Source: Siminovitchia fordii DSM 16014 = CIP 108821
GTDB taxonomy: Bacteria > Bacillota > Bacilli > Bacillales > Bacillaceae_C
DNA length: 64,000 nucleotides
NCBI RefSeq assembly: GCF_000374565.1
Contig: NZ_KB894694.1
Span: 1-64,000 of the forward strand
Reading direction: 5' to 3'
The notes beneath the pieces were generated by a model. It did no database searches. It was not told where the DNA came from and was given only the letters and a program-made list of their open reading frames with translations. Below, one piece after another: positions 1 through 64,000 of this stretch (positions are counted from its first letter, which is position 1; every line of letters starts with the position of its first letter). The position numbers and the translations under genes were made by a program.

Positions 1-1
1 C

Positions 2-27
2 TGAAGTGACCCCAAAAAGTTAGACAC
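2..27 (+). repeat. Left terminal inverted repeat of the IS
   Basis: Starts TGAAGTGACCCC and ends GTTAGACAC. It matches the reverse complement of 1429-1454 at 20 of 26 positions. It lies at the orfB (3') end of the transposase genes. Confidence 0.85.
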
Positions 28-37
28 GGTTATTTCG

Positions 38-934
38 TCAGGCGGCATGTTGGGCATGAACCCGGTATTGTATCGGGCTCATGCCTTTTAATTTGGCCTT
101 AATCCGTTTGTGATTATAGTATTTTATATACTTTTCTAGTTCTAGTTTAAAGTGTTCCACACTTTCAAACTCCTTAAGATAAAGAAATTCAGACTTCAGG
201 ATACCGAAAAAGTTTTCAATAACGGCGTTGTCATAACAGTTGCCTTTACGTGACATACTTTGCGTAATCCCGCGTTTCTCTAGGGTATGCCGGTATTTTT
301 TCATCTGATAATGCCATCCTTGATCTGAATGAAGCAGGAGTTCATCCTCTTCTGATAGTCGCTTAAATGCCTGATCCAGCATGGTGGAAACTAGTGAATA
401 GGTTGGTCTTGGCCCGATTGTATAAGTGATGATTTCCCCATTAAACAAATCCAGTATGGGTGATAAATACAGCTTCTCCCCAAATAATTTAAATTCCGTA
501 ATATCGGTAACCCATTTCTCATTTGACTTTTCAGCCTGGAAGTTACGGTCTAAGATATTCGGCGCGATCTCACCAACCGTCCCTTTATAGGATTTATATT
601 TTTTGATGCGGACTATACATTTAATCCCCAGTTCCTTCATGAGGCGCTGTACTTTTTTGTGGTTTACCTTATACCCACGATTTCTGAGTTCATCGCGTAT
701 ACGGCGGTAACCAAAACGACCTTCATGTTCATCATAAATAGACTGAACCAATTGTTTCAGTTCTTTATCAGGGTCTGGCCGGCCAAAATTTTTTACGTTG
801 TAATAATAAGTGCTGCGTGGAATACCTGCTAGTTTGATTAGTGCCTTTACCGGAAATTCATGCCTTAGTTCATAGACTACTTGTGCCTTGTCTTGTTTGG
901 TGACTTTTCCTTGTTTTGAACTAAGGCGTTCAAC
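38..934 (-). CDS. IS3-family transposase OrfB (made as OrfAB by -1 frameshift)
   Basis: The catalytic half, read in the -1 frame relative to orfA from the slippery site at 934-940. The fusion would be about 453 residues. The reading frame is continuous from the slip through VVYELRHEFPVKALIKLAGI, which is typical OrfB start sequence. The internal TTG at 751 would give only 237 residues and is probably not the real start. The DDE triad is visible as D in WVTDITEF, D in LLHSDQGWHY and E in NAVIENFF. The second D and the E are about 35 residues apart, as expected for IS3. No stop interrupts it, so the element may be active. Confidence 0.9.
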   Translation of the reverse strand, partial: VERLSSKQGKVTKQDKAQVVYELRHEFPVKALIKLAGIPRSTYYYNVKNFGRPDPDKELKQLVQSIYDEHEGRFGYRRIRDELRNRGYKVNHKKVQRLMKELGIKCIVRIKKYKSYKGTVGEIAPNILDRNFQAEKSNEKWVTDITEFKLFGEKLYLSPILDLFNGEIITYTIGPRPTYSLVSTMLDQAFKRLSEEDELLLHSDQGWHYQMKKYRHTLEKRGITQSMSRKGNCYDNAVIENFFGILKSEFLYLKEFESVEHFKLELEKYIKYYNHKRIKAKLKGMSPIQYRVHAQHAA

Positions 935-1398
935 TTTTTTAAATAAGCATTTTCCATACGCAAACGTTCTACTTCTGCCTGTAAAGATTCTACGGATCCT
1001 TCGGCTGAACGTTTTTTATTCAGTTGCTTTTCATCTTTTCTTTTCATGGCTGGACGCCCCTTTTTCTTTGGAATAAGGGCATCTATCCCACCAGACTCCA
1101 GGAGTTTTTTCCAGCTCCGTATCAAGTTGGTGGTAGGAAGGTTGAAAATCGCAGATGTTTCTCGGATAGACGTCCCGTGTTCATTTATATAGTTTAGTAC
1201 GTCTAGTTTATAGTCTGCTGTATAGTTTGTATAGCTCTTTATAAATGCTTGTTCCCCATGGTACTCATAACGCTTAACCCAAAGACGAAAATCTCCACAA
1301 TCAACTCCAAGAGAGTTTGAAATATCCTGATATGACTCCTTTCCTTCTAAATAGCGAAGAACAGCAGTATGTTTATTTGAATCTGATATTTTTACCAT
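877..1398 (-). CDS. IS3-family transposase OrfA
   Basis: A 173-residue DNA-binding subunit. Residues about 8-45 form a first helix-turn-helix-like segment (KHTAVLRYLEGKESYQDIS). A second lies at about 75-110 (GTSIRETSAIF). A leucine zipper follows at about 138-160 (VESLQAEVERLRMENAYLKK). The zipper codons contain A_AAA_AAG at 940-934, where a -1 slip moves ribosomes into orfB. Without the slip, translation ends at a TAG after NKTRHK. In this family OrfA alone binds the ends and modulates transposition, while the fused OrfAB is the recombinase. Confidence 0.9.
   Translation of the reverse strand: MVKISDSNKHTAVLRYLEGKESYQDISNSLGVDCGDFRLWVKRYEYHGEQAFIKSYTNYTADYKLDVLNYINEHGTSIRETSAIFNLPTTNLIRSWKKLLESGGIDALIPKKKGRPAMKRKDEKQLNKKRSAEGSVESLQAEVERLRMENAYLKKLNALVQNKEKSPNKTRHK
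934..940 (-). promoter_or_regulatory. Programmed -1 frameshift site A_AAA_AAG
   Basis: In the orfA frame the codons read TTA AAA AAG TTG. Slipping back one base gives AAA GTT GAA in the orfB frame, which stays open to the OrfB stop. A_AAA_AAG is the classic IS3 slippery heptamer. Confidence 0.85.
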
Positions 1399-1428
1399 CT
1401 AAAAAAGCACCTCCAAATGTTCGAGTAT

Positions 1429-1454
1429 GTGTCTAACATTCGGGGTGCAGTTCA
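1429..1454 (-). repeat. Right terminal inverted repeat of the IS
   Basis: Reads TGAACTGCACCCC and ends GTTAGACAC on the minus strand. It is the orfA-proximal end, and orfA starts 30 bp inside it. Confidence 0.85.
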
Positions 1455-1580
1455 ACCCAGGAGGATTTTTAATTTTTACATTCAGAAGCATGACCAATCC
1501 TTCTTCAGCATAAACATGAGAAGTAGGGTGAACCTATTTGGATCAAGTTCATTTAGATCTTCTGCGAAGGAGGAAACGCT

Positions 1581-2033
1581 TTGGCTATGACAAATAATCC
1601 ACAACAACCACCCGGTTTTTATCCACAAGCCCAAATGCCATTTGGCCAGCAAAGTCCTTATTACGGTATGCAGCCGCCGCCATACACCGCTCCACCGATG
1701 CAGCCCCCTGCGGGAGTAGCCGGAGCAAAAGGCGGAATAAATGTACCCGGTATGCTGCCAATTGAAGAGTCGTATATTGAAAATATTCTACGGCTAAATA
1801 AAGGAAAGCTTGTTGAAGTTTTTACTACGTTTGAAAACAACAGAGAATGGAATGCAAAAGTGTTTAAAGGGGTCATTGAAGCTGCCGGGCGGGATCACTT
1901 GATTTTGAGTGATCCCGAAACAGGTGACAGATATCTAATTCCAATGGTTTATGTGGATTATGTGACATTCAACGAACCAATCGATTATGAGTATCATTTT
2001 CCTGGTGCTGTTGCAAGATATTCACCGCGTTAA
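1581..2033 (+). CDS. gerQ: Spore coat protein GerQ
   Basis: A 150-residue coat protein. In B. subtilis, GerQ is needed for the cortex hydrolase CwlJ in the spore and is cross-linked by transglutaminase Tgl through N-terminal residues. The first 50 residues are Pro/Gln-rich (NNPQQPPGFYPQAQ and similar), consistent with such a substrate. The conserved domain runs from about residue 55 (MLPIEESYIENILRLNKGK) to the end. The start is TTG, 7 nt after AAGGAGG (1567-1573); ATG at 1587 is an alternative. The neighbours ywdK, ywdI and ung match the B. subtilis ywd locus. Expression is presumably in the mother cell, but I could not define a sporulation promoter. The IS lies just upstream. Confidence 0.93.
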   Translation: MAMTNNPQQPPGFYPQAQMPFGQQSPYYGMQPPPYTAPPMQPPAGVAGAKGGINVPGMLPIEESYIENILRLNKGKLVEVFTTFENNREWNAKVFKGVIEAAGRDHLILSDPETGDRYLIPMVYVDYVTFNEPIDYEYHFPGAVARYSPR

Positions 2034-2117
2034 GGAAAGAGACAGGCTGAGAAGACCTGCAGTAAAATTAGGTTTATACGATTACACGAAATAAGGGAAA
2101 TATCGCAACGACCATTT

Positions 2118-2147
2118 AAAAAAACCTCATCTCGGTTTGGATGAGGT
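2118..2147 (-). terminator. Terminator of the ung-ywdI-ywdK operon
   Basis: ACCTCATC/GATGAGGT stem (2124-2131 with 2140-2147), followed on the minus strand by a run of seven T. It lies just after the ywdK stop. Confidence 0.85.
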
Positions 2148-2156
2148 CTTTCCCCA

Positions 2157-2528
2157 TTATAGATGTTTTGCGGCAAACACAATCAAAAGCACCCAAGATA
2201 CAAGGAAAGCGACTCCACCAAATGGTGTGATAGCCCCAAGCACTTTGATCCCGGACAATGTCAGCACATAAAGGCTGCCGGAAAACAGAATAATTCCAAT
2301 GAGCATCAGCCAGCCGGACCAGTTCAGTAAAGATCCGGGAGATACATTTCCGGAAATAATACCGATTGCAATTAGCCCAAGAGCGTGGTACATCTGATAT
2401 TTAACCCCTGTTTCCCAGGTTTCCAAATATTTCGGTTCAACCTTCCCTTCAAGCCCATGAGCACCAAATGCACCAAGCGCTACTCCAAGGAATGCATTGA
2501 TTGCTCCGATGATGATAAACAGTTTCAT
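2157..2528 (-). CDS. ywdK: DUF423 small membrane protein YwdK
   Basis: A 123-residue integral membrane protein with about four hydrophobic segments. The family signature GAFGAHGLEG is at about residues 20-29, and VTPFGG-like and WVLLIV segments lie near the C-terminus. The function of DUF423 is unknown. It is the last gene of a minus-strand group with ywdI and ung and faces gerQ, the same arrangement as in B. subtilis. An AGGGTG ribosome site precedes the ATG. Confidence 0.9.
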   Translation of the reverse strand: MKLFIIIGAINAFLGVALGAFGAHGLEGKVEPKYLETWETGVKYQMYHALGLIAIGIISGNVSPGSLLNWSGWLMLIGIILFSGSLYVLTLSGIKVLGAITPFGGVAFLVSWVLLIVFAAKHL

Positions 2529-2549
2529 GTATACACCCTCTTTTTCCTC

Positions 2550-2816
2550 TTAAAAATCAAGGATTGAATCCCCGCCACCATGGTTTTCATGATATTTACC
2601 TGCTGAAGAAGGAATTTCTTTCGAAGCCGGCTCAAGATATTCCTTTAATAATTGAGGCTGCTCATTTTGAGTTTCTTCCCCTGTATCCAATGTTAATTCT
2701 GCAAGGGCTTTGACTGCAAATAGATGGCCACGCATTTGCTCAGGATCCCTCGCTTCTTTTGCCTTTTTAAGTTCCGATTCCATCTTTCCGATAAGAGCTT
2801 TATATGTAATATGCAT
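2550..2816 (-). CDS. ywdI: YwdI family protein
   Basis: A soluble, highly charged 88-residue protein of unknown function. The N-terminal half (TYKALIGKMESELKKAKEAR) is predicted helical. The tail is acidic and polar and ends HHGGGDSILDF-like. It is recognised mainly from similarity to YwdI and its position between ung and ywdK. The gap to ywdK is 21 nt, so co-transcription is likely. Confidence 0.78.
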   Translation of the reverse strand: MHITYKALIGKMESELKKAKEARDPEQMRGHLFAVKALAELTLDTGEETQNEQPQLLKEYLEPASKEIPSSAGKYHENHGGGDSILDF

Positions 2817-2905
2817 GTCCAGCTCCAGCCTTTCTTTTCTATAATACTTCTTAACGCAATATTAGCATAGACGTAAAAGTATAAAAAAGCAAAAAGGCAA
2901 CACTT

Positions 2906-3586
2906 TTATAGATCTGGAATTTGCCAGTCAATCGGTTTTTCACCTAATTCTAAAAGGCGTTGATTTGCTTGGGAAAATGGGCGGCTGCCGAAGAAGCCTC
3001 TGTTTGCTGAAAGCGGACTCGGGTGAGGCGATTTGATAATGGTGTGTTTTGTAGTATCTATTAAACGAATCTTCTCTTGGGCTGGCCTCCCCCATAGAAT
3101 AAAAATGACAGGCTTTTCCCGTTCATTGATCAAGGAAATCACTTTATCGGTAAAAGTCTCCCACCCTTTGCCTCTGTGCGAATGTGCTTCGCCTGCTCTT
3201 ACTGTCAATACTGTGTTTAGAAGCAGGACTCCTTCGTTTGCCCATTTCACTAGACAGCCATTGTTTGGAATGGGGTACCCTAAATCATCCCGTAACTCTT
3301 TGAAAATATTTATGAGAGATGGCGGGATTTTCACACCAGGCTTCACTGAAAAGCTAAGTCCATGTGCCTGACCTGGACCATGATACGGATCCTGTCCTAA
3401 CAGCACCACCTTTACATGGTGATAGGGGGTGAATTTTAAAGCATTAAATATGTCGTGCATTGGAGGATAAACTGTTTTGTCAACATATTCTTTTTTTAGA
3501 AACTCTCTTAGCCTTAAATAATATGGCTTTTTAAACTCTTCCTCCATAAGAGGCGCCCAATCATTATCCAATATTTTACTTGCCAC
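2906..3586 (-). CDS. ung: Uracil-DNA glycosylase (family 1)
   Basis: Removes uracil from DNA in base-excision repair. The catalytic water-activating loop GQDPYHG is near residue 65, the uracil-binding and minor-groove loops are present, and the late motif [10 protein letters not shown] contains the conserved His. A GTG at 3586, 8 nt after AAGGAG, gives 226 residues, the usual length. An upstream GTG/ATG pair at 3595/3592 overlaps the ribosome site and is less likely. It is the first gene of the ung-ywdI-ywdK group. Confidence 0.94.
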
Positions 3587-3669
3587 GTACATCACTCCTT
3601 CTTCAGCATTATATCATGTCCATCCTTTATGCTATTGCACAAACAGCCAGCACCGAAACCTCGTCCCAT

Positions 3670-3693
3670 GTTTAATCATAAATAGAAGGGATA
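3670..3693 (+). promoter_or_regulatory. Candidate sigma-B promoter of the yflT-like gene
   Basis: GTTTAA (3670-3675), 12 nt, then GGGATA (3688-3693), close to the sigma-B consensus GTTTAA-N12-15-GGGTAT. It lies about 65 bp upstream of a gene whose family is sigma-B controlled in B. subtilis. The -10 match is imperfect. Confidence 0.5.
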
Positions 3694-3756
3694 TATATAT
3701 ACTAGCGCATCCGCAAGAGATGCATTTCATATAAATAATAAAAGGAGGAAGTTTTC

Positions 3757-4077
3757 ATGAACACTGTGAAAATATGCGAAAATGGCGTTCAAGCTCAAGA
3801 AATGGTCAATCAACTGACTGCTGAAGGTTATGATAAAGATCATATTTATTTGTTTGCACATGGAGAAGAGCGTTCGAAAGACTTGACTGACGCATTGGAT
3901 ACAGGAAATGTAGGTATTTCCGAACAAGGATTGGTAGACTCTGTAAAAAATATTTTCAATAAAAGAGGAGACGAGCTCCGTTCAGAGTTTGAAGCAGTTG
4001 GACTAAGTAAAGAGGAAGCAGCGAAGTACGAAAGGGTACTTGATAACGGAGAGCTTGTTCTGGTTGCAAAAAAATAA
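3757..4077 (+). CDS. General stress protein 17M-like (YflT domain)
   Basis: A soluble 106-residue protein. The N-terminal half (VKICENGVQAQEMVNQLTAEGY) resembles the YflT/17M general-stress domain, followed by a helical, acidic C-terminal half (KRGDELRSEFEAVGLSKEEAAKYE). The biochemical role is unknown; relatives are induced by heat, salt and ethanol through sigma-B. A strong AAAGGAGG site lies 7 nt before the ATG. A terminator hairpin follows, so it is monocistronic. Confidence 0.85.
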   Translation: MNTVKICENGVQAQEMVNQLTAEGYDKDHIYLFAHGEERSKDLTDALDTGNVGISEQGLVDSVKNIFNKRGDELRSEFEAVGLSKEEAAKYERVLDNGELVLVAKK

Positions 4078-4087
4078 TAGTTACAAT

Positions 4088-4114
4088 AAACCCCCGCCAA
4101 TGCGGGGGATTTTC
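4088..4114 (+). terminator. Terminator of the yflT-like gene
   Basis: CCCCCGC-CAAT-GCGGGGG stem-loop (4091-4108) followed by ATTTT, directly after the stop. Confidence 0.85.
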
Positions 4115-4898
4115 ATATTTTATTAGAAGAAAACAGCGATTTTGACTTAACAATCCAAACAATAAAACCAACAGCAATGAGAAGAATATACACTTCTACA
4201 ACAAAAACATTGATCAGTCCTTTTTGATACAGCGCGGCCGGAAAGTTAATGACTGCATGAATGAGAATGGCATACAACAGATAGGCCTTCTTTCCTTCCT
4301 TTATGCCGTACAATACAAAGATGGACAGCCCGATATGGATGGCTAGAGCCCCAAGTCTTTCAACTCCGGCAAAAAGCATGAGGTATGAGGATGATCCGGT
4401 CAATTGCTCATAAAGGGGAGCCAATGCTGTTGCAGCTTGCCCTGTAATAAAAGAATCGTATGACCCGTTATTGATCATAAAGGCAAGAACAACCATGACA
4501 ACACTGTTTATTCCGACAATAAGAATGGATTCTATTCCTCCATGTCCCAATCCAAAAGCCAAGCCATCCTTCCATTCCCTGTATTTTTTCAATGCATATT
4601 TTATCATGATGAATCTGCCCGTCTCTTCAAAGATTCCCGCCATTAATCCACCGTACAGCATGTAAAGCCATGTATTTTCCAGAAGTGCCTTGGTTGATTT
4701 ATTCCATTCCAGAAAAATGGCGTGAAAAAAACCCTCTAGTATAGAGGCAAATACGAAAAATGTCAGCATTCCAAAGAGAACTACTTTAATGGATATGTTG
4801 AAATTCTTTTTAGAAATAATAAGGAGAACTATCGGTATACCTACTGCAACAAAAAGAGATAGAATGATAGATGCAATGGTGAAAGAGGAAACCAACAT
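4113..4898 (-). CDS. YhfC family membrane protein (intramembrane protease-like)
   Basis: A 261-residue polytopic protein with about seven hydrophobic segments. The motif EETGR (near residue 92), GHGGIES (near 119) and a late HAVINFP match the E..R, H and H..N pattern of YhfC and related CPBP-type glutamic intramembrane proteases. Protease activity is an inference; no substrate is known. It stands alone between the yflT-like terminator and moeB. A GGAGA ribosome site precedes the ATG. Confidence 0.83.
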   Translation of the reverse strand: MLVSSFTIASIILSLFVAVGIPIVLLIISKKNFNISIKVVLFGMLTFFVFASILEGFFHAIFLEWNKSTKALLENTWLYMLYGGLMAGIFEETGRFIMIKYALKKYREWKDGLAFGLGHGGIESILIVGINSVVMVVLAFMINNGSYDSFITGQAATALAPLYEQLTGSSSYLMLFAGVERLGALAIHIGLSIFVLYGIKEGKKAYLLYAILIHAVINFPAALYQKGLINVFVVEVYILLIAVGFIVWIVKSKSLFSSNKI

Positions 4899-4915
4899 AA
4901 TCTCTCCTTTCTTTT

Positions 4916-5944
4916 TTAACCCATTAGTGAATGATAAATTTTTCGAGCTTCATTCAAATCTTTCGTACCATGGATCAGGGCGCGGCCATCCTTAAAAAAC
5001 ACAGCCTTTGCCCCATCCTTTGTTACTGAAATCAAAAATGGGTTCCCGCCTACTGCAAGACCTGCCGAACGCCATTGGTCAACCAGTTTTTCCAATGGAA
5101 AGCTTTGATTATCTGCAGGCCTTATCTGGACCGTGTCGCGGCCGCATAGTACAGCCACTTTCATCTCCTGTCCAGATTGTAAAAAAGGATATTCGGGAGT
5201 CTCCCCACATGAAAGACAATTACTTTCTTTTAAAGCATCTGCCTTTAAGGATAAATATTCATTCTCCCATAGATCAAATGAAACATACGTTTTTCTTACA
5301 GCTTCCATATTTCCTGAAAGAATTTTCAACGCTTCTGCTCCTTGATGGGCCGTTACCATTTGAACAGCGGGTGCGATGATTCCGACTGTGTCGCACGTCT
5401 GACCCTGCAACGGCAGTCTCTTGATCAAGCATTGAAGACATGGTGTTACGCCGGGAATGATGGTAAATGCCATTCCGAAGCTTCCTACACAGGATCCGAA
5501 AACATATGGAATTTTATATTTTTGAGACAGATCATTCATCAGAAACCGGGTTTCAAAGTTGTCTGTTCCATCCACCAAAAGGTCCACATCTGCTATTATA
5601 TCTTCCAAAAGTGCAGCATCCGCCTGTGCAACGATCGCCTCCACTTCAACCTGGCTGTTAATGTTTTTCAGTCTTTCTTTTGCCGCTTCCGCTTTTGGCC
5701 ATTGTTCCGCTGCATCTCTTTCTGTAAAAAGATGCTGACGTTGCAAATTGCTCCTATCAACATAGTCCCGATCAATGAGTGTCAGCTTTCTAACTCCCGC
5801 CCTGGCAAGCAGTTCGGAAGTGTGAGTCCCAAGAGCTCCTACTCCAACGATAAGCGCGTGCTTCTTTCCAATTTCTATCTGCCCTTCTGGCCCAATCGGC
5901 TTAAATAGCATTTGTCTTGAATAACGCTCCAATTGTGAATCCAT
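4916..5944 (-). CDS. moeB: Molybdopterin-synthase adenylyltransferase MoeB (ThiF family)
   Basis: An E1-like enzyme that adenylates the C-terminal Gly-Gly of MoaD so it can be sulfurylated. The nucleotide-binding GVGALGTH lies near residue 37, the adenylation Arg/Asp region is RDYVDRSNLQRQ, and a zinc-ligand pair sits in CLQCLIK with a partner Cys pair in CLSCGE. A C-terminal extension of about 80 residues follows. The ATG at 5944 is 9 nt after GGAGG; a TTG at 5953 overlapping the moaD stop is the alternative. ThiF and MoeB are hard to separate by sequence, but the adjacent moaD decides for MoeB. Last gene of the Mo-cofactor operon. Confidence 0.9.
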   Translation of the reverse strand: MDSQLERYSRQMLFKPIGPEGQIEIGKKHALIVGVGALGTHTSELLARAGVRKLTLIDRDYVDRSNLQRQHLFTERDAAEQWPKAEAAKERLKNINSQVEVEAIVAQADAALLEDIIADVDLLVDGTDNFETRFLMNDLSQKYKIPYVFGSCVGSFGMAFTIIPGVTPCLQCLIKRLPLQGQTCDTVGIIAPAVQMVTAHQGAEALKILSGNMEAVRKTYVSFDLWENEYLSLKADALKESNCLSCGETPEYPFLQSGQEMKVAVLCGRDTVQIRPADNQSFPLEKLVDQWRSAGLAVGGNPFLISVTKDGAKAVFFKDGRALIHGTKDLNEARKIYHSLMG

Positions 5945-5949
5945 CTGTA

Positions 5950-6183
5950 TCAACCTCCGCTGACCGGAGGTATTAAAGCAATTTCATCTTTTTCTCCAAT
6001 GACCCAGTCATCTTTTACAAACTCTTCATTGACCGCTATCATAATACCGTCTAAGCTCCCCAATGGTGTTTCCTCTTCCAGAAAAACGCGGAGCTCTCCA
6101 ACAGTTTTTCCTGAAACCTCAACTTTCATCAAGCTTTTCCCCATATCCTCTTTCAATTGGGCAAATAACATGATTTTATTCAA
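5950..6183 (-). CDS. moaD: Molybdopterin synthase small subunit MoaD
   Basis: A ubiquitin-fold sulfur carrier ending in the required Gly-Gly (IPPVSGG). It donates sulfur to precursor Z within the MoaD-MoaE complex. I place the start at TTG 6183 (LNKIMLFAQLKED), giving 77 residues, the normal MoaD length. It overlaps the moaE stop by 8 nt, with GGAGG upstream. An upstream reading from 6258 would add 25 residues that duplicate the end of moaE in another frame and look unlike MoaD. Confidence 0.9.
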   Translation of the reverse strand: MNKIMLFAQLKEDMGKSLMKVEVSGKTVGELRVFLEEETPLGSLDGIMIAVNEEFVKDDWVIGEKDEIALIPPVSGG

Positions 6184-6640
6184 GTAAGTCACCTTCCTCC
6201 GGTTTCCCTGTTGCATATTCCTTTGTTCCCTGCTGGTTTCCGATCCACTTTTCCCCATCTTTCCAATGCTCTTTCTTCCAAATCGGGACCATTTCCTTTA
6301 CTCTTTCAAGTGCATATCGATTCGCTTCATATGCTTCTGGTCGATGTGGAGAAGACACTGCAATCGCTATGGCTATATCGGTAATTTCGAGGCGGCCGAT
6401 CCGATGCACCATTGCCACTTCAAGGACTGGCCATTTTTCTTTCATTTCCTCCACAATTTGCTCCATTTTTTTCAGAGCCATCGATTCATAAGCTTCATAT
6501 TCAAGATAAAGCGTTTTCTTTCCGTGTGTCAATTCACGGACAGTGCCGACAAATGTAGTGACAGCGCCAGCTTCCCTCCTCACTACTTTATGATAAATGT
6601 CTTCAATTTTTATCGGGTCTCTTGTGATTTCACAAGTCAT
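6176..6640 (-). CDS. moaE: Molybdopterin synthase large subunit MoaE
   Basis: The catalytic subunit that converts precursor Z to molybdopterin using MoaD thiocarboxylate. Conserved blocks: GAVTTFVGTVRE, YLEYEAYESMA, HRIGRLE, and the active-site region VPIWKKEHWKDGEKWIG with the catalytic lysine. The ATG at 6640 overlaps the mobA stop (ATGA) and has GGAGA upstream, giving 154 residues. An upstream ATG at 6706 would add 22 residues without MoaE similarity. Confidence 0.93.
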   Translation of the reverse strand: MTCEITRDPIKIEDIYHKVVRREAGAVTTFVGTVRELTHGKKTLYLEYEAYESMALKKMEQIVEEMKEKWPVLEVAMVHRIGRLEITDIAIAIAVSSPHRPEAYEANRYALERVKEMVPIWKKEHWKDGEKWIGNQQGTKEYATGKPEEGDLLE

Positions 6641-7224
6641 TCTCCTTCTCTCCCTTCTGCCATCTTCGCCGCTTGTATGTATTCCTCCATTGTATTCATA
6701 TTCCAAACGGCATCACGCTTTTCTTTTATTGTAAAATATTCCACATCTATCCGGTCAAGAAATGATTTCACCGACCTTTTTCCAGCCATTAACGTCTTCT
6801 TAACCGTTTCCGCAACGCGGGCATCATACACGGCAAACAGCGGATGCATGCGATCTTCATGGATGGGAACAACAGCATCCACTTTATTCCTTTTTAATAT
6901 CGACACGAGTTCCCGCCCAATCCTGGCGGATACAAACGGCATATCGCAAGCAACAACGAGACAAGGTCCGCAACCCGCTTCCTTTAGTCCAGTATAAATT
7001 CCTACTAGTGGCCCCTGTCCTTTAAAAGCAGGTTCATCTTCGATAATGAAGGCATTCATATGTTCATACTGAGCAGGGTCGTTTGCAATGACAATCATCT
7101 TATTTGATACAGGCTCCAATTCAGCCGCAATCCGATCTATGACCCGCCTTCCTCCTATTTTTATCAGGGCTTTATTCTGTCCCATCCTGCTCGATTTTCC
7201 ACCGGCCAAAATAATTGTATTCAA
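6637..7224 (-). CDS. mobA: Molybdenum cofactor guanylyltransferase MobA
   Basis: A 195-residue nucleotidyltransferase that attaches GMP to Mo-molybdopterin, giving the MGD form used by enzymes such as nitrate reductase and formate dehydrogenase. The N-terminal LAGGKSSRMGQNKAL motif binds GTP; VVACDMPFV carries the metal-binding Asp. The start is TTG. It leads the operon mobA-moaE-moaD-moeB, with overlaps or tight spacing at every junction. No moaA, moaB or moeA is in the window, so cofactor synthesis must be completed from another locus. Confidence 0.92.
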   Translation of the reverse strand: MNTIILAGGKSSRMGQNKALIKIGGRRVIDRIAAELEPVSNKMIVIANDPAQYEHMNAFIIEDEPAFKGQGPLVGIYTGLKEAGCGPCLVVACDMPFVSARIGRELVSILKRNKVDAVVPIHEDRMHPLFAVYDARVAETVKKTLMAGKRSVKSFLDRIDVEYFTIKEKRDAVWNMNTMEEYIQAAKMAEGREGE

Positions 7225-7307
7225 AACAGCGCCCCCCCAAAAGTCTATTTACGAACTGCAGCGAATCTTGTAATCTAAACATACTCTATAAAGAATCGGG
7301 TGGTTCT

Positions 7308-7886
7308 ATGTTGTTAAAAAAACTGGCCCTCTGTGTTATGAGTGTTTTCTTTGGTGTTTGTCTGTTTTTATGGATCCTTACAGGAAAATGGATTGCCGAC
7401 GGTAAAAAGCCGAAAGCGGATGGCACATATGAATACGCTATTGTGTTGGGAGCAAAGGTCAATGGAGAAACTCCTTCACTTTCCTTGCAATATCGGCTGG
7501 AAGCCGCTCTTCAATATGCTGAGAAATACCCCTTTGTAAAACTGGTTTTATCCGGTGGGCAAGGACCTGATGAGCTCATATCGGAAGCTGAAGCAATGAG
7601 ACGCTATTTCATTAATCACGGCATTTCAGAAGACAGGTTAGTTCTAGAAAAGAAATCTTCATCTACTTATGAAAATATTTTTTATTCTAAAACATTGCTT
7701 CCACCATCAAACAAGGGTGTTACAATCATTACTAGTGATTATCACTTGGCACGCGCCCGAAAAATTGCCGTTAAACTCGGACTGGAGACAGATGTAGTCG
7801 AAGCGGAAACACCTGCAGTTGTCAGGCTGAAATTAATAACAAGAGAGCGGTTGGCCCTTTTAAAAACTGCTGTTTCACCAGAATGA
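7308..7886 (+). CDS. YdcF/DUF218 family envelope protein
   Basis: A 192-residue protein with one N-terminal membrane anchor (about residues 3-23) followed by a DUF218 domain. Signatures are YAIVLGAKVNG, KLVLSGGQG, SEAEAM, EKKSSSTYENI and ITSDYHLARA. DUF218 proteins such as SanA and ElyC are linked to envelope barrier or polyprenyl-carrier metabolism; the reaction is not established. The start is the ATG at 7308 after GGGTGG. Divergent from mobA. Confidence 0.85.
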   Translation: MLLKKLALCVMSVFFGVCLFLWILTGKWIADGKKPKADGTYEYAIVLGAKVNGETPSLSLQYRLEAALQYAEKYPFVKLVLSGGQGPDELISEAEAMRRYFINHGISEDRLVLEKKSSSTYENIFYSKTLLPPSNKGVTIITSDYHLARARKIAVKLGLETDVVEAETPAVVRLKLITRERLALLKTAVSPE

Positions 7887-7920
7887 GATTAGAATTATTA
7901 TAGCAGAAAATTCCTTCCTC

Positions 7921-8211
7921 TTGGGCACTGGGTTGAACACCGACAAAGCAGTGGACCTTTTCTATGATGGACACGAATTTACTGTTCTTGAAAAGGAAAA
8001 ACTTGATAAAACATACAATCATGGTGCAGGCTGTACATTTGCAGCTGCAGTTACGGCAAACTTGGCAAAAGGAAAATCGGTCAAAGAAGCAGTTACAGCA
8101 GCAAAAAAATTTGTCACTGCGGCCATTGAACATGGTTGGAAACTTAACCAATATGTCGGGCCGGTCATGCACGGCGCTTATACGAAATATGTTGGAAGTC
8201 TTAAAAATTAA
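7921..8211 (+). pseudogene. C-terminal remnant of a ThiD/PdxK-type kinase
   Basis: Ninety-six residues matching only the last third of bacillary HMP/pyridoxine kinases: TGLNTDKAVDLFYDG, then NHGAGCTF (the anion-hole GAGC motif of the ribokinase fold), ANLAKGKSVKEAV, and the tail YVGPVMHGAY. About 170 N-terminal residues, including the substrate-binding part, are absent. The frame opens abruptly 35 bp after the YdcF stop. There is no ribosome site before the TTG at 7921. I read it as a deletion remnant, not a working enzyme. Confidence 0.82.
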
Positions 8212-8556
8212 CAGGAGACCTGGTGGAAGGAAAGTTCTGCTGGGTTTTTTTTTATCTGCTCCAAGGTAGGATTTGTATGAAACTCTCCTTGCAGTATCGG
8301 TTATGAATTCAGAGTCGAGCAGAAAATGATATGTTTAAAACTTCACCTGTAGTTGGTTTTATCATAAACAACTTTTTGGTACCATACACATCGTCAGTTT
8401 TTTCTTCCCCGATTTCCCTCTCCCTTCCTATACAAAGCAAAAAGTCATTCATACTATAACTACCAAACCGCAAATCTTCCCATATAAAATCCAATCTTTC
8501 GTAATTCAGCATGTTTTTTAGTAAAATGATTTTATGTCACAAGGCGAAGGAGGCCA
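8212..8556. other. Gene-poor spacer
   Basis: 345 bp with no recognisable gene. A 67-residue minus-strand frame (8309-8512) has no ribosome site and no recognised family. The GAAGGAGG site of the following yojF is at its right edge. Confidence 0.6.
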
Positions 8557-8910
8557 ATGGGCTTGGAAGATATAAATGTTCAGCAGGTTCAATATATGAT
8601 CAATCAGTTTGCGGGCAAAAATGTCTATATTCATCTGGAAACCACAAATGGTGCATACGCTTCACATAAAGATGAATCGTTTTTTTCATCTGGTGCTTAT
8701 ATCCGTAATGCGGAAATCTGTTACGAGCATGGAAAAATCAAAGGTGAAGGTCCATATAGAGTCGGATTGAAGCTGCCCGTCGGCTGGGTTTATGCAGAAG
8801 GACTGACACATTTTCAAGTTGACGATAAGGGAAGGCTTTTGCTAGCGGGGCATGATTTTGAAGGTAAGCTGGCAGTTGCCCTGCAAATAAGCAAAACCCC
8901 TTTCGAATAA
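8557..8910 (+). CDS. yojF: YojF family protein (bacillithiol locus)
   Basis: A 117-residue DUF1806 protein, usually encoded directly before bshB2. It has no established activity; its position suggests a partner of the deacetylase. Recognisable features are the start (INVQQVQYMINQFAGKNVYIHLETTNGAYA) and the LKLPVGWVYAEGLTHF block. GAAGGAGG precedes the ATG. Thirty-eight nt separate it from bshB2. Confidence 0.9.
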   Translation: MGLEDINVQQVQYMINQFAGKNVYIHLETTNGAYASHKDESFFSSGAYIRNAEICYEHGKIKGEGPYRVGLKLPVGWVYAEGLTHFQVDDKGRLLLAGHDFEGKLAVALQISKTPFE

Positions 8911-8948
8911 AAAGACAGAGCGAGACTTTTAAAAGGAGCGAAAAGCCA

Positions 8949-9632
8949 ATGGAACAGGAACGGCAAGTGTTAGTGATTTTCCCTCATCCAGATGACGAGG
9001 CTTTTGGAGTCTCGGGAACTATCATGAAACATATAAATAATGGAACACCAGTAACCTATGCGTGCCTCACTTTAGGAGAAATGGCGCGGAATCTTGGAAA
9101 CCCACCGTTTGCCACAAGGGAGTCATTGCCTCAGATCCGGAAAGCTGAGCTTGAAGAAGCCGCAAAAATCATGGGAATTCAAGATTTACGGCTAATGGGC
9201 TACCGTGATAAAACCCTTGAGTTTGAAAATGATGAAGAACTGGCAAATATGGTGTTCAAGCTAATGGAGGAATTGAGCCCCTCCCTTATCATATCTTTTT
9301 ATCCCGGTTATTCTGTTCATCCCGATCACGAAGCGACAGCGAGGGCGGTCATACGATCGGTACGAAGACTACCTAAAGAAAAAAGGCCGAAGCTTCATCT
9401 CGTGGCGTTTTCAAATAATCATGAAGCCGAACTCGGAAAGGCTAATATTGTTCATGATATTAGTGATGTTTGGGAGAAAAAAGTGGAAGTATTAAAAGCT
9501 CACATTTCCCAAACAGCCTGGATGATGGATGAAATGCTGGAAAACGTTGCGGCAGAAAATCCCGCTTGGACGGAGAGGATGCTGAGGGAACGGTTTTGGA
9601 CGTATGATTGGGAGAATGATAACGTGCTCTAA
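8949..9632 (+). CDS. bshB2: Bacillithiol biosynthesis deacetylase BshB2
   Basis: A zinc-dependent LmbE-type deacetylase that converts GlcNAc-malate to GlcN-malate in bacillithiol synthesis. The metal-binding HPDDEAFG is at residues 12-19, and the third ligand His is in YSVHPDHEAT. At 227 residues it has the normal length. It forms a pair with yojF as in B. subtilis. Together with ytxJ at 62.8 kb this shows the host uses bacillithiol. A terminator follows. Confidence 0.94.
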   Translation: MEQERQVLVIFPHPDDEAFGVSGTIMKHINNGTPVTYACLTLGEMARNLGNPPFATRESLPQIRKAELEEAAKIMGIQDLRLMGYRDKTLEFENDEELANMVFKLMEELSPSLIISFYPGYSVHPDHEATARAVIRSVRRLPKEKRPKLHLVAFSNNHEAELGKANIVHDISDVWEKKVEVLKAHISQTAWMMDEMLENVAAENPAWTERMLRERFWTYDWENDNVL

Positions 9633-9663
9633 TCTATTCCAGGTTAACTAAATTGAATGAAAG

Positions 9664-9706
9664 AGCAGGGCCTCAGTGCAAATCCACTACCGGACCTGCT
9701 TTTTTA
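9664..9706 (+). terminator. Terminator after bshB2
   Basis: AGCAGG (9664-9669) pairs with CCTGCT (9695-9700), with further imperfect pairing inside, followed by TTTTTT. It also lies just beyond the stop of the convergent response regulator. Confidence 0.75.
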
Positions 9707-9717
9707 TTTGTAAATGT

Positions 9718-10323
9718 TCAAATCCACCCTTTTTCAACGGCAATGTTTACCGCTTGCTGCCTTGAATCGGCTCCCAGCTTTTGAATAGCGGATGATAAAT
9801 AATTGCGGACCGTTCCTTTCGTCAAGAATAACTCTTTAGTGATATCACTTGTTGTCAGTCCTGCTTTTGTCAACCGAAGAACTTCGGTTTCACGTTCAGT
9901 CAGGGGGCTCTCTTCTTTTAATAGTAGGGCGGCAGCCAAGTCAGTACTGATCACTCTCTCCCCATTCATAACTTTACGAATGGATCTAATGAGATAGTCG
10001 ATCGGTTCGTCCTTAAGTAAATAACCTTCCACCTTCGCATCCACAGCCTTCTGTAAGTAACCGGGCCGCCCGTAAGTTGTCACAATAATGATTTTACAGC
10101 CATTTCCTTCACTGCGAAGATTCTCAGCAAGCTCCAACCCTGTCATATTGGGCATTTCGATATCCACAAGGCAAACATCAGGCTTGTATTTTTGTATCGC
10201 TTCCCAAGCTTGCTGTCCATCGGAAACTTCAGCCACAACCTCGATGTCTTTCTCAAATTTTATTAAGGAGGTAAGTGCGCCCCTGAGCATTCTTTGGTCT
10301 TCAGCAACCACAACCCGTATCAC
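9718..10323 (-). CDS. DesR-like NarL-family response regulator
   Basis: A 201-residue regulator. The receiver domain (about 1-120) has acidic residues at AEDQ, the phosphoacceptor Asp near 54 (CLVDIEMPN), Thr in IVTTYG and Lys in LLKDEP. The LuxR-type DNA-binding domain (about 138-198) contains LTERETEVLRLTKAGLTTSDI. It overlaps the kinase gene by 4 nt (GTGA, GTG start). It is closest to DesR/YvfU-type regulators. B. subtilis DesR controls the lipid desaturase gene, but no desaturase is in this locus, so the target is unknown. Confidence 0.86.
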   Translation of the reverse strand: MIRVVVAEDQRMLRGALTSLIKFEKDIEVVAEVSDGQQAWEAIQKYKPDVCLVDIEMPNMTGLELAENLRSEGNGCKIIIVTTYGRPGYLQKAVDAKVEGYLLKDEPIDYLIRSIRKVMNGERVISTDLAAALLLKEESPLTERETEVLRLTKAGLTTSDITKELFLTKGTVRNYLSSAIQKLGADSRQQAVNIAVEKGWI

Positions 10324-11444
10324 AATACTGATTTCTCCTTTTCGTATGAATTGATAGGCAAAGCTAACGTAACAACCGTACCTCCATCTGAAGCATTGGC
10401 GATTTCGGCAGTTCCTTTCAATGTTTGCAGCCGTTCCTTCATCGATTGAATGCCATTCCCACTCGATTGATCCATTAAACCAACGCCATCATCTCTAATA
10501 AGAATTTTAAAATAGCTTTCATCTGTTTCTAAACGGATATTACATTTTCTAGCCCCACTATGTCTGATGATATTTGTAACTGCTTCACGCAAAGAGAGGG
10601 CCAGCATCGTTTCGTCGACACTGGGCATTAACAACCTTTGCCCTTTTCCTTCTACATTCGATTCAATATTTGCTTCTTTCAAAAGGTCTCTTGAGCGGGC
10701 AATTTCCTCTTCTAATGAGATAAACTTCATACCCGTTACAAGCTCTCGCACTTGTTTGAGTGCAACCCTTGATGATTCCAAAATATCATTCAATTCTGCC
10801 TTTGCTTGCTGCTCGTCCTGATCAACCAGTAGAATTGCCAACTCACTTTTGAGTTTGATCATTGTTAATGTTTGCCCCAGGGTATCATGCAAATCTCTTG
10901 CGATTCGATGTCTCTCCTCCTCCTGAATATACCTTTCAATTTGCTGATTTGCTGTATCCAGCTCTCCCTCCAATGTTTTTGCTTTTTCCCTTATATAAAT
11001 AATGACTGGAAGCAGAAGCTGAAGAATCACCACTGGCAAGAATATAGAAGACTTCATGGAAATCAATGATCCTGTTTCATGCCATTGGACAATCACAAAC
11101 ATTGTTGCGATTGCCAGCATTCCGATTCCTATATGAAGCTTTTCATTTGCTCGCCCTAGTAGATCGGCAAATATAAAGCCAAAAAGGAAAATGGACTGTT
11201 CTGTGAAGATACATAGCAAAGAAAGGGAGAAACAACCTAAGGTCATTGCTGTTAAAAGCCGCCAATCCCTAAACCATAATGCTATATAAAATGAAAAGAA
11301 GAAAAGAAGAAGGAGCAACAGCTTCATCATCAATGGCGTCGTCGACTCCGAAGTCAAAACCATGAATGTCAGTAGAACGGCAGCAAATGTATCTATTAAT
11401 AAATAGTTTGATATTTGTTCCCGTGGATATATTTTATGAATCAT
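10320..11444 (-). CDS. DesK-like sensor histidine kinase
   Basis: A 374-residue membrane kinase of the HisKA_3 type. About five hydrophobic segments fill residues 10-150. A coiled linker leads to the phosphoacceptor His near 186 in EEERHRIARDLHDTLGQ. The C-terminal ATPase domain has N in REAVTNIIRHS and the GDG-like RDDGVGL and GNGIQSMKERL. B. subtilis DesK senses membrane thickness in the cold; the same input is plausible here but unproven. It is 21 nt from the upstream DUF418 gene and overlaps the regulator gene. Confidence 0.85.
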   Translation of the reverse strand: MIHKIYPREQISNYLLIDTFAAVLLTFMVLTSESTTPLMMKLLLLLLFFFSFYIALWFRDWRLLTAMTLGCFSLSLLCIFTEQSIFLFGFIFADLLGRANEKLHIGIGMLAIATMFVIVQWHETGSLISMKSSIFLPVVILQLLLPVIIYIREKAKTLEGELDTANQQIERYIQEEERHRIARDLHDTLGQTLTMIKLKSELAILLVDQDEQQAKAELNDILESSRVALKQVRELVTGMKFISLEEEIARSRDLLKEANIESNVEGKGQRLLMPSVDETMLALSLREAVTNIIRHSGARKCNIRLETDESYFKILIRDDGVGLMDQSSGNGIQSMKERLQTLKGTAEIANASDGGTVVTLALPINSYEKEKSVL

Positions 11445-11465
11445 AGGCAGCCCCCGGCTAAAAAT

Positions 11466-12590
11466 TCATCTTTGCATAACACCAGTAGCATGTTTGCGCA
11501 TGGATTCCATTGGCCCCAACGTGAAATATTTCAGCCAAAATGAAGAAATGATCATGAGACAGCAGCAAATAAGAATCCATAATAATATGACGGTCAGGGA
11601 GTTCACCTTTCCCCCAAGTCCCAATCCCCATCCGTAAAAAATAAAGGAAGCAATTAGGTTTTGCATCACATAGCAGCTTAAAGACATTTTTCCCATTTGT
11701 TCCAATCGCCGCCAAATCCACAACCTTTCATTTCTTTCTACCATTCTCGCAATCAAGGCCAAATACCCCAGTGATAGAATCGGGGCAAATAGATAGCGGA
11801 CAGGAAGGTCAAAAGCTCCACCTGGAATAAAAACCAGGAGGTTTAATGGGACACCGACATAAATCCCTATATTGAACAGTTTTTTTCGTTTGCGCTTCCC
11901 GCTCTCATTTGGCGAAAAAACTCCTGAACGCATAAATCGTACACCGAGCAAAAATAGAAAGATATTCATTGGAATCACAAGAATGGCTTCACTTCTAAGG
12001 AGCAGAAAATGATCTAATCTATAATTTACCTGTTCAAGCCATGTACCATCTTTGTACAGTAAAGTGACATCGTAAAAACTCCCCAAGGACATATTCGCCC
12101 CCAGGATGCCGACCAGTAACAGAAAAAGTACAAATACGGCGTGAATACCACCGATCACCTTCATCGTTCTGGAAATAATACGGTCGCCGCCTTTAATGAT
12201 GAGTGACACAATGATAGCTGTGATCCCATAGCTCATCAAAATATCATACTCCATGACGAATAAAAAATGAATGAACCCTTCCATGATCAATATACATGAC
12301 GTCCATATATACAGGCCTGGCCAAGGCTGGTTCTTTCTGAGTGACTGTCTATACTTCAACTCCAACCCTACTCCAAACATAATCGTCAGCAAGCCCAGCA
12401 GTTTCCCGTTTACTAAAAATAAGATGAACATTCTCCAAAAGTCTTCAAGCGACCACCAAGATGAATATTCATATGTAGTGATATATGACAAATCCCCTAA
12501 ATGGGCAAAAATCCAAATGTTGGTACCCAATGTTCCTGCAATTGCAAATCCCCGTAAAATATCCAGTAGGCGAATCCGCTCTTTTTTCAT
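11466..12590 (-). CDS. DUF418 family membrane protein (YeiB-like)
   Basis: A 374-residue multi-pass protein. The N-terminus RLLDILRGFAIAGTLGTNI is typical of YeiB/DUF418 proteins, which resemble acyltransferase-3 membrane proteins. The C-terminal DUF418 part has MGKMSLSCYVMQNLI and GPMESMRK. No activity is established. It is the first gene of an operon with the DesK/DesR-like pair, so it is likely the signal source or target of that system. The ATG follows GAGGAGATTGAC. Confidence 0.82.
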   Translation of the reverse strand: MKKERIRLLDILRGFAIAGTLGTNIWIFAHLGDLSYITTYEYSSWWSLEDFWRMFILFLVNGKLLGLLTIMFGVGLELKYRQSLRKNQPWPGLYIWTSCILIMEGFIHFLFVMEYDILMSYGITAIIVSLIIKGGDRIISRTMKVIGGIHAVFVLFLLLVGILGANMSLGSFYDVTLLYKDGTWLEQVNYRLDHFLLLRSEAILVIPMNIFLFLLGVRFMRSGVFSPNESGKRKRKKLFNIGIYVGVPLNLLVFIPGGAFDLPVRYLFAPILSLGYLALIARMVERNERLWIWRRLEQMGKMSLSCYVMQNLIASFIFYGWGLGLGGKVNSLTVILLWILICCCLMIISSFWLKYFTLGPMESMRKHATGVMQR

Positions 12591-12678
12591 GTCAATCTCC
12601 TCGCTTTTTGAAAAATCGGTTAATCCGATTGTATACAGAAAAAAAGCGAGGGAGAATTCACACCTATCAGATGTTATA

Positions 12679-12694
12679 TATGACAGGTGTCATA
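12679..12694. promoter_or_regulatory. Palindrome upstream of the DUF418-kinase-regulator operon
   Basis: TATGACAGGTGTCATA, symmetrical except the central GG, lies about 90 bp upstream of the DUF418 start and inside a larger imperfect repeat (CACCTATCA/TGACAGGTG, 12661-12690). NarL-type regulators bind such dyads, so it may be an autoregulatory site. Only position and symmetry support this. Confidence 0.35.
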
Positions 12695-12810
12695 ACTTTT
12701 AAGGGTAAAGTAAAAAACTGCTCCCAACTGTAGACATCATCTAACAATTGCGATGCAGCTCAATATTGTCATAGTCGGTTATGGCAGGAGTTATTATAAG
12801 AATTTCTAAT

Positions 12811-13689
12811 TCAAGAGATAGCCATTTCCTCGAGTGCTTTATAAATCGCTTTGGCAACCCCGTCTTCTGTATTTAAGCCTGTGACATAGCGACAGGCATC
12901 TTTTATCTCTTTTTCGGCATTTCCCATGGCGACCGAATGTCCCACCAGCTCCAACATCGATAAATCATTGTAATTATCGCCCAGCGCCATCGTCTCATCA
13001 AGGGAAATTCCCCGTTTCTCTGTATATCTCTTTAAAGCATTACCCTTCTTGGCGTGCCTGTGAGTGATTTCAATGTTATGGCGCCCGGAAGTTGTCACTG
13101 TAATTCCTTTAATTTGTTCAAACCGTTTATATATATCAACAAGCAATGATTCATCTTTCGAAAAGCCAAAAAATTTATAAGTGACAATGTCCTCCGCACC
13201 AAAAACTCCATCGAAGTCATCTACAATTTTAATCAGACGTTTTTTAAAGCGTTTTTCGACTCTCTCTCTTAACATTGAAACTTCTACAGATGGATTGGCA
13301 GTCCGATAAATATCCATGACAGCCTGAATACCCTTTTCATAGTTTGTAGTATAGGTCCCGTTACTTGTATAGAGTTCGTAATATATATCCGCAGTATCAA
13401 GTACATGGGCTACTTTCTCAGCCGTCTCTTCCGCTAAACCGATGCCGAATTCCACATTTCCATTCTCATCTCGGATTTCCGCGCCGTTCAAGCAGATAGC
13501 AGGACATTGAACCCCAACTTTATCCAAAACATAGCGCAAGTCATGATAGGAGCGCCCTGTTGCAACAAGAAAATCAATTCCCTGGTCCCGGGCTGCCTGG
13601 ATTGCAAGCTTGTTTTGCTCACTTACTTCCTGGTTGGCATTAAGCAGCGTTCCATCCATATCTGTGGCGATACATTTAATCAATGTCAT
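12811..13689 (-). CDS. Cof-type HAD-IIB phosphatase
   Basis: A 292-residue HAD-superfamily hydrolase. Motif I, DMDGTLL (about 9-15), supplies the nucleophile and acid/base Asp. Motif II is VATGRS, the Lys motif lies in AKKGNALK, and motif IV is GDNYNDLSML. The large C2B cap fills the middle, as in Cof/YwtE-like sugar-phosphate or FMN phosphatases; the substrate cannot be assigned. An AGGGGAT site precedes the ATG. The tandem palindrome array lies about 145-430 bp upstream. Confidence 0.9.
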   Translation of the reverse strand: MTLIKCIATDMDGTLLNANQEVSEQNKLAIQAARDQGIDFLVATGRSYHDLRYVLDKVGVQCPAICLNGAEIRDENGNVEFGIGLAEETAEKVAHVLDTADIYYELYTSNGTYTTNYEKGIQAVMDIYRTANPSVEVSMLRERVEKRFKKRLIKIVDDFDGVFGAEDIVTYKFFGFSKDESLLVDIYKRFEQIKGITVTTSGRHNIEITHRHAKKGNALKRYTEKRGISLDETMALGDNYNDLSMLELVGHSVAMGNAEKEIKDACRYVTGLNTEDGVAKAIYKALEEMAIS

Positions 13690-14274
13690 ATCCCCTTCTC
13701 TACAGGCTTTTTCCGCCCTCTGATATTGGCATGTATTCTAGCCGAAAACCTTCAAAAATGCAACGAAATCTTCTTTATTTCGGCCTTGTTTTGATGGTTA
13801 AATTTCATTGTATGCGATGATCTGCTGAATAATAATCAAACATTTGATTAAGAGCTTTTAAACTTTGGCATACTGCTAATCAAACGTTTGATTAAGTGCC
13901 AAAACCTGGATTCTTATTACTAATCAAACGTTTGATTAAGATATCCAAAACTTGGCCCTATTTTTATTCAAACAGTTAGTTAAGGCTTCCTAAACTTGGG
14001 CCCTATTTTTAATCAAACGTTTGGTTAAGATACCCGAAACTTAAAGTCTATTTTTAATCAAATAGTCAGTTAAGACTTCCTAAACTTAGACTCTATTTTT
14101 AACCAAACATTTAGTTAAAACATTCGAAACGGGTGCCGTTTTTATTTGATCACCGGTAATTTTCCAGCAAAAAACCCGCCAGAAGGGCTGAACTGCCCCC
14201 CCGTAGGTAGCCAGATGTTTATTTTTTTAATCTGTCTACCTATTGGGGAGCATATCACAGATTTTGGCGGATTT
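13690..14274. other. Long intergenic region carrying a tandem palindrome array and nested hairpin
   Basis: No protein gene is supported. It holds the seven-unit array (13833-14117) and the recQ-proximal inverted repeats (14171-14276), both listed separately. The first 140 bp contain the presumed promoter of the HAD phosphatase. Confidence 0.8.
13833..14117. repeat. Seven-copy palindromic tandem array, 44-45 bp period
   Basis: Copies start at 13833, 13877, 13921, 13965, 14010, 14055 and 14100. The palindrome is TAATCAAACGTTTGATTA, perfect in copies 2 and 3 and degenerate elsewhere. The linkers of 26-27 bp are themselves related (CCtAAACTTgG.CCTATTTTT). Copies 3, 5 and 7 resemble each other, as do copies 4 and 6, so the right part is a dimeric repeat of 89-90 bp. 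The core AAACGTTT and the two-fold symmetry suit a TetR- or LacI-type operator, but no such regulator gene is in the window. The homologous linkers rule out CRISPR. Confidence 0.9.
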
Positions 14275-14276
14275 TT
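14171..14276 (-). terminator. Nested inverted repeats downstream of recQ (probable terminator)
   Basis: The outer arms CCGCCA (14176-14181) and TGGCGG (14265-14270) enclose an inner imperfect stem of about 20 bp. The inner stem pairs CCCC.CGTAGGTAG.CAGA with TCTG.CTACCTA..GGGG, within 14196-14248. On the minus strand the outer stem ends GGCGGGTTTTTT, so it can terminate recQ transcription. The structure begins at the recQ stop and is unusually large for a simple terminator. Confidence 0.65.
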
Positions 14277-16407
14277 ATGCTTTTTGTTTTTCTAAATAGG
14301 CTTGAATCATAAAAAAGCTGATCTCCTCGGGCAAAAGATCTTTAATTGGTGTTAATCTCCGCTGGCCAGCTTGTTTAACAGCTTCTTCTATTAATGGTTC
14401 ATATTCCTTTGGGATGAATGAAGACCAATCCACTTCCAAACCGTCGCCCGGGCATTTCAGCAAATGCCCCTCAATTGTCCTTTCCGTCATGCCGCGTTCA
14501 CCTGCAATTTCAGTAATGGAAAAACCGTCCTGGAGCATTTGATAGGTTATATGATGGCTTGGTTCTGTTCTTGAGGATCTTCCCGTTTGCTTTTTAGAAA
14601 GAGTCATGAATTGGCTGATTTTACGACTTTCAATCCCCTGAACCTCACAATACTTATTTATTTCTTTCAGGAAAACCGTTCCGTAAGCTTCCAGCTTCTG
14701 CTTACCAACCCCCTTTACTTGCATTAGCTCTTCTTCGCTTCTTGGAAGCAATGTACTCATTTCTTTTAATGTCACATCAGAAAAAATGATATATGGAGGA
14801 ACATTCTCCTCATCGGCAATTCCTTTTCTAAGTTTACGCAGCACATCAAACAGCATATTGTCCTCTACAATTTGTGTGATACGCGCCTTTTCTTTTCTCA
14901 TTACTTTTTCTTTACCATGTAAAACATCCCTGGCCATTTCGGTTAACATCAATATGGGGTAAGAGCCATCCGTTGGGCGTAAATACCCTTCCGCTGTTAA
15001 AAAGTCGATGAACTCTGTTGTCTCCTTTTGGGTCTTATCCTTCATGATTCCATAGGTTGACAGCTGATCAAAACCGAAGCTTCGTATTTTTTGGTCAGAC
15101 GAACCAGTCAACACCTTGGCAATCATCGTTTTGCCAAATCTCTCATTCATCCGTCTGATGCATGACAGGGCCATTTGAGCCTCGACAGTCACATCAACTT
15201 GTTCCCTGTCATCCGTGCAGTTGCCGCACTTTCCACAAATATTGGCATCTTCCTCGCCAAAATAGTGCAGGATGTATTGCTGCAGACATGACTCTGTATG
15301 GCCGTAGGCAATCATTTTCCTTAGCTTGCCAAACTCGTTTTCTTTACGATGCTCATCCATTTCGGACTGATCAATGAGGAATGACTGGATGTGGCTGTCC
15401 TGCGGGGCAAAAAGCAAGATGCAGTCACTCTCTTCCCCATCTCTTCCTGCTCTCCCCGCCTCCTGATAATAGGACTCCATGTTGCGTGGAATATGATAGT
15501 GGATCACAAACCGCACGTTCGACTTGTTGATGCCCATTCCAAAGGCATTTGTAGCAACCATCACATCTATATCATCATATAAAAATTGTTCCTGGTAACG
15601 CTCGCGGCTTTTTTCCGATATTCCAGCATGGTATTTTCCAACTGCGATTCCTTTCGCTTTCAGCAGATGATATAACCTTTCCACTTCTTTTCTGGTAGCA
15701 GCATAAACAATACCTGCCTGTCCGGAATTTTTTTGGATATAGTCAATCAAAAACAGATCACGGTCCTGCCCTTTCACTACATGGAAGCGAAGGTTCTCCC
15801 TTTCAAACCCGGTTACAACTGTATTCTCCACATGAATATCTAGAAGCTGGCGGATATCCTCACGTACCTGTGGGGTCGCTGTGGCAGTCAATCCCAACAC
15901 TACCGGTTTTGGCTTAATTCGATTAATCAGTTCACGGATCAATAAATAGCTCGGCCGAAAATCATGTCCCCACTGAGAAATACAGTGTGCCTCATCTATT
16001 GCAACGAGGGAAACATGAACCTCGTCGAGAAGCCTTAAAAAATAGTCGGTCTCTAATCTTTCCGGTGCAATGTAAACAAGCTTATATTTACCGTTATATA
16101 GACCGGACATCCGCTCCCGCATTTCTTCTCCCGTAATCGTACTATTAATAAAAGTAGAAGGAATGCCAGCCTTTTCCAGTGCATCCACCTGATCCTTCAT
16201 CAAGGATATCAATGGTGAAACAACAATGGTAATTCCACGAAGTGATAAGGCTGGAATCTGGTAACAAATGGACTTTCCGCCTCCGGTCGGCATAATTCCC
16301 AGGGTATCCTCACCCGCCAGCACTTTTTGGATGATTGTATCTTGTCCCCTGCGGAATTCATCATATCCAAAATAAGACTGTAGAAAGTCCTTTGCTTTCG
16401 TCAACAA
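14275..16407 (-). CDS. recQ: ATP-dependent DNA helicase RecQ
   Basis: A 710-residue 3'-5' helicase for recombination and replication-fork repair. The start is TTG 16407, 9 nt after GGGGG; longer readings to 16476 add residues unlike RecQ. Motif I is PTGGGKS (about 42-46), motif II DEAH (about 138-141), and motif VI EAGRAGRDGE. Zinc cysteines are in ANICGKCGNC. The RQC winged helix follows, then an HRDC domain (LMQVKGVGKQKLEAYG). A C-terminal helix-turn-helix domain (TYQMLQDGFSITEIAGERG) is seen in long bacillary RecQ proteins. It lies 76 nt downstream of tdh. Confidence 0.94.
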   Translation of the reverse strand: MLTKAKDFLQSYFGYDEFRRGQDTIIQKVLAGEDTLGIMPTGGGKSICYQIPALSLRGITIVVSPLISLMKDQVDALEKAGIPSTFINSTITGEEMRERMSGLYNGKYKLVYIAPERLETDYFLRLLDEVHVSLVAIDEAHCISQWGHDFRPSYLLIRELINRIKPKPVVLGLTATATPQVREDIRQLLDIHVENTVVTGFERENLRFHVVKGQDRDLFLIDYIQKNSGQAGIVYAATRKEVERLYHLLKAKGIAVGKYHAGISEKSRERYQEQFLYDDIDVMVATNAFGMGINKSNVRFVIHYHIPRNMESYYQEAGRAGRDGEESDCILLFAPQDSHIQSFLIDQSEMDEHRKENEFGKLRKMIAYGHTESCLQQYILHYFGEEDANICGKCGNCTDDREQVDVTVEAQMALSCIRRMNERFGKTMIAKVLTGSSDQKIRSFGFDQLSTYGIMKDKTQKETTEFIDFLTAEGYLRPTDGSYPILMLTEMARDVLHGKEKVMRKEKARITQIVEDNMLFDVLRKLRKGIADEENVPPYIIFSDVTLKEMSTLLPRSEEELMQVKGVGKQKLEAYGTVFLKEINKYCEVQGIESRKISQFMTLSKKQTGRSSRTEPSHHITYQMLQDGFSITEIAGERGMTERTIEGHLLKCPGDGLEVDWSSFIPKEYEPLIEEAVKQAGQRRLTPIKDLLPEEISFFMIQAYLEKQKA

Positions 16408-16483
16408 TGTTATAGACCCCCAGATTTTATGATAGTCCAAGTATATCAAAACAAAGAGCCTTCCTGCTACAGACACAGGCGGC

Positions 16484-17431
16484 TCATGATCGTTTCTTCT
16501 TGACTTTTTCCAGCATGTCTTTGGTCATTTCAACCAAATCAAATTCCGCGTTAAATCCCCAATCCTGACGGGCGGCTGAATCGTCCAACGAGCTTGGCCA
16601 GCTATCTGCAATTGACTGCCGGACCGGGTCAATTTTATAATCAATCACAAACGACGGGATATGCCTTTTAATTTCATTCGCAATGTCTTCAGGCGTAACA
16701 CTCATTGCCGTTATATTATAGGAATTCCGGCATGTAAGCGTTCCGGGATCGGCCTCCATTAGATGTACAACAGCATTTAACGCATCTGGCATATACATCA
16801 TGTCCAAGCAGGTTTCTTGGCTCACAAAACATGTGTAACTCTTCTTTCGGATAGCTTCACTATAGATTTCTACAGCATAATCTGTTGTTCCTCCCCCAGG
16901 TGGAGCGCCATATGAAATAAGCCCGGGAAAACGGACACCGCGTGTATCCAGACCATATTTATGAAAATAGTAATCACATAAAAGTTCACCCGCCACTTTA
17001 TTGATTCCGTACATGGTGGAAGGTCGTTGTATGGTAATCTGCGGTGTTCTCCACTTCGGTGTCCCGGGACCAAAAGCACTAATGGAACTAGGCACAAAAA
17101 CTTTCAGTTCGAGCTCCCGGGCTGCCTCCAACACATTTATAAGACCTCCCATATTGAGGTTCCAAGCCTGCAGCGGTTTTGTTTCCGCTAATGCCGAAAG
17201 AAGGGCAGCCAGATGGATGATACTATCAACCTCATATTTTTTTACGACTTCCACTACTCTTGTACCGTCCATAACATCCACTATTTCAAAAGGGCCAGAT
17301 TCAACGAAATGATTGCTCGGACGGCGGATATCTGATGCAATGACACTTCCCTTCCCATACTCGCGACGCAACTTTAGTACAAGCTCTGAACCAATTTGCC
17401 CCAAGGATCCGGTCACCAAGATTTTTTTCAT
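16484..17431 (-). CDS. tdh: NAD-dependent L-threonine 3-dehydrogenase (SDR type)
   Basis: A short-chain epimerase-like enzyme that oxidises L-threonine to 2-amino-3-oxobutyrate, the substrate of Kbl encoded just upstream. Residues 3-14 (KILVTGSLGQIG) are the Rossmann NAD loop. Catalytic Tyr and Lys lie in STMYGINKVAGE, with Ser in FVPSSISAFG. The start is ATG 17431 after AGGAGGT; an upstream ATG at 17455 overlaps the ribosome site. The gap to kbl is 53 nt, so kbl-tdh is an operon. The neighbour assignment favours Tdh over other epimerases. Confidence 0.92.
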   Translation of the reverse strand: MKKILVTGSLGQIGSELVLKLRREYGKGSVIASDIRRPSNHFVESGPFEIVDVMDGTRVVEVVKKYEVDSIIHLAALLSALAETKPLQAWNLNMGGLINVLEAARELELKVFVPSSISAFGPGTPKWRTPQITIQRPSTMYGINKVAGELLCDYYFHKYGLDTRGVRFPGLISYGAPPGGGTTDYAVEIYSEAIRKKSYTCFVSQETCLDMMYMPDALNAVVHLMEADPGTLTCRNSYNITAMSVTPEDIANEIKRHIPSFVIDYKIDPVRQSIADSWPSSLDDSAARQDWGFNAEFDLVEMTKDMLEKVKKKRS

Positions 17432-17484
17432 CAAATGACCTCCTGGTATATACAATGTAGCGCCGTGAACTTCCTTTTACTCTA

Positions 17485-18672
17485 TTAAATGATACCTAAT
17501 TCCTTTCCTACTTTTTCATAAACTGAAACTGCCCGGTCCAGCATCTCCTTCGTATGTGCTGCGGTTGGCATGTTCCGTATACGCCCAGTGCCTTTCGGAA
17601 CAGTAGGGAAAACAATAGACTTGGCATAAACCCCTTCTTCAAAAAGACGTCTGCTAAATATCTGTGTTGTTTTTTCATCTCCAATGATGCATGGGGTAAT
17701 CGGTGTTTCACTCCGACCGATATCAAACCCCAGTTTCTTTAGGGCATTTCTCAAATAATCTGCGTTTTTCCATAAGCGTTCAAATAGCTCAGTACTTTCC
17801 ATTAACAACTTAATTGCCTTCGTTGCCGCAGCAGCATCTGCAGGTGTAACGGCAGTGGAAAACAGAAATGGCCTTGACCTGACCTTAAGCCAGTCAATCA
17901 GCTCTTTTTTTCCCGCAACATAACCGCCCACAACGCCAATCGCTTTTGAAAGAGTGCCAATTTGAAAGTCTATTTTTTCCTGGAGTCCGAAATGCTTCAC
18001 TGTTCCGGCTCCTTTTCCGAGTACTCCCGAGCCGTGTGCATCATCAACATAAGTGATCAAATCATATTCTTCAGCGATTTCTGCGATTTGAGGCAGTTTG
18101 GCAATATCTCCATCCATTGAAAAAACACCATCAGTTATCACCATCAGCTTATTGTAACTGCCAGATTCCTTTGCCGCCTTCGCCTGCCGGTACAAATCAT
18201 CCATGTCGGAATGACTAAAACGGATGATTTTTGCCCGCGAAAGGCGACACCCGTCAATAATGGACGCATGATTCAACTCATCTGACAATATGGCATCATT
18301 TTTGTCCATGACCGCCGAAATGGCGGCCATATTACAATTAAACCCTGATTGATAGGAGATGACGGCTTCCGTCCCTTTAAATAAGGCGAGCGTTTTTTCC
18401 AACTTCTCATGCACTTCAAACGTCCCGTTAATTGTACGGACCGCTCCCGCACCGACTCCCCAATTCCTGATTGCTTCAACAGCAGCAGCTTTCACTCTCT
18501 CATCCGTTGCCAAGCCGAGATAATTATTGGATGAAAGATTGATCTGCTCTTGACCATGAATACGGATGATGGGACCATTTGGCGTTCCAACCTTGTCTAT
18601 TTCATTGTAGAGGCCCTGCCTGCGAAGCTCAGACAAGTTTTCGGTTAAAAATTGCTGCAGTACTTTCGTCAT
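17485..18672 (-). CDS. kbl: Glycine C-acetyltransferase (2-amino-3-ketobutyrate CoA ligase)
   Basis: A PLP enzyme that cleaves 2-amino-3-oxobutyrate with CoA to glycine and acetyl-CoA. At 395 residues it has the standard length. The PLP lysine is in GTLSKAIG, the cofactor Asp and His in VDDAHGSG, and substrate residues in [10 protein letters not shown]. The start is ATG 18672 after GGAGTGAT; a longer frame to 18741 adds 23 unconserved residues. With tdh it forms the main threonine-to-glycine route. Confidence 0.93.
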
Positions 18673-19085
18673 ATCGATCACTCCATTATGGAAACTCATA
18701 CAAACTTCTGTACTTTCCAAAAGGACACACTCGAACCCCATTTATGCAATCATCATTCAAACGTATCTAATTCTCTATATTATGTTTATTGAGGGAAGAC
18801 AGCATTTATGTCAATAGATGAGCGAATATACCTTTGATCAGCGCAGTCAAATAGGACGCATCAGGCAGTTCTTCAACCACCTCAGAATTGCCAACTGACA
18901 ACCCATGTAAAACTGACCGGGTCATACCTCATCGGAACTTTGCCGAGAGTTAAACAAAATTGTTCAAAAAAGATTTTGCGCAAAAGAGGCAGCCTTCTAA
19001 CAAGCTTGTAATATTGAGGTACCTGATGCTTGAGCTAGACAAAGCAAATTAATGTTTTTGCCAGGTATACTTGGGTTCTTACCTA
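18673..19085. other. Spacer upstream of kbl
   Basis: About 410 bp without a recognised gene. A 39-residue minus-strand frame (18806-18925; MTRSVLHGLSVGNSEVVEEL, ending FAHLLT) reads like a protein terminus. It has a stop two codons before its ATG and no named relative; it could be a gene remnant. The kbl promoter should lie near 18700-18800. Confidence 0.45.
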
Positions 19086-19113
19086 AAAAAACCCCTTCAG
19101 TCTTTTGAAGAGG
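19086..19113 (-). terminator. Terminator of the duplicated P-loop gene
   Basis: CCTCTTCA/TGAAGGGG stem on the minus strand (19092-19113) followed by TTTTTTT. It begins immediately after the gene's stop. Confidence 0.8.
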
Positions 19114-19115
19114 CG

Positions 19116-20210
19116 TTAATCTTTTGCAAGAAGCTTAATTTCTTTTTGAATGTCGGAAAATATTTCGTCGATCCGCGAGTGGTCCATATGAACCTGATAT
19201 ATCGATTCCAATTGATCATTGATTTGTTTTGCTTCAGCGAGGTAGTCTTTCCCTGCCTTCATTTGTTCTCTATACTGCCTTTCAATCTCTGCAATTTCAT
19301 TGGCATATAATTCATCTGTTCCAGGCGCAACCGCCAATTCATACATATCGATTACTTCATCTCCCTTACGGGAAGGGAAATACTCATGCGGTTGGGTGCT
19401 GTCAAACACAGCCCACCCAAGTTCCCTGACAATAACCATATCCAGACTATCAGGGTCAAAACCACAATGATAGATTTCCAAATCATATCCTCGTTTTTCG
19501 GCCTCTACCACGATTTTTTTCAAGACAGTGGACTTCCCCGTTCCTGCCCGCCCTTTTAAAAAAAATCTCTTATTCAGGCCAGACGTGATATTTTCTACAA
19601 AATCGACTGGTCCCTTTGGTGTTGCAGCACCAAGAAATCTGCGGATTGATGTTCGATCTTTTCGCGTGGATTCTTTAGAAAGCAACTTTAAAATCAAGCG
19701 ATCTGATACATGATCCGCTTTTGAAAAATCCATCCGGTCAATGTAGAGCTTCTCCCACTTATCATGAACCCGTAATCCCTCAGCATATGATTGATAAGCG
19801 TTATCCAGAGCACGATCCCTATTTGCTGTATGCTGTATGATATCTTTCTTTGTGGCTGCCCCTAGGGATGAGAGATCCATTGCATCCAGATCTACCGTTT
19901 CCCACCTGTCACCAACAAATCCTTTTCCGATCTCACGAGGAGAATCACCGTCCACAATTCCAAATCCGAGGTCTCGAATAATCAGCCCTTCCAATGAATC
20001 CGGATCGTTTGGGGAATGAAGTGCTTCAAGTTTTATATCTTTCTCAGCCCATTCATCCATCAGCTTTTGAATCAGGATCTTTTTCTCCAGACATGATTTT
20101 CCTGAAAGGATAAAGACTCGGTCCAGTCCGCGCAAATTGGAATCATACAAATGACTAAAACCCTTTGCAGTATTACCACCAGCAAAATAACGCAAGACAT
20201 TTCCGCTCAC
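19116..20210 (-). CDS. Duplicated P-loop ATPase (PRK06851-type)
   Basis: A 364-residue protein built of two related nucleotide-binding halves. The C-terminal half has an intact Walker A, KGRAGTGKST (about 221-230). The N-terminal half has a decayed version, LSGKSCLEKK (about 35-44). Parallel blocks (LEALHSPNDPDSLEGLIIRDLG and EIYHCGFDPDSLDMVIVREL) confirm the duplication. It resembles uncharacterised Bacillus proteins annotated as PRK06851. The Asp-Ser-Leu block reads like a substrate loop, but no function is known. Monocistronic. Confidence 0.75.
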   Translation of the reverse strand: MSGNVLRYFAGGNTAKGFSHLYDSNLRGLDRVFILSGKSCLEKKILIQKLMDEWAEKDIKLEALHSPNDPDSLEGLIIRDLGFGIVDGDSPREIGKGFVGDRWETVDLDAMDLSSLGAATKKDIIQHTANRDRALDNAYQSYAEGLRVHDKWEKLYIDRMDFSKADHVSDRLILKLLSKESTRKDRTSIRRFLGAATPKGPVDFVENITSGLNKRFFLKGRAGTGKSTVLKKIVVEAEKRGYDLEIYHCGFDPDSLDMVIVRELGWAVFDSTQPHEYFPSRKGDEVIDMYELAVAPGTDELYANEIAEIERQYREQMKAGKDYLAEAKQINDQLESIYQVHMDHSRIDEIFSDIQKEIKLLAKD

Positions 20211-20316
20211 ATTGTCACCCTCAATACTATTAACTTTACTCTTTCTTCAGCCTATGCTTTGGGTGAAGGGATGGTACTTAAATATTTAAAAAACCGGGCA
20301 GTCCGATTACGGTGCG

Positions 20317-20499
20317 TCATTCGCTGACTTCATCAAGCATTCTGTTTAAAACTTTGAGTTCCTCCTCTATTTCCATCAACTGTTTCTCAAGTGGATGCAA
20401 TATCCCTTTTACGTATTCAAGTTTTTCCAAATCATGCTGAAGCCGAACATAATCCGCTTTTAAATCTGCAATCTTGTATTCAATTTCTGACCTGTTCAT
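20317..20499 (-). CDS. Small coiled-coil protein (SE1832 family)
   Basis: A 60-residue, almost entirely helical protein (IEYKIADLKADYVRLQHDLE...KQLMEIEEELKVLNRMLDE) with heptad-spaced Leu/Ile. It matches the short SE1832-type proteins of Firmicutes, whose role is unknown. A strong AAAAAGGAG site precedes the ATG. It lies 26 nt downstream of the MFS gene and may be co-transcribed with it. Confidence 0.78.
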   Translation of the reverse strand: MNRSEIEYKIADLKADYVRLQHDLEKLEYVKGILHPLEKQLMEIEEELKVLNRMLDEVSE

Positions 20500-20525
20500 T
20501 AAAAAAACTCCTTTTTAAAAAAAGA

Positions 20526-21728
20526 TTAATCTTCCAATACATACTTGTTTCTTCCTGCCCCCATACCTGCAGCAACCAAAAAAATTACGATTATCAATAG
20601 GGTCAGGATCGGCAGGAACCAAGAATGAGTATGATCATATTCGTAGCCGATCAAAGCGGGGCCGATGGCAGCAAGGGAGTAGCCTAACGATTGGGCCATT
20701 CCGGATAAACGGGAAGCATCCATGACATCTTTGGCCCTGAGTACGAGAAACGTCAGGGCTAAGCTGAAGCCGGAACCTTGAGCCAACCCAATCAAAACGA
20801 CCCATAAAAATATGAGGGGCCCTCCTCCAAACAGCAACCCTATAAAAGAAATCAGATAGACAGCCCCCAGCCCCAGGACGAGTCCTCTTTGGTTGTTCAT
20901 TTTTCCCGCAACGACAGGAATAATGAAGGAAGCCGGGAGGCCGGCAAACTGTACAACCGAAAGCATCCAACCGGATAAAATTCGGGTAAATCCATGACTA
21001 TATAATATTTCCGGCAGCCAAGTAATCAGGCAGTAAAAAATAAGCGACTGAAAACCCATGAAAAATGCAACTTGCCATGCAAGCTTGGACTTGAGAAGAG
21101 AGTTGCCATATTTGATAATCTTCACTCTTCCCTCAGTCACTTTGGGCTTTCTGATCTGCGGAATCCAAATAAGAAATGCAGCCAAGGCCAAACAAGCCCA
21201 AATCAAAAGGGAGTCTTCCCATCCCCATCCAAATTTTTCAACCAGGGGAATGCTGATACCGGACGCGATGGCCGCCGATATACCAAGTGATGTTGAATAT
21301 ACCGCAGTCATTAACGTGGCTTTATTGGGAAATTTCATCTTAACAACGCCGGGCAACAATACATTACCTACAGCTATCCCTATTCCCGCTACAGCCGTAC
21401 CAGCGAATAGGAGGAAAATGCTTCCCATGGAACGGATGACGATACCGACACCAATAAGAGCGACTCCCAACAGGATCGTCAATTCATTTCCGATCTTCTG
21501 TCCGATTTTCGGAGCAAAAGGCGACAATATAGCAAAGGCAACCAACGGGAGGGTGGTCAAGAAACCCGCCATTCCATTGGAAAGGCCTGTATCATTCCGG
21601 ATAAAACTTACAAGCGGTCCGATTGAAGTGATGGCAGGGCGTAAATTAAAGGCTATGAATACAATTCCGGCAATGAGAAATAGTTTTTGAGCCATTGTCC
21701 GTTTTTGAGCCAACACATGAAATTCCAT
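20526..21728 (-). CDS. MFS transporter, CynX/NimT family
   Basis: A 400-residue carrier with 12 predicted membrane helices. The N-terminal FIAFNLRPAITSIGPLV and the repeated GIGIAVGNVLLPGVVK pattern are typical of the CynX/NimT (YycB-like) group of anion or drug efflux proteins. The substrate cannot be deduced. The start ATG follows GGGGTAGATAAG. The small coiled-coil gene is directly downstream. Confidence 0.85.
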   Translation of the reverse strand: MEFHVLAQKRTMAQKLFLIAGIVFIAFNLRPAITSIGPLVSFIRNDTGLSNGMAGFLTTLPLVAFAILSPFAPKIGQKIGNELTILLGVALIGVGIVIRSMGSIFLLFAGTAVAGIGIAVGNVLLPGVVKMKFPNKATLMTAVYSTSLGISAAIASGISIPLVEKFGWGWEDSLLIWACLALAAFLIWIPQIRKPKVTEGRVKIIKYGNSLLKSKLAWQVAFFMGFQSLIFYCLITWLPEILYSHGFTRILSGWMLSVVQFAGLPASFIIPVVAGKMNNQRGLVLGLGAVYLISFIGLLFGGGPLIFLWVVLIGLAQGSGFSLALTFLVLRAKDVMDASRLSGMAQSLGYSLAAIGPALIGYEYDHTHSWFLPILTLLIIVIFLVAAGMGAGRNKYVLED

Positions 21729-22292
21729 TCTTATCTACCCCATCTATTTAAAAAATCTTTATTACGATAACAGCAACGCACCAATTTTACATGAAAAACG
21801 GATGTTATGAAAGAAGATGAATCAGTTGAAAGCAATTATTGTAGATAAGAATACCCAAAGAGCTGAAGATTAGAAACGCTCAAGAGCTGACCATTTCTTA
21901 AAGGCGATAGCAGGTAACAAAGCGGATCTTCTTCAAAAGCTTACTGCCTGTACCCTTTTCCTTTAGGCCATCAGATAAGATTGGCCTGAAATGAAGCGGG
22001 ACAATTGAACAGATAAGCCCCCCAAAATAAGCCTGTTTGAATTTGGCGATTAAAAAAGCGAAGACCTTACCGATACAGGCCTTGCAGGTGAAGTCGTCAA
22101 ACGACTTTTCACTTGCAAAAAAACCAATAGCCAACATCATCGTTACAGCAGGACCGGAAGAAAAGTACCGTCTCTGAAAGTTCACTTAGTGCTAATTTAC
22201 CCTCATGGCGGAAAATAAAATGCAGAGAAAATAAATTGGGTGGTAAGGGAATAATGTATATTGAAACAGGCTCAAACCAGGGGAGGGTGGAA
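21729..22292. other. Intergenic region with a probable dispersed repeat
   Basis: 564 bp between the MFS and YihY genes. The part 21895-22140 reads on the minus strand as KSRLTTSPARPVSV and related stop-broken frames. From memory, this nonsense peptide recurs in Bacillaceae intergenic repeats. It contains a strong hairpin at 22082-22118. A 95-residue frame there (21898-22185) is not a credible gene. Confidence 0.5.
22082..22118. repeat. Long hairpin inside the putative dispersed repeat
   Basis: TTGCAGGTGAAGTCGT pairs with ACGAC.TTTTCACTTGCAA across a 3-nt loop, with one bulge and one mismatch. No terminator T-run follows on the plus strand; AAAAAA follows, which would be a T-run leading into it on the minus strand. 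Confidence 0.7.
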
Positions 22293-23096
22293 ATGAGGTT
22301 CATTTTGGATATTTCCAAACGTTTTTTTGTAGACCGGTTCCATGATCAATCTGCCCAAATGGCCTATTTTTTCATGCTATCCATTTTTCCATTTCTTATC
22401 TTTGTCCTTTCCATTCTAAGTTTTTTACCGATTTATTCTACAGATGTGTTGTCTGCCATCGAGCAGTTCGCTCCCAAAGGAAGCTACGCGCTTATCGAAA
22501 ACAATGTCATCCTTATTTTTGATAGACAAAGTACAAGGCTCGCCTCATTCAGCTTGATCGCCTCCTTTTGGATATCCTCCATGGCTGTCCAGTCTCTTGT
22601 AAGGGCAATGAATGATGCGTACGGTATTGTTAGAAAAGAAGGGTTTTTCTTGGCTCTGGGCAAAGATTTATTTTTAACAGCCATCCTGATGGTCACTTTG
22701 ACTATCTCACTTCTCGTACCCATCGGAGAAGAAATTGGGCGGGTTTTCTTATCCTCCCGCCTTGATATGCCTTTCATTTTTTATGAATCTTGGTTCTTAA
22801 TCAAATGGGGGATCGGCACGATCTATTTATTTTTTTTCTTTATGCTCATTTATAAATTCGTGCCAAGTGGAAATATCCCTTTTTCATCCGTTTTGCGGGG
22901 AGCAGTTTTTTCAACTGTCGGCTGGCAGTGTGCATCTATCGGCTTTTCGTATTACGTGTCTTATATCAACTATTCACAACTGTATGGACAGCTCGGGAGC
23001 ATAATCGTACTTATGATCTGGTTCTATTTAACAGCCGCCGTCTTGCTGATCGGAGGCTTGATCAATGCTTCTTACATTAATATTAATCATAAATGA
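22293..23096 (+). CDS. YihY/BrkB family membrane protein
   Basis: A 267-residue polytopic protein with about six helices. The N-terminal block DQSAQMAYFFMLSIFPFLIF and the later FWISSMAVQSLVRAMNDAYG and GSIIVLMIWFYLTA are family signatures. The family was once called ribonuclease BN; it is now regarded as a membrane protein of unknown or transport function. The start is ATG 22293 after GGGAGGGTGG; a TTG/ATG reading from 22236 lacks a good site. Its last 14 bp overlap the convergent 5'-nucleotidase gene. Confidence 0.88.
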   Translation: MRFILDISKRFFVDRFHDQSAQMAYFFMLSIFPFLIFVLSILSFLPIYSTDVLSAIEQFAPKGSYALIENNVILIFDRQSTRLASFSLIASFWISSMAVQSLVRAMNDAYGIVRKEGFFLALGKDLFLTAILMVTLTISLLVPIGEEIGRVFLSSRLDMPFIFYESWFLIKWGIGTIYLFFFFMLIYKFVPSGNIPFSSVLRGAVFSTVGWQCASIGFSYYVSYINYSQLYGQLGSIIVLMIWFYLTAAVLLIGGLINASYININHK

Positions 23097-24666
23097 CTTT
23101 CCAATTATAATTTACAGTGGCTTTCACCGTTTTCTTCCTAATAAAATAATTGGCGATCAACTCGGACATATCTATTTGAATTTCTTTAATAACGGGCCTT
23201 CCCTGGTACATGAAATATTGCCCGCCGCCTCCCGCCCGATAATTGCTCATGACAACCTCATATGTATGGTCAGGCAGTACGGGAGCACCCTTATACTCGA
23301 GTTTGATGACCCTTTTCCCTTCCGGCTTGGAAATATTGAGTATATAATCGATTCCTTCCCACATGTCATAATTATAGTGCTGGGGCTTGGGCGTGGTAAA
23401 TGCGGGGTTCACTTCTATTTCGTTTCCGTTATATTGCATGAAATAAGAAGCGGAACGCTCTAGTGCATCTCTTATGTCTTTACCCGAGATCCGGACTACC
23501 TTCAGGGTGTTCGGATATATGTAGTTTGAAACAACATCGCGCATCGTCACATTTGCAGGAAACCCCGGAGATTCATTGTCAAAAAGAGCTGTAGTTGAAA
23601 TATCCACTCCAGCAGCTTCCATTTGTACCTTGTTAATAAATTCGATCAGCGCATTGTCTTTCAATCTGATTTTCAGGGGATCCTCCACCAGCATATTCCC
23701 TTCTATTTTGCCGATCGGCTGGTCCAGCCATGCCTGGGTACTTCTTTCGTATATTTGAACTTTATCAAGCAGAGCCTGATCCTCCGGCACCCCTTTTACT
23801 GATAAAAGTTTGGAACGTTTACTGATTGTCATCCATTTCCCTTCAATATTTTCAAGCTCCAATACTACCTTTCCAAGAAAAGCTCCTGAACTGCCCGGTT
23901 GAAGCACAATCACTCCGTTCAGTTCTGTTCCATATATTTGCCGGTGTTGGTGGCCAGTTAAAAGCACATCAATCCCCGGCACTTCCATGCATAGGCGATA
24001 ACCTTGATTTTCCCTTGTGATTTTTTCAATTGGCTCACCTGTATCCAAATCCCTTTCAAAGCCGCCATGGTATGACACAACAACGATATCGGCCTGTTCT
24101 TCTTCTTTTAATAAAGGCACCCATTTTCGGGCAGTTTTCACAGGGTCATCAAAGTGTATCCCCTCAATATTTTCCGGTCTTTCCCAATATGGTATGTAGG
24201 GAGTTGTTAATCCCAATACAGCAACTTTCAAATCATCAGAAAACTTTTTTACCGTGTAAGGTTTACCAAAATAAGGAGTTTGATCAGCCGCATTTAAAAT
24301 ATTGGCTGACAGCCAAGGATAGTTTGCCTGGTTTACAGCAGCTTCCAAGTTCTTCATACCGTAATTGAATTCATGGTTTCCAAACACTCCGGCGTCATAC
24401 TTCATCTCGTTTAATACAGCTACCATAGGGTTTGGCAGTTCTCTATTTTCATCCGAACGGACATAGTGGTAAGTCAGCGGCGTTCCCTGGATCAGATCGC
24501 CGTTATCAATTAAAAGGACATTGGGATTACTTTCACGTTCTTTTTTTACAAGGGTCGAAATTTTACCCAATCCAACATCATTATAGGTATTCGTTCCATA
24601 ATTGATTGGAAAGATGTTTCCATGGATATCACTTGTCTGCAAAATCACCAAGTTTGTTGTCGTCAT
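23083..24666 (-). CDS. 5'-nucleotidase / metallophosphoesterase (UshA-like)
   Basis: A 527-residue two-domain enzyme. The metallophosphoesterase domain has QTSDIHGN (about 9-16), DNGDLIQG, GNHEFNYG, VSYHGGFE and TGHQHRQ, giving the two-metal site. A C-terminal nucleotidase domain (about 330-520) supplies the substrate pocket. Unlike UshA or YfkN it has no signal peptide (MTTTNLVILQTSD), so a cytoplasmic location is indicated, as for YunD. It overlaps the yihY-like gene tail to tail by 14 bp. Confidence 0.88.
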   Translation of the reverse strand: MTTTNLVILQTSDIHGNIFPINYGTNTYNDVGLGKISTLVKKERESNPNVLLIDNGDLIQGTPLTYHYVRSDENRELPNPMVAVLNEMKYDAGVFGNHEFNYGMKNLEAAVNQANYPWLSANILNAADQTPYFGKPYTVKKFSDDLKVAVLGLTTPYIPYWERPENIEGIHFDDPVKTARKWVPLLKEEEQADIVVVSYHGGFERDLDTGEPIEKITRENQGYRLCMEVPGIDVLLTGHQHRQIYGTELNGVIVLQPGSSGAFLGKVVLELENIEGKWMTISKRSKLLSVKGVPEDQALLDKVQIYERSTQAWLDQPIGKIEGNMLVEDPLKIRLKDNALIEFINKVQMEAAGVDISTTALFDNESPGFPANVTMRDVVSNYIYPNTLKVVRISGKDIRDALERSASYFMQYNGNEIEVNPAFTTPKPQHYNYDMWEGIDYILNISKPEGKRVIKLEYKGAPVLPDHTYEVVMSNYRAGGGGQYFMYQGRPVIKEIQIDMSELIANYFIRKKTVKATVNYNWKVIYD

Positions 24667-24762
24667 TGATAGCGCCTGCTCCTAACTTATTAAGATATTA
24701 GTGAAAATTACGAATTAACCATTATCTTATAATGGATTAATATAGTATGGCAAGGACTCAGC

Positions 24763-25695
24763 TTATTGTATGATCCCCTCTTTGATCACCAATTCCTCCG
24801 TATCGGCATCTATTTCTATGAATGCCCCAAAAGGCAGGGATACCATCGGAATGCAATGTCCTGACCTTACATTGAAAAGCACAGGCTTTCCGAACGGTTG
24901 AAGCATCTCCTTGAATAAAACTTTTATGTCTAAATTTGAAACAGATTGACATCCTGTCCAAGTACCGAGGATAATCCCTTCCGCTTCTGAAAACTTTCCT
25001 CCTAGCTCCAGTTGGGTCATCATTCTGTCCAACTTGTACGGCTCCTCATTTATATCTTCCAGGAACAAGATTTTTCCCTTTGTGTCTATTTCAAAAGGTG
25101 TTCCCATCAAAGCGGAGATGAGACTCAAGTTACCCCCTGTCAAGATCCCGCATGCCCTTCCAGGAACTATTCCCTCCATTCTTTCTTCAGAAGGATTACT
25201 CACTTTCCCCAATGGAGTATGACCTTTCAATAACTGGTAAAGGTCCCATTTTGTGAATGGATCAGCATCAACCAGATCAGAAGCGGGCATTGGACCGTGG
25301 ACTGCTGGAATTCCGCAGTGCTGTAGAAGAAAAATATTCAAGGCAGTGATATCGCTGTAACCAATGAACAGTTTCGGATTGTTCTTAATCATTTCCCGAT
25401 CGAGAAACGGCAAAATCTGCGGCGAGCCATACCCTCCCCGCAAACAAAAAATCGCCGAAATTTCCTTATTTGAAAACATGTTGTTCAATTCCTCTGCCCT
25501 CTTTCGGGGCGGTCCTGCCAAATAGCCCCTATATTCCATCCGGCATGTTTTCCCAACTTCGACTTGTACCCCCCACTCTTCCAATGCCCAAATTGCCTTT
25601 TGCAATTTTTCTTGGCTTACAGGCCCTGCGGGTGCCATTAATCCGACTGTATCATTTAGCTTCAGTGCCCTTACCTTTTGTATTTTCAATTTCAT
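24763..25695 (-). CDS. LD-carboxypeptidase (peptidase S66)
   Basis: A serine peptidase of the S66 (LdcA/MccF) family, which trims the terminal D-Ala from murein tetrapeptides or cleaves related amides. The nucleophile Ser is in FIGYSDITALN, Glu in LFLEDINEEPY, His in SGHCIPM, with RGGYGSP before the nucleophile. The ATG at 25695 sits immediately after GGGGTG. TTG 25689 has better spacing and may be the true start. An upstream reading to 25878 adds 61 residues without similarity. No signal peptide. Confidence 0.87.
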   Translation of the reverse strand: MKLKIQKVRALKLNDTVGLMAPAGPVSQEKLQKAIWALEEWGVQVEVGKTCRMEYRGYLAGPPRKRAEELNNMFSNKEISAIFCLRGGYGSPQILPFLDREMIKNNPKLFIGYSDITALNIFLLQHCGIPAVHGPMPASDLVDADPFTKWDLYQLLKGHTPLGKVSNPSEERMEGIVPGRACGILTGGNLSLISALMGTPFEIDTKGKILFLEDINEEPYKLDRMMTQLELGGKFSEAEGIILGTWTGCQSVSNLDIKVLFKEMLQPFGKPVLFNVRSGHCIPMVSLPFGAFIEIDADTEELVIKEGIIQ

Positions 25696-25718
25696 CACCC
25701 CTATTGAAATATTGATGA

Positions 25719-25773
25719 TGTCGATTATTCCCGAGGAAATACATATAGCGTTGTCGATTATTGCCGGGGAAAT
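25719..25773. repeat. Pair of 22-bp direct repeats between divergent genes
   Basis: 25719-25740 and 25752-25773 match at 20 of 22 positions (TGTCGATTATT.CCG.GGAAAT), 33 bp apart, about three helical turns. They lie between the LD-carboxypeptidase and AAA-ATPase starts and may be a regulator site. Confidence 0.65.
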
Positions 25774-25854
25774 ATTATTAAGGTATTTCTTTATCAAATC
25801 TTTGTTCTTTATAAGGTAAGATGAAAGAAACATCTTATTTTGGAGTGGATAAAA

Positions 25855-26610
25855 ATGAGGTTGAATGACTCTAACCAATATATTAAAAGAGTCGAATTAT
25901 TGCGTGACCAAATCCCATTAAAAAAAGAATATCCCTTTTGCCTTCCAGCAGTCGAATCTCTTTCGGAACTCCCGTTACACCCACAGATAACGTACTTTGT
26001 CGGTGAAAATGGAATGGGGAAATCAACCTTATTAGAAGCGATCGCCATCTCAGCTGGATTCAATCCCGAAGGTGGTTCTTTCAACTTCAATTTTTCAACC
26101 CATGACTCACATTCGGAATTGGAACAGTATCTTCGCCTGATAAAAGGTGTTCAAAGGCCAAAAGACGGGTTTTTTCTTCGGGCAGAGACTTTTTATAATG
26201 TAGCCACAAATATTGAGCAACTGGACAGTGAATCGGGCGGCCCGCGTATCATTGATCAGTTTGGAGGGGTTTCTCTACACGAACAATCACATGGAGAGTC
26301 ATTTTTTGCCGCCTTCACAAACCGTTTTAAGGGAAAAGGCCTTTATATTATGGACGAGCCCGAGGCAGCCCTCTCTCCTTTAAGACAATTTTCAATGCTG
26401 TCCAGGATCCATGAGCTTGCTCAAACGTCCTCCCAGTTCATTATTGCGACACATTCCCCTATCATCATGGCTTATCCCGACGCTCTTTTATATGAGTTCA
26501 CCAAGAAAGGAGTAAGAGAAACAACACTGGAAAACACAGAACATTTCACTCTCATGAAACAATTCTTTGATGATAAAGATCGAATGCTATTTCATTTATT
26601 TAATAAATAG
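25855..26610 (+). CDS. AAA family ATPase (RecF/ABC-like)
   Basis: A 251-residue stand-alone ATPase. The Walker A GENGMGKST lies at about residues 45-53. Walker B is LYIMDEPEAALSP, and the H-loop is IATHSP. The Q-loop and signature region are weak, so it resembles the short YbbA/YhaN-like predicted ATPases rather than transport ABC proteins. GGAGTGG sits 8 nt before ATG 25855. It has no partner gene nearby. Confidence 0.83.
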   Translation: MRLNDSNQYIKRVELLRDQIPLKKEYPFCLPAVESLSELPLHPQITYFVGENGMGKSTLLEAIAISAGFNPEGGSFNFNFSTHDSHSELEQYLRLIKGVQRPKDGFFLRAETFYNVATNIEQLDSESGGPRIIDQFGGVSLHEQSHGESFFAAFTNRFKGKGLYIMDEPEAALSPLRQFSMLSRIHELAQTSSQFIIATHSPIIMAYPDALLYEFTKKGVRETTLENTEHFTLMKQFFDDKDRMLFHLFNK

Positions 26611-26686
26611 AGGGATTGTATTCATATTTTTACTACCGTTGACCAAACCTAACTGGTAATCTAACTTTTTTCAATGGGGGACCATC

Positions 26687-28291
26687 ATGAAAGCGACCGA
26701 TGTACTGGTAAAATGTTTGGAAAACGAAGGTGTGGAGTATGTCTTTGGATTTGTAGGGAAAGAGAACCTTGACCTGATTGAATCGATTTCCCAGTCAAAA
26801 CAAATTCAATTTATTCCGGTCCGACAGGAACAGGGGGCAGCGTTTATGGCAAGTGTTTATGGAACCCTTGCCAAAAAGCCAGGAGTGTGCACGGCTACAT
26901 TGGGTCCCGGAGCTGCAAACTTGTTAACAGGAGTGGCAACAGCTCAACTCGATGGTTCACCTTTAGTAGCCATTACAGGCCAGGCTGGATTGAACAGACA
27001 GCATAAGCAATCTCATCAGTATATTGAGATGGTCGCTGTCATGACCCCCGTGACTAAATGGTCTGCACAAATCAAAGAGGCTTCTGCAATACCCGAAATG
27101 ATTAGGAAGGCATTCAAAACCGCGAATGAGGAAAAGCCCGGGTCCGTATATCTTGAATTGCCTGAAAACCTCGCACTGGAACCGGTACCACCAAGGCCTT
27201 TGCCAATCACTAGTGAGCAGTCAGTTCTTCCTTCACATCAAGCTGTCCAGACTGCCATCTCCTGTCTAAATCAAAGTGAAAAACCGTTCGTAATCATTGG
27301 TCAAAAGGTGATAAAACAGGATGCTTGTGAAGAATTGCTCAACTTTATTTCCAAACTTCAGGCTCCGACCACTCACTCCTTTATGGCAAAAGGAGTGATT
27401 CCAAAAGATGCTCCCAATAATTATTTTACGTTCGGATTCAATGAAAATGATCTAATCTTATCAGGAATTGATGAAGCTGATTTATTGATTTCCATAGGGT
27501 TTGACAAAGTGGAAAGACCCCCAAAAGAATGGAATCGCAAGCGAATTCCCGTCTTGCATATCGATTCGCAGCCGGAAGAGCCGGATGAATATTACCCTAC
27601 TGCGGCAACGGTCGTTGGGCACATTAAACAGTCGTTGGAAATACTTAATAGTTTTGATGTCCCCCCAAAAAGTTGGATCCCTTCCGGCAATCTGAAACAG
27701 AAAATGCAGCAGTCTTATCAAATCGCATTAGAATACCGCACTACAGAGCAAATGTCTTTGACGATAGAGAATGTACTGCACATAGTTGAAAAGTTGTCAT
27801 GTGACAATACCATTGTAATCTCAGATGTAGGAGCACACAAAATATCAATTGCGCGGACATACCAGCCCAAAAAGCCAGGGAACCTGATCATTTCAAACGG
27901 GCTTGCTTCCATGGGCATTGCAATTCCTGGGGCGATTGGCGCCAGGCTCTCCCGACCAAATGCCCCTGTTATTTGCATTACCGGAGACGGTGGTGCATTG
28001 ATGACATATTCCGAGCTGGAGACAGCAAAAAGGCTTGGCCTTCCCTTGATTATTATTGTATTGAACGATCAGGTATTAAAACTTGAACAGCAAATGATGA
28101 ACAAAAAATTCGGAAAAAGTTTTGGTGTATTTTTTGAAAACCCGGACTTTCTAATGCTCGCCGAAAGTTTCGGCATCAAAGGATTTAGGCCAAAGACTCT
28201 GACAGATTTTGAAAAAATGCTCCAGTCTGAGATTTCAACATCGGAACTTGTTTTGATCGATATACCGCTTGACCATGGGAAGAAAAAATAA
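26687..28291 (+). CDS. Thiamine-pyrophosphate enzyme, acetolactate-synthase-like
   Basis: A 534-residue enzyme with the three-domain layout of the acetohydroxyacid synthase/pyruvate oxidase family. The N-terminal domain carries the catalytic Glu in PVRQEQGAAFMA. The TPP-binding GDGGALMTYSELETA with the following ND is at about 425-455. No small subunit gene accompanies it, so it is not an ordinary ilvBH pair. The loop GFVGKENLDL replaces the usual G.PG....PL. A related lyase or oxidase is possible. Its ribosome site is GGGGGA. Confidence 0.82.
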   Translation: MKATDVLVKCLENEGVEYVFGFVGKENLDLIESISQSKQIQFIPVRQEQGAAFMASVYGTLAKKPGVCTATLGPGAANLLTGVATAQLDGSPLVAITGQAGLNRQHKQSHQYIEMVAVMTPVTKWSAQIKEASAIPEMIRKAFKTANEEKPGSVYLELPENLALEPVPPRPLPITSEQSVLPSHQAVQTAISCLNQSEKPFVIIGQKVIKQDACEELLNFISKLQAPTTHSFMAKGVIPKDAPNNYFTFGFNENDLILSGIDEADLLISIGFDKVERPPKEWNRKRIPVLHIDSQPEEPDEYYPTAATVVGHIKQSLEILNSFDVPPKSWIPSGNLKQKMQQSYQIALEYRTTEQMSLTIENVLHIVEKLSCDNTIVISDVGAHKISIARTYQPKKPGNLIISNGLASMGIAIPGAIGARLSRPNAPVICITGDGGALMTYSELETAKRLGLPLIIIVLNDQVLKLEQQMMNKKFGKSFGVFFENPDFLMLAESFGIKGFRPKTLTDFEKMLQSEISTSELVLIDIPLDHGKKK

Positions 28292-28751
28292 GCGGATAGT
28301 CCTGGTGAGATCATCCTTGCCATGATCTAAAAGGAAAGCATCCCTGAAGGCTTGTCCAATTATTATTACTTCTCAACCCTGTTTTTTTAAAGGAGAAAAG
28401 TGCCCGGCTGGATTTTTATTTAACGACACCCTATGCAGCCTCCCGAAATGTTCGAAACCAATCTTCTTACTCTCCCAGTTATGGTCTTTGTGGAATTACT
28501 GCTTTGGATCCGTCAATGGAAACTTTCATTGCAGCCCTCAGAAACAACGACCCTGGAACATTCGGGAGAAACGAGTCTTCCGCAATTGTACATCGTACCT
28601 CTTGTATCAATATGATAGTTATTACCGTATCAAAACCGAAAACAAGAGCTTAGAAAGCCCACTCGATCTAGTGGTATAACTTGCCGATTTTTCACCTTAT
28701 CCTCCAACAAAAGGACCTCTTGATCCAAACACTGAGTAATTTGAAAAATGA
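28292..28751. other. Spacer with an orphan open frame
   Basis: 460 bp with no identified gene. A plus-strand frame open from about 28348 to 28652 reads protein-like (FYLTTPYAASRNVRN, then GLCGITALDPSMETFIAALR). It lacks a start codon in a credible position and I do not recognise the family. It may be the remains of a deleted gene. Confidence 0.45.
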
Positions 28752-29306
28752 CTATCCGATAATTCTAATCATCCTTTTTAACATAATCTTGCCTGCAAGT
28801 ATCCAAATCCAGCTATACAGGGCTGAAAAAATGACGATGCCAACAACTGTTGACAGTTTGGGTGTTGTCGAAGCCAGCGGTCCAAGCAAAGGGAATTTTA
28901 ATCCATATAGGACCGTCAGTATTCCTAAAGACAACGCTGAACAGCCCATGATATTGAGAGTAAGGTATGTACCACAAATCAAGAAGCCAACCCCAATTGC
29001 AAGGCCTAGTAACCCAGTGGTAAAAGGAAATATGATCAGTTCACTTGGGTGCGAGAATAGTAGGATAAGAATGGTTAGTACATAAGAAAGGAAGCCGAGT
29101 CGTATCGAAAATATGGAACAAAAGATAATTGGAGCAGTTGCCAGCGGACTGATGATATACCCTACCCCAGGAAATAATGCACCCGCAGATTGGAAAACAG
29201 CTGCCAATCCACTGAAAATCCCCACAAGGACTATCTTATTTGTATAAGATAGCCCTTTGCATTTATTATGTATCGAGGCAATATCAACAAAGATTGTTTT
29301 TCGCAA
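28752..29306 (-). CDS. Small polytopic membrane protein (ECF S-component-like)
   Basis: A 184-residue protein with about five to six membrane helices. It has the compact, loop-poor look of ECF-transporter substrate-binding (S) components (LVGIFSGLAAVFQSAGALFPGVGYIISPLATAPI). The assignment rests on topology only. The start is TTG 29306, 9 nt after GAGGAG. A perfect hairpin (29228-29254) lies inside codons of about residues 18-26, and a short leader ORF overlaps the start. A downstream start is possible. Confidence 0.6.
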   Translation of the reverse strand: MRKTIFVDIASIHNKCKGLSYTNKIVLVGIFSGLAAVFQSAGALFPGVGYIISPLATAPIIFCSIFSIRLGFLSYVLTILILLFSHPSELIIFPFTTGLLGLAIGVGFLICGTYLTLNIMGCSALSLGILTVLYGLKFPLLGPLASTTPKLSTVVGIVIFSALYSWIWILAGKIMLKRMIRIIG

Positions 29307-29361
29307 TGGGTACAGCTCCTCTTTTCAAAATGTCATATAGTATATGACTTTCATTTTTCAT
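29284..29361 (-). CDS. Possible 25-residue leader ORF overlapping the membrane-protein gene
   Basis: ATG 29361 follows AGGAGGGG (29367-29374) by 5 nt, the best ribosome site in this region. The peptide is MKNESHILYDILKRGAVPIA followed by KNNLC. It ends 23 bases inside the downstream gene, in another frame. It could couple translation or act as an attenuating leader. No homology is known. Confidence 0.35.
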   Translation of the reverse strand: MKNESHILYDILKRGAVPIAKNNLC

Positions 29362-29491
29362 TCATTCCCCTCCTATTCGCAACAAAAGACCCACCTTCAT
29401 AATAGGACTATCTCCACTTCCAGAATCATTTGAATAGTTGCTACAATTAATATAGTAATATATTAATTATTCTTAGGAGGTCTGATTCATA

Positions 29492-30877
29492 GTGGTAATA
29501 AGAAGAAAACCATTCGCAGCTCTATTGATTGCCGCCAGTCTAGCGGTCGGAGTCCCTGCTGCTTACGCCAAGGATGCGCCCGCCCCTCCAGCTCAGGCAC
29601 AAAAAGCTTTTGATAATAAAATTATCAAAAAAATCAAAGCCGACAACATGTATAATCATATTGCCCATCTTGCCGCTGAGCCCCGCGTGGCCGGGACGGA
29701 AGCGGAGTGGGAGGCCGTCGAGTATATTGAAGAGAAGTTCAATTCTTATGGTTATGAAACAGAAATCCAGCCGTTCAAGTTCGAAAACTATTATGCTCCA
29801 AAGGTATCTGTCACAGCAGGTGGAGAGACTTTGTCATCTAACAGCTTTACATATACACCTAATGGGGTAGTGACAGCAGACTTGGTATATGCAGGACTTG
29901 GTACAGTTTCAGACGTAGAAGGCATGGATCTGTCCGGAAAAATCGCCTTAATTCAAAGAGGTGAAATTTCCTTTACTGAGAAAGTTCTGAACGCTGCCAA
30001 AGCAGGAGCCTCCGCGGTAATCATTTTCAATAATGCACCAGGAGTGATAAACGGAACGCTGGGCGAGGCAAACGATGACTACGTTCCGGCCGTAGCTCTT
30101 TCGCAGGATGACGGAGAAAAACTTAAAACTGTATTGTCTGAAGGCCAAACTATTTCTGCAACAGTCAGCGTTACCGATGGCCGAATCGTTGAAGAAACAT
30201 CCCACAATGTAATCGCTGTCAAAAAGCCGACACAAAAGAAAAAAGCAACGGATCAAATCATTGTTGTCGGAGCTCATCATGACTCTGTTGATGGAGCACC
30301 AGGTGCAAACGATGACGCCTCCGGGGTAGCAGCCTCCCTGGAATTGGCACGCGTAATAGCCAATATGCCGACCGACACGGAAATCCGCTTCGTCACCTTC
30401 GGTGCTGAAGAACTTGGACTGATCGGCTCTTATGAGTATGTAGATTCCCTCTCACAGAATGAGCGCGATCGGATTGTCGGAATGTGGCAAATGGATATGG
30501 TTGGAAGCAGAGATGCAGGAGAACTCGTCATGTTTACAGTTGATGGAGAGAAAAATACAGTTACAGACTTGTCAGCCGCTGCTGGAGTGAGGACCGGCAC
30601 TCCTTTAACCTATGGACAGGAAGGTCGAAGCGACCACGTTCCGTTCTATGAGGCAGGCATTCCATCAGCATTGTTTATCCACAATCCTGTAGAGCCTTGG
30701 TATCATACGCCAGAAGACTCTCTTGATAAGATTAGCAAAGAAAAACTGCAAGAAACTGCAGAAATCGTGGGGGCAGCGGTTTATCATGTTGCACGCCCGG
30801 ATACACCTGCACTCGAAAGAGCCAGGGTAGCTCCTAAACCGGTTGATTACGAGAAGATTGTAGGTGGAATACAATAA
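29492..30877 (+). CDS. Secreted M28 aminopeptidase with PA domain (YwaD-like)
   Basis: A 461-residue zinc aminopeptidase. It has a signal peptide (RRK then a hydrophobic stretch, cleavage near AYA-KD, about residue 27). A protease-associated domain spans about 110-235 (KIALIQRGEISFTEKVLNAA). The M28 catalytic domain has zinc ligands in VVGAHHDSV, GANDDASG, FGAEELGLIGS, DMVGS and WYHTPEDS. It closely follows B. subtilis YwaD. GTG start, 10 nt after AGGAGGT. It presumably feeds extracellular peptide use. A terminator follows. Confidence 0.92.
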   Translation: MVIRRKPFAALLIAASLAVGVPAAYAKDAPAPPAQAQKAFDNKIIKKIKADNMYNHIAHLAAEPRVAGTEAEWEAVEYIEEKFNSYGYETEIQPFKFENYYAPKVSVTAGGETLSSNSFTYTPNGVVTADLVYAGLGTVSDVEGMDLSGKIALIQRGEISFTEKVLNAAKAGASAVIIFNNAPGVINGTLGEANDDYVPAVALSQDDGEKLKTVLSEGQTISATVSVTDGRIVEETSHNVIAVKKPTQKKKATDQIIVVGAHHDSVDGAPGANDDASGVAASLELARVIANMPTDTEIRFVTFGAEELGLIGSYEYVDSLSQNERDRIVGMWQMDMVGSRDAGELVMFTVDGEKNTVTDLSAAAGVRTGTPLTYGQEGRSDHVPFYEAGIPSALFIHNPVEPWYHTPEDSLDKISKEKLQETAEIVGAAVYHVARPDTPALERARVAPKPVDYEKIVGGIQ

Positions 30878-30912
30878 TATAGACGGAGTTGTCTGGATGA
30901 AAGACTAATAGT

Positions 30913-30942
30913 AAAGCGGAGGCCCTAGCCTTCCGCTTTTTT
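30913..30942 (+). terminator. Terminator after the M28 peptidase gene
   Basis: AAGCGGA-AGG-type stem (AGCGGAGGCCCTAGCCTTCCGCT) followed by TTTTTT. Confidence 0.88.
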
Positions 30943-31061
30943 ATTTCCCCTACTTGCGACTACTCTTTAAAGTCTTCATGTAAAATTGTACTACTTCCTT
31001 ATTAATACCCTTTCATATATAATAGATAATATCGAAATCATACAGAAAAGGATATGGGGTT

Positions 31062-32081
31062 ATGATTCTAGGTTTAACTATTATATTAATTCTTGTCTTA
31101 TTCTTGCCGTTTACTGTAGGTATTGTAGAAAAGAATTTGGAAGCCTTTTTATTTGTAATGGGTATCTTGGCTGCTTGGGTCAGTCATGTGTTGAACGGGG
31201 AGCTTTTTACAAAGGCGTTGGTGGACCCGATACATATCACGCTGGCTGTTCTTATTGCCGGTCTTTTGTTCAAGTGGTTCCAAGCATCCATTGAAAAAGG
31301 TATTCTCGGAATGAGCCGCGCTATCCCATCACGTTTGTTTATAGCTTTAGTTGTAATCGTTCTCGGTTTGATCTCCAGTGTTATTACTGCAATTATCGCA
31401 GCAATCGTATTAGTTGTGATTGTAAGCGTATTGCGACTTCAGCGGCAATCAGAAATCCGCCTTGTCATTTTGGCATGCTTCTCAATCGGACTTGGGGCAG
31501 CTTTAACTCCTATTGGCGAACCTCTGTCAACGATTGCTGTGAGCAAGTTGAATGAAGATTTCTTTTATTTACTTGAGCTAATCGGTCCGGACGTCATACC
31601 GGCAGTTACTTTATTTGGTATTCTTGCAGCAGTCATTGTCAATCCTGCCAGAAGCGAAGAGAGGCTCTCAGCCAGCCTTGAAGCGGAAAGCTATCCCGAA
31701 ATCCTGATTCGTGCCTTTAAAGTTTATTTATTCGTCATGGGTCTCACATTGCTCGGGGCAGGTTTTGAACCATTTATTGAAAGATATCTGCTTGGGCTCA
31801 GCCCGCAAATCCTATACTGGATCAACATGATTTCTGCTATATTGGATAATGCGACATTGGCTGCGGCTGAAATCAGTCCACAAATGAGTGATACGACTCT
31901 CATCTCTATTTTACTCGGGCTGCTTATCAGCGGTGGAATGCTTATTCCTGGAAACATCCCGAACATTATTGCAGCGGGCAAATTAAATATTACAAGCCGA
32001 GAATGGGCACGTTTCGGTGTTCCAGTAGGCTTGATTGCAATGGTTCTTTACTTTATCATCATATTGATTTTCTACGTGTAA
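31062..32081 (+). CDS. DUF1646 family membrane transporter
   Basis: A 339-residue protein with 10-11 membrane helices, related to the NhaD/ArsB ion-transporter superfamily. Two family-typical loops are visible: GLGAALTPIGEPLSTI (about 146-161) and SAILDNATLAAAEI followed by SGGMLIPGNIPNIIAA (about 286-301). These resemble the paired re-entrant loops of ion carriers. Cation transport is likely; the ion is unknown. It stands alone and shares a bidirectional terminator with the leucyl aminopeptidase gene. Confidence 0.87.
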   Translation: MILGLTIILILVLFLPFTVGIVEKNLEAFLFVMGILAAWVSHVLNGELFTKALVDPIHITLAVLIAGLLFKWFQASIEKGILGMSRAIPSRLFIALVVIVLGLISSVITAIIAAIVLVVIVSVLRLQRQSEIRLVILACFSIGLGAALTPIGEPLSTIAVSKLNEDFFYLLELIGPDVIPAVTLFGILAAVIVNPARSEERLSASLEAESYPEILIRAFKVYLFVMGLTLLGAGFEPFIERYLLGLSPQILYWINMISAILDNATLAAAEISPQMSDTTLISILLGLLISGGMLIPGNIPNIIAAGKLNITSREWARFGVPVGLIAMVLYFIIILIFYV

Positions 32082-32090
32082 AAATCAAGA

Positions 32091-32118
32091 AAAACTCCTG
32101 GATCCCAGGAGTTTTTTG
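32091..32118. terminator. Bidirectional terminator between convergent genes
   Basis: Perfect 11-bp stem AAAACTCCTGG-ATC-CCAGGAGTTTT (32091-32115) with T-runs on both strands. Confidence 0.92.
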
Positions 32119-32121
32119 TTT

Positions 32122-33507
32122 TTAGCTTGAGATTTCTACTGAAAAGTCAGCCAGCAGACGTGCTCCGAAGCCTGTCGCCGACTTTGGATAATAACTTGTT
32201 GCATTACTGCTTTCCATGACACCGGCCATATCCACATGCAGCCAGTTTGCCCCCTCAGGTACAAAACGGCGCAGGAAAAGTGCAGCGGTAATCGCACCGG
32301 CTTCACCTTTTGAGCTGATATTGCACAAATCTGCATAATCACTATCCAAATAGCGGTCATATTCATCAACTAACGGTAGAGGCCAAACCCGGTCGCCGTT
32401 TCTTTCACCAATACGTTTCAATTGAACAGAGAGCTCTTCACTTCCAAATACACCGGCTATTTTTGATCCAAGTGCATTGGCTACCGCTCCTGTTAACGTT
32501 GCTATATCGACGATGTACTCCGCTCCCATATCCCCTGCCCTGATTATCCCATCTGCTAAAATTAGCCGCCCTTCCGCATCAGTATTGCCGACTTGTACAG
32601 TCAATCCATTTTTATAACGGATAACTTCGGAAGGCAGGAGGGACGAATTGCCTGGCATATTTTCCACCATTGGTATGAGGGCTGTTACATTCACTTTTGC
32701 CCCGGACAAGGCCAATAGTTTCATTGCTCCTGCAACGGCTGCCGCTCCGCCCATGTCCATCCTCATATCACTTATATCCCGTCCACGTTTCAGGCTGATA
32801 CCGCCCGTGTCAAATGTAACGCCTTTTCCAACAAGGGCAATTAGAGGCTTGCTCTCATCCCCCCGATAAGTCAATTCGACAAAAGCCGGATCGTATTTGC
32901 TCCCTCGGTTCACGGCCAATAACCCGTGCATCTCCATTTTTTCCAGTTGCTTTTTTCGGAAAATGTGCACTTCAACCTTTTCATTCTCAAATGCCTCCTG
33001 AAGGACTTCCGGAAACGTTTCAGGATTTAAGACATTCGGCACTTCATTCATGAGATCCCTTGAAAACGATACGGCTTCCGCCCTTATTCTCCCATCAAGG
33101 ATGAATGGTCCTACATTCTCGCAATCTTCCAATTCCAGCTTTGTCTGGAATGGTGTTTTCTCAGATTTATATGTAAAAAATTGATAGGAACCAAGGTGCC
33201 ATCCTTCCACAAATGCTCGGACAGTTTCTCCTTTTTCCAAAGAGGGAATACCCCTCGACAATTCATCGATACTTAAAAAGGCTACATCCACTTTTTGGGA
33301 GCTTAAATGCCTTGCAATCCCCCCTGCCAAATGGCGTATCTCCTCATATGTCATTTTCTTTTTTTTAAACGGCCTGATCACCGTATAAAATTTCCCGTCA
33401 ACCCACACAGGAATGAAGTCGCCATTACCATTTTCCATATATTCCGTGATAGCAGTTTTGTGAATTAGTTTGTTCCCGGAAAATAAGATATTCGTCTTCA
33501 CTGGCAT
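32122..33507 (-). CDS. Leucyl aminopeptidase (M17)
   Basis: A 461-residue cytoplasmic two-zinc exopeptidase. The metal and catalytic motifs are in GKGVTFDTGGISLKRG (Lys and Asp), RMDMGGAAA and the signature NTDAEGRLILADG (about 312-324, catalytic Arg). The N-terminal domain of about 150 residues is typical of PepA-type hexamers. The ATG follows GAGGAGAGTGG. It is 23 nt from the ypuA-like stop, so it may share that transcript. Confidence 0.93.
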   Translation of the reverse strand: MPVKTNILFSGNKLIHKTAITEYMENGNGDFIPVWVDGKFYTVIRPFKKKKMTYEEIRHLAGGIARHLSSQKVDVAFLSIDELSRGIPSLEKGETVRAFVEGWHLGSYQFFTYKSEKTPFQTKLELEDCENVGPFILDGRIRAEAVSFSRDLMNEVPNVLNPETFPEVLQEAFENEKVEVHIFRKKQLEKMEMHGLLAVNRGSKYDPAFVELTYRGDESKPLIALVGKGVTFDTGGISLKRGRDISDMRMDMGGAAAVAGAMKLLALSGAKVNVTALIPMVENMPGNSSLLPSEVIRYKNGLTVQVGNTDAEGRLILADGIIRAGDMGAEYIVDIATLTGAVANALGSKIAGVFGSEELSVQLKRIGERNGDRVWPLPLVDEYDRYLDSDYADLCNISSKGEAGAITAALFLRRFVPEGANWLHVDMAGVMESSNATSYYPKSATGFGARLLADFSVEISS

Positions 33508-33530
33508 CCACTCTCCTCTGTAAAAAATTG

Positions 33531-34436
33531 TTATTTAAACAAATTGCGAATGGAATCAAACAGGTTTTGGAAAAAATTCGCAACACTGTCCCAGAACCCT
33601 TCATCTCCAACAACCTTTTCCAGCTTCCCTTTTATATCTTTTGAAATATCTTCAAGTTGCTGCTTCACATGGTTAAAATCAATGTCCAAAGAGCGCATTT
33701 TATCAAACAGATCAATCAGCAGCTGGCGGTCCTGTTCACTAAGTTCAATACTCATTTTGTCCAACTGTTCCTGAACGATTTTTTCGACCTCTTCTCTAGT
33801 AGCAGGATTTTGTTCCGCGATCATTTTTTTAATCTCGGTTAACAGCTCCGTTACCTTTTCATCGCTCAAGCCTTCTTTATCCGCCAATTCTGTTGCCAAT
33901 TCCAGCTCTTCATTTGCAACCTCCATACGGTCTTTATCAAGGACTTCCCCTTTGCTCTCATAAGCTTTATAAATTCCGACCAATGCGGAATGGCCTGTCA
34001 CTTTTACAGGTGACGCTACCTCCACATTCGCATTTTCCACTCCCGCTGTCAAAAGGGCATTGGCATACATCTCAGTTGTGACCTCAGTAATGTTTTCAGG
34101 GGTGACAATCGTAACAACCAGTCCATTCCCCTTCTCTTTTAATGTAATTTTTGCCGATGAAAACATTCTGGAATTTGGATTCCCATTGATTAAGCGGGCC
34201 AAATCCTTCGCAGTGACTGTAATTTCATCGACATTTTGCGGATTATCCACTTTGAGAAGCTTTCTGACTTCGTCTTTCTGTTGAGCTGTAAGGGTTTCAC
34301 CGTATACCACAATCGGGACTCCCAGCTTTTCATTAATCACATCATCATTTTCGGCGGATGCTTGTCCCTGCCCGAAAAAAATAAGCCCAATACTCAGAAT
34401 CCCTGCTAAAAACAGTGTGCTTATTCTTTTTAACAT
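33531..34436 (-). CDS. ypuA: DUF1002 secreted protein YpuA
   Basis: A 301-residue exported protein. It has a signal peptide, MLKRISTLFLAGILSIGLIF, with a cut near ASA-EN (about residue 29). The DUF1002 region covers about 35-200 (VVYGETLTAQQKDEVRKLL; TVTAKDLARLINGN). The C-terminal part is long and helical (EEVEKIVQEQLDKMSIELSEQ). The function is unknown. B. subtilis ypuA is under envelope-stress control (SigM). It lies 12 nt downstream of the ylbL-like gene. Confidence 0.88.
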   Translation of the reverse strand: MLKRISTLFLAGILSIGLIFFGQGQASAENDDVINEKLGVPIVVYGETLTAQQKDEVRKLLKVDNPQNVDEITVTAKDLARLINGNPNSRMFSSAKITLKEKGNGLVVTIVTPENITEVTTEMYANALLTAGVENANVEVASPVKVTGHSALVGIYKAYESKGEVLDKDRMEVANEELELATELADKEGLSDEKVTELLTEIKKMIAEQNPATREEVEKIVQEQLDKMSIELSEQDRQLLIDLFDKMRSLDIDFNHVKQQLEDISKDIKGKLEKVVGDEGFWDSVANFFQNLFDSIRNLFK

Positions 34437-34448
34437 GTTGATTACCTC

Positions 34449-35486
34449 CTATGACTTCGGAGGAAGCCTGTCTAAATAATCTATAGCTTCATCCAATGTT
34501 TTAACCGGTACTATTTTAACGTCATATCCATACTTTTCAGTTTCAGCTTTTACTTCTTTTTCATTTGTATCGCTCGGAAGAACATCCATCGGACAAAAGA
34601 ATATGTCCATTCCAGCTTTATCAACAGCTGCAATCTTCTCAGCTATACCGCCAATTTGACCAACATTTCCGGCCTTGTCAATTGTACCAGTTCCGGCTAC
34701 CTCATATCCTTTGGTGATATCCTCCCCTGTCACCTGCCTGTATATTTCAAGAGAGAACATCAGACCGGCTGACGGTCCTCCAATATCTCCTGCCTGAACA
34801 TTGACTTTCCGGCCAGTCTTCACTTCTACGTATTCCTCAAGGCCGATCCCTATACCAGGCTGTGAATTTTTCCCTGGCAGCAGAACAAGCTCCACCTGCT
34901 CCTCTTTCTTTTCCCCATCTCGGGTAAAAACAACACTTACTTCTTCTCCTGGCTTTTTTTCTTTAAAATAGCTGAGCAAATCCTCGGTTACTTTAATCTT
35001 TCTCCCGTCAACCTTCAATATGATATCGCCCGCTTCGATTATTCCTTTTGCCCTTGAATTTTCGCTTATATTCCTTACAATCATCCCATTGGGAATTACC
35101 TGTACCTCTTCGCCTGCCGCCTTTAACCCGGCGGTAATGGCATTTTCTTGGGATGATTTCATCAAATAGGCCAGCCAGCGATTATACTCCTTGTCAGACA
35201 TATCACCTTTCACAACGTGTGACCTCTGAATATCAGTATGTGGTGCAAGCAATCCGTAAGCCAAATAATAGATATTGCTGGCCTTCACGGACAGAACAGT
35301 TGTCAAATATAGATGCCCTTGCTCAGCCTTCTCCCCCTCTTCAACCGTTACCTTTGAACTCAATTCCTCAACAGAACCGGGCTGAAATAAATAAAAAGGT
35401 GTAGGAATAAACAATGTGACAGCGAATATTAAGCATATTACGATAAGTATTCTTTTTTTTCTTGTCATCTGCGCATCATATTTCAT
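34449..35486 (-). CDS. ylbL: PDZ/Lon-type serine protease YlbL (SepM-like)
   Basis: A 345-residue membrane-anchored protease. One N-terminal helix (about 10-30) is followed by a PDZ domain at about 130-210 (IEAGDIILKVDGRKI). The Lon-type proteolytic domain has catalytic Ser in GGPSAGLMFSLEI and Lys in GTIDKAGNVGQIGG...EKIAAVDKAG. Relatives process extracellular peptides (SepM) or the SOS division inhibitor YneA (YlbL with CtpA). The start is ATG 35486; ATG 35465 is an alternative. Confidence 0.92.
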   Translation of the reverse strand: MKYDAQMTRKKRILIVICLIFAVTLFIPTPFYLFQPGSVEELSSKVTVEEGEKAEQGHLYLTTVLSVKASNIYYLAYGLLAPHTDIQRSHVVKGDMSDKEYNRWLAYLMKSSQENAITAGLKAAGEEVQVIPNGMIVRNISENSRAKGIIEAGDIILKVDGRKIKVTEDLLSYFKEKKPGEEVSVVFTRDGEKKEEQVELVLLPGKNSQPGIGIGLEEYVEVKTGRKVNVQAGDIGGPSAGLMFSLEIYRQVTGEDITKGYEVAGTGTIDKAGNVGQIGGIAEKIAAVDKAGMDIFFCPMDVLPSDTNEKEVKAETEKYGYDVKIVPVKTLDEAIDYLDRLPPKS

Positions 35487-35633
35487 GGCTTATGTCTGGT
35501 TCCTTTCTGCTGCAGCGCTGAATATGTGAGCCGCAAAGCTTAATATTCCCATCCATTATTGATATTGTACTTTTCAAATGCCATTATTGTCTATGTATTT
35601 ACATGACTGGAATATGGAAAGTGGTTATATGAA

Positions 35634-36284
35634 ATGAAAAAAGCTTACCATTTATTTTTATCTTGGGGACGTTTATAGTGGCTATGGCTGAGTTGATTAT
35701 TCCTGATTTGTTGGAGTTTTTCATACAAAAGAATCGGAAGTCGAATAACTGATTACAACCTACGCCGTCCCATTTGCAGTTGACGCTCCGTACTTACAGA
35801 GGGGACATCCCTTTTTGTAACCAGTAAACCAATGGGACTCTTCTATGAGCTTAGTGCAGCTAATGTATTCGGGGTTCTTCTCGGTACTTTCATCGGGATT
35901 ATCTTACAAATGGCGGGCCTACCGGGGGACTGTCCTCGTTTTATTGTCTGTTTTTATTCATACTTTTCACATTGCCTTCCATCGAGGCAGATAATGCTGT
36001 GGAAATCATTCATTTTACCTCGCAAACCTGTTAAAAAATCGGAAGATATCCGCTTTGTTGATAATCACAACACTGTGATTTGCCACCCATTATATTGTTT
36101 ATTCCGGTATCAGCTCATTCATGTCGGGAACCGGAGATTTGTTTATAAACCTGAATATGTCCGCATTAAACATAGGAATCGGACCCGACACATTTTTTCG
36201 GAGACATCATTTTTTCCGTCCGAATATCCGTATACTGCTCTGCATATAACCGAAGGGATGACCGTTGCCCCTCTTGTTTATTAA
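35634..36284 (+). pseudogene. Decayed MFS transporter gene
   Basis: Fragments of one major-facilitator protein appear in order but in different frames, separated by stops: FILGTFIVAMAELIIPDLLE, then LITTYAVPFAVDAPYLQ, then ANVFGVLLGTFIG, then YRGTVLVLLSVFIHTFHIAF, and later MSALNIGIG. These match helix 1, helix 2, the middle loop and the C-terminal NxSAxNIGI motif of PbuE/AraJ-type carriers. At least four frameshifts and internal deletions are needed. A 150-residue frame at 35832-36284 is only one piece. Confidence 0.82.
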
Positions 36285-36317
36285 AATGGGTCAACCCCCA
36301 TTCAGCAGCAAAGAATT

Positions 36318-37100
36318 CTACCGCAAAGGAGATTGACCCGACAATGTATCAATGAGTTTATCCAAGCCCAATAACAACCTCGGCGATGGCCTGCAGTACA
36401 GGGAATCGCCGAGTACATGCACCCGATTGTTTTGAACAGCTTTGAGCTTTTCCCAGCCAGGCCGTTTTTTCAGCAATTCTGGCTTGACCTTTTCTTTTTC
36501 AATGCCTACCCAGACCATGCATATATGGTCCGGGTTCCTTTTGGCTACTTCATCCCAATCTGTTTGAACGTTTGCCTTCGGCTCAGATTCAAAAATATTC
36601 CGGCCTCCCGCAAGTTCACTGATTTCTGTCAGCCAATTGGGCCCTCCCGGTGTGAAAACGGGTTTCGGCCACCACTCCCAATAGATCGTAAAATGTTCTT
36701 TCCTCTCTTTGGAAGAAATTCGACTTTGGCGGATTTCTTCCCTGAAATGGGCAGCCCTCTCTTTTCCCAATTCAGAAAAACCGATTGCTTTCCCGACCGT
36801 TTCAATATCACGGGCAATTTCCTCCAAGGAATTAGGATTAAGAACAATGTGAGGGATGTCCCGTCTGCTGAGTTCATAAATGTTTTTCTCCATCCCCGGG
36901 ACACTGAGAGAGGCAATAACAAGATCAGGCTGCAAATCCTCCACTTTATCCATGTTAATCGTAAGGTCTGGTCCTATTCTTGGCAGCTCATTTATACTTT
37001 CCGGCCAGTTGGAATAATCGTCTACCGCGACGAGCAGGCTTTCCTTCTCCAAATAACCGATGACTTCCGTATTACTCGGACACAACGAAACAATCCTCAT
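36318..37100 (-). CDS. Cobalamin-binding protein (BtuF-like, no export signal)
   Basis: A 260-residue PF01497-type solute-binding fold: RIVSLCPSNTEVIGYL, DLVIASLSVPGM, YWEWWPKPVFTPGGPNWLTE. NCBI-type annotation would be cobalamin-binding protein. It has neither signal peptide nor lipobox and starts at the mature fold, and no btuCD genes flank it. It therefore cannot be an ordinary importer component; an intracellular corrinoid role is possible. AAGGGAG precedes the ATG. It is 52 nt downstream of the purC-like gene. Confidence 0.83.
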   Translation of the reverse strand: MRIVSLCPSNTEVIGYLEKESLLVAVDDYSNWPESINELPRIGPDLTINMDKVEDLQPDLVIASLSVPGMEKNIYELSRRDIPHIVLNPNSLEEIARDIETVGKAIGFSELGKERAAHFREEIRQSRISSKERKEHFTIYWEWWPKPVFTPGGPNWLTEISELAGGRNIFESEPKANVQTDWDEVAKRNPDHICMVWVGIEKEKVKPELLKKRPGWEKLKAVQNNRVHVLGDSLYCRPSPRLLLGLDKLIDTLSGQSPLR

Positions 37101-37152
37101 ATAAGTAACTCCCTTCGGGCTACTTCTTTCCGGCTTTCACGGGAATGGGTAT

Positions 37153-37839
37153 TTATTCGCTGAGAATTAATTCCCCAAGTTTCAATGGTTCGATGTAATC
37201 TCCATTTTTGTATGCTCTCATGTTCCCTCCTGAGATTTCATCGATCAAGGTAATTTCTTTATTGTCACCCGCTCTTCCGAATTCCAGCTTTATATCGTAT
37301 AGGTCGATTCCCTTTTTCTGAAGTTCGGCTTTAACAACTGCTCCGATTTCCCTTGTCAATTCCTTCAGCCTTTTATATTCGTCATGGCTTAAAATTCCAA
37401 GCATAGCTAAAGCATCTTCGCTGATCGGCGGATCTTGGCGGGCATCATCCTTCAATGTAACTTCAACGAATCCATCCAGTTCCTGGCCTTCTTCTGCATA
37501 CATTCCATATCTGCGCAAGAAGCTTCCCACTGCACGGTAACGGCAAATCACTTCTAAACCATTGCCGAACATTTGCGCCGGCTTCACCGTCATTGTCGTT
37601 TCTTCTATATTGGCATTAACGAAATGGGTAGGAATTCCTTTCTTCTCTAAAAGCTCAAAGAAAAATTTAGTAAGGCGGAGCCCCGTCTTGCCTGCCCCCT
37701 CAATTGTCAAGCCGACCGTGTTGGCACCAGGATCAAATATTCCGTCTTCTCCAGTGACATCATCTTTGAATTTTAATAAATAGTTTCCATCTTCCAATTC
37801 AAATACGGTTTTTGTTTTACCTTCATAGACAAATTTCAT
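37153..37839 (-). CDS. SAICAR synthetase-like protein (divergent PurC)
   Basis: A 228-residue PurC-family protein: FVYEGKTKTVFEL at the start, VKPAQMFGNGLEVICRYRAVGSF, then KLEFGRAGDNKEITLIDEIS, matching the ATP and CAIR site blocks. It differs clearly from the operonic Bacillus PurC as I remember it, being shorter with different spacing. It lies alone, away from any pur genes. The start is ATG 37839 after GGGGGAAAG; ATG 37854 is an alternative. It may be a second purC or an enzyme of another pathway. Confidence 0.82.
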   Translation of the reverse strand: MKFVYEGKTKTVFELEDGNYLLKFKDDVTGEDGIFDPGANTVGLTIEGAGKTGLRLTKFFFELLEKKGIPTHFVNANIEETTMTVKPAQMFGNGLEVICRYRAVGSFLRRYGMYAEEGQELDGFVEVTLKDDARQDPPISEDALAMLGILSHDEYKRLKELTREIGAVVKAELQKKGIDLYDIKLEFGRAGDNKEITLIDEISGGNMRAYKNGDYIEPLKLGELILSE

Positions 37840-37949
37840 GCGGCTTTCCCCCATCCGTTAATTTCGTTATATTCATATTCTATCATAATATAACAACAAT
37901 CCATCGTAAGATAGATGTGGAAATGTTTCAATATTTACTATCTGGAATT

Positions 37950-38852
37950 CTACTGGTAGCCGCGTAGAGTATGGAAAAAGTCTTTTAGGAATTTGTGAAA
38001 TAGGAGTTCCGTCGGCATCAGCTTCCGGTTTTTGGGGATGATCATTCCTACCGTCCGTGTGACATTCTGTTCAGCAAGCGGGATCTTTACTGTTGTACGC
38101 GGTAGGCTATCTACAAGTGTGATTTCCGGGAGTAAAGTAACGCCCAAACCTGCAGCAACAAGGCCTTTGATGGCATCAATGTCTTTTCCCTCAAAAGAGA
38201 CCTGCGGATCAAATCCATGTTGTCGGCAGGCATTCTCAACGATATTTTGCAATATATATCCTTTAGGAGATAATATGAATGGATCATTCCGCAGCTCATC
38301 AAGCTGCAGAGATTTTTTGTAAGCTAGCGGATGTTTTGCGTAAAGCAGGGCTACGAGGTTTTCCACAAATAAAATCTCACTCATTACCCTTGCATCATTT
38401 TTAGGGACCGGTCCAAGCAGGGCCATATCAATATCACCTATTACGACACGTTCCACCAAATGGCGGTAAGAATCCTGATGAAGCTGAATATTGACTGTCG
38501 GGTGCTCTTTGCGAAAAGCTGAGATGACCGTTGGAAGCAATGATGCCGCTAAGCTGCTGGGAAAACCGATTCGTACAGTTCCCCGTTCGGGATCCAACTG
38601 TTCTTCAATCTCCCGTTTTGCTTCGTAGATCAAGTCCATTGCGGTCTCCATCTTTTCTAAAAACATTTTTCCAACGTGGGTCAGCCGGATGTTCCGCCCT
38701 TCCCGAATAAATAAATCAACCCCAAGCTCTGCTTCAAGGTTGACAATCTGCCGACTGACGGCCGATTGGGCAACGTGCAGGGCTTCTGCTGCTTCTGTCA
38801 TATGCTCTCTATGTGCCACTTCGATAAAATACTGAATTTGTCTTAATTCCAT
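37950..38852 (-). CDS. LysR-family regulator, GltC-like
   Basis: A 300-residue regulator. The winged helix-turn-helix is at residues 1-60 (MELRQIQYFIEVAHREHMTEAAEALHVAQSAVSRQI) and the effector-binding domain at about 88-295. It resembles B. subtilis GltC, which activates glutamate synthase and interacts with glutamate dehydrogenase. It is divergent from gdhA with about 160 bp between, the usual layout for a LysR protein and its target. The start is ATG 38852 after AAGGAGA. Confidence 0.88.
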   Translation of the reverse strand: MELRQIQYFIEVAHREHMTEAAEALHVAQSAVSRQIVNLEAELGVDLFIREGRNIRLTHVGKMFLEKMETAMDLIYEAKREIEEQLDPERGTVRIGFPSSLAASLLPTVISAFRKEHPTVNIQLHQDSYRHLVERVVIGDIDMALLGPVPKNDARVMSEILFVENLVALLYAKHPLAYKKSLQLDELRNDPFILSPKGYILQNIVENACRQHGFDPQVSFEGKDIDAIKGLVAAGLGVTLLPEITLVDSLPRTTVKIPLAEQNVTRTVGMIIPKNRKLMPTELLFHKFLKDFFHTLRGYQ

Positions 38853-39010
38853 CAGCGGATTCTCCTTTTTACCGATTGATATCAAAAAAGCATTAAATTT
38901 ATCTCAAATCCATATTGCTATAGATTAATTGTAAAGGATAGAATGAATTGTACCAAGTTTTAGGACGTGGAAATTTTTAAAAATCAAATACAGGTGAATG
39001 GGAGTGATAA

Positions 39011-40396
<1,386 letters not shown>

Positions 40397-40404
40397 TACA
40401 GTCA

Positions 40405-40439
40405 AAAAGTGGCTCGATCAAATAGATCGAGCCACTTTT
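40405..40439. terminator. Bidirectional terminator between gdhA and the glcD-like gene
   Basis: Perfect 15-bp stem AAAAGTGGCTCGATC / GATCGAGCCACTTTT with an AAATA loop. T-rich sequence follows on each strand. Confidence 0.93.
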
Positions 40440-40440
40440 A

Positions 40441-41811
40441 TTATTTTTCCTGTGGGAAAATTTTTCCTGGATTCATTATTTGGTTGGGGTCCAACGTGCG
40501 CTTCAATGCCATCATGATATCCAAAGCCTCTCCATGCTCTTTCCTTTGAAAATTTATTTTCCCTAGGCCGACACCATGCTCGCCGGTACATGTACCCCCT
40601 GATTGCAGAGCAAGCTCGACCATTTGGTGGTTAAACTCGACAGCTTTTTCAAACTCTCCTTCCACTTGTGGATCATACATGATCATCGTATGGAAATTGC
40701 CGTCACCCACATGTCCGACGACCCCTCCCTTGAACCCATACTCATCCAGCTTACTACTTGCAAACTCTACATTTTCCGCCAGCTTTGAAATAGGAACACA
40801 TATATCCGTCGTCATGCTGGCCAATTGAGGATTTCCGTGTCTATAGGCATAATTCAATTCATGGCGAGCCTTCCATAAAGCGGCGCGCTTAAGAGAATCT
40901 GTTTCAAATAAAAACTCAAGACACCCTGCTTCTTCCGCAATAGCCTGGACAAACTCGATATCCTCTTTGTTTCCCCCTTTATTGCCGTGGAATTCAAAAA
41001 ACAATGACGGGGCTTCGGGATAATCCGTATCAGAGTGCTCATTCGCCTGACGGATGCTGCGGGCATCCACCAGTTCAATGCGTGCCATCGGAACACCCGC
41101 TGTCAAGATAGCTGTTGCGGCTTCTACACAACTTTTTACCGAAGGAAATGAACATCTAGCTGCGACGATATCTTCCGGAATCCCGTGCAATTTTAGAGCT
41201 ATTTCTGTAAATACGCCTAAAGTGCCCTCAGATCCCACAAACAAACCATTCAAATGAAGACCTGATGAAGATTTTTTCGCCAAACTGCCTGTCTCGATGA
41301 TGCGTCCATCTGCAAGGACCACCTTAAGATTCAGTACCTGATCCCTCATTCCTCCGTAACGAACGGTCATCGTGCCGCTTGCATTCGTTGAGGCCATTCC
41401 GCCAATAGTAGCATCCGCTCCAGGATCTACCGGAAAAAATAACCCATATCTCTTTAATTCTTCGTTCAACTGAACACGTGTGATGCCCGGCTCCACAATG
41501 ACAACCAAATCCTCGGGCCTCACTTCAATCACTTTATTCATCCGTTCAAAATCTAAGGATATGCCTTTTTTTACAGGGATGGCCTGCCCTTCCAAACCTG
41601 ATCCCGCTCCAAAAGGGACGACAGGAACCTTATGCTTATTTGCATAGTGTAATACTTTCTGGACATCCTCACTGGATTCTGGAAATACAACCACATCCGG
41701 CTCACTCGCTGTATGATCGGACTCATCTTTGCTGTGATTCCTGAGCACAGTTTTATTGACAGAGGCTTTATCCGCACCGATCAGACTGCATAAATCTGTA
41801 TATATATCCAT
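40441..41811 (-). CDS. FAD-linked oxidase, GlcD / D-lactate dehydrogenase type
   Basis: A 456-residue flavoprotein of the VAO/PCMH family. The FAD-binding domain (about 35-215) has PVVPFGAGSGLEGQ and DPGADATIGGMASTNASGTMTVRYG. The C-terminal FAD-oxidase domain has HVGDGNFH and GEHGVGLGK, the metal and substrate loops. Candidate substrates are D-lactate or glycolate. The glcE and glcF partner genes are absent, which favours a single-subunit D-lactate dehydrogenase. GGGGGAAGAG precedes the ATG. Confidence 0.88.
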   Translation of the reverse strand: MDIYTDLCSLIGADKASVNKTVLRNHSKDESDHTASEPDVVVFPESSEDVQKVLHYANKHKVPVVPFGAGSGLEGQAIPVKKGISLDFERMNKVIEVRPEDLVVIVEPGITRVQLNEELKRYGLFFPVDPGADATIGGMASTNASGTMTVRYGGMRDQVLNLKVVLADGRIIETGSLAKKSSSGLHLNGLFVGSEGTLGVFTEIALKLHGIPEDIVAARCSFPSVKSCVEAATAILTAGVPMARIELVDARSIRQANEHSDTDYPEAPSLFFEFHGNKGGNKEDIEFVQAIAEEAGCLEFLFETDSLKRAALWKARHELNYAYRHGNPQLASMTTDICVPISKLAENVEFASSKLDEYGFKGGVVGHVGDGNFHTMIMYDPQVEGEFEKAVEFNHQMVELALQSGGTCTGEHGVGLGKINFQRKEHGEALDIMMALKRTLDPNQIMNPGKIFPQEK

Positions 41812-42112
41812 GTCTACTCTTCCCCCTTGGCCTTAATATATAAATAATATCATAAACTGATAAAGTTCAATGAGAAGGAAAAATCATCTATAGTGGCCTC
41901 ACAGAGACAATACTCGAGTTTCCGGCCAAACTCTTGGTGAACTTTTATATGGAATGTATTTCCTGCGTTCAGCTTGCTTGGATTTCTCGATATCCCCTGA
42001 ACCCTCATCATGATTATTGATATAGAAAAGAAAAAAACCGCTATTCTTTTAGTGGTCATTGATTAATGTTTCCTCGATTCTTCTTTCAGGTAATAAATTA
42101 AAGAGACATTTT
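41812..42112. other. Spacer between the glcD-like gene and ybaK
   Basis: 301 bp with the promoter of the glcD-like gene at its left and the ybaK terminator near 42030. No credible gene. Confidence 0.6.
42028..42056 (-). terminator. Terminator downstream of ybaK
   Basis: ACCACTA-AAAGAA-TAGCGGT stem (one G-U type pair) on the minus strand, followed by TTTTTT. Confidence 0.65.
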
Positions 42113-42539
42113 TTAATAGAATAAGCCTTCCACTTGATTCATTTCTTCCAAGGCTCTGGGCTCAATCTTCAAAGTAGCAGATGGCTGCCCTGTACCACCA
42201 TAAATAAACTCGTAATTTAAAAGCCGGGCCTCTATTACATACGGTATTTCGAGCCCTATCATAGGAACGGCTTCCACTTCATAACCCGTCACTTCCTGAA
42301 CTTCCTTTGGAGTTGTTAGATTAACTTTGCTGCAATCTAAAATTTCAGCAACTTTTTCAAAATCGACTTTTCCACGGCTTCCCGACACAACTAAAGAGTA
42401 ATATCCTTTATCGGTTTTTATGATTAACGTGGGTGCGGTTTGTTCCAATTCAATTCCGAAATAACCCGCACCTGCTTTTGCTGAGCTCAGAGGGTTTTTC
42501 GTGATGTATAATTTTCAAAATATTATTTAATTTTTCCAA
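42113..42539 (-). pseudogene. YbaK/EbsC-type aminoacyl-tRNA deacylase, frameshifted
   Basis: The C-terminal 111 residues (from TTG 42448) are a YbaK editing domain: PTLIIKTDKGYYSLVVSGSRGKVDFEKVAEIL, then VTGYEVEAVPMIG and YGGTGQPSATLKI. The same frame continues upstream through SSAKAGAGYFGIELEQTA, then hits a stop. A good start (TTG 42539 after GGGGGTG) opens a different frame, LEKLNNILKIIHHEKPSELS, which is a typical N-terminus. A one-base shift near 42480-42490 therefore separates the two halves. It is either a pseudogene or a sequencing error; repaired length is about 142 residues. Confidence 0.8.
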
Positions 42540-42565
42540 AGATCACACCCCCGAATTATCAAATA

Positions 42566-42599
42566 AAAAATGGCCAAGGTACAATCCCTGGCCATTTTT
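42566..42599 (-). terminator. Terminator of yidC2
   Basis: AAAAATGGCCA / TGGCCATTTTT arms around a 12-nt loop, immediately after the yidC2 stop. Confidence 0.9.
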
Positions 42600-42601
42600 G
42601 C

Positions 42602-43363
42602 TTACTCTTCCGCTTTCTCCGGATGTTGCGTATAGTATTTCCTTCCGATATAAGTCTGAATGATAAGAAAGATCCCGCCAACCGCCCAATATAACGGTAA
42701 AGCTGCAGGAGCATTCAAGGAGATGAAAATGATCATGACTGGAGACATATATGAAAATAATCTCATTTGGTTTTTCTGTGCTTCCGGCACTGTCGCCAAC
42801 GAAACCTGCGCTTGGACAAAATAGACTAAGCCGGCAAGGATTGTCATGATAATATCGGAGTGCCCCAGATTAAACCACAGAAAAGTATGCGAAGCAATGT
42901 CCGTTGAACTGCGGATTGCATAATACAGCCCCATTAAGATCGGCATTTGAATGAGTACCGGCAAGCATCCCATATTAAGTGGATTCACTTCATGCTTTTT
43001 ATAAAGATTCATCATTTCCATTTGGATCTTCTGCTGCTCCTCTGGTGTTTTAGCCTCCTTGGAACGCTTTTGAATCTCTTCCATTTCTGGTCTCAGTTTA
43101 TCCATTTTCACTTTCATCATCTGCTGGTTTTTATATGTTTTCAGCATAAACGGCATCAAGACCAAACGGATCAACAATGTGATAATGATCAGAGCCAGAC
43201 CGAAGTTTCCTCCAAGGACAGTCCCGATCTCATGAATGAGCCAGGCAAACGGCCGAACAAAGAAATCATAAAAAAACCCTGTTTGATTTGTAACTCCCGA
43301 ACAGCCGCCAAGCATAGCGGACGTGATGACAAGCATGATTAGGATAAATATTTTTTTCTTCAA
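42602..43363 (-). CDS. yidC2: Membrane protein insertase YidC2 (YqjG/OxaA2 type)
   Basis: A 253-residue lipoprotein insertase that places membrane proteins into the bilayer. The signal ends in the lipobox LGGC (Cys 21). Five membrane segments follow. The Oxa1 core has LLIRLVLMPFMLKTYKNQQMM with the conserved Arg of the hydrophilic groove, NPLNMGCLPVLIQMPILMGLYYAIR, and FVQAQVSLA. The start is TTG 43363. Its ribosome site AGAAGGGTGAG lies in a perfect hairpin whose other arm is the end of the upstream mifM-like gene, so expression is probably induced when insertion fails. Confidence 0.92.
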   Translation of the reverse strand: MKKKIFILIMLVITSAMLGGCSGVTNQTGFFYDFFVRPFAWLIHEIGTVLGGNFGLALIIITLLIRLVLMPFMLKTYKNQQMMKVKMDKLRPEMEEIQKRSKEAKTPEEQQKIQMEMMNLYKKHEVNPLNMGCLPVLIQMPILMGLYYAIRSSTDIASHTFLWFNLGHSDIIMTILAGLVYFVQAQVSLATVPEAQKNQMRLFSYMSPVMIIFISLNAPAALPLYWAVGGIFLIIQTYIGRKYYTQHPEKAEE

Positions 43364-43373
43364 TTAAACTCAC

Positions 43374-43410
43374 CCTTCTATTTAAATTAATATTTTAATT
43401 AAATAGAAGG
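43374..43410 (-). promoter_or_regulatory. Hairpin sequestering the yidC2 ribosome site
   Basis: On the minus strand CCTTCTATTTAA (43410-43399) pairs perfectly with TTAAATAGAAGG (43385-43374) across an AT-rich 13-nt loop. The 5' arm is the last sense codons (Leu-Leu-Phe-Asn) of the mifM-like ORF. The 3' arm contains the AGAAGG of yidC2. A ribosome stalled near the Asp-rich codons would open the stem. No T-run follows, so it is not a terminator. Confidence 0.85.
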
Positions 43411-43667
43411 TTCACATGGGCATCGCCATCATCAGGACATACTTTCCTCCTGACAGTTTTAATGAGTTGAAGCGAAAAACACGGTGAAGGTTCATCATTA
43501 ACCGTGGTTATGTGAAGGATATTTTCCTTTTTGAAATTTTGGAAGTGATTTTGTGTATTTACTGGACGGGACAGAGAAACAATTCCCAAGCTGAGAATCC
43601 ACATGATGAGGATAGTCAGCGGTATAAACCACTCCGCGTAGGATTCCTGAAAAATAATGTCAAACAT
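43395..43667 (-). CDS. MifM-like translation-arrest sensor upstream of yidC2
   Basis: A 90-residue protein. One membrane span lies at about residues 13-32 (WFIPLTILIMWILSLGI). A polar middle follows, then a tail with KTVRRKVCPDDGDAHV. B. subtilis MifM has the same plan: one span, a basic RKV segment, an acidic DEED-AG stall region, and a stop just before yidC2. There, failed insertion leaves the ribosome stalled, opening the hairpin that hides the yidC2 ribosome site. All these parts are present here. The start is ATG 43667, 7 nt after GGGTG; GTG 43676 is an alternative. Overall identity to MifM is low, so function is inferred from architecture. Confidence 0.78.
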   Translation of the reverse strand: MFDIIFQESYAEWFIPLTILIMWILSLGIVSLSRPVNTQNHFQNFKKENILHITTVNDEPSPCFSLQLIKTVRRKVCPDDGDAHVNLLFN

Positions 43668-43781
43668 ATTGAGCACCCAATTTCGATTCGTTATTTCCAG
43701 TATAACGATAAATGCAAAAAAATAAAAATGGTATGTAAAGTGTGCACAAGGAAAACCGGGCGCTAATCAGCCCGGTTGATT

Positions 43782-44792
43782 TCACGTCAAAGCATTTGCT
43801 ATTTCTCGGTTCAAAGGCTCCAAATCTACTTCAAAGCCCATATCTTCAAGCATTTTCCAATCTTTCGGCCCTTCTTGCCCTTCTGTTGTTAAATAATCAC
43901 CGATGAAAATCGAGTTGGCAGGGTACAACCCAAGCGGCTGAAGGCTGCGCAAATTGACTTCTCTTCCTCCTGAAATCCGGATTTCCTTTGTCGGATTGAT
44001 AAAACGGAACAGACAAAGTACTTTCAAGCAATAGCGTGGATTCAGCTCATCGGTGCCTTCAAGCGGGGTGCCATCCACTGCATGCAGGAAGTTCACTGGA
44101 ATAGAGTCCGCATCAAGTACTTTCAGACTGCGCGCCATATCAATGACATCTTCCTTCGATTCTTTCATGCCGATAATAACGCCGGAGCAAGGTGAAATCC
44201 CTGACGCTTTTGCCGTTTCCACTGTATTGACCCGATCGTCGTATGTATGTGAGGTCGTAATGTTTTCATGATAGCTGCTTGAAGTATTGATATTGTGGTT
44301 GTAGCGGTCAACCCCCGCTTCCTTCAAACGTTCTGCCTGGCCTGGTTTTAAGATACCGAGACAGGCACAAACAGTCATTCCCTCATGCTTATCTTTTATT
44401 TCTTTTACTGCTTCAACCACAATATCCAACTCACGGTTCGCAGGCCCCCTGCCGCTTGCCACAATGCAATAAGTACCGGCATTCAACTCGGCTGCACGGG
44501 CTGCACCTGCAACAATTTCATCTTTTTTCATCATTGAATATCTTTCAATGGGCGCCCTGGAAACAATCGACTGCGCACAGTAGCCGCAGTTTTCCGGGCA
44601 CAATCCCGATTTTGTATTAATAATCATATTCAGCTTCACTTTATTTCCGTAAAAATGCTTTCTCACCTTGTAGGCTGCATTCAAAAGAGGAAGCAGCTCA
44701 TCATCCGGGCAGTCAAGTACTGCCATGGCCTGCTCATTTGTCAACTCTTCTCCTGCAAGTGAAGCTTCTGCAATCACATCATATAGATCCAT
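43782..44792 (-). CDS. bioB: Biotin synthase
   Basis: A radical-SAM enzyme inserting sulfur into dethiobiotin. The 4Fe-4S motif CPENCGYC is at about residues 63-70. Later conserved cysteines lie in TYCIVASGRGP, VCACLG and SPCSGVIIGM. YNHNINTSSSY and ISGGREVNL are further signatures. The start is ATG 44792 after AAGGGAGAAGG, giving 336 residues; a longer frame to 44810 overlaps the site. It is 14 nt downstream of bioY. No bioA, bioD or bioF is here, so the cell may convert imported dethiobiotin or make it from another locus. Confidence 0.95.
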   Translation of the reverse strand: MDLYDVIAEASLAGEELTNEQAMAVLDCPDDELLPLLNAAYKVRKHFYGNKVKLNMIINTKSGLCPENCGYCAQSIVSRAPIERYSMMKKDEIVAGAARAAELNAGTYCIVASGRGPANRELDIVVEAVKEIKDKHEGMTVCACLGILKPGQAERLKEAGVDRYNHNINTSSSYHENITTSHTYDDRVNTVETAKASGISPCSGVIIGMKESKEDVIDMARSLKVLDADSIPVNFLHAVDGTPLEGTDELNPRYCLKVLCLFRFINPTKEIRISGGREVNLRSLQPLGLYPANSIFIGDYLTTEGQEGPKDWKMLEDMGFEVDLEPLNREIANALT

Positions 44793-44806
44793 TTTTCCTT
44801 CTCCCT

Positions 44807-45397
44807 TCACCTTGATCTCTTTACAATCCCCCGCATCCGGTGGGCAAACAATCCTGCCAAAATGCCGAGCAAAATATCTTTAGGAAGCGGAACTGCCATC
44901 CACATCCATGCCACTTTATATGTAAAAACATCCGGTGCTGCTGCCCATAGTTTATAGGCTGCATACATCCAATTTGTACCGAATAAATAGCAGAATGCCA
45001 TTCCCAGCAATGCAGCTATGACATATGAATGGACCTTGTTGTTTTTTTCAATGATTTTCCCTGTTATATATGCCGTAAAAATAAATGCAATGATAAATCC
45101 GAACGTAGGACTGAGCAGCTGCCCGATCCCCCCATGAAAACGGGCAAACACCGGCGCCCCTGCAAGCCCGATAAACGCATAGACAGCCATGGAAATAGCC
45201 CCTAGACGGCTGCCTAGAAATGCTCCTGCCAAAATGGCAAAGAATCCCTGAAGGGTGATGGGAACCCCCCCAATAACCATAAACGGAATAAAGGAAGTGA
45301 TATTGGCTCCTATCATCATCAAAGCGGAAAATAGACTAATATAAACCATGTCCAACGTTTTTAGCCTGCTTTTAGACTTTATTACTTCACTGCCCAT
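44807..45397 (-). CDS. bioY: Biotin transporter BioY (ECF S-component)
   Basis: A 196-residue protein with six membrane helices. It binds biotin and imports it with the shared ECF energising module. Recognisable blocks are IPFMVIGGVPITLQGFFAILAGAFLG, GLAGAPVFARFHGGIGQLLSPTFGFI and FGTNWMYA. The start is ATG 45397, 6 nt after AGAGGTG. With bioB it forms a biotin acquisition operon behind a BirA operator. Confidence 0.94.
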   Translation of the reverse strand: MGSEVIKSKSRLKTLDMVYISLFSALMMIGANITSFIPFMVIGGVPITLQGFFAILAGAFLGSRLGAISMAVYAFIGLAGAPVFARFHGGIGQLLSPTFGFIIAFIFTAYITGKIIEKNNKVHSYVIAALLGMAFCYLFGTNWMYAAYKLWAAAPDVFTYKVAWMWMAVPLPKDILLGILAGLFAHRMRGIVKRSR

Positions 45398-45451
45398 TTT
45401 TTTCACCTCTGTTGTTTAATATATTAAGAGGATAATTGATTACAAACCTAA

Positions 45452-45482
45452 TTGTCAACCTAATTAATTATAAAGTTAACAA
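45452..45482. promoter_or_regulatory. BirA operator of bioY-bioB
   Basis: TTGTCAAC-N15-GTTAACAA (45452-45459 and 45475-45482), matching the Bacillus BirA dyad TTGTTAAC-N14-16-GTTAACAA at 15 of 16 positions. It lies 55-85 bp upstream of bioY. Holo-BirA would repress import and synthesis when biotin is plentiful. Confidence 0.9.
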
Positions 45483-45498
45483 TTAACCCGTTTTTTTC

Positions 45499-45525
45499 TG
45501 TAACAAATCTAATTTTCAAGGTACT
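45499..45525 (+). promoter_or_regulatory. Candidate ECF-type promoter of the sigma operon
   Basis: TGTAAC (45499-45504), 15 nt, GGTACT (45520-45525), similar to ECF promoters such as TGAAAC-N16-CGTA. It lies 30 bp upstream of the sigma gene, which would allow autoregulation. Confidence 0.45.
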
Positions 45526-45555
45526 AATCTGACAAAGAGATATTTAGGGAGGAGC

Positions 45556-46059
45556 ATGATGAATGAGCTTGAGAATGTATATAGAGAAATCCAGCCAAAA
45601 GTCTTTGCCTTTTTCTACGTAAAACTGGGAGACCGAGTATTGGCTGAAGATCTAACGCATGATGTTTTTTATGCGGCAGTCAAAGGGTTGCCGTCATTTG
45701 AAGGAGATTCATCCTTAATTACTTGGATTTTCTCCATAGCCAAAAACCGATTGAAGAAATATTTTCGTTCAAAAAAGTACACCGCCGGTTTGACGGAGCA
45801 GCTTTCGACTCAAGGGGCACCCGCCTCTTCCACACCTGAGGAGATTTATATTTTGAAAGAAGGAAGCCAGGACCTGATGGAACATATAAACAAACTGGAG
45901 CCTCCCACTACAAGGGAGATTGTGATCCTTCGGATCTATGCCGAGCTGTCCTTTAAGGAGATAGCCAATCTTATTGGTGAAAGCGAAAACTTTGCCAGGG
46001 TGACATTTCACCGGGCCAAAATCAGACTAAAAAAAGAAATGAGGGTGAGAAATGAATAA
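45556..46059 (+). CDS. ECF sigma factor
   Basis: A 167-residue sigma-70 family protein with only regions 2 and 4. Region 2 is at about 10-75 (YVKLGDRVLAEDLTHDVFYAA, then SLITWIFSIAKNRLKKYFR). Region 4 is at about 115-160 (PTTREIVILRIYAELSFKEIANLIGESENFARVTFHRAK). It is the first gene of a three-gene operon. The next gene overlaps by 8 nt and encodes the zinc-finger anti-sigma partner. GGGAGGAG precedes the ATG; ATG 45559 is also possible. The inducing signal is unknown. Confidence 0.92.
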   Translation: MMNELENVYREIQPKVFAFFYVKLGDRVLAEDLTHDVFYAAVKGLPSFEGDSSLITWIFSIAKNRLKKYFRSKKYTAGLTEQLSTQGAPASSTPEEIYILKEGSQDLMEHINKLEPPTTREIVILRIYAELSFKEIANLIGESENFARVTFHRAKIRLKKEMRVRNE

Positions 46060-46588
46060 AGATTGCTATATCGCAGAGGACCTTCTTCCTCTTTACAATG
46101 AGGACTTGCTACAGGACGAAACGGCTGTTTGGCTGGAGGATCATTTAAAATCATGCAAGAGCTGCCGGGATTTGTCACATTTGTCCAAAGAACCGGTTGA
46201 AAAGGGGACAGTCTACTCCTCAGTGGATCATGATAAAATGTTCGCGAAAATAAACCTGAAATTGTCTGTCTATCAGATCATATTTGTTGCCCTTTCGTTC
46301 TTTTTCGCTATGAAGACATCCCTTCTCAATGAAAGCTTTGGGTTCATTTTATCGTATGCAGTATTGGGGTTTGCCACTTACTTCTTTTATCAAAGACTGA
46401 TGATTGTGATAACCATCGCATTCTTGCCGACATTTCTTTGGTCGCTGGCTCAGTCAGTGAACGAGAGTGTTTCTGTTTCGGAAGCGATCTGGGGAGCTTC
46501 CTTTTTGGCTTTAATCCATCTATTGTTCGCCATTATCGGGAGTCTGGTCGCCTTCCTCCTATTAAAATTCAAGAAAGAAGGGAAATAA
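46052..46588 (+). CDS. Zinc-finger anti-sigma factor (membrane)
   Basis: A 178-residue regulator. The N-terminal ZAS domain has Cys 5 and HxxxCxxC (His 31, Cys 35, Cys 38) and should bind the ECF sigma at the membrane. About four hydrophobic segments fill residues 73-172 (YQIIFVALSFFFAMK, LMIVITIAFLPTFLW, LIHLLFAIIGSLVAFLL). Four spans are more than the single span of typical anti-sigmas, which suggests signal sensing within the bilayer. It overlaps the sigma gene and abuts the next gene (TAAATG). Confidence 0.86.
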   Translation: MNKDCYIAEDLLPLYNEDLLQDETAVWLEDHLKSCKSCRDLSHLSKEPVEKGTVYSSVDHDKMFAKINLKLSVYQIIFVALSFFFAMKTSLLNESFGFILSYAVLGFATYFFYQRLMIVITIAFLPTFLWSLAQSVNESVSVSEAIWGASFLALIHLLFAIIGSLVAFLLLKFKKEGK

Positions 46589-47302
46589 ATGAACAAGAAA
46601 AAGTGGATTTATCTTGCATTGATTTGCATCATTATCATCCCGGTATTGTTTTTCTATAACGCTTTTAATGGAAATCCGGTAAGCAAACTGGTCTCCAATT
46701 CCGTTTTAAAAAAACATTTGGAAAAAACGTATCCCGATAAAGAATTTCACATCAATGACGGATTCTACAACTTTAAAATCGGCGGGTACTCCTATGAGGT
46801 TGTTCAAATTGGGAGCGAAAAGGAATATGAATTCGAAGTCACCGGCTTATTTATGCCCACCGTCTCCTATGATGGTATTTACTATGATCATCTTGATGAG
46901 CCGTTGATTGAAAAATGGGGAAAAGAAGCGTCCGAAGAAATGGTCAAACTCCTTGAAAAAGACGTCCCGGAATTGTTGAACATTGAAGTACAAATGGAAG
47001 TGTTAAAAGGAAAATATGACACCTCAACACAATGGAATAAAAACATGAAACTTGAAAAACCCATGTATATCCATATAACGACAGACGCTGCAGGCAAAAC
47101 GAAAAAGGATATCTTTGAAACGATGAAAAAAATCCAAAAACGCTTGAATGACAATGGCTATAAGTATGACACTGTGACCATCAATTCGAATGTCCAAGAT
47201 AAGGAATACGCGGATAAAGACGAATTCGGGTATGTGAAATTTTCTGGCTCCTTTACAAAAGAAGAGAAGATTAAACTGAATGATATAGAGCAATTCGAAT
47301 AA
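46589..47302 (+). CDS. Membrane-anchored YfjL-like protein
   Basis: A 237-residue protein with one N-terminal anchor (about 5-24) and a large extracytoplasmic domain (FYNFKIGGYSYEVVQIGSEKEYEFEVTG; ITTDAAGKTKKDIFETMKKIQKRLNDNGYKYDTV). It resembles YfjL-like proteins of Bacillus, whose role is unknown. The start codon directly follows the anti-sigma stop, so the product is likely part of the same signalling or response unit. Confidence 0.72.
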   Translation: MNKKKWIYLALICIIIIPVLFFYNAFNGNPVSKLVSNSVLKKHLEKTYPDKEFHINDGFYNFKIGGYSYEVVQIGSEKEYEFEVTGLFMPTVSYDGIYYDHLDEPLIEKWGKEASEEMVKLLEKDVPELLNIEVQMEVLKGKYDTSTQWNKNMKLEKPMYIHITTDAAGKTKKDIFETMKKIQKRLNDNGYKYDTVTINSNVQDKEYADKDEFGYVKFSGSFTKEEKIKLNDIEQFE

Positions 47303-47482
47303 CAGTTGCAGTAACGTTCTGGATTTCAAAGTGGGCGCTTATGTAAGACTTTTAATTCACAGGCTCATACGGACAGTTGCTGAAATCCATTGGCCCGTCA
47401 CTATGGAGGGCTCATTACGACCCTACTACAAAAAAATCAATCGCTCAGTCCGTGAAGGGGTAATAGTGTTCAAGTATTCCAT
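47303..47482. other. Spacer after the ECF operon
   Basis: No credible gene. A 70-residue plus-strand frame (47331-47543) with IRTVAEIHWPVTMEGSLRPYY has no ribosome site and may be part of a dispersed repeat. Confidence 0.4.
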
Positions 47483-47511
47483 AAAAAAATCCGGCCTTTG
47501 TCAAAGGCCGG
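47483..47511 (-). terminator. Terminator of the dioxygenase-nitroreductase operon
   Basis: CCGGCCTTTG-T-CAAAGGCCGG, 10-bp arms, followed by T7 on the minus strand. Confidence 0.92.
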
Positions 47512-47565
47512 CAGTTATTCATCACTTTGCATATTTGGAGTAGGGTTTTCCCCACGATCATCCGA

Positions 47566-48174
47566 TTATTTAAACACTTTAAACCTTTCATCCATGCTTT
47601 GGAATTGTTTTTCGCCTGGTGCAGCAGTCGGCTTGCCGAACGGCATTTGTGCCAACAATGTCCAGCTTTCAGGAACATTCCAAATTTCTTGGACTGCCTC
47701 GTCAATTAGTGGCTGATAATGTTGCAAAGTAGCGCCGAATCCTTCAAGCTCCAATGCTGTCCAAACAATATATTGAAGCATTCCAGATGATTGAAGCGCG
47801 TAATCCGGGAATTTGTCCGCGTATGTCGGAAATTGCTCCTGCAATCCTTTTACAACTTTTTGGTCCTCGAAAAACAAGACAGTTCCGTACCCATTTCGGA
47901 ATCCTTCCATTTTTTTGGCAGTAGACTCGAATTGATCTTCAGGGACCATTTCCCTTAGTACAGCCTCGGTAATATTCCATAATTTGTCGTGATTTTCCCC
48001 GAGAAGAAGCACTACTCTGGCACTTTGTGAATTGAAAGAAGATGGCGCATGCATGATGGCATGTTCAATCACTTCCTCAATCTTTTCATCGGAAATGGGT
48101 GATTCCTTGCTGATTCCATAAATTGAACGTCTTTCCTTGACAGCAGTATAAAAATCCTGTTCCGTTTTGATCAT
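47566..48174 (-). CDS. Nitroreductase family protein (YodC/YdgI-like)
   Basis: A 202-residue FMN-dependent NAD(P)H oxidoreductase: the N-terminal ERRSIYGIS provides the conserved Arg-Arg-Ser for FMN binding. HAPSSFNSQSARVVLLLGE and GFGATLQHYQPLID follow. Such enzymes reduce nitroaromatics and quinones by two electrons. It is 4 nt downstream of the dioxygenase gene, with a YodB/CatR-type regulator opposite. In B. subtilis this regulator class controls nitroreductase YodC and dioxygenase CatE, so a role in quinone defence is likely. Confidence 0.88.
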   Translation of the reverse strand: MIKTEQDFYTAVKERRSIYGISKESPISDEKIEEVIEHAIMHAPSSFNSQSARVVLLLGENHDKLWNITEAVLREMVPEDQFESTAKKMEGFRNGYGTVLFFEDQKVVKGLQEQFPTYADKFPDYALQSSGMLQYIVWTALELEGFGATLQHYQPLIDEAVQEIWNVPESWTLLAQMPFGKPTAAPGEKQFQSMDERFKVFK

Positions 48175-48178
48175 GTTG

Positions 48179-49039
48179 TTATTCCCCTTTTCTTGAAACT
48201 TCTAAAATCATATGAATCCCTGACGGGTCCTTCGTTATTATAGTTCCATTTTCCTCGGTAATCCAAGCATTTAATATTTTAAGCCGGGCGATAGCCTTTC
48301 TTCTTTCATCTTCATCAGAAAATACAATGGAGAAGTGCTTCAGACCCGTACTTTTTTCTTTTGGCTGGCCTTCTCCTGCACTGTTCCACGTGTTGAGCCC
48401 GATATGGTGATGATAGTTGTGCCATGAGATGAACAATGCTTGGCTTCCGAACCGAAGGACAGGGTCAAGACCAATCCCATCGCAATAAAACGCTTTGGAA
48501 TCCTCTAAATTGGATACCTGCAAATGGATGTGCCCAATCAAAGTATCAGATGGCATTCCATTCCAACCTGCTTGGGAAGCATCCATCAACAAATCATCTA
48601 TATCGAGCGGTTTTGTTGTCATGAACACTTGACCTTTTTCCCATTTCCATGAGGTTGCATCTCTGTCCACGTAAATTTCTAAGCCATTTCCTTCCGGATC
48701 AGCAAGATACAATGCTTCACTGACATCATGATCTGACGCACCCTGAAGGGGATAGCGCCTTTGAGCCAAATGTTTCAGAACATCAGCCAAATCGGTCCGT
48801 CCCGGCAACAAAAAGGCTATATGGTATAAACCTGTCGTACGCGTTTCTCGGAGTTTTGCCTCTGTATCCTCTTCAAGCTTTAATAAAACATTTTTTCCAT
48901 CAGCTGATAAAGAAACGGCTCCTTGACTACGTTCATGCACCCGAAAACCAAGGATATCCTTGTAAAAAGCAAGCATTCGCTCAATGTTATGCACCATTAA
49001 TGTTGCTGTACCAATGACAGGATGGGCAGATTGATGAAT
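48179..49039 (-). CDS. VOC-family extradiol dioxygenase (CatE-like)
   Basis: A ring-cleaving dioxygenase with two vicinal-oxygen-chelate modules: HPVIGTATLMVHNIERMLAFYKDILG, then IGHIHLQVSNLEDSKAFYCDGIGL. Metal ligands are His in GLYHIAFLL, His in GHIHLQV and Glu near the C-terminus (HMILEVS). The start is uncertain. GTG 49063 abuts a palindromic operator and has no ribosome site. AAAGGAGGG (49047-49055) sits 7 nt before an in-frame ATT at 49039, which I prefer (286 residues). Operon with the nitroreductase. Confidence 0.85.
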   Translation of the reverse strand: MHQSAHPVIGTATLMVHNIERMLAFYKDILGFRVHERSQGAVSLSADGKNVLLKLEEDTEAKLRETRTTGLYHIAFLLPGRTDLADVLKHLAQRRYPLQGASDHDVSEALYLADPEGNGLEIYVDRDATSWKWEKGQVFMTTKPLDIDDLLMDASQAGWNGMPSDTLIGHIHLQVSNLEDSKAFYCDGIGLDPVLRFGSQALFISWHNYHHHIGLNTWNSAGEGQPKEKSTGLKHFSIVFSDEDERRKAIARLKILNAWITEENGTIITKDPSGIHMILEVSRKGE

Positions 49040-49063
49040 AGGCCAACCCTCCTTTGTGATCAC

Positions 49064-49080
49064 TTACTTTATGGAAGTAA
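49064..49080. promoter_or_regulatory. Candidate YodB/CatR-type operator
   Basis: TTACTTTATGGAAGTAA, a 17-bp dyad with 6-bp arms, between the divergent dioxygenase and HxlR genes. It resembles the TTACT...AGTAA dyads of YodB/CatR. Confidence 0.7.
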
Positions 49081-49152
49081 CTATATATAAGTTTATTTTA
49101 TCTGTCAAGTAGACACAATTAATGATATAATGACATTATCGAGGTGAACAGT

Positions 49153-49470
49153 ATGAACGGAAACACATGTCCTAGATTTGAAAAAGCCATGAGTATATTG
49201 GGACAGCGTTGGACCGGACTGATTATTTACCAGCTGCTGAACGGCCCGCAGCGTTTTTGTACGGTTGAAGCGGCCATGCCGATCAGTGCACGCGTCCTGT
49301 CCGAGCGTTTAAAAGACCTGGAGAAAGAAGGAATTGTAAAAAGACAGGTATTTCCCGAAACACCGGTTAGAATTGAATACTCCTTGACCGAAAAAGGGAT
49401 GGCGCTCAAACCGCTTATGAATGAAATTGCTTCATGGGCTGAGCAATGGGTGGAAATTCCTGTTGAATAA
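49153..49470 (+). CDS. HxlR-family redox regulator (YodB/CatR-like)
   Basis: A 105-residue winged-helix repressor. MNGNTCPRFEKAMSILGQRWTGLII contains Cys 6 at the position of the redox-sensing Cys of YodB and CatR. The HxlR core is KRFCTVEAAM-like, PISARVLSERLKDLEKEGIVKR and EYSLTEKGMALKPL. Quinones or diamide would modify Cys 6 and relieve repression of the divergent dioxygenase-nitroreductase operon. The start is ATG 49153, 6 nt after GAGGTG; GTG 49144 is less likely. Confidence 0.9.
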   Translation: MNGNTCPRFEKAMSILGQRWTGLIIYQLLNGPQRFCTVEAAMPISARVLSERLKDLEKEGIVKRQVFPETPVRIEYSLTEKGMALKPLMNEIASWAEQWVEIPVE

Positions 49471-49472
49471 AT

Positions 49473-49508
49473 GCCGATTGCTCTGAATGAGTCAGTCGGC
49501 TTTTTATT
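49473..49508 (+). terminator. Terminator of the HxlR-family gene
   Basis: GCCGATTG / CAGTCGGC arms (49473-49480, 49493-49500) followed by TTTTTA. Confidence 0.82.
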
Positions 49509-49562
49509 TTGATTATTGTTCCCCCTTTAAGATAAATAATATAGAGAAAGGAGTTTTTTAAA

Positions 49563-50807
49563 ATGAAAAGGGATATCATTGAGAGGTTTACATCCTATGT
49601 AAAAGTGGATACGCAGTCCAATGAAGACAATAAGACATGCCCTTCTACGCCTGGGCAGCTGACATTGGCCAATCAATTGGTGAAAGAACTGGAATCGATC
49701 GGCATGGAAGAAGTGACTATTGACGAAAACGGATATGTCATGGCCACCCTCCCAGCCAACACGGAGAAAGAAGTGCCGGTTATCGGATTTTTGGCGCATA
49801 TCGATACAGCGACAGATTTCACGGGAAAAGGTGTCAATCCTCAAATTGTAGAAAACTACGATGGAAAAGATATCATACTGAATCAGGAAAAGCAGATCAC
49901 CCTTTCTACAAAAGCATTCCCTTCTCTTACTGATTGTAAAGGGCACACGCTTATAACGACGGACGGAACAACCCTCCTCGGAGCTGACAATAAAGCCGGA
50001 ATCGCGGAAATCATGACTGCGATGGATTATTTGCTTAAATCCCCTGAAATCAATCATGGAAAAGTAAGAGTGGCTTTTACTCCGGATGAAGAAATAGGCA
50101 GGGGCCCCCACCGCTTTGATGTCAAAGCATTCAATGCCTCATTCGCCTATACTGTTGATGGAGGAAAAATCGGACAGCTCGAATATGAAAGTTTTAATGC
50201 TGCAAGTGCAAAACTAATTGTCAAAGGAACGAATATTCATCCAGGAACAGCAAAAGGAATCATGGTGAACTCACAAAAAATGGCCATCGAATTCCATAAC
50301 CGCCTTCCTGCTGAAGAGGTGCCTGAATTAACTGAAGGATATGAAGGTTTTTACCACCTCCTTTCTTTTGAAGGAAATGTGGAAGAAACCGTTCTACATT
50401 ACATTATCCGAGATTTTGACCGGAAAGAGTTTGAGAAAAAGAAGGCTTTTATGGAGCAGGTCGCAAAGGATTTAGGAGAGAAATATGGTCATGACAGGAT
50501 ACAATTAGAGTTGAAGGACCAATATTACAATATGCGGGAAAAAATCGAACCTGTGAAAGAAATTGTGGAGATCGCTTCAGATGCGATGAAAAAGTTGGGT
50601 ATCGAACCCGAAATATCACCAATCCGCGGCGGAACGGATGGGTCCCAGCTCTCTTTTATGGGACTGCCCACTCCGAACATTTTTACTGGAGGAGAAAACT
50701 TCCACGGTCCTTACGAGTTTGTTTCAGTAGATGTGATGGAAAAATCTGTTCAGACGATTATTGAAATTGTAAAGCTGTTTGAAGAACGTGCGGAGAAATT
50801 TCAGTAG
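49563..50807 (+). CDS. pepT: Peptidase T (tripeptidase, M20B)
   Basis: A 414-residue aminotripeptidase with two zinc ions. The metal ligands are His in [13 protein letters not shown], bridging Asp in [12 protein letters not shown], Glu-Glu in [10 protein letters not shown], Asp in TVDGG and a late His in [11 protein letters not shown]. The dimerisation lid lies at about 215-320. AAAGGAG precedes the ATG. It is monocistronic; the uracil permease leader starts just downstream. Confidence 0.95.
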
Positions 50808-50824
50808 GGTGCGGACATATGTTG

Positions 50825-50857
50825 ACAATCATTTTGTACTTTTGACAAAAATGATTG
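50825..50857. repeat. Inverted repeat downstream of pepT
   Basis: CAATCATTTTGT ... ACAAAAATGATTG, near-perfect arms around a short loop. It could act as the pepT terminator or an operator for the permease promoter, whose -35 it overlaps. Confidence 0.6.
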
Positions 50858-50883
50858 ACTTTCGATATTACAACTGACATAAT
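50855..50883 (+). promoter_or_regulatory. Promoter of the uracil permease gene
   Basis: TTGACT (50855-50860), 17 nt, CATAAT (50878-50883), a good sigma-A match about 35 bp upstream of the PyrR site. Confidence 0.7.
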
Positions 50884-50914
50884 ATTTTTGACAATTATAT
50901 CTAAGAATACCTTT

Positions 50915-51029
50915 AAACCAGTCCAGTGAGGCTGACAAGGTGCGTCGCGCATGCGAAGACTTCCCGCGCGTTAATTTTGCTGTGGAAATGTAGCCAAGCA
51001 CCTTGCCTTTGAGGTAAGGTGCTTTTTAT
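50915..51029 (+). promoter_or_regulatory. PyrR-dependent pyrimidine attenuator
   Basis: The leader contains the PyrR-binding sequence AACCAGTCCAGTGAGGCTG (consensus ARUCCNGNGAGGYU) at 50917-50935. CAAGGTGC (50936-50943) can pair with GCACCTT of the terminator's 5' arm, giving the antiterminator. UMP-bound PyrR would stabilise the anti-antiterminator and stop transcription at 50997-51029. Confidence 0.9.
50997..51029 (+). terminator. Attenuator terminator before the uracil permease
   Basis: AAGCACCTTGCC / GGTAAGGTGCTT stem followed by TTTTATTTT. Confidence 0.9.
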
Positions 51030-51062
51030 TTTCAAAAAATAACATGTATTGGAGAGAAAAGA

Positions 51063-52343
51063 ATGAGTCAAAGAGAAATCCAGGTGGATGAGCGTTTACC
51101 AATATTGCAAAGTCTCCCGCTCAGCTTCCAGCATTTATTTGCTATGTTCGGATCAACTGTCCTAGTACCGCTTTTATTTGAAGTAGACCCCGCGACCATC
51201 TTGTTGATGAACGGTCTTGGAACACTGCTTTATATATTTATTACAAAAGGGAAAATTCCCGCATATCTCGGATCAAGTTTTGCCTTTATCTCCCCTGTTT
51301 TCGCGGTATTGTCCAAATACACGGGCGGAGAAGGATATGCTTATGCACTTGGAGGCTTTCTCGCGGTCGGCGTGACGCTCGTCATTATTGCATTGATTGT
51401 CAAACTAGTAGGAACTGCCTGGATTGACTTCATTTTCCCTCCTGCTGCAATGGGCGCTATCGTAGCTGTCATCGGATTGGAGCTTCTCCCGGTTGCAGGT
51501 GAAATGGCTGGATTGGTAAAACCTAAAGATGCACTGGAGACATGGAAACCAGATCCGGATGCTATCATGATTTCTTTATTAACACTGGGGATCACCATCA
51601 TTTGCTGGGTCACCCTGCGAGGTTTTTTAAAGATTATCCCGATTCTGATCGGCATTGTTTCAGGCTATATTATCGCTTTCTTTGTAGGGATTGTCGATTT
51701 GACGGAGTTCCATGAGGCCGCTTGGATTTCCGCTCCAACATACTACGCGATGAAATTCAATTGGGCGGATGTCTTTCTCATTCTTCCCGCAGCATTGGTT
51801 CTCGTTCCGGAACATATCGGCCACTTAGTAGTCACGGGAAATATCGTTAAAAAAGATCTGGTAAAAGATCCGGGGCTCGACCGTTCTTTGATGAGTAACG
51901 GGATTTCCACCATCATTTCCAGCTTTGTCGGTTCAACCCCTAATACGACGTACGGTGAAAATATCGGGGTGTTGGCTATTACGCGAGTATATTCCACATG
52001 GATCATTGGAGGTGCTGGGATCATTGCCATTGCTCTTTCGTTCTGTGGAAAGTTAGCTGCCTTGATTTCCTCCGTTCCGAAACCTGTTATGGGAGGCATC
52101 TCGCTTCTTCTATTTGGAATCATCGCAGTGAGCGGGCTGCGCATGCTCGTCGAATCAAAGGTTGATTATAACAATTCTCATAATATGATTTTAACATGTG
52201 TTGTCCTAGCAATTGGTGTAAGTGGAGCTTCCTTACACATCGGACCTGTCACTCTAGCCGGAATGGGACTTGCAACCGTAGTTGCGATTTTCCTTAGCCT
52301 GTTCTTTAAATTATTAGAGGCGCTGAATCTATCAAATGAATAA
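51063..52343 (+). CDS. pyrP: Uracil permease (UraA/PyrP, NCS2 family)
   Basis: A 426-residue carrier with 14 membrane segments importing uracil by proton symport. The N-terminal LPLSFQHLFAMFGSTVLVPLL is diagnostic of UraA/PyrP. Substrate Glu positions are in VLVPEHIGHL and the motif SFVGSTPNTTYGENIG. In B. subtilis pyrP is inside the pyr operon with its own PyrR attenuator; here the gene is alone but keeps the attenuator. GGAGAG precedes the ATG. Confidence 0.94.
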   Translation: MSQREIQVDERLPILQSLPLSFQHLFAMFGSTVLVPLLFEVDPATILLMNGLGTLLYIFITKGKIPAYLGSSFAFISPVFAVLSKYTGGEGYAYALGGFLAVGVTLVIIALIVKLVGTAWIDFIFPPAAMGAIVAVIGLELLPVAGEMAGLVKPKDALETWKPDPDAIMISLLTLGITIICWVTLRGFLKIIPILIGIVSGYIIAFFVGIVDLTEFHEAAWISAPTYYAMKFNWADVFLILPAALVLVPEHIGHLVVTGNIVKKDLVKDPGLDRSLMSNGISTIISSFVGSTPNTTYGENIGVLAITRVYSTWIIGGAGIIAIALSFCGKLAALISSVPKPVMGGISLLLFGIIAVSGLRMLVESKVDYNNSHNMILTCVVLAIGVSGASLHIGPVTLAGMGLATVVAIFLSLFFKLLEALNLSNE

Positions 52344-52353
52344 CAAAAAACAA

Positions 52354-52389
52354 AACATGCGCATGGCCCCAGAAACCCCTGCGCATGTT
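52354..52389 (-). terminator. Terminator of the SDF symporter gene
   Basis: AACATGCGCA / TGCGCATGTT 10-bp arms. T-rich sequence follows only on the minus strand, so it serves the symporter and may also slow the permease transcript. Confidence 0.82.
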
Positions 52390-52398
52390 CTACCTTTG

Positions 52399-53604
52399 TC
52401 AGGCCCCTCTCTTGATTGCTGATCCAGTTTTTCCCCCTTCCACCACAACGCAGGCAGAAGCATCCCCTATAATGTTCACTGAAGTTCTTAACATGTCGAG
52501 GAGCCGGTCGATACCTGCAATCAGAGCGATTCCTTCCAAGGGCAGATTGACGGCTGTCAGTACCATCGTCAGCATGATCAATCCTGCACCCGGAACTCCT
52601 GCTGCCCCAATGGAAGCAAGCGTTCCCATCAATGCCACGATTAAAATTTGAGCCATCGTCAATTCCACACCAAAATATTGCGCGATGAACATGACTGCGA
52701 TACCTTGGTAAATGGCTGTTCCATCCATATTGATCGTCGCTCCAAGAGGAAGTACGAAACTGCTCGTTTCTTTTGAGACTCCCAGATTTTCCTGGGTATT
52801 TTTCATCGTGACAGGCAGCGTTCCTGAACTGCTGCATGTGGCAAAGGCTACCGAGGCTGCAGGGAAAATTCCTTTGAAAAAGTCGTAAGGATTCATTTTT
52901 CCAAACGTCTTGACAGCCGCCGAATAGACAAGGGCGACATGGACGATAACAGCAACAACCATGGCAATAATCACTTTGATCAGCGGCATCAATACGGAAG
53001 GTCCATAGGTCCCGACAATAGGAGCGAGCAAGCCGAATATTCCCAGCGGAACGATTTTCATGACGATGCCCGTAATTTTGTACATCACTTCAGCTAAGCC
53101 TTCAAAAAACCGCTGGACCGGAAGCGCTTTTTCCCCGACAAGCGAAATACCGACACCAAGAAAAATCGCAAAGAAAATAATCTGCAGGACCGCTCCGGTC
53201 GTTAACGCTTCAACCGGATTCGTAGGAATAATATTCAATAAAGTTGCAATGACTCCCTCAGTCTCAGGGGCTTCCACAGCATCTCCCTGAACAGCAAGAT
53301 CCACACCGGCTCCCGGCTGAAAAACAAATCCGGCAAACAGGCCAAGGGCAATGGCAATAAAACTTGTTAAAAGAAAGTATCCAATTGCTTTTCCACCCAA
53401 GCTCCCCAGCTTTTTCATACTTCCTGCGCTGGTCACACCAACCACAATAGTCGAGAGAATCAAGGGAACAATGATAAACTTAATAAGCCTTAAAAAGAGA
53501 TCACCCAATGGCTGGACAACGGTCGCTCTTTCCCCAAAAATGATTCCGGCAATAATAGCAAGGATAAAGGCCGCCAAAATGTGAAGCATGAAATTCTTTT
53601 TCAT
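52399..53604 (-). CDS. Dicarboxylate/amino-acid:cation symporter (SDF family)
   Basis: A 401-residue GltP/GltT-like carrier with eight helices and two re-entrant loops. The serine-rich hairpin is CSSSGTLPVTMKN, the cation motif GATINMDGTAIYQG and the second hairpin ASIGAAGVPGAGLIM. RLLDMLRTSVNIIGDASA supplies the substrate-binding Asp and Asn of helix 8, with Arg early (RLLDMLRT). Likely substrates are glutamate, aspartate or C4-dicarboxylates; Ser/Thr is possible. GAGGAGG precedes the ATG. It lies 39 nt downstream of a threonine synthase gene and may be co-transcribed. Confidence 0.9.
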   Translation of the reverse strand: MKKNFMLHILAAFILAIIAGIIFGERATVVQPLGDLFLRLIKFIIVPLILSTIVVGVTSAGSMKKLGSLGGKAIGYFLLTSFIAIALGLFAGFVFQPGAGVDLAVQGDAVEAPETEGVIATLLNIIPTNPVEALTTGAVLQIIFFAIFLGVGISLVGEKALPVQRFFEGLAEVMYKITGIVMKIVPLGIFGLLAPIVGTYGPSVLMPLIKVIIAMVVAVIVHVALVYSAAVKTFGKMNPYDFFKGIFPAASVAFATCSSSGTLPVTMKNTQENLGVSKETSSFVLPLGATINMDGTAIYQGIAVMFIAQYFGVELTMAQILIVALMGTLASIGAAGVPGAGLIMLTMVLTAVNLPLEGIALIAGIDRLLDMLRTSVNIIGDASACVVVEGGKTGSAIKRGA

Positions 53605-53643
53605 AACAAGCCCTCCTCGTATTGCTATGGTGAGGGAAGAACG

Positions 53644-54873
53644 TTATTGCATTACTGGGAGACTGTCAATCGATTCGCCGGGCTGCAGTACAGGCAAATC
53701 CATAAACTCCTTGTTCATATACTTCAGGCCCATCCCTGTATTGATAATAATCACTCTCTCATCTTCTTCGATCCATCCGGAGTCGCGCAGCTTGCGTGCC
53801 GCTAAAAATGCTGCCGCCCCTTCCGGACATACAAAGGCTCCTTCCTTCCTGATAATATTCTTCTGTTCTTTTAAAATTTCTTTATCCTTTACATCCAGTG
53901 CACATCCATTTGTTTCGTAAATAGCTTGAAGGACAAGAAAATCACCCAAAGCCTTGGGAACATTTATCCCAAACGCCACGGTGCGGGAATCAGGCCAAAA
54001 CTCAGATTCTCCCTTCTTATTTTTCCAAGCTTTTACGATGGGGGCACAGCCTTCAGCCTGAACAGCTACAAACCGAGGCATTTTCGTGGAATTAATCCAG
54101 CCCAACTCTTTCAGTTCCTTAAACGCCTTATAAATAGCTATAAGCCCGACGCCGCCACCCGCTGGATATAAAATAACATCAGGGGTTTCCCAAAGAAGCT
54201 GTTCTGCAATTTCAAAGCCCATCGTTTTCTTCCCTTCAATCCGGTACGGCTCTTTTAACGTTGATACATCATATAAACGGAAATCAGTGGCAGCCTTTGC
54301 GGCAATTTTTCCTGCATCACTGATCACTCCATTGACCAGGAACAAATGGGTGTCTGTAGAAGTCACCTCAGACCGGATCATTGAAGGTGCTCCCTCAGGC
54401 ATGATAATCACCGATTGAATACCAGCTCTGGAAGAATAAAGCGACCAGGCGGCACCTGCATTTCCGTTCGTCGGCATGACAAGTCCTTTAATGCCTAATT
54501 CTTTCGCTTTCGATACGCCTACCGCAGCTCCTCGCGCTTTGAACGTACCTGTGGGCGCCATCCCTTCATCTTTCATATACAAATGGGAAATACCTATTTC
54601 GGCGCCAAGCTTTTTCATTGGAACCAGAGGAGTCATACCTTCTCCCAGTGAAACAACGTTTTTAGGACTTCGAATAGGAAGCAATTCATGATACCGCCAA
54701 AGATCGTGATTTCTTTTCAACAGATCATTCGGCTTGAGTATTTTTGCCAATTTCCTTACATCATAGTTTACAAGCAGTGGTGCACCGCAGCTGCACAAAT
54801 GATGAACCGCATCGGGGCTGTAGGCCCGCGAACATTTTGAACAGGATAAATGTGTGACATAACTGAACGCCAT
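53644..54873 (-). CDS. thrC: Threonine synthase (zinc-ribbon type)
   Basis: A 409-residue PLP enzyme converting O-phosphohomoserine to threonine. An N-terminal zinc ribbon (CSKC...CSC, residues 10-29) precedes the fold-II catalytic domain. PLP Lys is in GTFKARGA (about 119), Asn in TNGNAGAAW, and the phosphate loop is PAGGGVG. Bacillus ThrC normally sits in hom-thrC-thrB; here it is isolated, so it may be a second copy or a relative with another substrate. GGGAGG precedes the ATG. Confidence 0.85.
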   Translation of the reverse strand: MAFSYVTHLSCSKCSRAYSPDAVHHLCSCGAPLLVNYDVRKLAKILKPNDLLKRNHDLWRYHELLPIRSPKNVVSLGEGMTPLVPMKKLGAEIGISHLYMKDEGMAPTGTFKARGAAVGVSKAKELGIKGLVMPTNGNAGAAWSLYSSRAGIQSVIIMPEGAPSMIRSEVTSTDTHLFLVNGVISDAGKIAAKAATDFRLYDVSTLKEPYRIEGKKTMGFEIAEQLLWETPDVILYPAGGGVGLIAIYKAFKELKELGWINSTKMPRFVAVQAEGCAPIVKAWKNKKGESEFWPDSRTVAFGINVPKALGDFLVLQAIYETNGCALDVKDKEILKEQKNIIRKEGAFVCPEGAAAFLAARKLRDSGWIEEDERVIIINTGMGLKYMNKEFMDLPVLQPGESIDSLPVMQ

Positions 54874-54954
54874 AACGTTTCCTCCCTCATTCCATCCTAT
54901 GCCTCTATCGTTATCATTAGTATAGAAGAGGGATTGCTGTTCAATTTTTTGTAT

Positions 54955-54991
54955 AAAAAAGAGAGCTGCAGTTCATACCCGCAGCTCTCTT
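54955..54991 (-). terminator. Terminator of the catalase gene
   Basis: AAGAGAGCTGC / GCAGCTCTCTT arms followed by T6 on the minus strand. Confidence 0.92.
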
Positions 54992-55000
54992 CGTTATCCA

Positions 55001-56473
55001 TTAAGACTTCACTTCATCCGCTGGAACTTTCAATCCAAGTCCTTCAGCGACTTTTGTTCCATACTCCGGATCAGCTTTGTAGAAGTGGCCGATCTGGCGA
55101 AGCTTGATTTCATCTTTTTCCACAGGTTTCATTGCAGCCACAATATTGGCAATTAGGCGTTCACGTTCTTCTTTACTCATTAAGCGGTACAAATCCCCTG
55201 CCTGTGTGTAATGGTCGTTGTGGTCATAGCCCACACTTGCCGCTTCTCCCGAAACAGTATACGGAGCCGGTCTGTCTGCCGGTGATTCCATCGGTCCCCC
55301 ATAGCTGTTCGGCTCGTAGTAAACAGAACCTCCGCCATTATTGTCAAAGCGCATCGCTCCGTCACGCTGATAATTTTTCACTTCATTCCGCGGACGGTTT
55401 ATCGGAAGCATCTGATGGTTTGCACCTACACGGTAACGATGGGCATCATGGTAGGCAAACAAGCGACCCTGTAACATTTTATCAGGTGAAACATCAATTC
55501 CAGGTACGAGCGTTCCAGGTGAGAATGTCGCCTGCTCTACTTCCGCGAAGTAGTTTTCCGGATTACGATTCAATACCATCCGTCCAACTTCTATAAGTGG
55601 ATAATCTTTTTGCGACCACACTTTAGTAACATCAAATGGATCAAACCGGTAAGTATCGGCATCTTCAATCGGCATGATTTGAACATACAATGTCCACGAT
55701 GGATAATCGCCATTTTTAATGGCATTGAACAGATCTTCTGTATGATAATCAGGATTTTCCCCTGCCAGTTTTGCTGCAAGATTCACATCCAGGTTTTTGA
55801 TCCCTTGGTCTGTTTTAAAGTGATATTTAACCCAGACACTCTCACCTTCCGCATTTGTCCACTTGAAGGTGTGGCTTCCGAAACCATGCATGTGACGAAA
55901 TGTTGCCGGTATTCCCCTGTCAGACATTAAGATGGTAACCTGATGAAGCGATTCAGGTGACAGTGACCAGAAATCCCACACTGCATTCGGATTTTTCAAG
56001 TGAGTCTGCGGATCTCTCTTTTGTGTATGAATAAAGTCAGGGAATTTAATTGCATCTCGAATGAAGAAAACAGGTGTATTATTACCGACCAAATCATAGT
56101 TTCCGTCTTCAGTGTAAAACTTCACTGCAAATCCTCGTGGATCCCTGACTGTATCTGCAGATCCCAGTTCTCCCGCTACTGTGGAAAATCGAACAAATGT
56201 CGGCGTGCGTTTGCCTACTTCGGATAAGAACTTGGCTTTAGTATATTTGGTCACATCATTCGTCACTTCAAAATAGCCGTGTGCGCCCGCACCTTTGGCA
56301 TGAACAACCCGCTCTGGGACCCGCTCCCTGTTGAAGTGCGCTAGCTTTTCCAAAAGATGAACATCCTGAATAAGTGTTGGACCTCGTGATCCTGCTGTCA
56401 TTGAATTTTGATTATCACCTACCGGAGCACCCCAGCTAGTCGTTAATTTGTCTTTGTTATTTGCCAATTTCAT
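55001..56473 (-). CDS. katA: Haem catalase (small-subunit, KatA-like)
   Basis: A 490-residue monofunctional catalase degrading H2O2. The distal His is in [13 protein letters not shown] (about 58), with Asn in [11 protein letters not shown]. The proximal haem Tyr is in [20 protein letters not shown]-site residues are present in the middle, and the size is that of clade-3 enzymes. The start is ATG 56473 after GGCGGGG; a reading from 56524 adds 17 unrelated residues. A PerR-like box just upstream suggests peroxide induction. Confidence 0.94.
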
Positions 56474-56484
56474 CCCCGCCTTAT

Positions 56485-56499
56485 TTATAATAATTTTAA
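56485..56499. promoter_or_regulatory. PerR-like box of the catalase gene
   Basis: TTATAATAATTTTAA matches the PerR consensus TTATAATNATTATAA except at one position. A second AT-rich perfect palindrome, AATAATAATTATTATT, is at 56540-56555. Confidence 0.7.
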
Positions 56500-56714
56500 T
56501 GTAGATACATAATAACATGGTCAATAATTGTTTTCAAGTAATAATAATTATTATTTAGTAGATGGTATGATTTTCTAATGACCAAACCGAAATAAACGCT
56601 ATAGTAAATATATTCATCTTGCTGCTTAATATTTCCTTTATTTTTCTCTTGTTAAAAAAGAGCTTCTCATCGACTCTATTAAGCAATTGAAAATTGAGAC
56701 CGATTCTCATTACA

Positions 56715-56728
56715 GATGTTTAAACATC
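56715..56728. repeat. Palindrome upstream of the SUFU promoter
   Basis: GATGTTTAAACATC, a perfect 14-bp palindrome about 25 bp upstream of the putative -35. Confidence 0.6.
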
Positions 56729-56752
56729 CTTGTAAGAGACCGTTTAAAAAGG

Positions 56753-56782
56753 TTCAAAGACTTTCCATAAAAAGGTTATAAT
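56753..56782 (+). promoter_or_regulatory. Putative promoter of the SUFU gene
   Basis: TTCAAA (56753-56758), 18 nt, TATAAT (56777-56782). The -10 is perfect and the -35 weak. Confidence 0.55.
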
Positions 56783-56816
56783 AGCCAAAGGAACGGCCTG
56801 TGAATGAACCCTGAAA

Positions 56817-56834
56817 TTTAGTAAATTTACTAAA
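56817..56834. promoter_or_regulatory. 18-bp perfect palindrome in the SUFU leader
   Basis: TTTAGTAAATTTACTAAA, fully symmetrical, about 28 bp after the predicted transcription start and 33 bp before the ATG. It could be an operator that blocks early elongation. Confidence 0.6.
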
Positions 56835-56866
56835 TGGTTCCGAAAAGGCATGGAGGAGATGAGCAC

Positions 56867-57604
56867 ATGAGTGAAGAAGTTCGGTCAGTTGGCTGGGAAG
56901 CGATTGATAACGAGATGGAGCGATTATATGGAAAACAGGAGCCGAAACATTATGGGACTCTTATCTCTTACGCATTAGGCGGGCCAGACCCTCTTGAAGG
57001 CATTAGTGCATATGTCAGCCAAGAGCCATTCCCTCACTGGCATTTAGTCACGTATGGTTTTTCGGATTTATACGAAAATGAAAACAAAGACTCTGAATAT
57101 AGCGGGTATGGATTTGAATTGACCTTTCGATTAAAAAAAGATCCAGAAGAAGAAGAACCGCCAGCTTGGAGTTTAAACTTTTTACAAAACCTGGGACGCT
57201 ACGTATTTTCCAGCGGAAATCTTTTCAGAGAAGGCGATTACTTAAATGCGAACGGCCCTATTGCATTAGAAACAGATACGCTAATCCAATCGATTGCTTT
57301 TATTCAAGACCCTGAGCTTCCGCCAATTGAAACAGAAAATGGCAGTGTTGAGTTTCTTCAGGTTGTAGGAATTACGCTTGATGAGTTAGAGGCCATGCAA
57401 ATGTGGAATACACTAAGTCTCTTGCAAGCAGCTTCACCGCACCTCCCTTTGTACATAACCGATCTTCAGAGGCAAACTTTTATGGATGAGCCGATGATGA
57501 AAGAAGCCTTAGAGAAAGGGATGGAGCAGGACGGTTCGAATACAGGATTTCTATTTTTGGACAACTTGCAATGGTTACAAAAGAAATCTCTTCTTAAAAG
57601 CTGA
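56867..57604 (+). pseudogene. Suppressor-of-fused (SUFU) domain protein, N-terminal part
   Basis: 245 residues of a SUFU-domain protein: VGWEAIDNEMERLYG, then PHWHLVTYGFSDLY, FELTFRL and PPAWSLNFLQNLGRYVF. Bacterial SUFU proteins are often immunity or antitoxin proteins (for example YqcF of B. subtilis); no toxin gene is nearby. The frame stops after SLLKS, but the sequence continues as the family's C-terminal part in the -1 frame (next entry). The gene is therefore probably split by a one-base loss in or near the A-run at 57594-57597. The start is ATG 56867, 9 nt after GGAGG. Confidence 0.78.
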
Positions 57605-57915
57605 CAGTCGGTGCAAAAGATGCCCCATTATTGGCGAAAATATTAAAGGGGAGAATTTCTAAAAAGCGAGATTTAACATTAATTGGAGCAGATTTATCCA
57701 TCACCTTCACTCAAGCTGAACAGTCAGAAATAAAGGCCGAGGAAGCAAATAAAATCACAATAGGTATCAATGATCAATGTATGGGTGAATTGGAAGAAGT
57801 ACTTGTTCCATATGAAAGCAAACATAATTTAAATAGTTTTAAAAAATTGATCCTCCAAATTGTAAAAAGCGAGATTAAGGATCAGGATGGCAAGGTTGTC
57901 AAGACAATTGGTTAG
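57598..57915 (+). pseudogene. SUFU-domain protein, displaced C-terminal part
   Basis: Frame KLTVGAKDAPLLAKILKGRI, then SKKRDLTLIGADLSITFTQA and on to KVVKTIG. The first block matches the C-terminal SUFU pattern in which a short beta strand precedes LLRGRIP...LTL. It begins exactly where the previous frame stops and has no ribosome site of its own (TTG 57631 is the only start). Joined, the protein would be about 350 residues, the size of larger bacterial SUFU proteins. Confidence 0.72.
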
Positions 57916-57984
57916 ACATAAAGCATTCAGGGGAATGGACTGTAAGCAAGAGTACGTAAAACTCTTGCTTACAGTTTATATAAA

Positions 57985-58015
57985 AAACAGCCATCGTCAT
58001 GATAGCTGTTTTTAT
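57985..58015. terminator. Bidirectional terminator
   Basis: AAAAACAGC.ATC / GAT.GCTGTTTTT hairpin between the SUFU gene and the convergent SNF2 helicase gene, with T-runs on both strands. Confidence 0.85.
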
Positions 58016-58020
58016 TCGAC

Positions 58021-61000
58021 TCATATGCTTAATATTTCTTTAATATCTTCTTCTGTCAGACTGGAGAGCATCGTCTCTCCCGGTTGGATGACCTGCTCAA
58101 TTAATTCCCGTTTCTTCTGCTGTAATTGATAAATCTTCTCTTCAATCGTACCTTTTGTTATGAGCCTGATCACCTGAACGACGTTTTTCTGTCCAAAACG
58201 GTGTGCCCTTCCTGCAGCTTGATCTTCCACAGCAGGATTCCACCATAAATCGTAAAGAATGACCGTATCGGCCGCCGTGAGATTCAAACCGGTCCCTCCC
58301 GCCTTTAGGGAAATGAGAAAAATGGATTTCTCCCCATTGTTGAAATGCTCACTCATTCTCAACCGCTCCTGTGAAGGTGTCTGCCCGTTCAAATAAAAAT
58401 GGGGGTAACCGGCTTTAACCAGCTCTCTTTGAATGATGTCCAGCATGCTTGTAAACTGGGAAAAAATAAGAAGTTTTTTCCCATTCTCCATGGAGGCATC
58501 GACCGTTTCCATCAACTGTTCCAGCTTACCCGATTTTCCTTCGTAATTTTCCAGGAAAAGCGATGGATGGCAGCAAAGCTGGCGTAGGCGGGTAATGCCT
58601 GCCAGGATTTTCATCCGGCTTTTTTGGAATCCCTCTCCCTTTAAGGAAGCTGCGGTTTCTTCTTGAATCCGTTGCAAATAGCCCACATACAGCTCCTTCT
58701 GCTCCTTGGACAGCTCAGTAATATGAGTGGATTCGATTTTTTCCGGAAGCTCCTTTAATACATCCGTTTTAAGCCTGCGTAAAATAAACGGCCTGATGAT
58801 TTGGGAAATTTTTTTAGGGTCCAGCTTTTTAAAATCTTTCAGCCCAGGGAATAAACCCGGCATAATTGCCTGAAAAATTCCCCACAACTCATCGACTGAA
58901 TTCTCAATAGGCGTTCCGCTCAATGCAAATTTCCGCGTTGCTCGTATACTTCTTACGGCTGCAGCAGACTTCGTCGTGTAATTTTTGATAAACTGTGCTT
59001 CATCCAGAATAAGCGTGTGAAACTGTTCTTTTATATATAAATCGATGTCCTGTCTAAGCGTGGAGTAGGACGTGATATAAACATCAGCCTTAGCCGCTTC
59101 CAACACTTTCTCCCTTTCCTCCCGCGTACCAGCAACAACGACTGTACTGACTGACGGAGCAAACTTGTTCCATTCACTCTGCCAGTTGTAGATCAATGAC
59201 GCCGGAGCAACAATCAAATGACGGTTACCTTCCTGTTCGGATAAAAGATAGGCGATACTTTGCAATGTTTTCCCCAAACCCATGTCATCTGCCAAAATCC
59301 CTCCAAGATGATACTTGGATAAAGAACGAAACCATTGGTATCCGGTCTTTTGGTATTCCCTCATAGAAGCCTTCAGCCCTTCAGGCAATGGTAAAATTTG
59401 CTCTTCAGGTTTTTTCAAATGATCAAGCAGCCTCTTAAAGGCAGGATCATACTGTTTTTTCGTTCGCAAAGAATCGTCTATTTGGACACCACGATATATG
59501 GGAACATGGATGCTCCCCTCTTCTAATTCCTCCCTGCTGACCCGCAGGTCCGTAAAGAGTTCCTGCAGGGATTGAAATTCATCCGTCTCAAGCGATAAAA
59601 AAGTACCGTTTCTCATCCTATAAAAACGCTTTTTTTCAATCGCGGTTCTCATAATATCAGCGATCTCTTCATCATCAATCCCATCAAGCTGGAAGCTGAT
59701 TTCCAGCAATCCCGCCGATTCTTCAGTGGTAATGTTCGTTTTAGGAATTGGCTGCTCTAAAGAAACAATCCGACGGATGCTGTTCGTCAGAAATAACTCG
59801 CACCGTTCTCCAAGCGCAGGCAATATAGAAAACAGAAAATCATAGAGTTCTTCCTCATCCAACTGGAGATGCAGTTCTTTTCCGTTATATTTCATTCCTG
59901 CATTTTCGATGATGTTCATGATTTCTTTCTCTTTTTCAACATCTCTGATTAAAATTTTCTCCGACTCTTCATGCTGATAAAATGGATCTACGGTTATACC
60001 GCCGTAATCGTACTCAAGCTTTGCCTTGATTGTATCCTCTTCGAGATCGATATAGGCTTTTGCTGTCAGTGGAACCTGGATAATCTGTTCTTTCACCTTT
60101 TCCGCAACCCGTACAGTACCCAACTTTTCCAATCGCGGCAAAACTTCGGACACAAAAGCACCAGCTTGATCCCCGGCAATGGAAATTTTACTGTTTTTTG
60201 TTTGAATCTTTAAGATTTTTTCAATGAAAGGAAGAAGGTCAGACGGCGGAAAATAAATTTCACCATTTAAAAAGACCAGATTATATGGCCCCATATAAAC
60301 AGCGTTCTCAATATCGGGCAGTACCAGTTCAAGGTCATGATCCCCATTTTTCCCCAGTTCATATTGGAATGGAAATTCTCTCTCAGTGATCCGAATTCCG
60401 TCAAAGGTCCTGGAGCCCAATTTTCCAATCACGTGTCTGTCCTGTAACCTTTCCAATAATGAGCGGGCAAACAGCGGAGGAATCATTATAGACCGTGCAG
60501 TCGAGTAGATAGACGGGTTCATAAAGTAAGACTTGATGCCTTCGGTATATAGCTTTTCATTTTCGATGATCATGTACAGCTCATCTAAAATATTAGTGTC
60601 CGCAGAATCTATTTCATGCTCTTCCGGAATGTAAGTGAACTTTTTGGTGAATGGGTGTTCGTTCCCGCCCTTAATATTCTCAATAAACTCTGCTACATCG
60701 CGGACAACATACGCATGTTCCACGCCTGCCTTCACTTCTACGAAAAGAGCCTGCGGATTGGAAAAATCACAATGATACTCAATTTTTAATGGCTTTCTTC
60801 CAAAAGTTGGAACGATACTCCTTGCAGAAGTATCCTCATCAAGTAATTGGATTAAATCTGCAGCGGCGTGATATTTTCCACCATACGAGCTGCCCTTTAT
60901 CTGCATCAATTCCTCTTGTTTTTCGCAGATCTCAAGCATGGCCGCTACAATATGTTTGCACTCGTAATATGCTTCGAACGACGGGCAATCGCAATATACC

Positions 61001-61197
61001 GGAACATTCTCCGGAAGCTTGCTTACATTCACTTCCACCAGATAGGAATGGGTCCCTTCTACATAAGTACGGCAAATACCGCTATTATGATCAAAATTCA
61101 ATTTACCGACCCGACCCTGGAAATAATATTCCCTGCCCCGCCTGTATATGTTCGGATGGAACATTTCTGCTACTTGGTTCTTCTGTAAAAGTGCCAA
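58021..61197 (-). CDS. SWIM-domain SNF2-family helicase
   Basis: A 1058-residue Swi2/Snf2 ATPase. A SWIM zinc finger lies near residues 55-75 (CDCPSFEAYYECKHIV, CxCxnCxH). A bacterial SNF2-associated region spans about 120-580. The helicase core has ADDMGLGKTLQ (motif I), ILDEAQFIKN (II), LSGTPIENS (III), SQFTSMLDI (IV), SLKAGGTGLNL (V) and QAAGRAHRFGQ (VI). Such proteins remodel DNA-protein complexes or aid repair (relatives YwqA, RapA-like). The TTG start at 61197 follows AGAAGGG at a wide 12 nt. Monocistronic. Confidence 0.92.
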   Translation of the reverse strand: MALLQKNQVAEMFHPNIYRRGREYYFQGRVGKLNFDHNSGICRTYVEGTHSYLVEVNVSKLPENVPVYCDCPSFEAYYECKHIVAAMLEICEKQEELMQIKGSSYGGKYHAAADLIQLLDEDTSARSIVPTFGRKPLKIEYHCDFSNPQALFVEVKAGVEHAYVVRDVAEFIENIKGGNEHPFTKKFTYIPEEHEIDSADTNILDELYMIIENEKLYTEGIKSYFMNPSIYSTARSIMIPPLFARSLLERLQDRHVIGKLGSRTFDGIRITEREFPFQYELGKNGDHDLELVLPDIENAVYMGPYNLVFLNGEIYFPPSDLLPFIEKILKIQTKNSKISIAGDQAGAFVSEVLPRLEKLGTVRVAEKVKEQIIQVPLTAKAYIDLEEDTIKAKLEYDYGGITVDPFYQHEESEKILIRDVEKEKEIMNIIENAGMKYNGKELHLQLDEEELYDFLFSILPALGERCELFLTNSIRRIVSLEQPIPKTNITTEESAGLLEISFQLDGIDDEEIADIMRTAIEKKRFYRMRNGTFLSLETDEFQSLQELFTDLRVSREELEEGSIHVPIYRGVQIDDSLRTKKQYDPAFKRLLDHLKKPEEQILPLPEGLKASMREYQKTGYQWFRSLSKYHLGGILADDMGLGKTLQSIAYLLSEQEGNRHLIVAPASLIYNWQSEWNKFAPSVSTVVVAGTREEREKVLEAAKADVYITSYSTLRQDIDLYIKEQFHTLILDEAQFIKNYTTKSAAAVRSIRATRKFALSGTPIENSVDELWGIFQAIMPGLFPGLKDFKKLDPKKISQIIRPFILRRLKTDVLKELPEKIESTHITELSKEQKELYVGYLQRIQEETAASLKGEGFQKSRMKILAGITRLRQLCCHPSLFLENYEGKSGKLEQLMETVDASMENGKKLLIFSQFTSMLDIIQRELVKAGYPHFYLNGQTPSQERLRMSEHFNNGEKSIFLISLKAGGTGLNLTAADTVILYDLWWNPAVEDQAAGRAHRFGQKNVVQVIRLITKGTIEEKIYQLQQKKRELIEQVIQPGETMLSSLTEEDIKEILSI

Positions 61198-61378
61198 ATT
61201 GCAATAAACCCTTCTTTCCGTCTGCTTTTATATGTTTTTATAGCTGTTATTTTAAAGTATATCCCACCCATTTTACCATATTTTCTGACTCATTCATAAT
61301 TCATTAGAAACCCGCAGTTTGACCTTTTTAAAACAGGGAAAGGATGAAAGGATTAATTGTATCGGGAGGAATCATTCA

Positions 61379-62455
61379 TTGGGGGACAATCAGACCATTC
61401 ATGGACTCGATTACCTGAAAAATTTATCACTCATAGATATTGCTTTTTTTTTCGTATATGTTTTGGTGATTTTTGCAATAAAATGGACTGCCCTGTTCAT
61501 TTTAAAAAGGGTTTATCATTCGGACAGAACCAAGCATAGTTTTATTCCAATAATGGAAGCCATTCTTAATTGGCTCTCTTTTTACGGATCCATTCTTTTA
61601 TTCATTTTTTATTTTTCAAAAGAAAAATGGCTGTTTACTCCTATTTATAGAGTAAAAGGGATTGATGTTTCTCTTTTCCTGATCTTGGTAGCCTTCATGC
61701 TTATCACATTTGCAAACCGCATGGTCAAATTATTCAATGCTCACATCATGCCACTAGCTTATAAAAGGTTTCATGTAGATGCCGGTTCAGGATATACAAT
61801 CAACCGGCTTATTTATTACACCGTGATGATGATAGCGGTTATGGTGAGCTTCGCCATTGTCGGATTTAATTGGAAAGCCATTGCCGTAGCATTCAGTACA
61901 CTGGGAATCGGTGTCGGGTTCGGATTGCGAAATGTGGCAGCAAATTTTATTTCGGGACTGATCATTTTATTTGAAAAACCATTGGAAGTCGGGGAAGTGA
62001 TCGAAGTCGACGGCCAGACAGGAGTGGTGACCAAAATAAAATTGAGATCTACGTCCTTAAGGATGTACAAAGAAGGAACGCTTATCATTCCGAACCAGTA
62101 TCTCATTGAAAACATGATTAAAAATATGGCGGACGAAAAACTTTATACGAATATTACTGTCAGTGTGGCTTATGGGACGGATACGAGAAAAGTGGAAGGT
62201 TTGTTACAAGAAACAGCTAACCGAGGGATTGAAGGAGAAAAAGGCGTTTTGTCAGACCTTCCGCCATCCATCCGACTAACTGACATACAAGAGTCGACTT
62301 TGATATTCTCCATTGAAATCCCAGTTGCAAACACCGAGACTAAAGAAAAGCTGGAAGATAAACTCCGCCATTTAATCGTCTCTGCTTTTTATAAAAATAA
62401 TATACAGCCTGCAAATGTTCCCAATGGATCTGATAAAGGCAATATAGGTGAATGA
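61379..62455 (+). CDS. Mechanosensitive ion channel (MscS family)
   Basis: A 358-residue channel protein. Four hydrophobic segments span about 15-195. The pore helix and following motif read LGIGVGFGLRNVAANFISGLIILFE (about 186-210), the MscS signature. The beta domain contains EVDGQTGVVTKIKLRSTSLR and IPNQYLIENMIKN. It releases solutes on osmotic downshock. The start is TTG 61379, 8 nt after GGGAGGA; a longer frame from 61319 lacks a site. Confidence 0.92.
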   Translation: MGDNQTIHGLDYLKNLSLIDIAFFFVYVLVIFAIKWTALFILKRVYHSDRTKHSFIPIMEAILNWLSFYGSILLFIFYFSKEKWLFTPIYRVKGIDVSLFLILVAFMLITFANRMVKLFNAHIMPLAYKRFHVDAGSGYTINRLIYYTVMMIAVMVSFAIVGFNWKAIAVAFSTLGIGVGFGLRNVAANFISGLIILFEKPLEVGEVIEVDGQTGVVTKIKLRSTSLRMYKEGTLIIPNQYLIENMIKNMADEKLYTNITVSVAYGTDTRKVEGLLQETANRGIEGEKGVLSDLPPSIRLTDIQESTLIFSIEIPVANTETKEKLEDKLRHLIVSAFYKNNIQPANVPNGSDKGNIGE

Positions 62456-62803
62456 TGGAGAGATTTTTGGGATAATAAGAAAAGAGGAATGCTCATTTAG
62501 CGACGTACAGGCTTAGCAGAAAAGCGGGCATCTAAAACGATTCCCGAGGAAGCAGCACTCTAACCACTAGCAGGGCCGCTACATCCTTGAATCAACTTTT
62601 GAGCAGTTTTACTCCTATGATGTTGCATAAGATGCTCAAATAAGCTGACGTTTTCGGATACCGCTTCCTTGCAGGCTTGTGTCTTTAGATGGCTTGTCCT
62701 TGTCGCTGGGCATCTAGCTGCCATACCAAAGAACAGAAACATGGTGCCAAAACTATCGTAAAGAAACCTCTACAAAACTTAGGATAAAGAAAGGATGACC
62801 ATC
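62456..62803. other. Spacer with a second putative dispersed repeat
   Basis: 348 bp. The part 62515-62745 encodes, on the minus strand, the spurious-looking frame MAARCPATRTSHLKTQACKE and reads CSGPASG near its end. From memory, this word pattern recurs between genes in Bacillaceae. No gene is supported. The ytxJ ribosome site is at the right edge. Confidence 0.45.
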
Positions 62804-63139
62804 ATGTCAGAATTAAAACAGATTACATCTGAATCAGAGTGGAAAGCCCTTATGCAGGATTCAAACGAGAAACCTGTACTTTTATTCAAACATAGTACAA
62901 CTTGCCCTGTCAGCGCCAATGCCTATAAAGAATACCAGGAATTTGCAACTGACCTGGACAAGTACTATCTGATTGTAAGCGAAAGCCGTCCGGTGTCAAA
63001 CCAGGTAGCGGAGGATTTGGATATTAAACATGAGTCTCCGCAAATTTTCCTATTGAATGATGGTAAAGCTGTATGGAATACATCCCATTGGAATATTACA
63101 GGGGATAACATAAAACAAGCATTAGAAGAGAGTATTTAG
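62804..63139 (+). CDS. ytxJ: Bacillithiol-system redox protein YtxJ
   Basis: A 111-residue thioredoxin-fold monothiol protein: LLFKHSTTCPVSANAYKEY carries the single active Cys in TTCPVS, and VSNQVAEDL and HESPQIFLL form the cis-Pro side. YtxJ proteins are thought to remove bacillithiol from mixed disulfides (a bacilliredoxin-like role). The start is ATG 62804, 9 nt after AAAGG; ATG 62795 overlaps the site. Here it stands without ytxG and ytxH. Confidence 0.92.
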   Translation: MSELKQITSESEWKALMQDSNEKPVLLFKHSTTCPVSANAYKEYQEFATDLDKYYLIVSESRPVSNQVAEDLDIKHESPQIFLLNDGKAVWNTSHWNITGDNIKQALEESI

Positions 63140-63149
63140 TAAATTACTT

Positions 63150-63174
63150 AAGAGGGCGCAATTTGCGCCCTCTT
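63150..63174. repeat. Perfect inverted repeat between convergent genes
   Basis: AAGAGGGCGCAA-T-TTGCGCCCTCTT, 12-bp arms. It overlaps the stop codon of the carbamoylase gene by 2 nt. Without T-runs it is a weak intrinsic terminator at best. Confidence 0.75.
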
Positions 63175-64000
63175 AATGATTGGCCAGCCGTCTTAAAGCC
63201 TCTTTCATCACCTGTACCCCGTTTACGCAGTCCGTAAGGGATGTCCACTCTTCAGGGGAATGGCTTTTTCCCTTATGGCTTGGAACAAAAATCATACCGG
63301 AAGGTACGTATTTTCCCATAACCATCGCATCATGGCCCGCTCCGCTTGGAATACTGATTGCCGTTAATCCATTTTTTTCAGCAGCAGCACGGACAGCTTC
63401 CTGAATTGTATCCGGAACAACAACAGGCGGGATTTTGACTTCTTCTTTCACTTTAATTTTCAGCCCTCGTTTTTGCGCGATCTCTTCAGCCGAGACTTTC
63501 ATAACATCAAGCATTTGATCCCTTGCACTTTCATCAATATCCCTTGCATCCACCATCACTTCGGTTTTACCGGCAATAACATTCGTTCCATTGGGAAAAA
63601 TATTCATTTTCCCGACAGTCGCTACAGCTGTTTCGCTAAATTTTCTTGGCATTTTTTCAACTGCCAGGATAAATTCACCGGCTGCAGCCACCGTATCTTT
63701 CCTGTATTCCATGGGGGTGTTACCAGCATGGTCCGTTTCACCATAGAAGGTAAAGGAAGTCCAGACAGGACCGGCAATCCCGTTTACGACACCGATATTT
63801 TTCCCTTCTGCCTCCAGCTTTTTTCCCTGCTCAATATGCAGTTCCAAAAAGGCATGTATTTCCTTTGGGTCTCTATAAGCGGATGAGATATTTTCAGGGT
63901 CGAAGCCGTATTCTTTCATCGCTTGATACAACACTTTTCCGTTTTTGTCCTTAAACTTCATCAGATCTTCCTTTTTTAATTCTCCCATCAATACCCTGCT
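63173..64000 (-). CDS. M20 amidohydrolase (N-carbamoyl-amino-acid hydrolase / allantoate amidohydrolase), partial
   Basis: The 3' part of a hydantoinase/carbamoylase-family M20 peptidase; the frame stays open (SRVLMGELKKEDLMKFKD) to the window edge, so about 130 N-terminal residues are missing. Visible are FLELHIEQGKKLE (zinc and substrate His-Glu), GPVWTSFTFYGETDHAGNTPM (dimerisation lid) and SGAGHDAMVMG with VPSHKGKSHSPEEW. The enzyme hydrolyses N-carbamoyl amino acids or ureido compounds; the exact substrate cannot be chosen from this part. Confidence 0.88.
   Translation of the reverse strand, partial: SRVLMGELKKEDLMKFKDKNGKVLYQAMKEYGFDPENISSAYRDPKEIHAFLELHIEQGKKLEAEGKNIGVVNGIAGPVWTSFTFYGETDHAGNTPMEYRKDTVAAAGEFILAVEKMPRKFSETAVATVGKMNIFPNGTNVIAGKTEVMVDARDIDESARDQMLDVMKVSAEEIAQKRGLKIKVKEEVKIPPVVVPDTIQEAVRAAAEKNGLTAISIPSGAGHDAMVMGKYVPSGMIFVPSHKGKSHSPEEWTSLTDCVNGVQVMKEALRRLANH

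Follow-up and report, generated by a model that had tools for sequence, protein, structure and literature searches.

In Gram-positive bacteria the textbook sensor of membrane-protein insertion is MifM, whose mechanism is known from one sequence. The locus described here raises the question of whether the short open reading frame directly before yidC2 in Siminovitchia fordii DSM 16014 encodes a sensor of the same kind with another arrest sequence. A sequence-only reading of the window (the whole stretch of 64,000 nucleotides that was analysed) had proposed a MifM-like sensor for yidC2, and had pointed to an echo of the MifM RKV and to an otherwise diverged sequence that could be a distinct arrest motif. 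We find that the leader is very probably a MifM-family YidC-monitoring substrate that regulates yidC2 by arrest, with the arrest, its site and its relief by YidC predicted from sequence features. The proposal is strengthened by the pairing with yidC, by a covarying hairpin at the Shine-Dalgarno (SD) sequence and by constraint on the transmembrane (TM) segment and tail, while the RKV echo and the isolated divergent motif did not survive.

The leader ORF (43395..43667, minus strand; 90 aa) begins with ATG at 43667 and finishes with the TAA ending at 43395, leaving a gap of 31 nt to the TTG start (43363) of yidC2, which encodes a YidC/Oxa1 insertase of 253 aa (42602..43363, minus strand; PF02096, E 3.3e-45). 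These leader coordinates, the gap, a single hydrophobic span and a perfect 12-bp stem had all been read from the sequence, and all were borne out on recheck. The 90 residues reported before already imply the ATG; the GTG at 43676 given in the ORF list is an unlikely start, the ATG being common to 17/17 relatives at the same place. That alignment holds 17 relatives, with rows cut by us at the aligned ATG, and leaves out the near-duplicates L018 and L020, a remnant from G026 (L023), an unrelated long frame (L024) and L025. A GAAAT(T/C)(A/G)GGTG block precedes the ATG in all seven aligned sequences (window and six relatives), and the GGGTG inside it (43674..43678, minus strand) is the probable leader Shine-Dalgarno sequence. 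Residues 14-32 (43572..43628, minus strand) make up the transmembrane segment, the best 19-residue hydropathy window (2.38); the acidic N-tail and the Arg34 after the span suggest an N-out/C-in topology.

Curated collections say little about this peptide. Up to E 1 the window leader matched nothing in NCBIfam or PHROG, up to E 10 it matched no PDB chain, and against curated families it gave DUF2606 alone (E 0.099, below its cut-off); 23 diverse leaders gave nothing below E 0.018 in Pfam or below E 0.05 in NCBIfam. Its nearest named relatives are found in Siminovitchia fortis, S. terrae and Bacillus norwichensis, followed by Lederbergia species. A second YidC is encoded elsewhere in the window genome, between ORFs that we take to be rnpA-like and Jag-like. 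The rnpA/Jag neighbourhood is the usual one of spoIIIJ.

The last leader codons belong to an RNA stem over the yidC2 ribosome site. The 5′ arm, CCTTCTATTTAA (43399..43410, minus strand), extends from the last base of the Asn86 codon into Asn90, and the 3′ arm, TTAAATAGAAGG (43374..43385, minus strand), holds the AAGG of the yidC2 ribosome site; together (43410-43399 with 43385-43374) they form a perfect 12-bp stem. The sequence-only reading had equated the 5′ arm with the codons Leu-Leu-Phe-Asn and put the ribosome site within the 3′ arm. The arm does lie in the last codons, with its start now refined to the last base of Asn86, and the AAGG is indeed enclosed, but the adjoining GTGAG is outside and stays open in the window genome; many other lineages pair through AGGAGG. 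A 12-bp stem was reached in none of 3000 dinucleotide shuffles of the 116-nt region (best 11 bp, in two cases). Total folding energy sets the same region only slightly apart (z -1.57; 12 of 200 shuffles equal or exceed it in stability), so the case for the stem rests on perfect pairing together with covariation. In B. norwichensis (G025) position 11 of the stem has U-A where the window has A-U (CCTTCTATTTTAA / TTAAAATAGAAGG), which is either a compensatory change or a matched one-base insertion. Synonymous change is lowest in the last leader codons (pS 0.23 versus 0.41-0.45, from few sites), as expected under RNA constraint.

Covariation across lineages was evaluated by an arm-swap test that sets each leader end against its own and foreign yidC2 SD regions, with row and column centring. 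Own arms pair better than those of other lineages by 3.8 kcal/mol on average (102 loci, 32 lineages), and when each lineage was represented by a single genome, 200/200 resamples gave p 0.001, the lowest value that 1000 permutations allow. Two lineages, f1g4 and f21, run the other way, most foreign arms pairing better than their own, and in f12, f40, f4 and f47 the signal is weak on one side or both. The window ranks in the middle here, with 30% and 38% of foreign arms pairing equally well, because the segment used cut its stem short: in the four Siminovitchia-type genomes the SD finder chose GGTGA over AAGG, which shortened the arm-swap stems of G000 and G024. By the same choice folding credits the window genome (G000) and G024 with one paired SD base, where an arm finder recovers 12 bp. 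The yidC-start and SD set kept 105 of 107 loci, dropping G015 (an insert, no leader within range) and G179, for which a start could not be identified. The 107 did not take in G004, whose leader is separated from yidC2 by a transposase gene, or G029, for which there was no locus, and three loci without an SD found reduced the 105 to the 102 of the arm-swap set. A tail anchor could be placed in 95 of these 102. Folding pairs the SD by at least 4 bases in 89 of the 95, the window being among the other six because of its SD choice, and the arm finder placed an arm in 95/95. The 83 distinct 5′ arms that it returned show sequence variety and not by themselves structure, since it always reports a best stem.

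The leader follows yidC2 closely through the window's family. Among 34 genomes 31 have a YidC2-type second copy and three (G002, G026 and G028) have one YidC; the leader is present in 31/31 of the yidC2-bearing genomes. Of these leaders, 20 were recognised by direct similarity within the window's two closest genera, 9 more were read directly upstream of yidC2 in other genera, that of G029 is a profile match adjoining yidC2, and that of G004 is parted from yidC2 by an inserted gene. Where yidC2 is missing, G002 and G028 have no match to the leader profile and G026 matches over the first 31 positions only, a remnant; positive controls in the same search matched in 4/4 genomes (E 1e-26 to 1e-30). 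The remnant (C172:34500-36305) stands directly before an FAD-linked oxidase gene, with no second YidC found there, and in the window that gene lies beyond yidC2 and a tRNA-editing-domain gene; the arrangement in G026 looks as after one deletion.

Two genomes of the family carry insertions at the locus. In G004 (C1:3482300-3485400) leader and yidC2 are both intact but lie on either side of an IS110-type transposase gene (PF01548, E 8.8e-34), a natural case of the two being uncoupled. In G015 (C17:48300-49000) the stem arms are separated by an additional stretch of about 100 bases that contains short inverted repeats of its own; by eye the arms are still largely complementary.

Beyond the family, a profile of 23 diverse leaders found matches in 147 of 397 genomes of the order at E 0.05, a count that includes some chance matches and the 23 training rows that match by construction; 99 genomes are below 0.001. 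All 60 of the fetched matches have a YidC within 500 nt downstream (worst E 4.7e-37). These 60 were picked for lineage spread and for leader-like frames without stops (50 with E below 0.001 and 10 at 0.001-0.02), and places with stops or very long frames, mostly weak, are outside the 60. The profile is blind to YidC, yet 60/60 precede yidC, which makes this a widespread yidC-linked leader family. The comparison that the sequence-only reading had pointed to, an alignment of ORFs upstream of yidC2 in related genera, has the tail conserved and the hairpin present and covarying. At L049, L144, L174 and L175 (families f14, f25, f14 and f43) the leader ORF runs 52-58 nt past the SD-rule yidC start, and by that start leader and yidC would overlap.

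How this family relates to B. subtilis MifM was addressed with profiles. The 26-residue B. subtilis tail matches PDB 3j9w, and MifM-type leaders were recognised in a single family, f43, by tails almost identical to it. A profile built from 86 leaders outside that B. subtilis family finds 8/8 MifM-type leaders at E 1.1e-9 to 2.2e-6, against 0.13 for the best of 2000 shuffled decoys. In profile-profile comparison (G364 omitted from both sets) E was 1.4e-14 between the window's clade and the other leaders and 1.6e-9 between those other leaders and the MifM type; the window's clade against the MifM type directly was not significant (hhalign E 0.064), with HMM scores no better than decoys. Judged by these profiles, the leader is homologous to B. 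subtilis MifM through intermediates only.

The likeness in layout is extensive. B. subtilis MifM (YqzJ) has, like the window leader, 90-95 aa, one N-terminal TM and an acidic C-terminal tail, and is likewise a uORF directly before yidC2 in a genome with a second YidC, with an SD-masking stem whose 5′ arm is similarly far from the tail. The broad cluster has been published: Fujiwara et al. 2024 (PMC10987492) describe, in the available text, 631 yidC uORFs in a MifM cluster, with 572 sequences kept from 592 genomes, and give the Firmicutes MifM cluster an N-terminal signal and a negative stretch between residues 70 and 100. On our reading of that text the window leader has the charge and length of the cluster. 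It also has the MifM layout of a single N-terminal TM and a short linker, with about 51 residues from the TM to Ala83 (the arrest site assumed from alignment), beside a median TM-to-arrest-site linker of 54 residues in that text. Clostridial CliM (first named uC_KYxIW) and actinobacterial ApcA (RAPG) have different tails (motifs as given in the available text of PMC10987492 and PMC13183943), a comparison by motif strings alone; neither KYxIW nor RAPG occurs in the 90-aa translation, which is a weak test. The MifM-type yidC leader is thus, by the published cluster (PMC10987492), a known kind, and the window leader is a variant of it. We found no literature linking MifM with Siminovitchia.

What sets the window apart from B. 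subtilis is the tail. Residues L68-D82, LIKTVRRKVCPDDGD (43422..43466, minus strand), form the conserved tail and presumed arrest element. Over 95 leaders from 30 lineages, with equal weight per lineage, the consensus is W(62%) [IL] x [KR] x [IV] [RK] R(76%) K(79%) [ED] [SC] P(68%) D D(79%) D x [DE] H. The window leader, set in that register, runs Q L I K T V R R K V C P D D G D A H. The W is missing, as are the acids that follow RRK and stand at +3 and +5, and most of the remaining positions agree with the consensus. The B. subtilis-type tail, W I R K V F R M N S P V N D D E D, keeps the W, I, K, one R and the acids, and has M-N in place of R-K. The suggestion of a distinct arrest motif at this locus is therefore turned round: RRKxCPDDxD is near the order-wide consensus, and it is the B. 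subtilis RMNSPVNDEED that is the outlier.

Residue by residue, the MifM arrest sequence RIxxWIxxxxxMNxxxxDEED does not occur in the window leader, which has CFxxQLxxxxxRKxxxxDGDA in the same register. After the W73 position the tails read LIKTVRRKVCPDDGDA in the window and I-RKVFRMNSPVNDEED in MifM. The MifM residues R69, I70, W73, M80 and N81 become C, F, Q, R and K (the R69 and I70 positions placed by ungapped extension of the register), and I74 becomes Leu; the residues important for arrest are those reported for B. subtilis in the available text of PMC4423224. The supposed echo of the MifM RKV is out of register, since the window RRKV (73-76) aligns with R79-M80-N81-S82 and not with R75-K76-V77. 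An acidic cluster near the C-terminus is present (D79, D80 and D82), and the position of MifM D86 is acidic in 91% of the lineage weight. The proposed acidic echo of DEED holds for two of its four residues, MifM D86-E87-E88-D89 being matched by D, G, D and A, with Gly on E87. It is E87 that blocks U2506 by the text of PMC4423224 available, and Glu88 by its abstract. The available text of PMC10987492 was not seen to describe an RRKxxPDD consensus, a predominance of that consensus over the sequence of B. subtilis, or its Gln90 context (below).

The register also points to a place for the ribosome. Asp89 is the first published P-site stall codon of B. subtilis MifM (PMC4423224, available text). 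The codon aligned with it, Ala83 (43419..43421, minus strand), is the predicted stall region and sits 11 nt before the 5′ arm. A ribosome reaches about 16 nt past its P site (the toeprint distance), and at Ala83 it would open about five or six base pairs of the stem. The mechanism that we propose is as follows. The leader TM would be inserted during synthesis by YidC, mainly SpoIIIJ/YidC1; with fast insertion the nascent chain would be pulled and the ribosome would pass the tail and terminate, after which the stem would re-form over part of the yidC2 ribosome site and keep yidC2 low. Upon insertion failure the tail LIKTVRRKVCPDDGD would hold the ribosome near Asp82-His84, and its leading edge would open the first base pairs of the 5′ arm, allowing yidC2 to be translated. 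Stalling, its place, relief by YidC and the rise of yidC2 are steps that we infer from the analysis above.

Such a layout might also serve plain translational coupling, in which any passing ribosome opens the stem and re-initiates at yidC2, with no regulated arrest and no role for the peptide. The leader ORF ends within the 5′ arm, so translation alone opens the stem, and in several lineages the leader ORF overlaps the SD-rule yidC start. Over ten pairs drawn from two genera (G000 and G025 reused), dN/dS is nevertheless 0.14 in the N-terminus and TM, 0.11 in the tail and 0.34 in the linker: TM and tail are constrained at the amino-acid level, the linker less so. KTVRRK is upstream of the stem, and pairing cannot explain its conservation. 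The distance from arm to tail motif, moreover, is similar in most lineages: from the codon equivalent to Pro78 to the start of the 5′ arm the median is 24 nt by folding and 23 nt by the arm finder, with the middle half at 20-26 and 21-26 nt, respectively. It is 26 nt by both in the window, and 25-26 nt (folding) or 20-26 nt (arm finder) in eight B. subtilis-type leaders. We consider coupling of this kind unlikely.

A stable small membrane protein, acting in trans as a YidC2 partner with its basic and acidic tail binding insertase or ribosome, would suit the strict co-occurrence with yidC2 in the family, the one TM and the conserved tail. We think it very unlikely, given that the last codons serve the RNA stem, that the linker drifts, that the fetched matches are always just upstream of yidC, and that the layout matches that of MifM, for which arrest has been shown (PMC4423224, available text). 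That the hairpin is a transcription attenuator is most improbable: it is a stable stem between the two ORFs, but no U-run follows its 3′ arm (GTGAGTTTAATTG), a terminator scan of 43300-43850 gave a hairpin after bioB alone, and Rfam gave no match above cut-off.

The bioB hairpin bears on the transcription unit under the proposed arrest control. The upstream neighbours of the leader are bioY and bioB, and the terminator-like hairpin after bioB (43754..43777, minus strand; one found versus 0.4 expected in shuffles) suggests, from its position between bioB and the leader, that leader and yidC2 form their own unit. No promoter-like site was found on the leader's strand. In the Rfam search of 42500-44000 nothing was above a family's cut-off; a tmRNA match (E 0.029, 11.9 bits versus 47 needed) was taken as chance.

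Residue 90 of uL22 modulates B. subtilis MifM stalling, with Met, hydrophobic and aromatic residues supporting it and Lys least, and lineages with R, Q, K or H at this position have been called unlikely to support it (PMC4423224, available text). The uL22 of the window genome (G000 C24, rplV, L115) has Gln90, not Met90, which is expected to be poor for B. subtilis MifM stalling. Gln90 also occurs in two other genomes read of the window's genus and in three of genus g5. Among 60 leader-bearing genomes there are 17 with Gln and 43 with Met, all 10 genomes of f43 having Met90 and both residues occurring within families f1, f15, f30, f32 and f40. Across 55 genomes the strongest contrasts between residue 90 and the tail are at -11 (Gln, p 0.001) and -10 (Ile, p 0.002), the W73 and I74 positions; 20 columns were compared without correction, and related genomes dominate these contrasts. 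W at -11 is found in 5/15 genomes with Gln90 versus 26/40 with Met90 (p 0.065), and four Gln90 lineages keep it. We regard the link between uL22 residue 90 and the tail as a lead only. With Gln90 in the window genome, B. subtilis ribosomes may be ill suited to testing this leader, and failure to stall on them would not be decisive by itself.

We put forward tentatively, at a little short of an even chance, that RRK[ED][SC]PDD is the common and probably ancestral arrest element of the order's YidC-monitoring leaders, stalling without the W73, M80 and N81 contacts, and in the window's genus doing so on uL22 Gln90 ribosomes; on this view MifM of B. subtilis would be a specialised derivative, tail and tunnel wall having changed together. 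If RRKxxPDD is the common tail, arrest is not generally achieved by the B. subtilis contacts, and Siminovitchia- and Lederbergia-type leaders on Gln90 ribosomes would, if this is true, offer a natural test of the mutual adaptation of arrest peptide and exit tunnel. The records named Bacillus subtilis DE0224 (L059) and Paenibacillus bovis DE0126 (L071) carry a Lederbergia-type leader and yidC2, and their names are therefore probably wrong.
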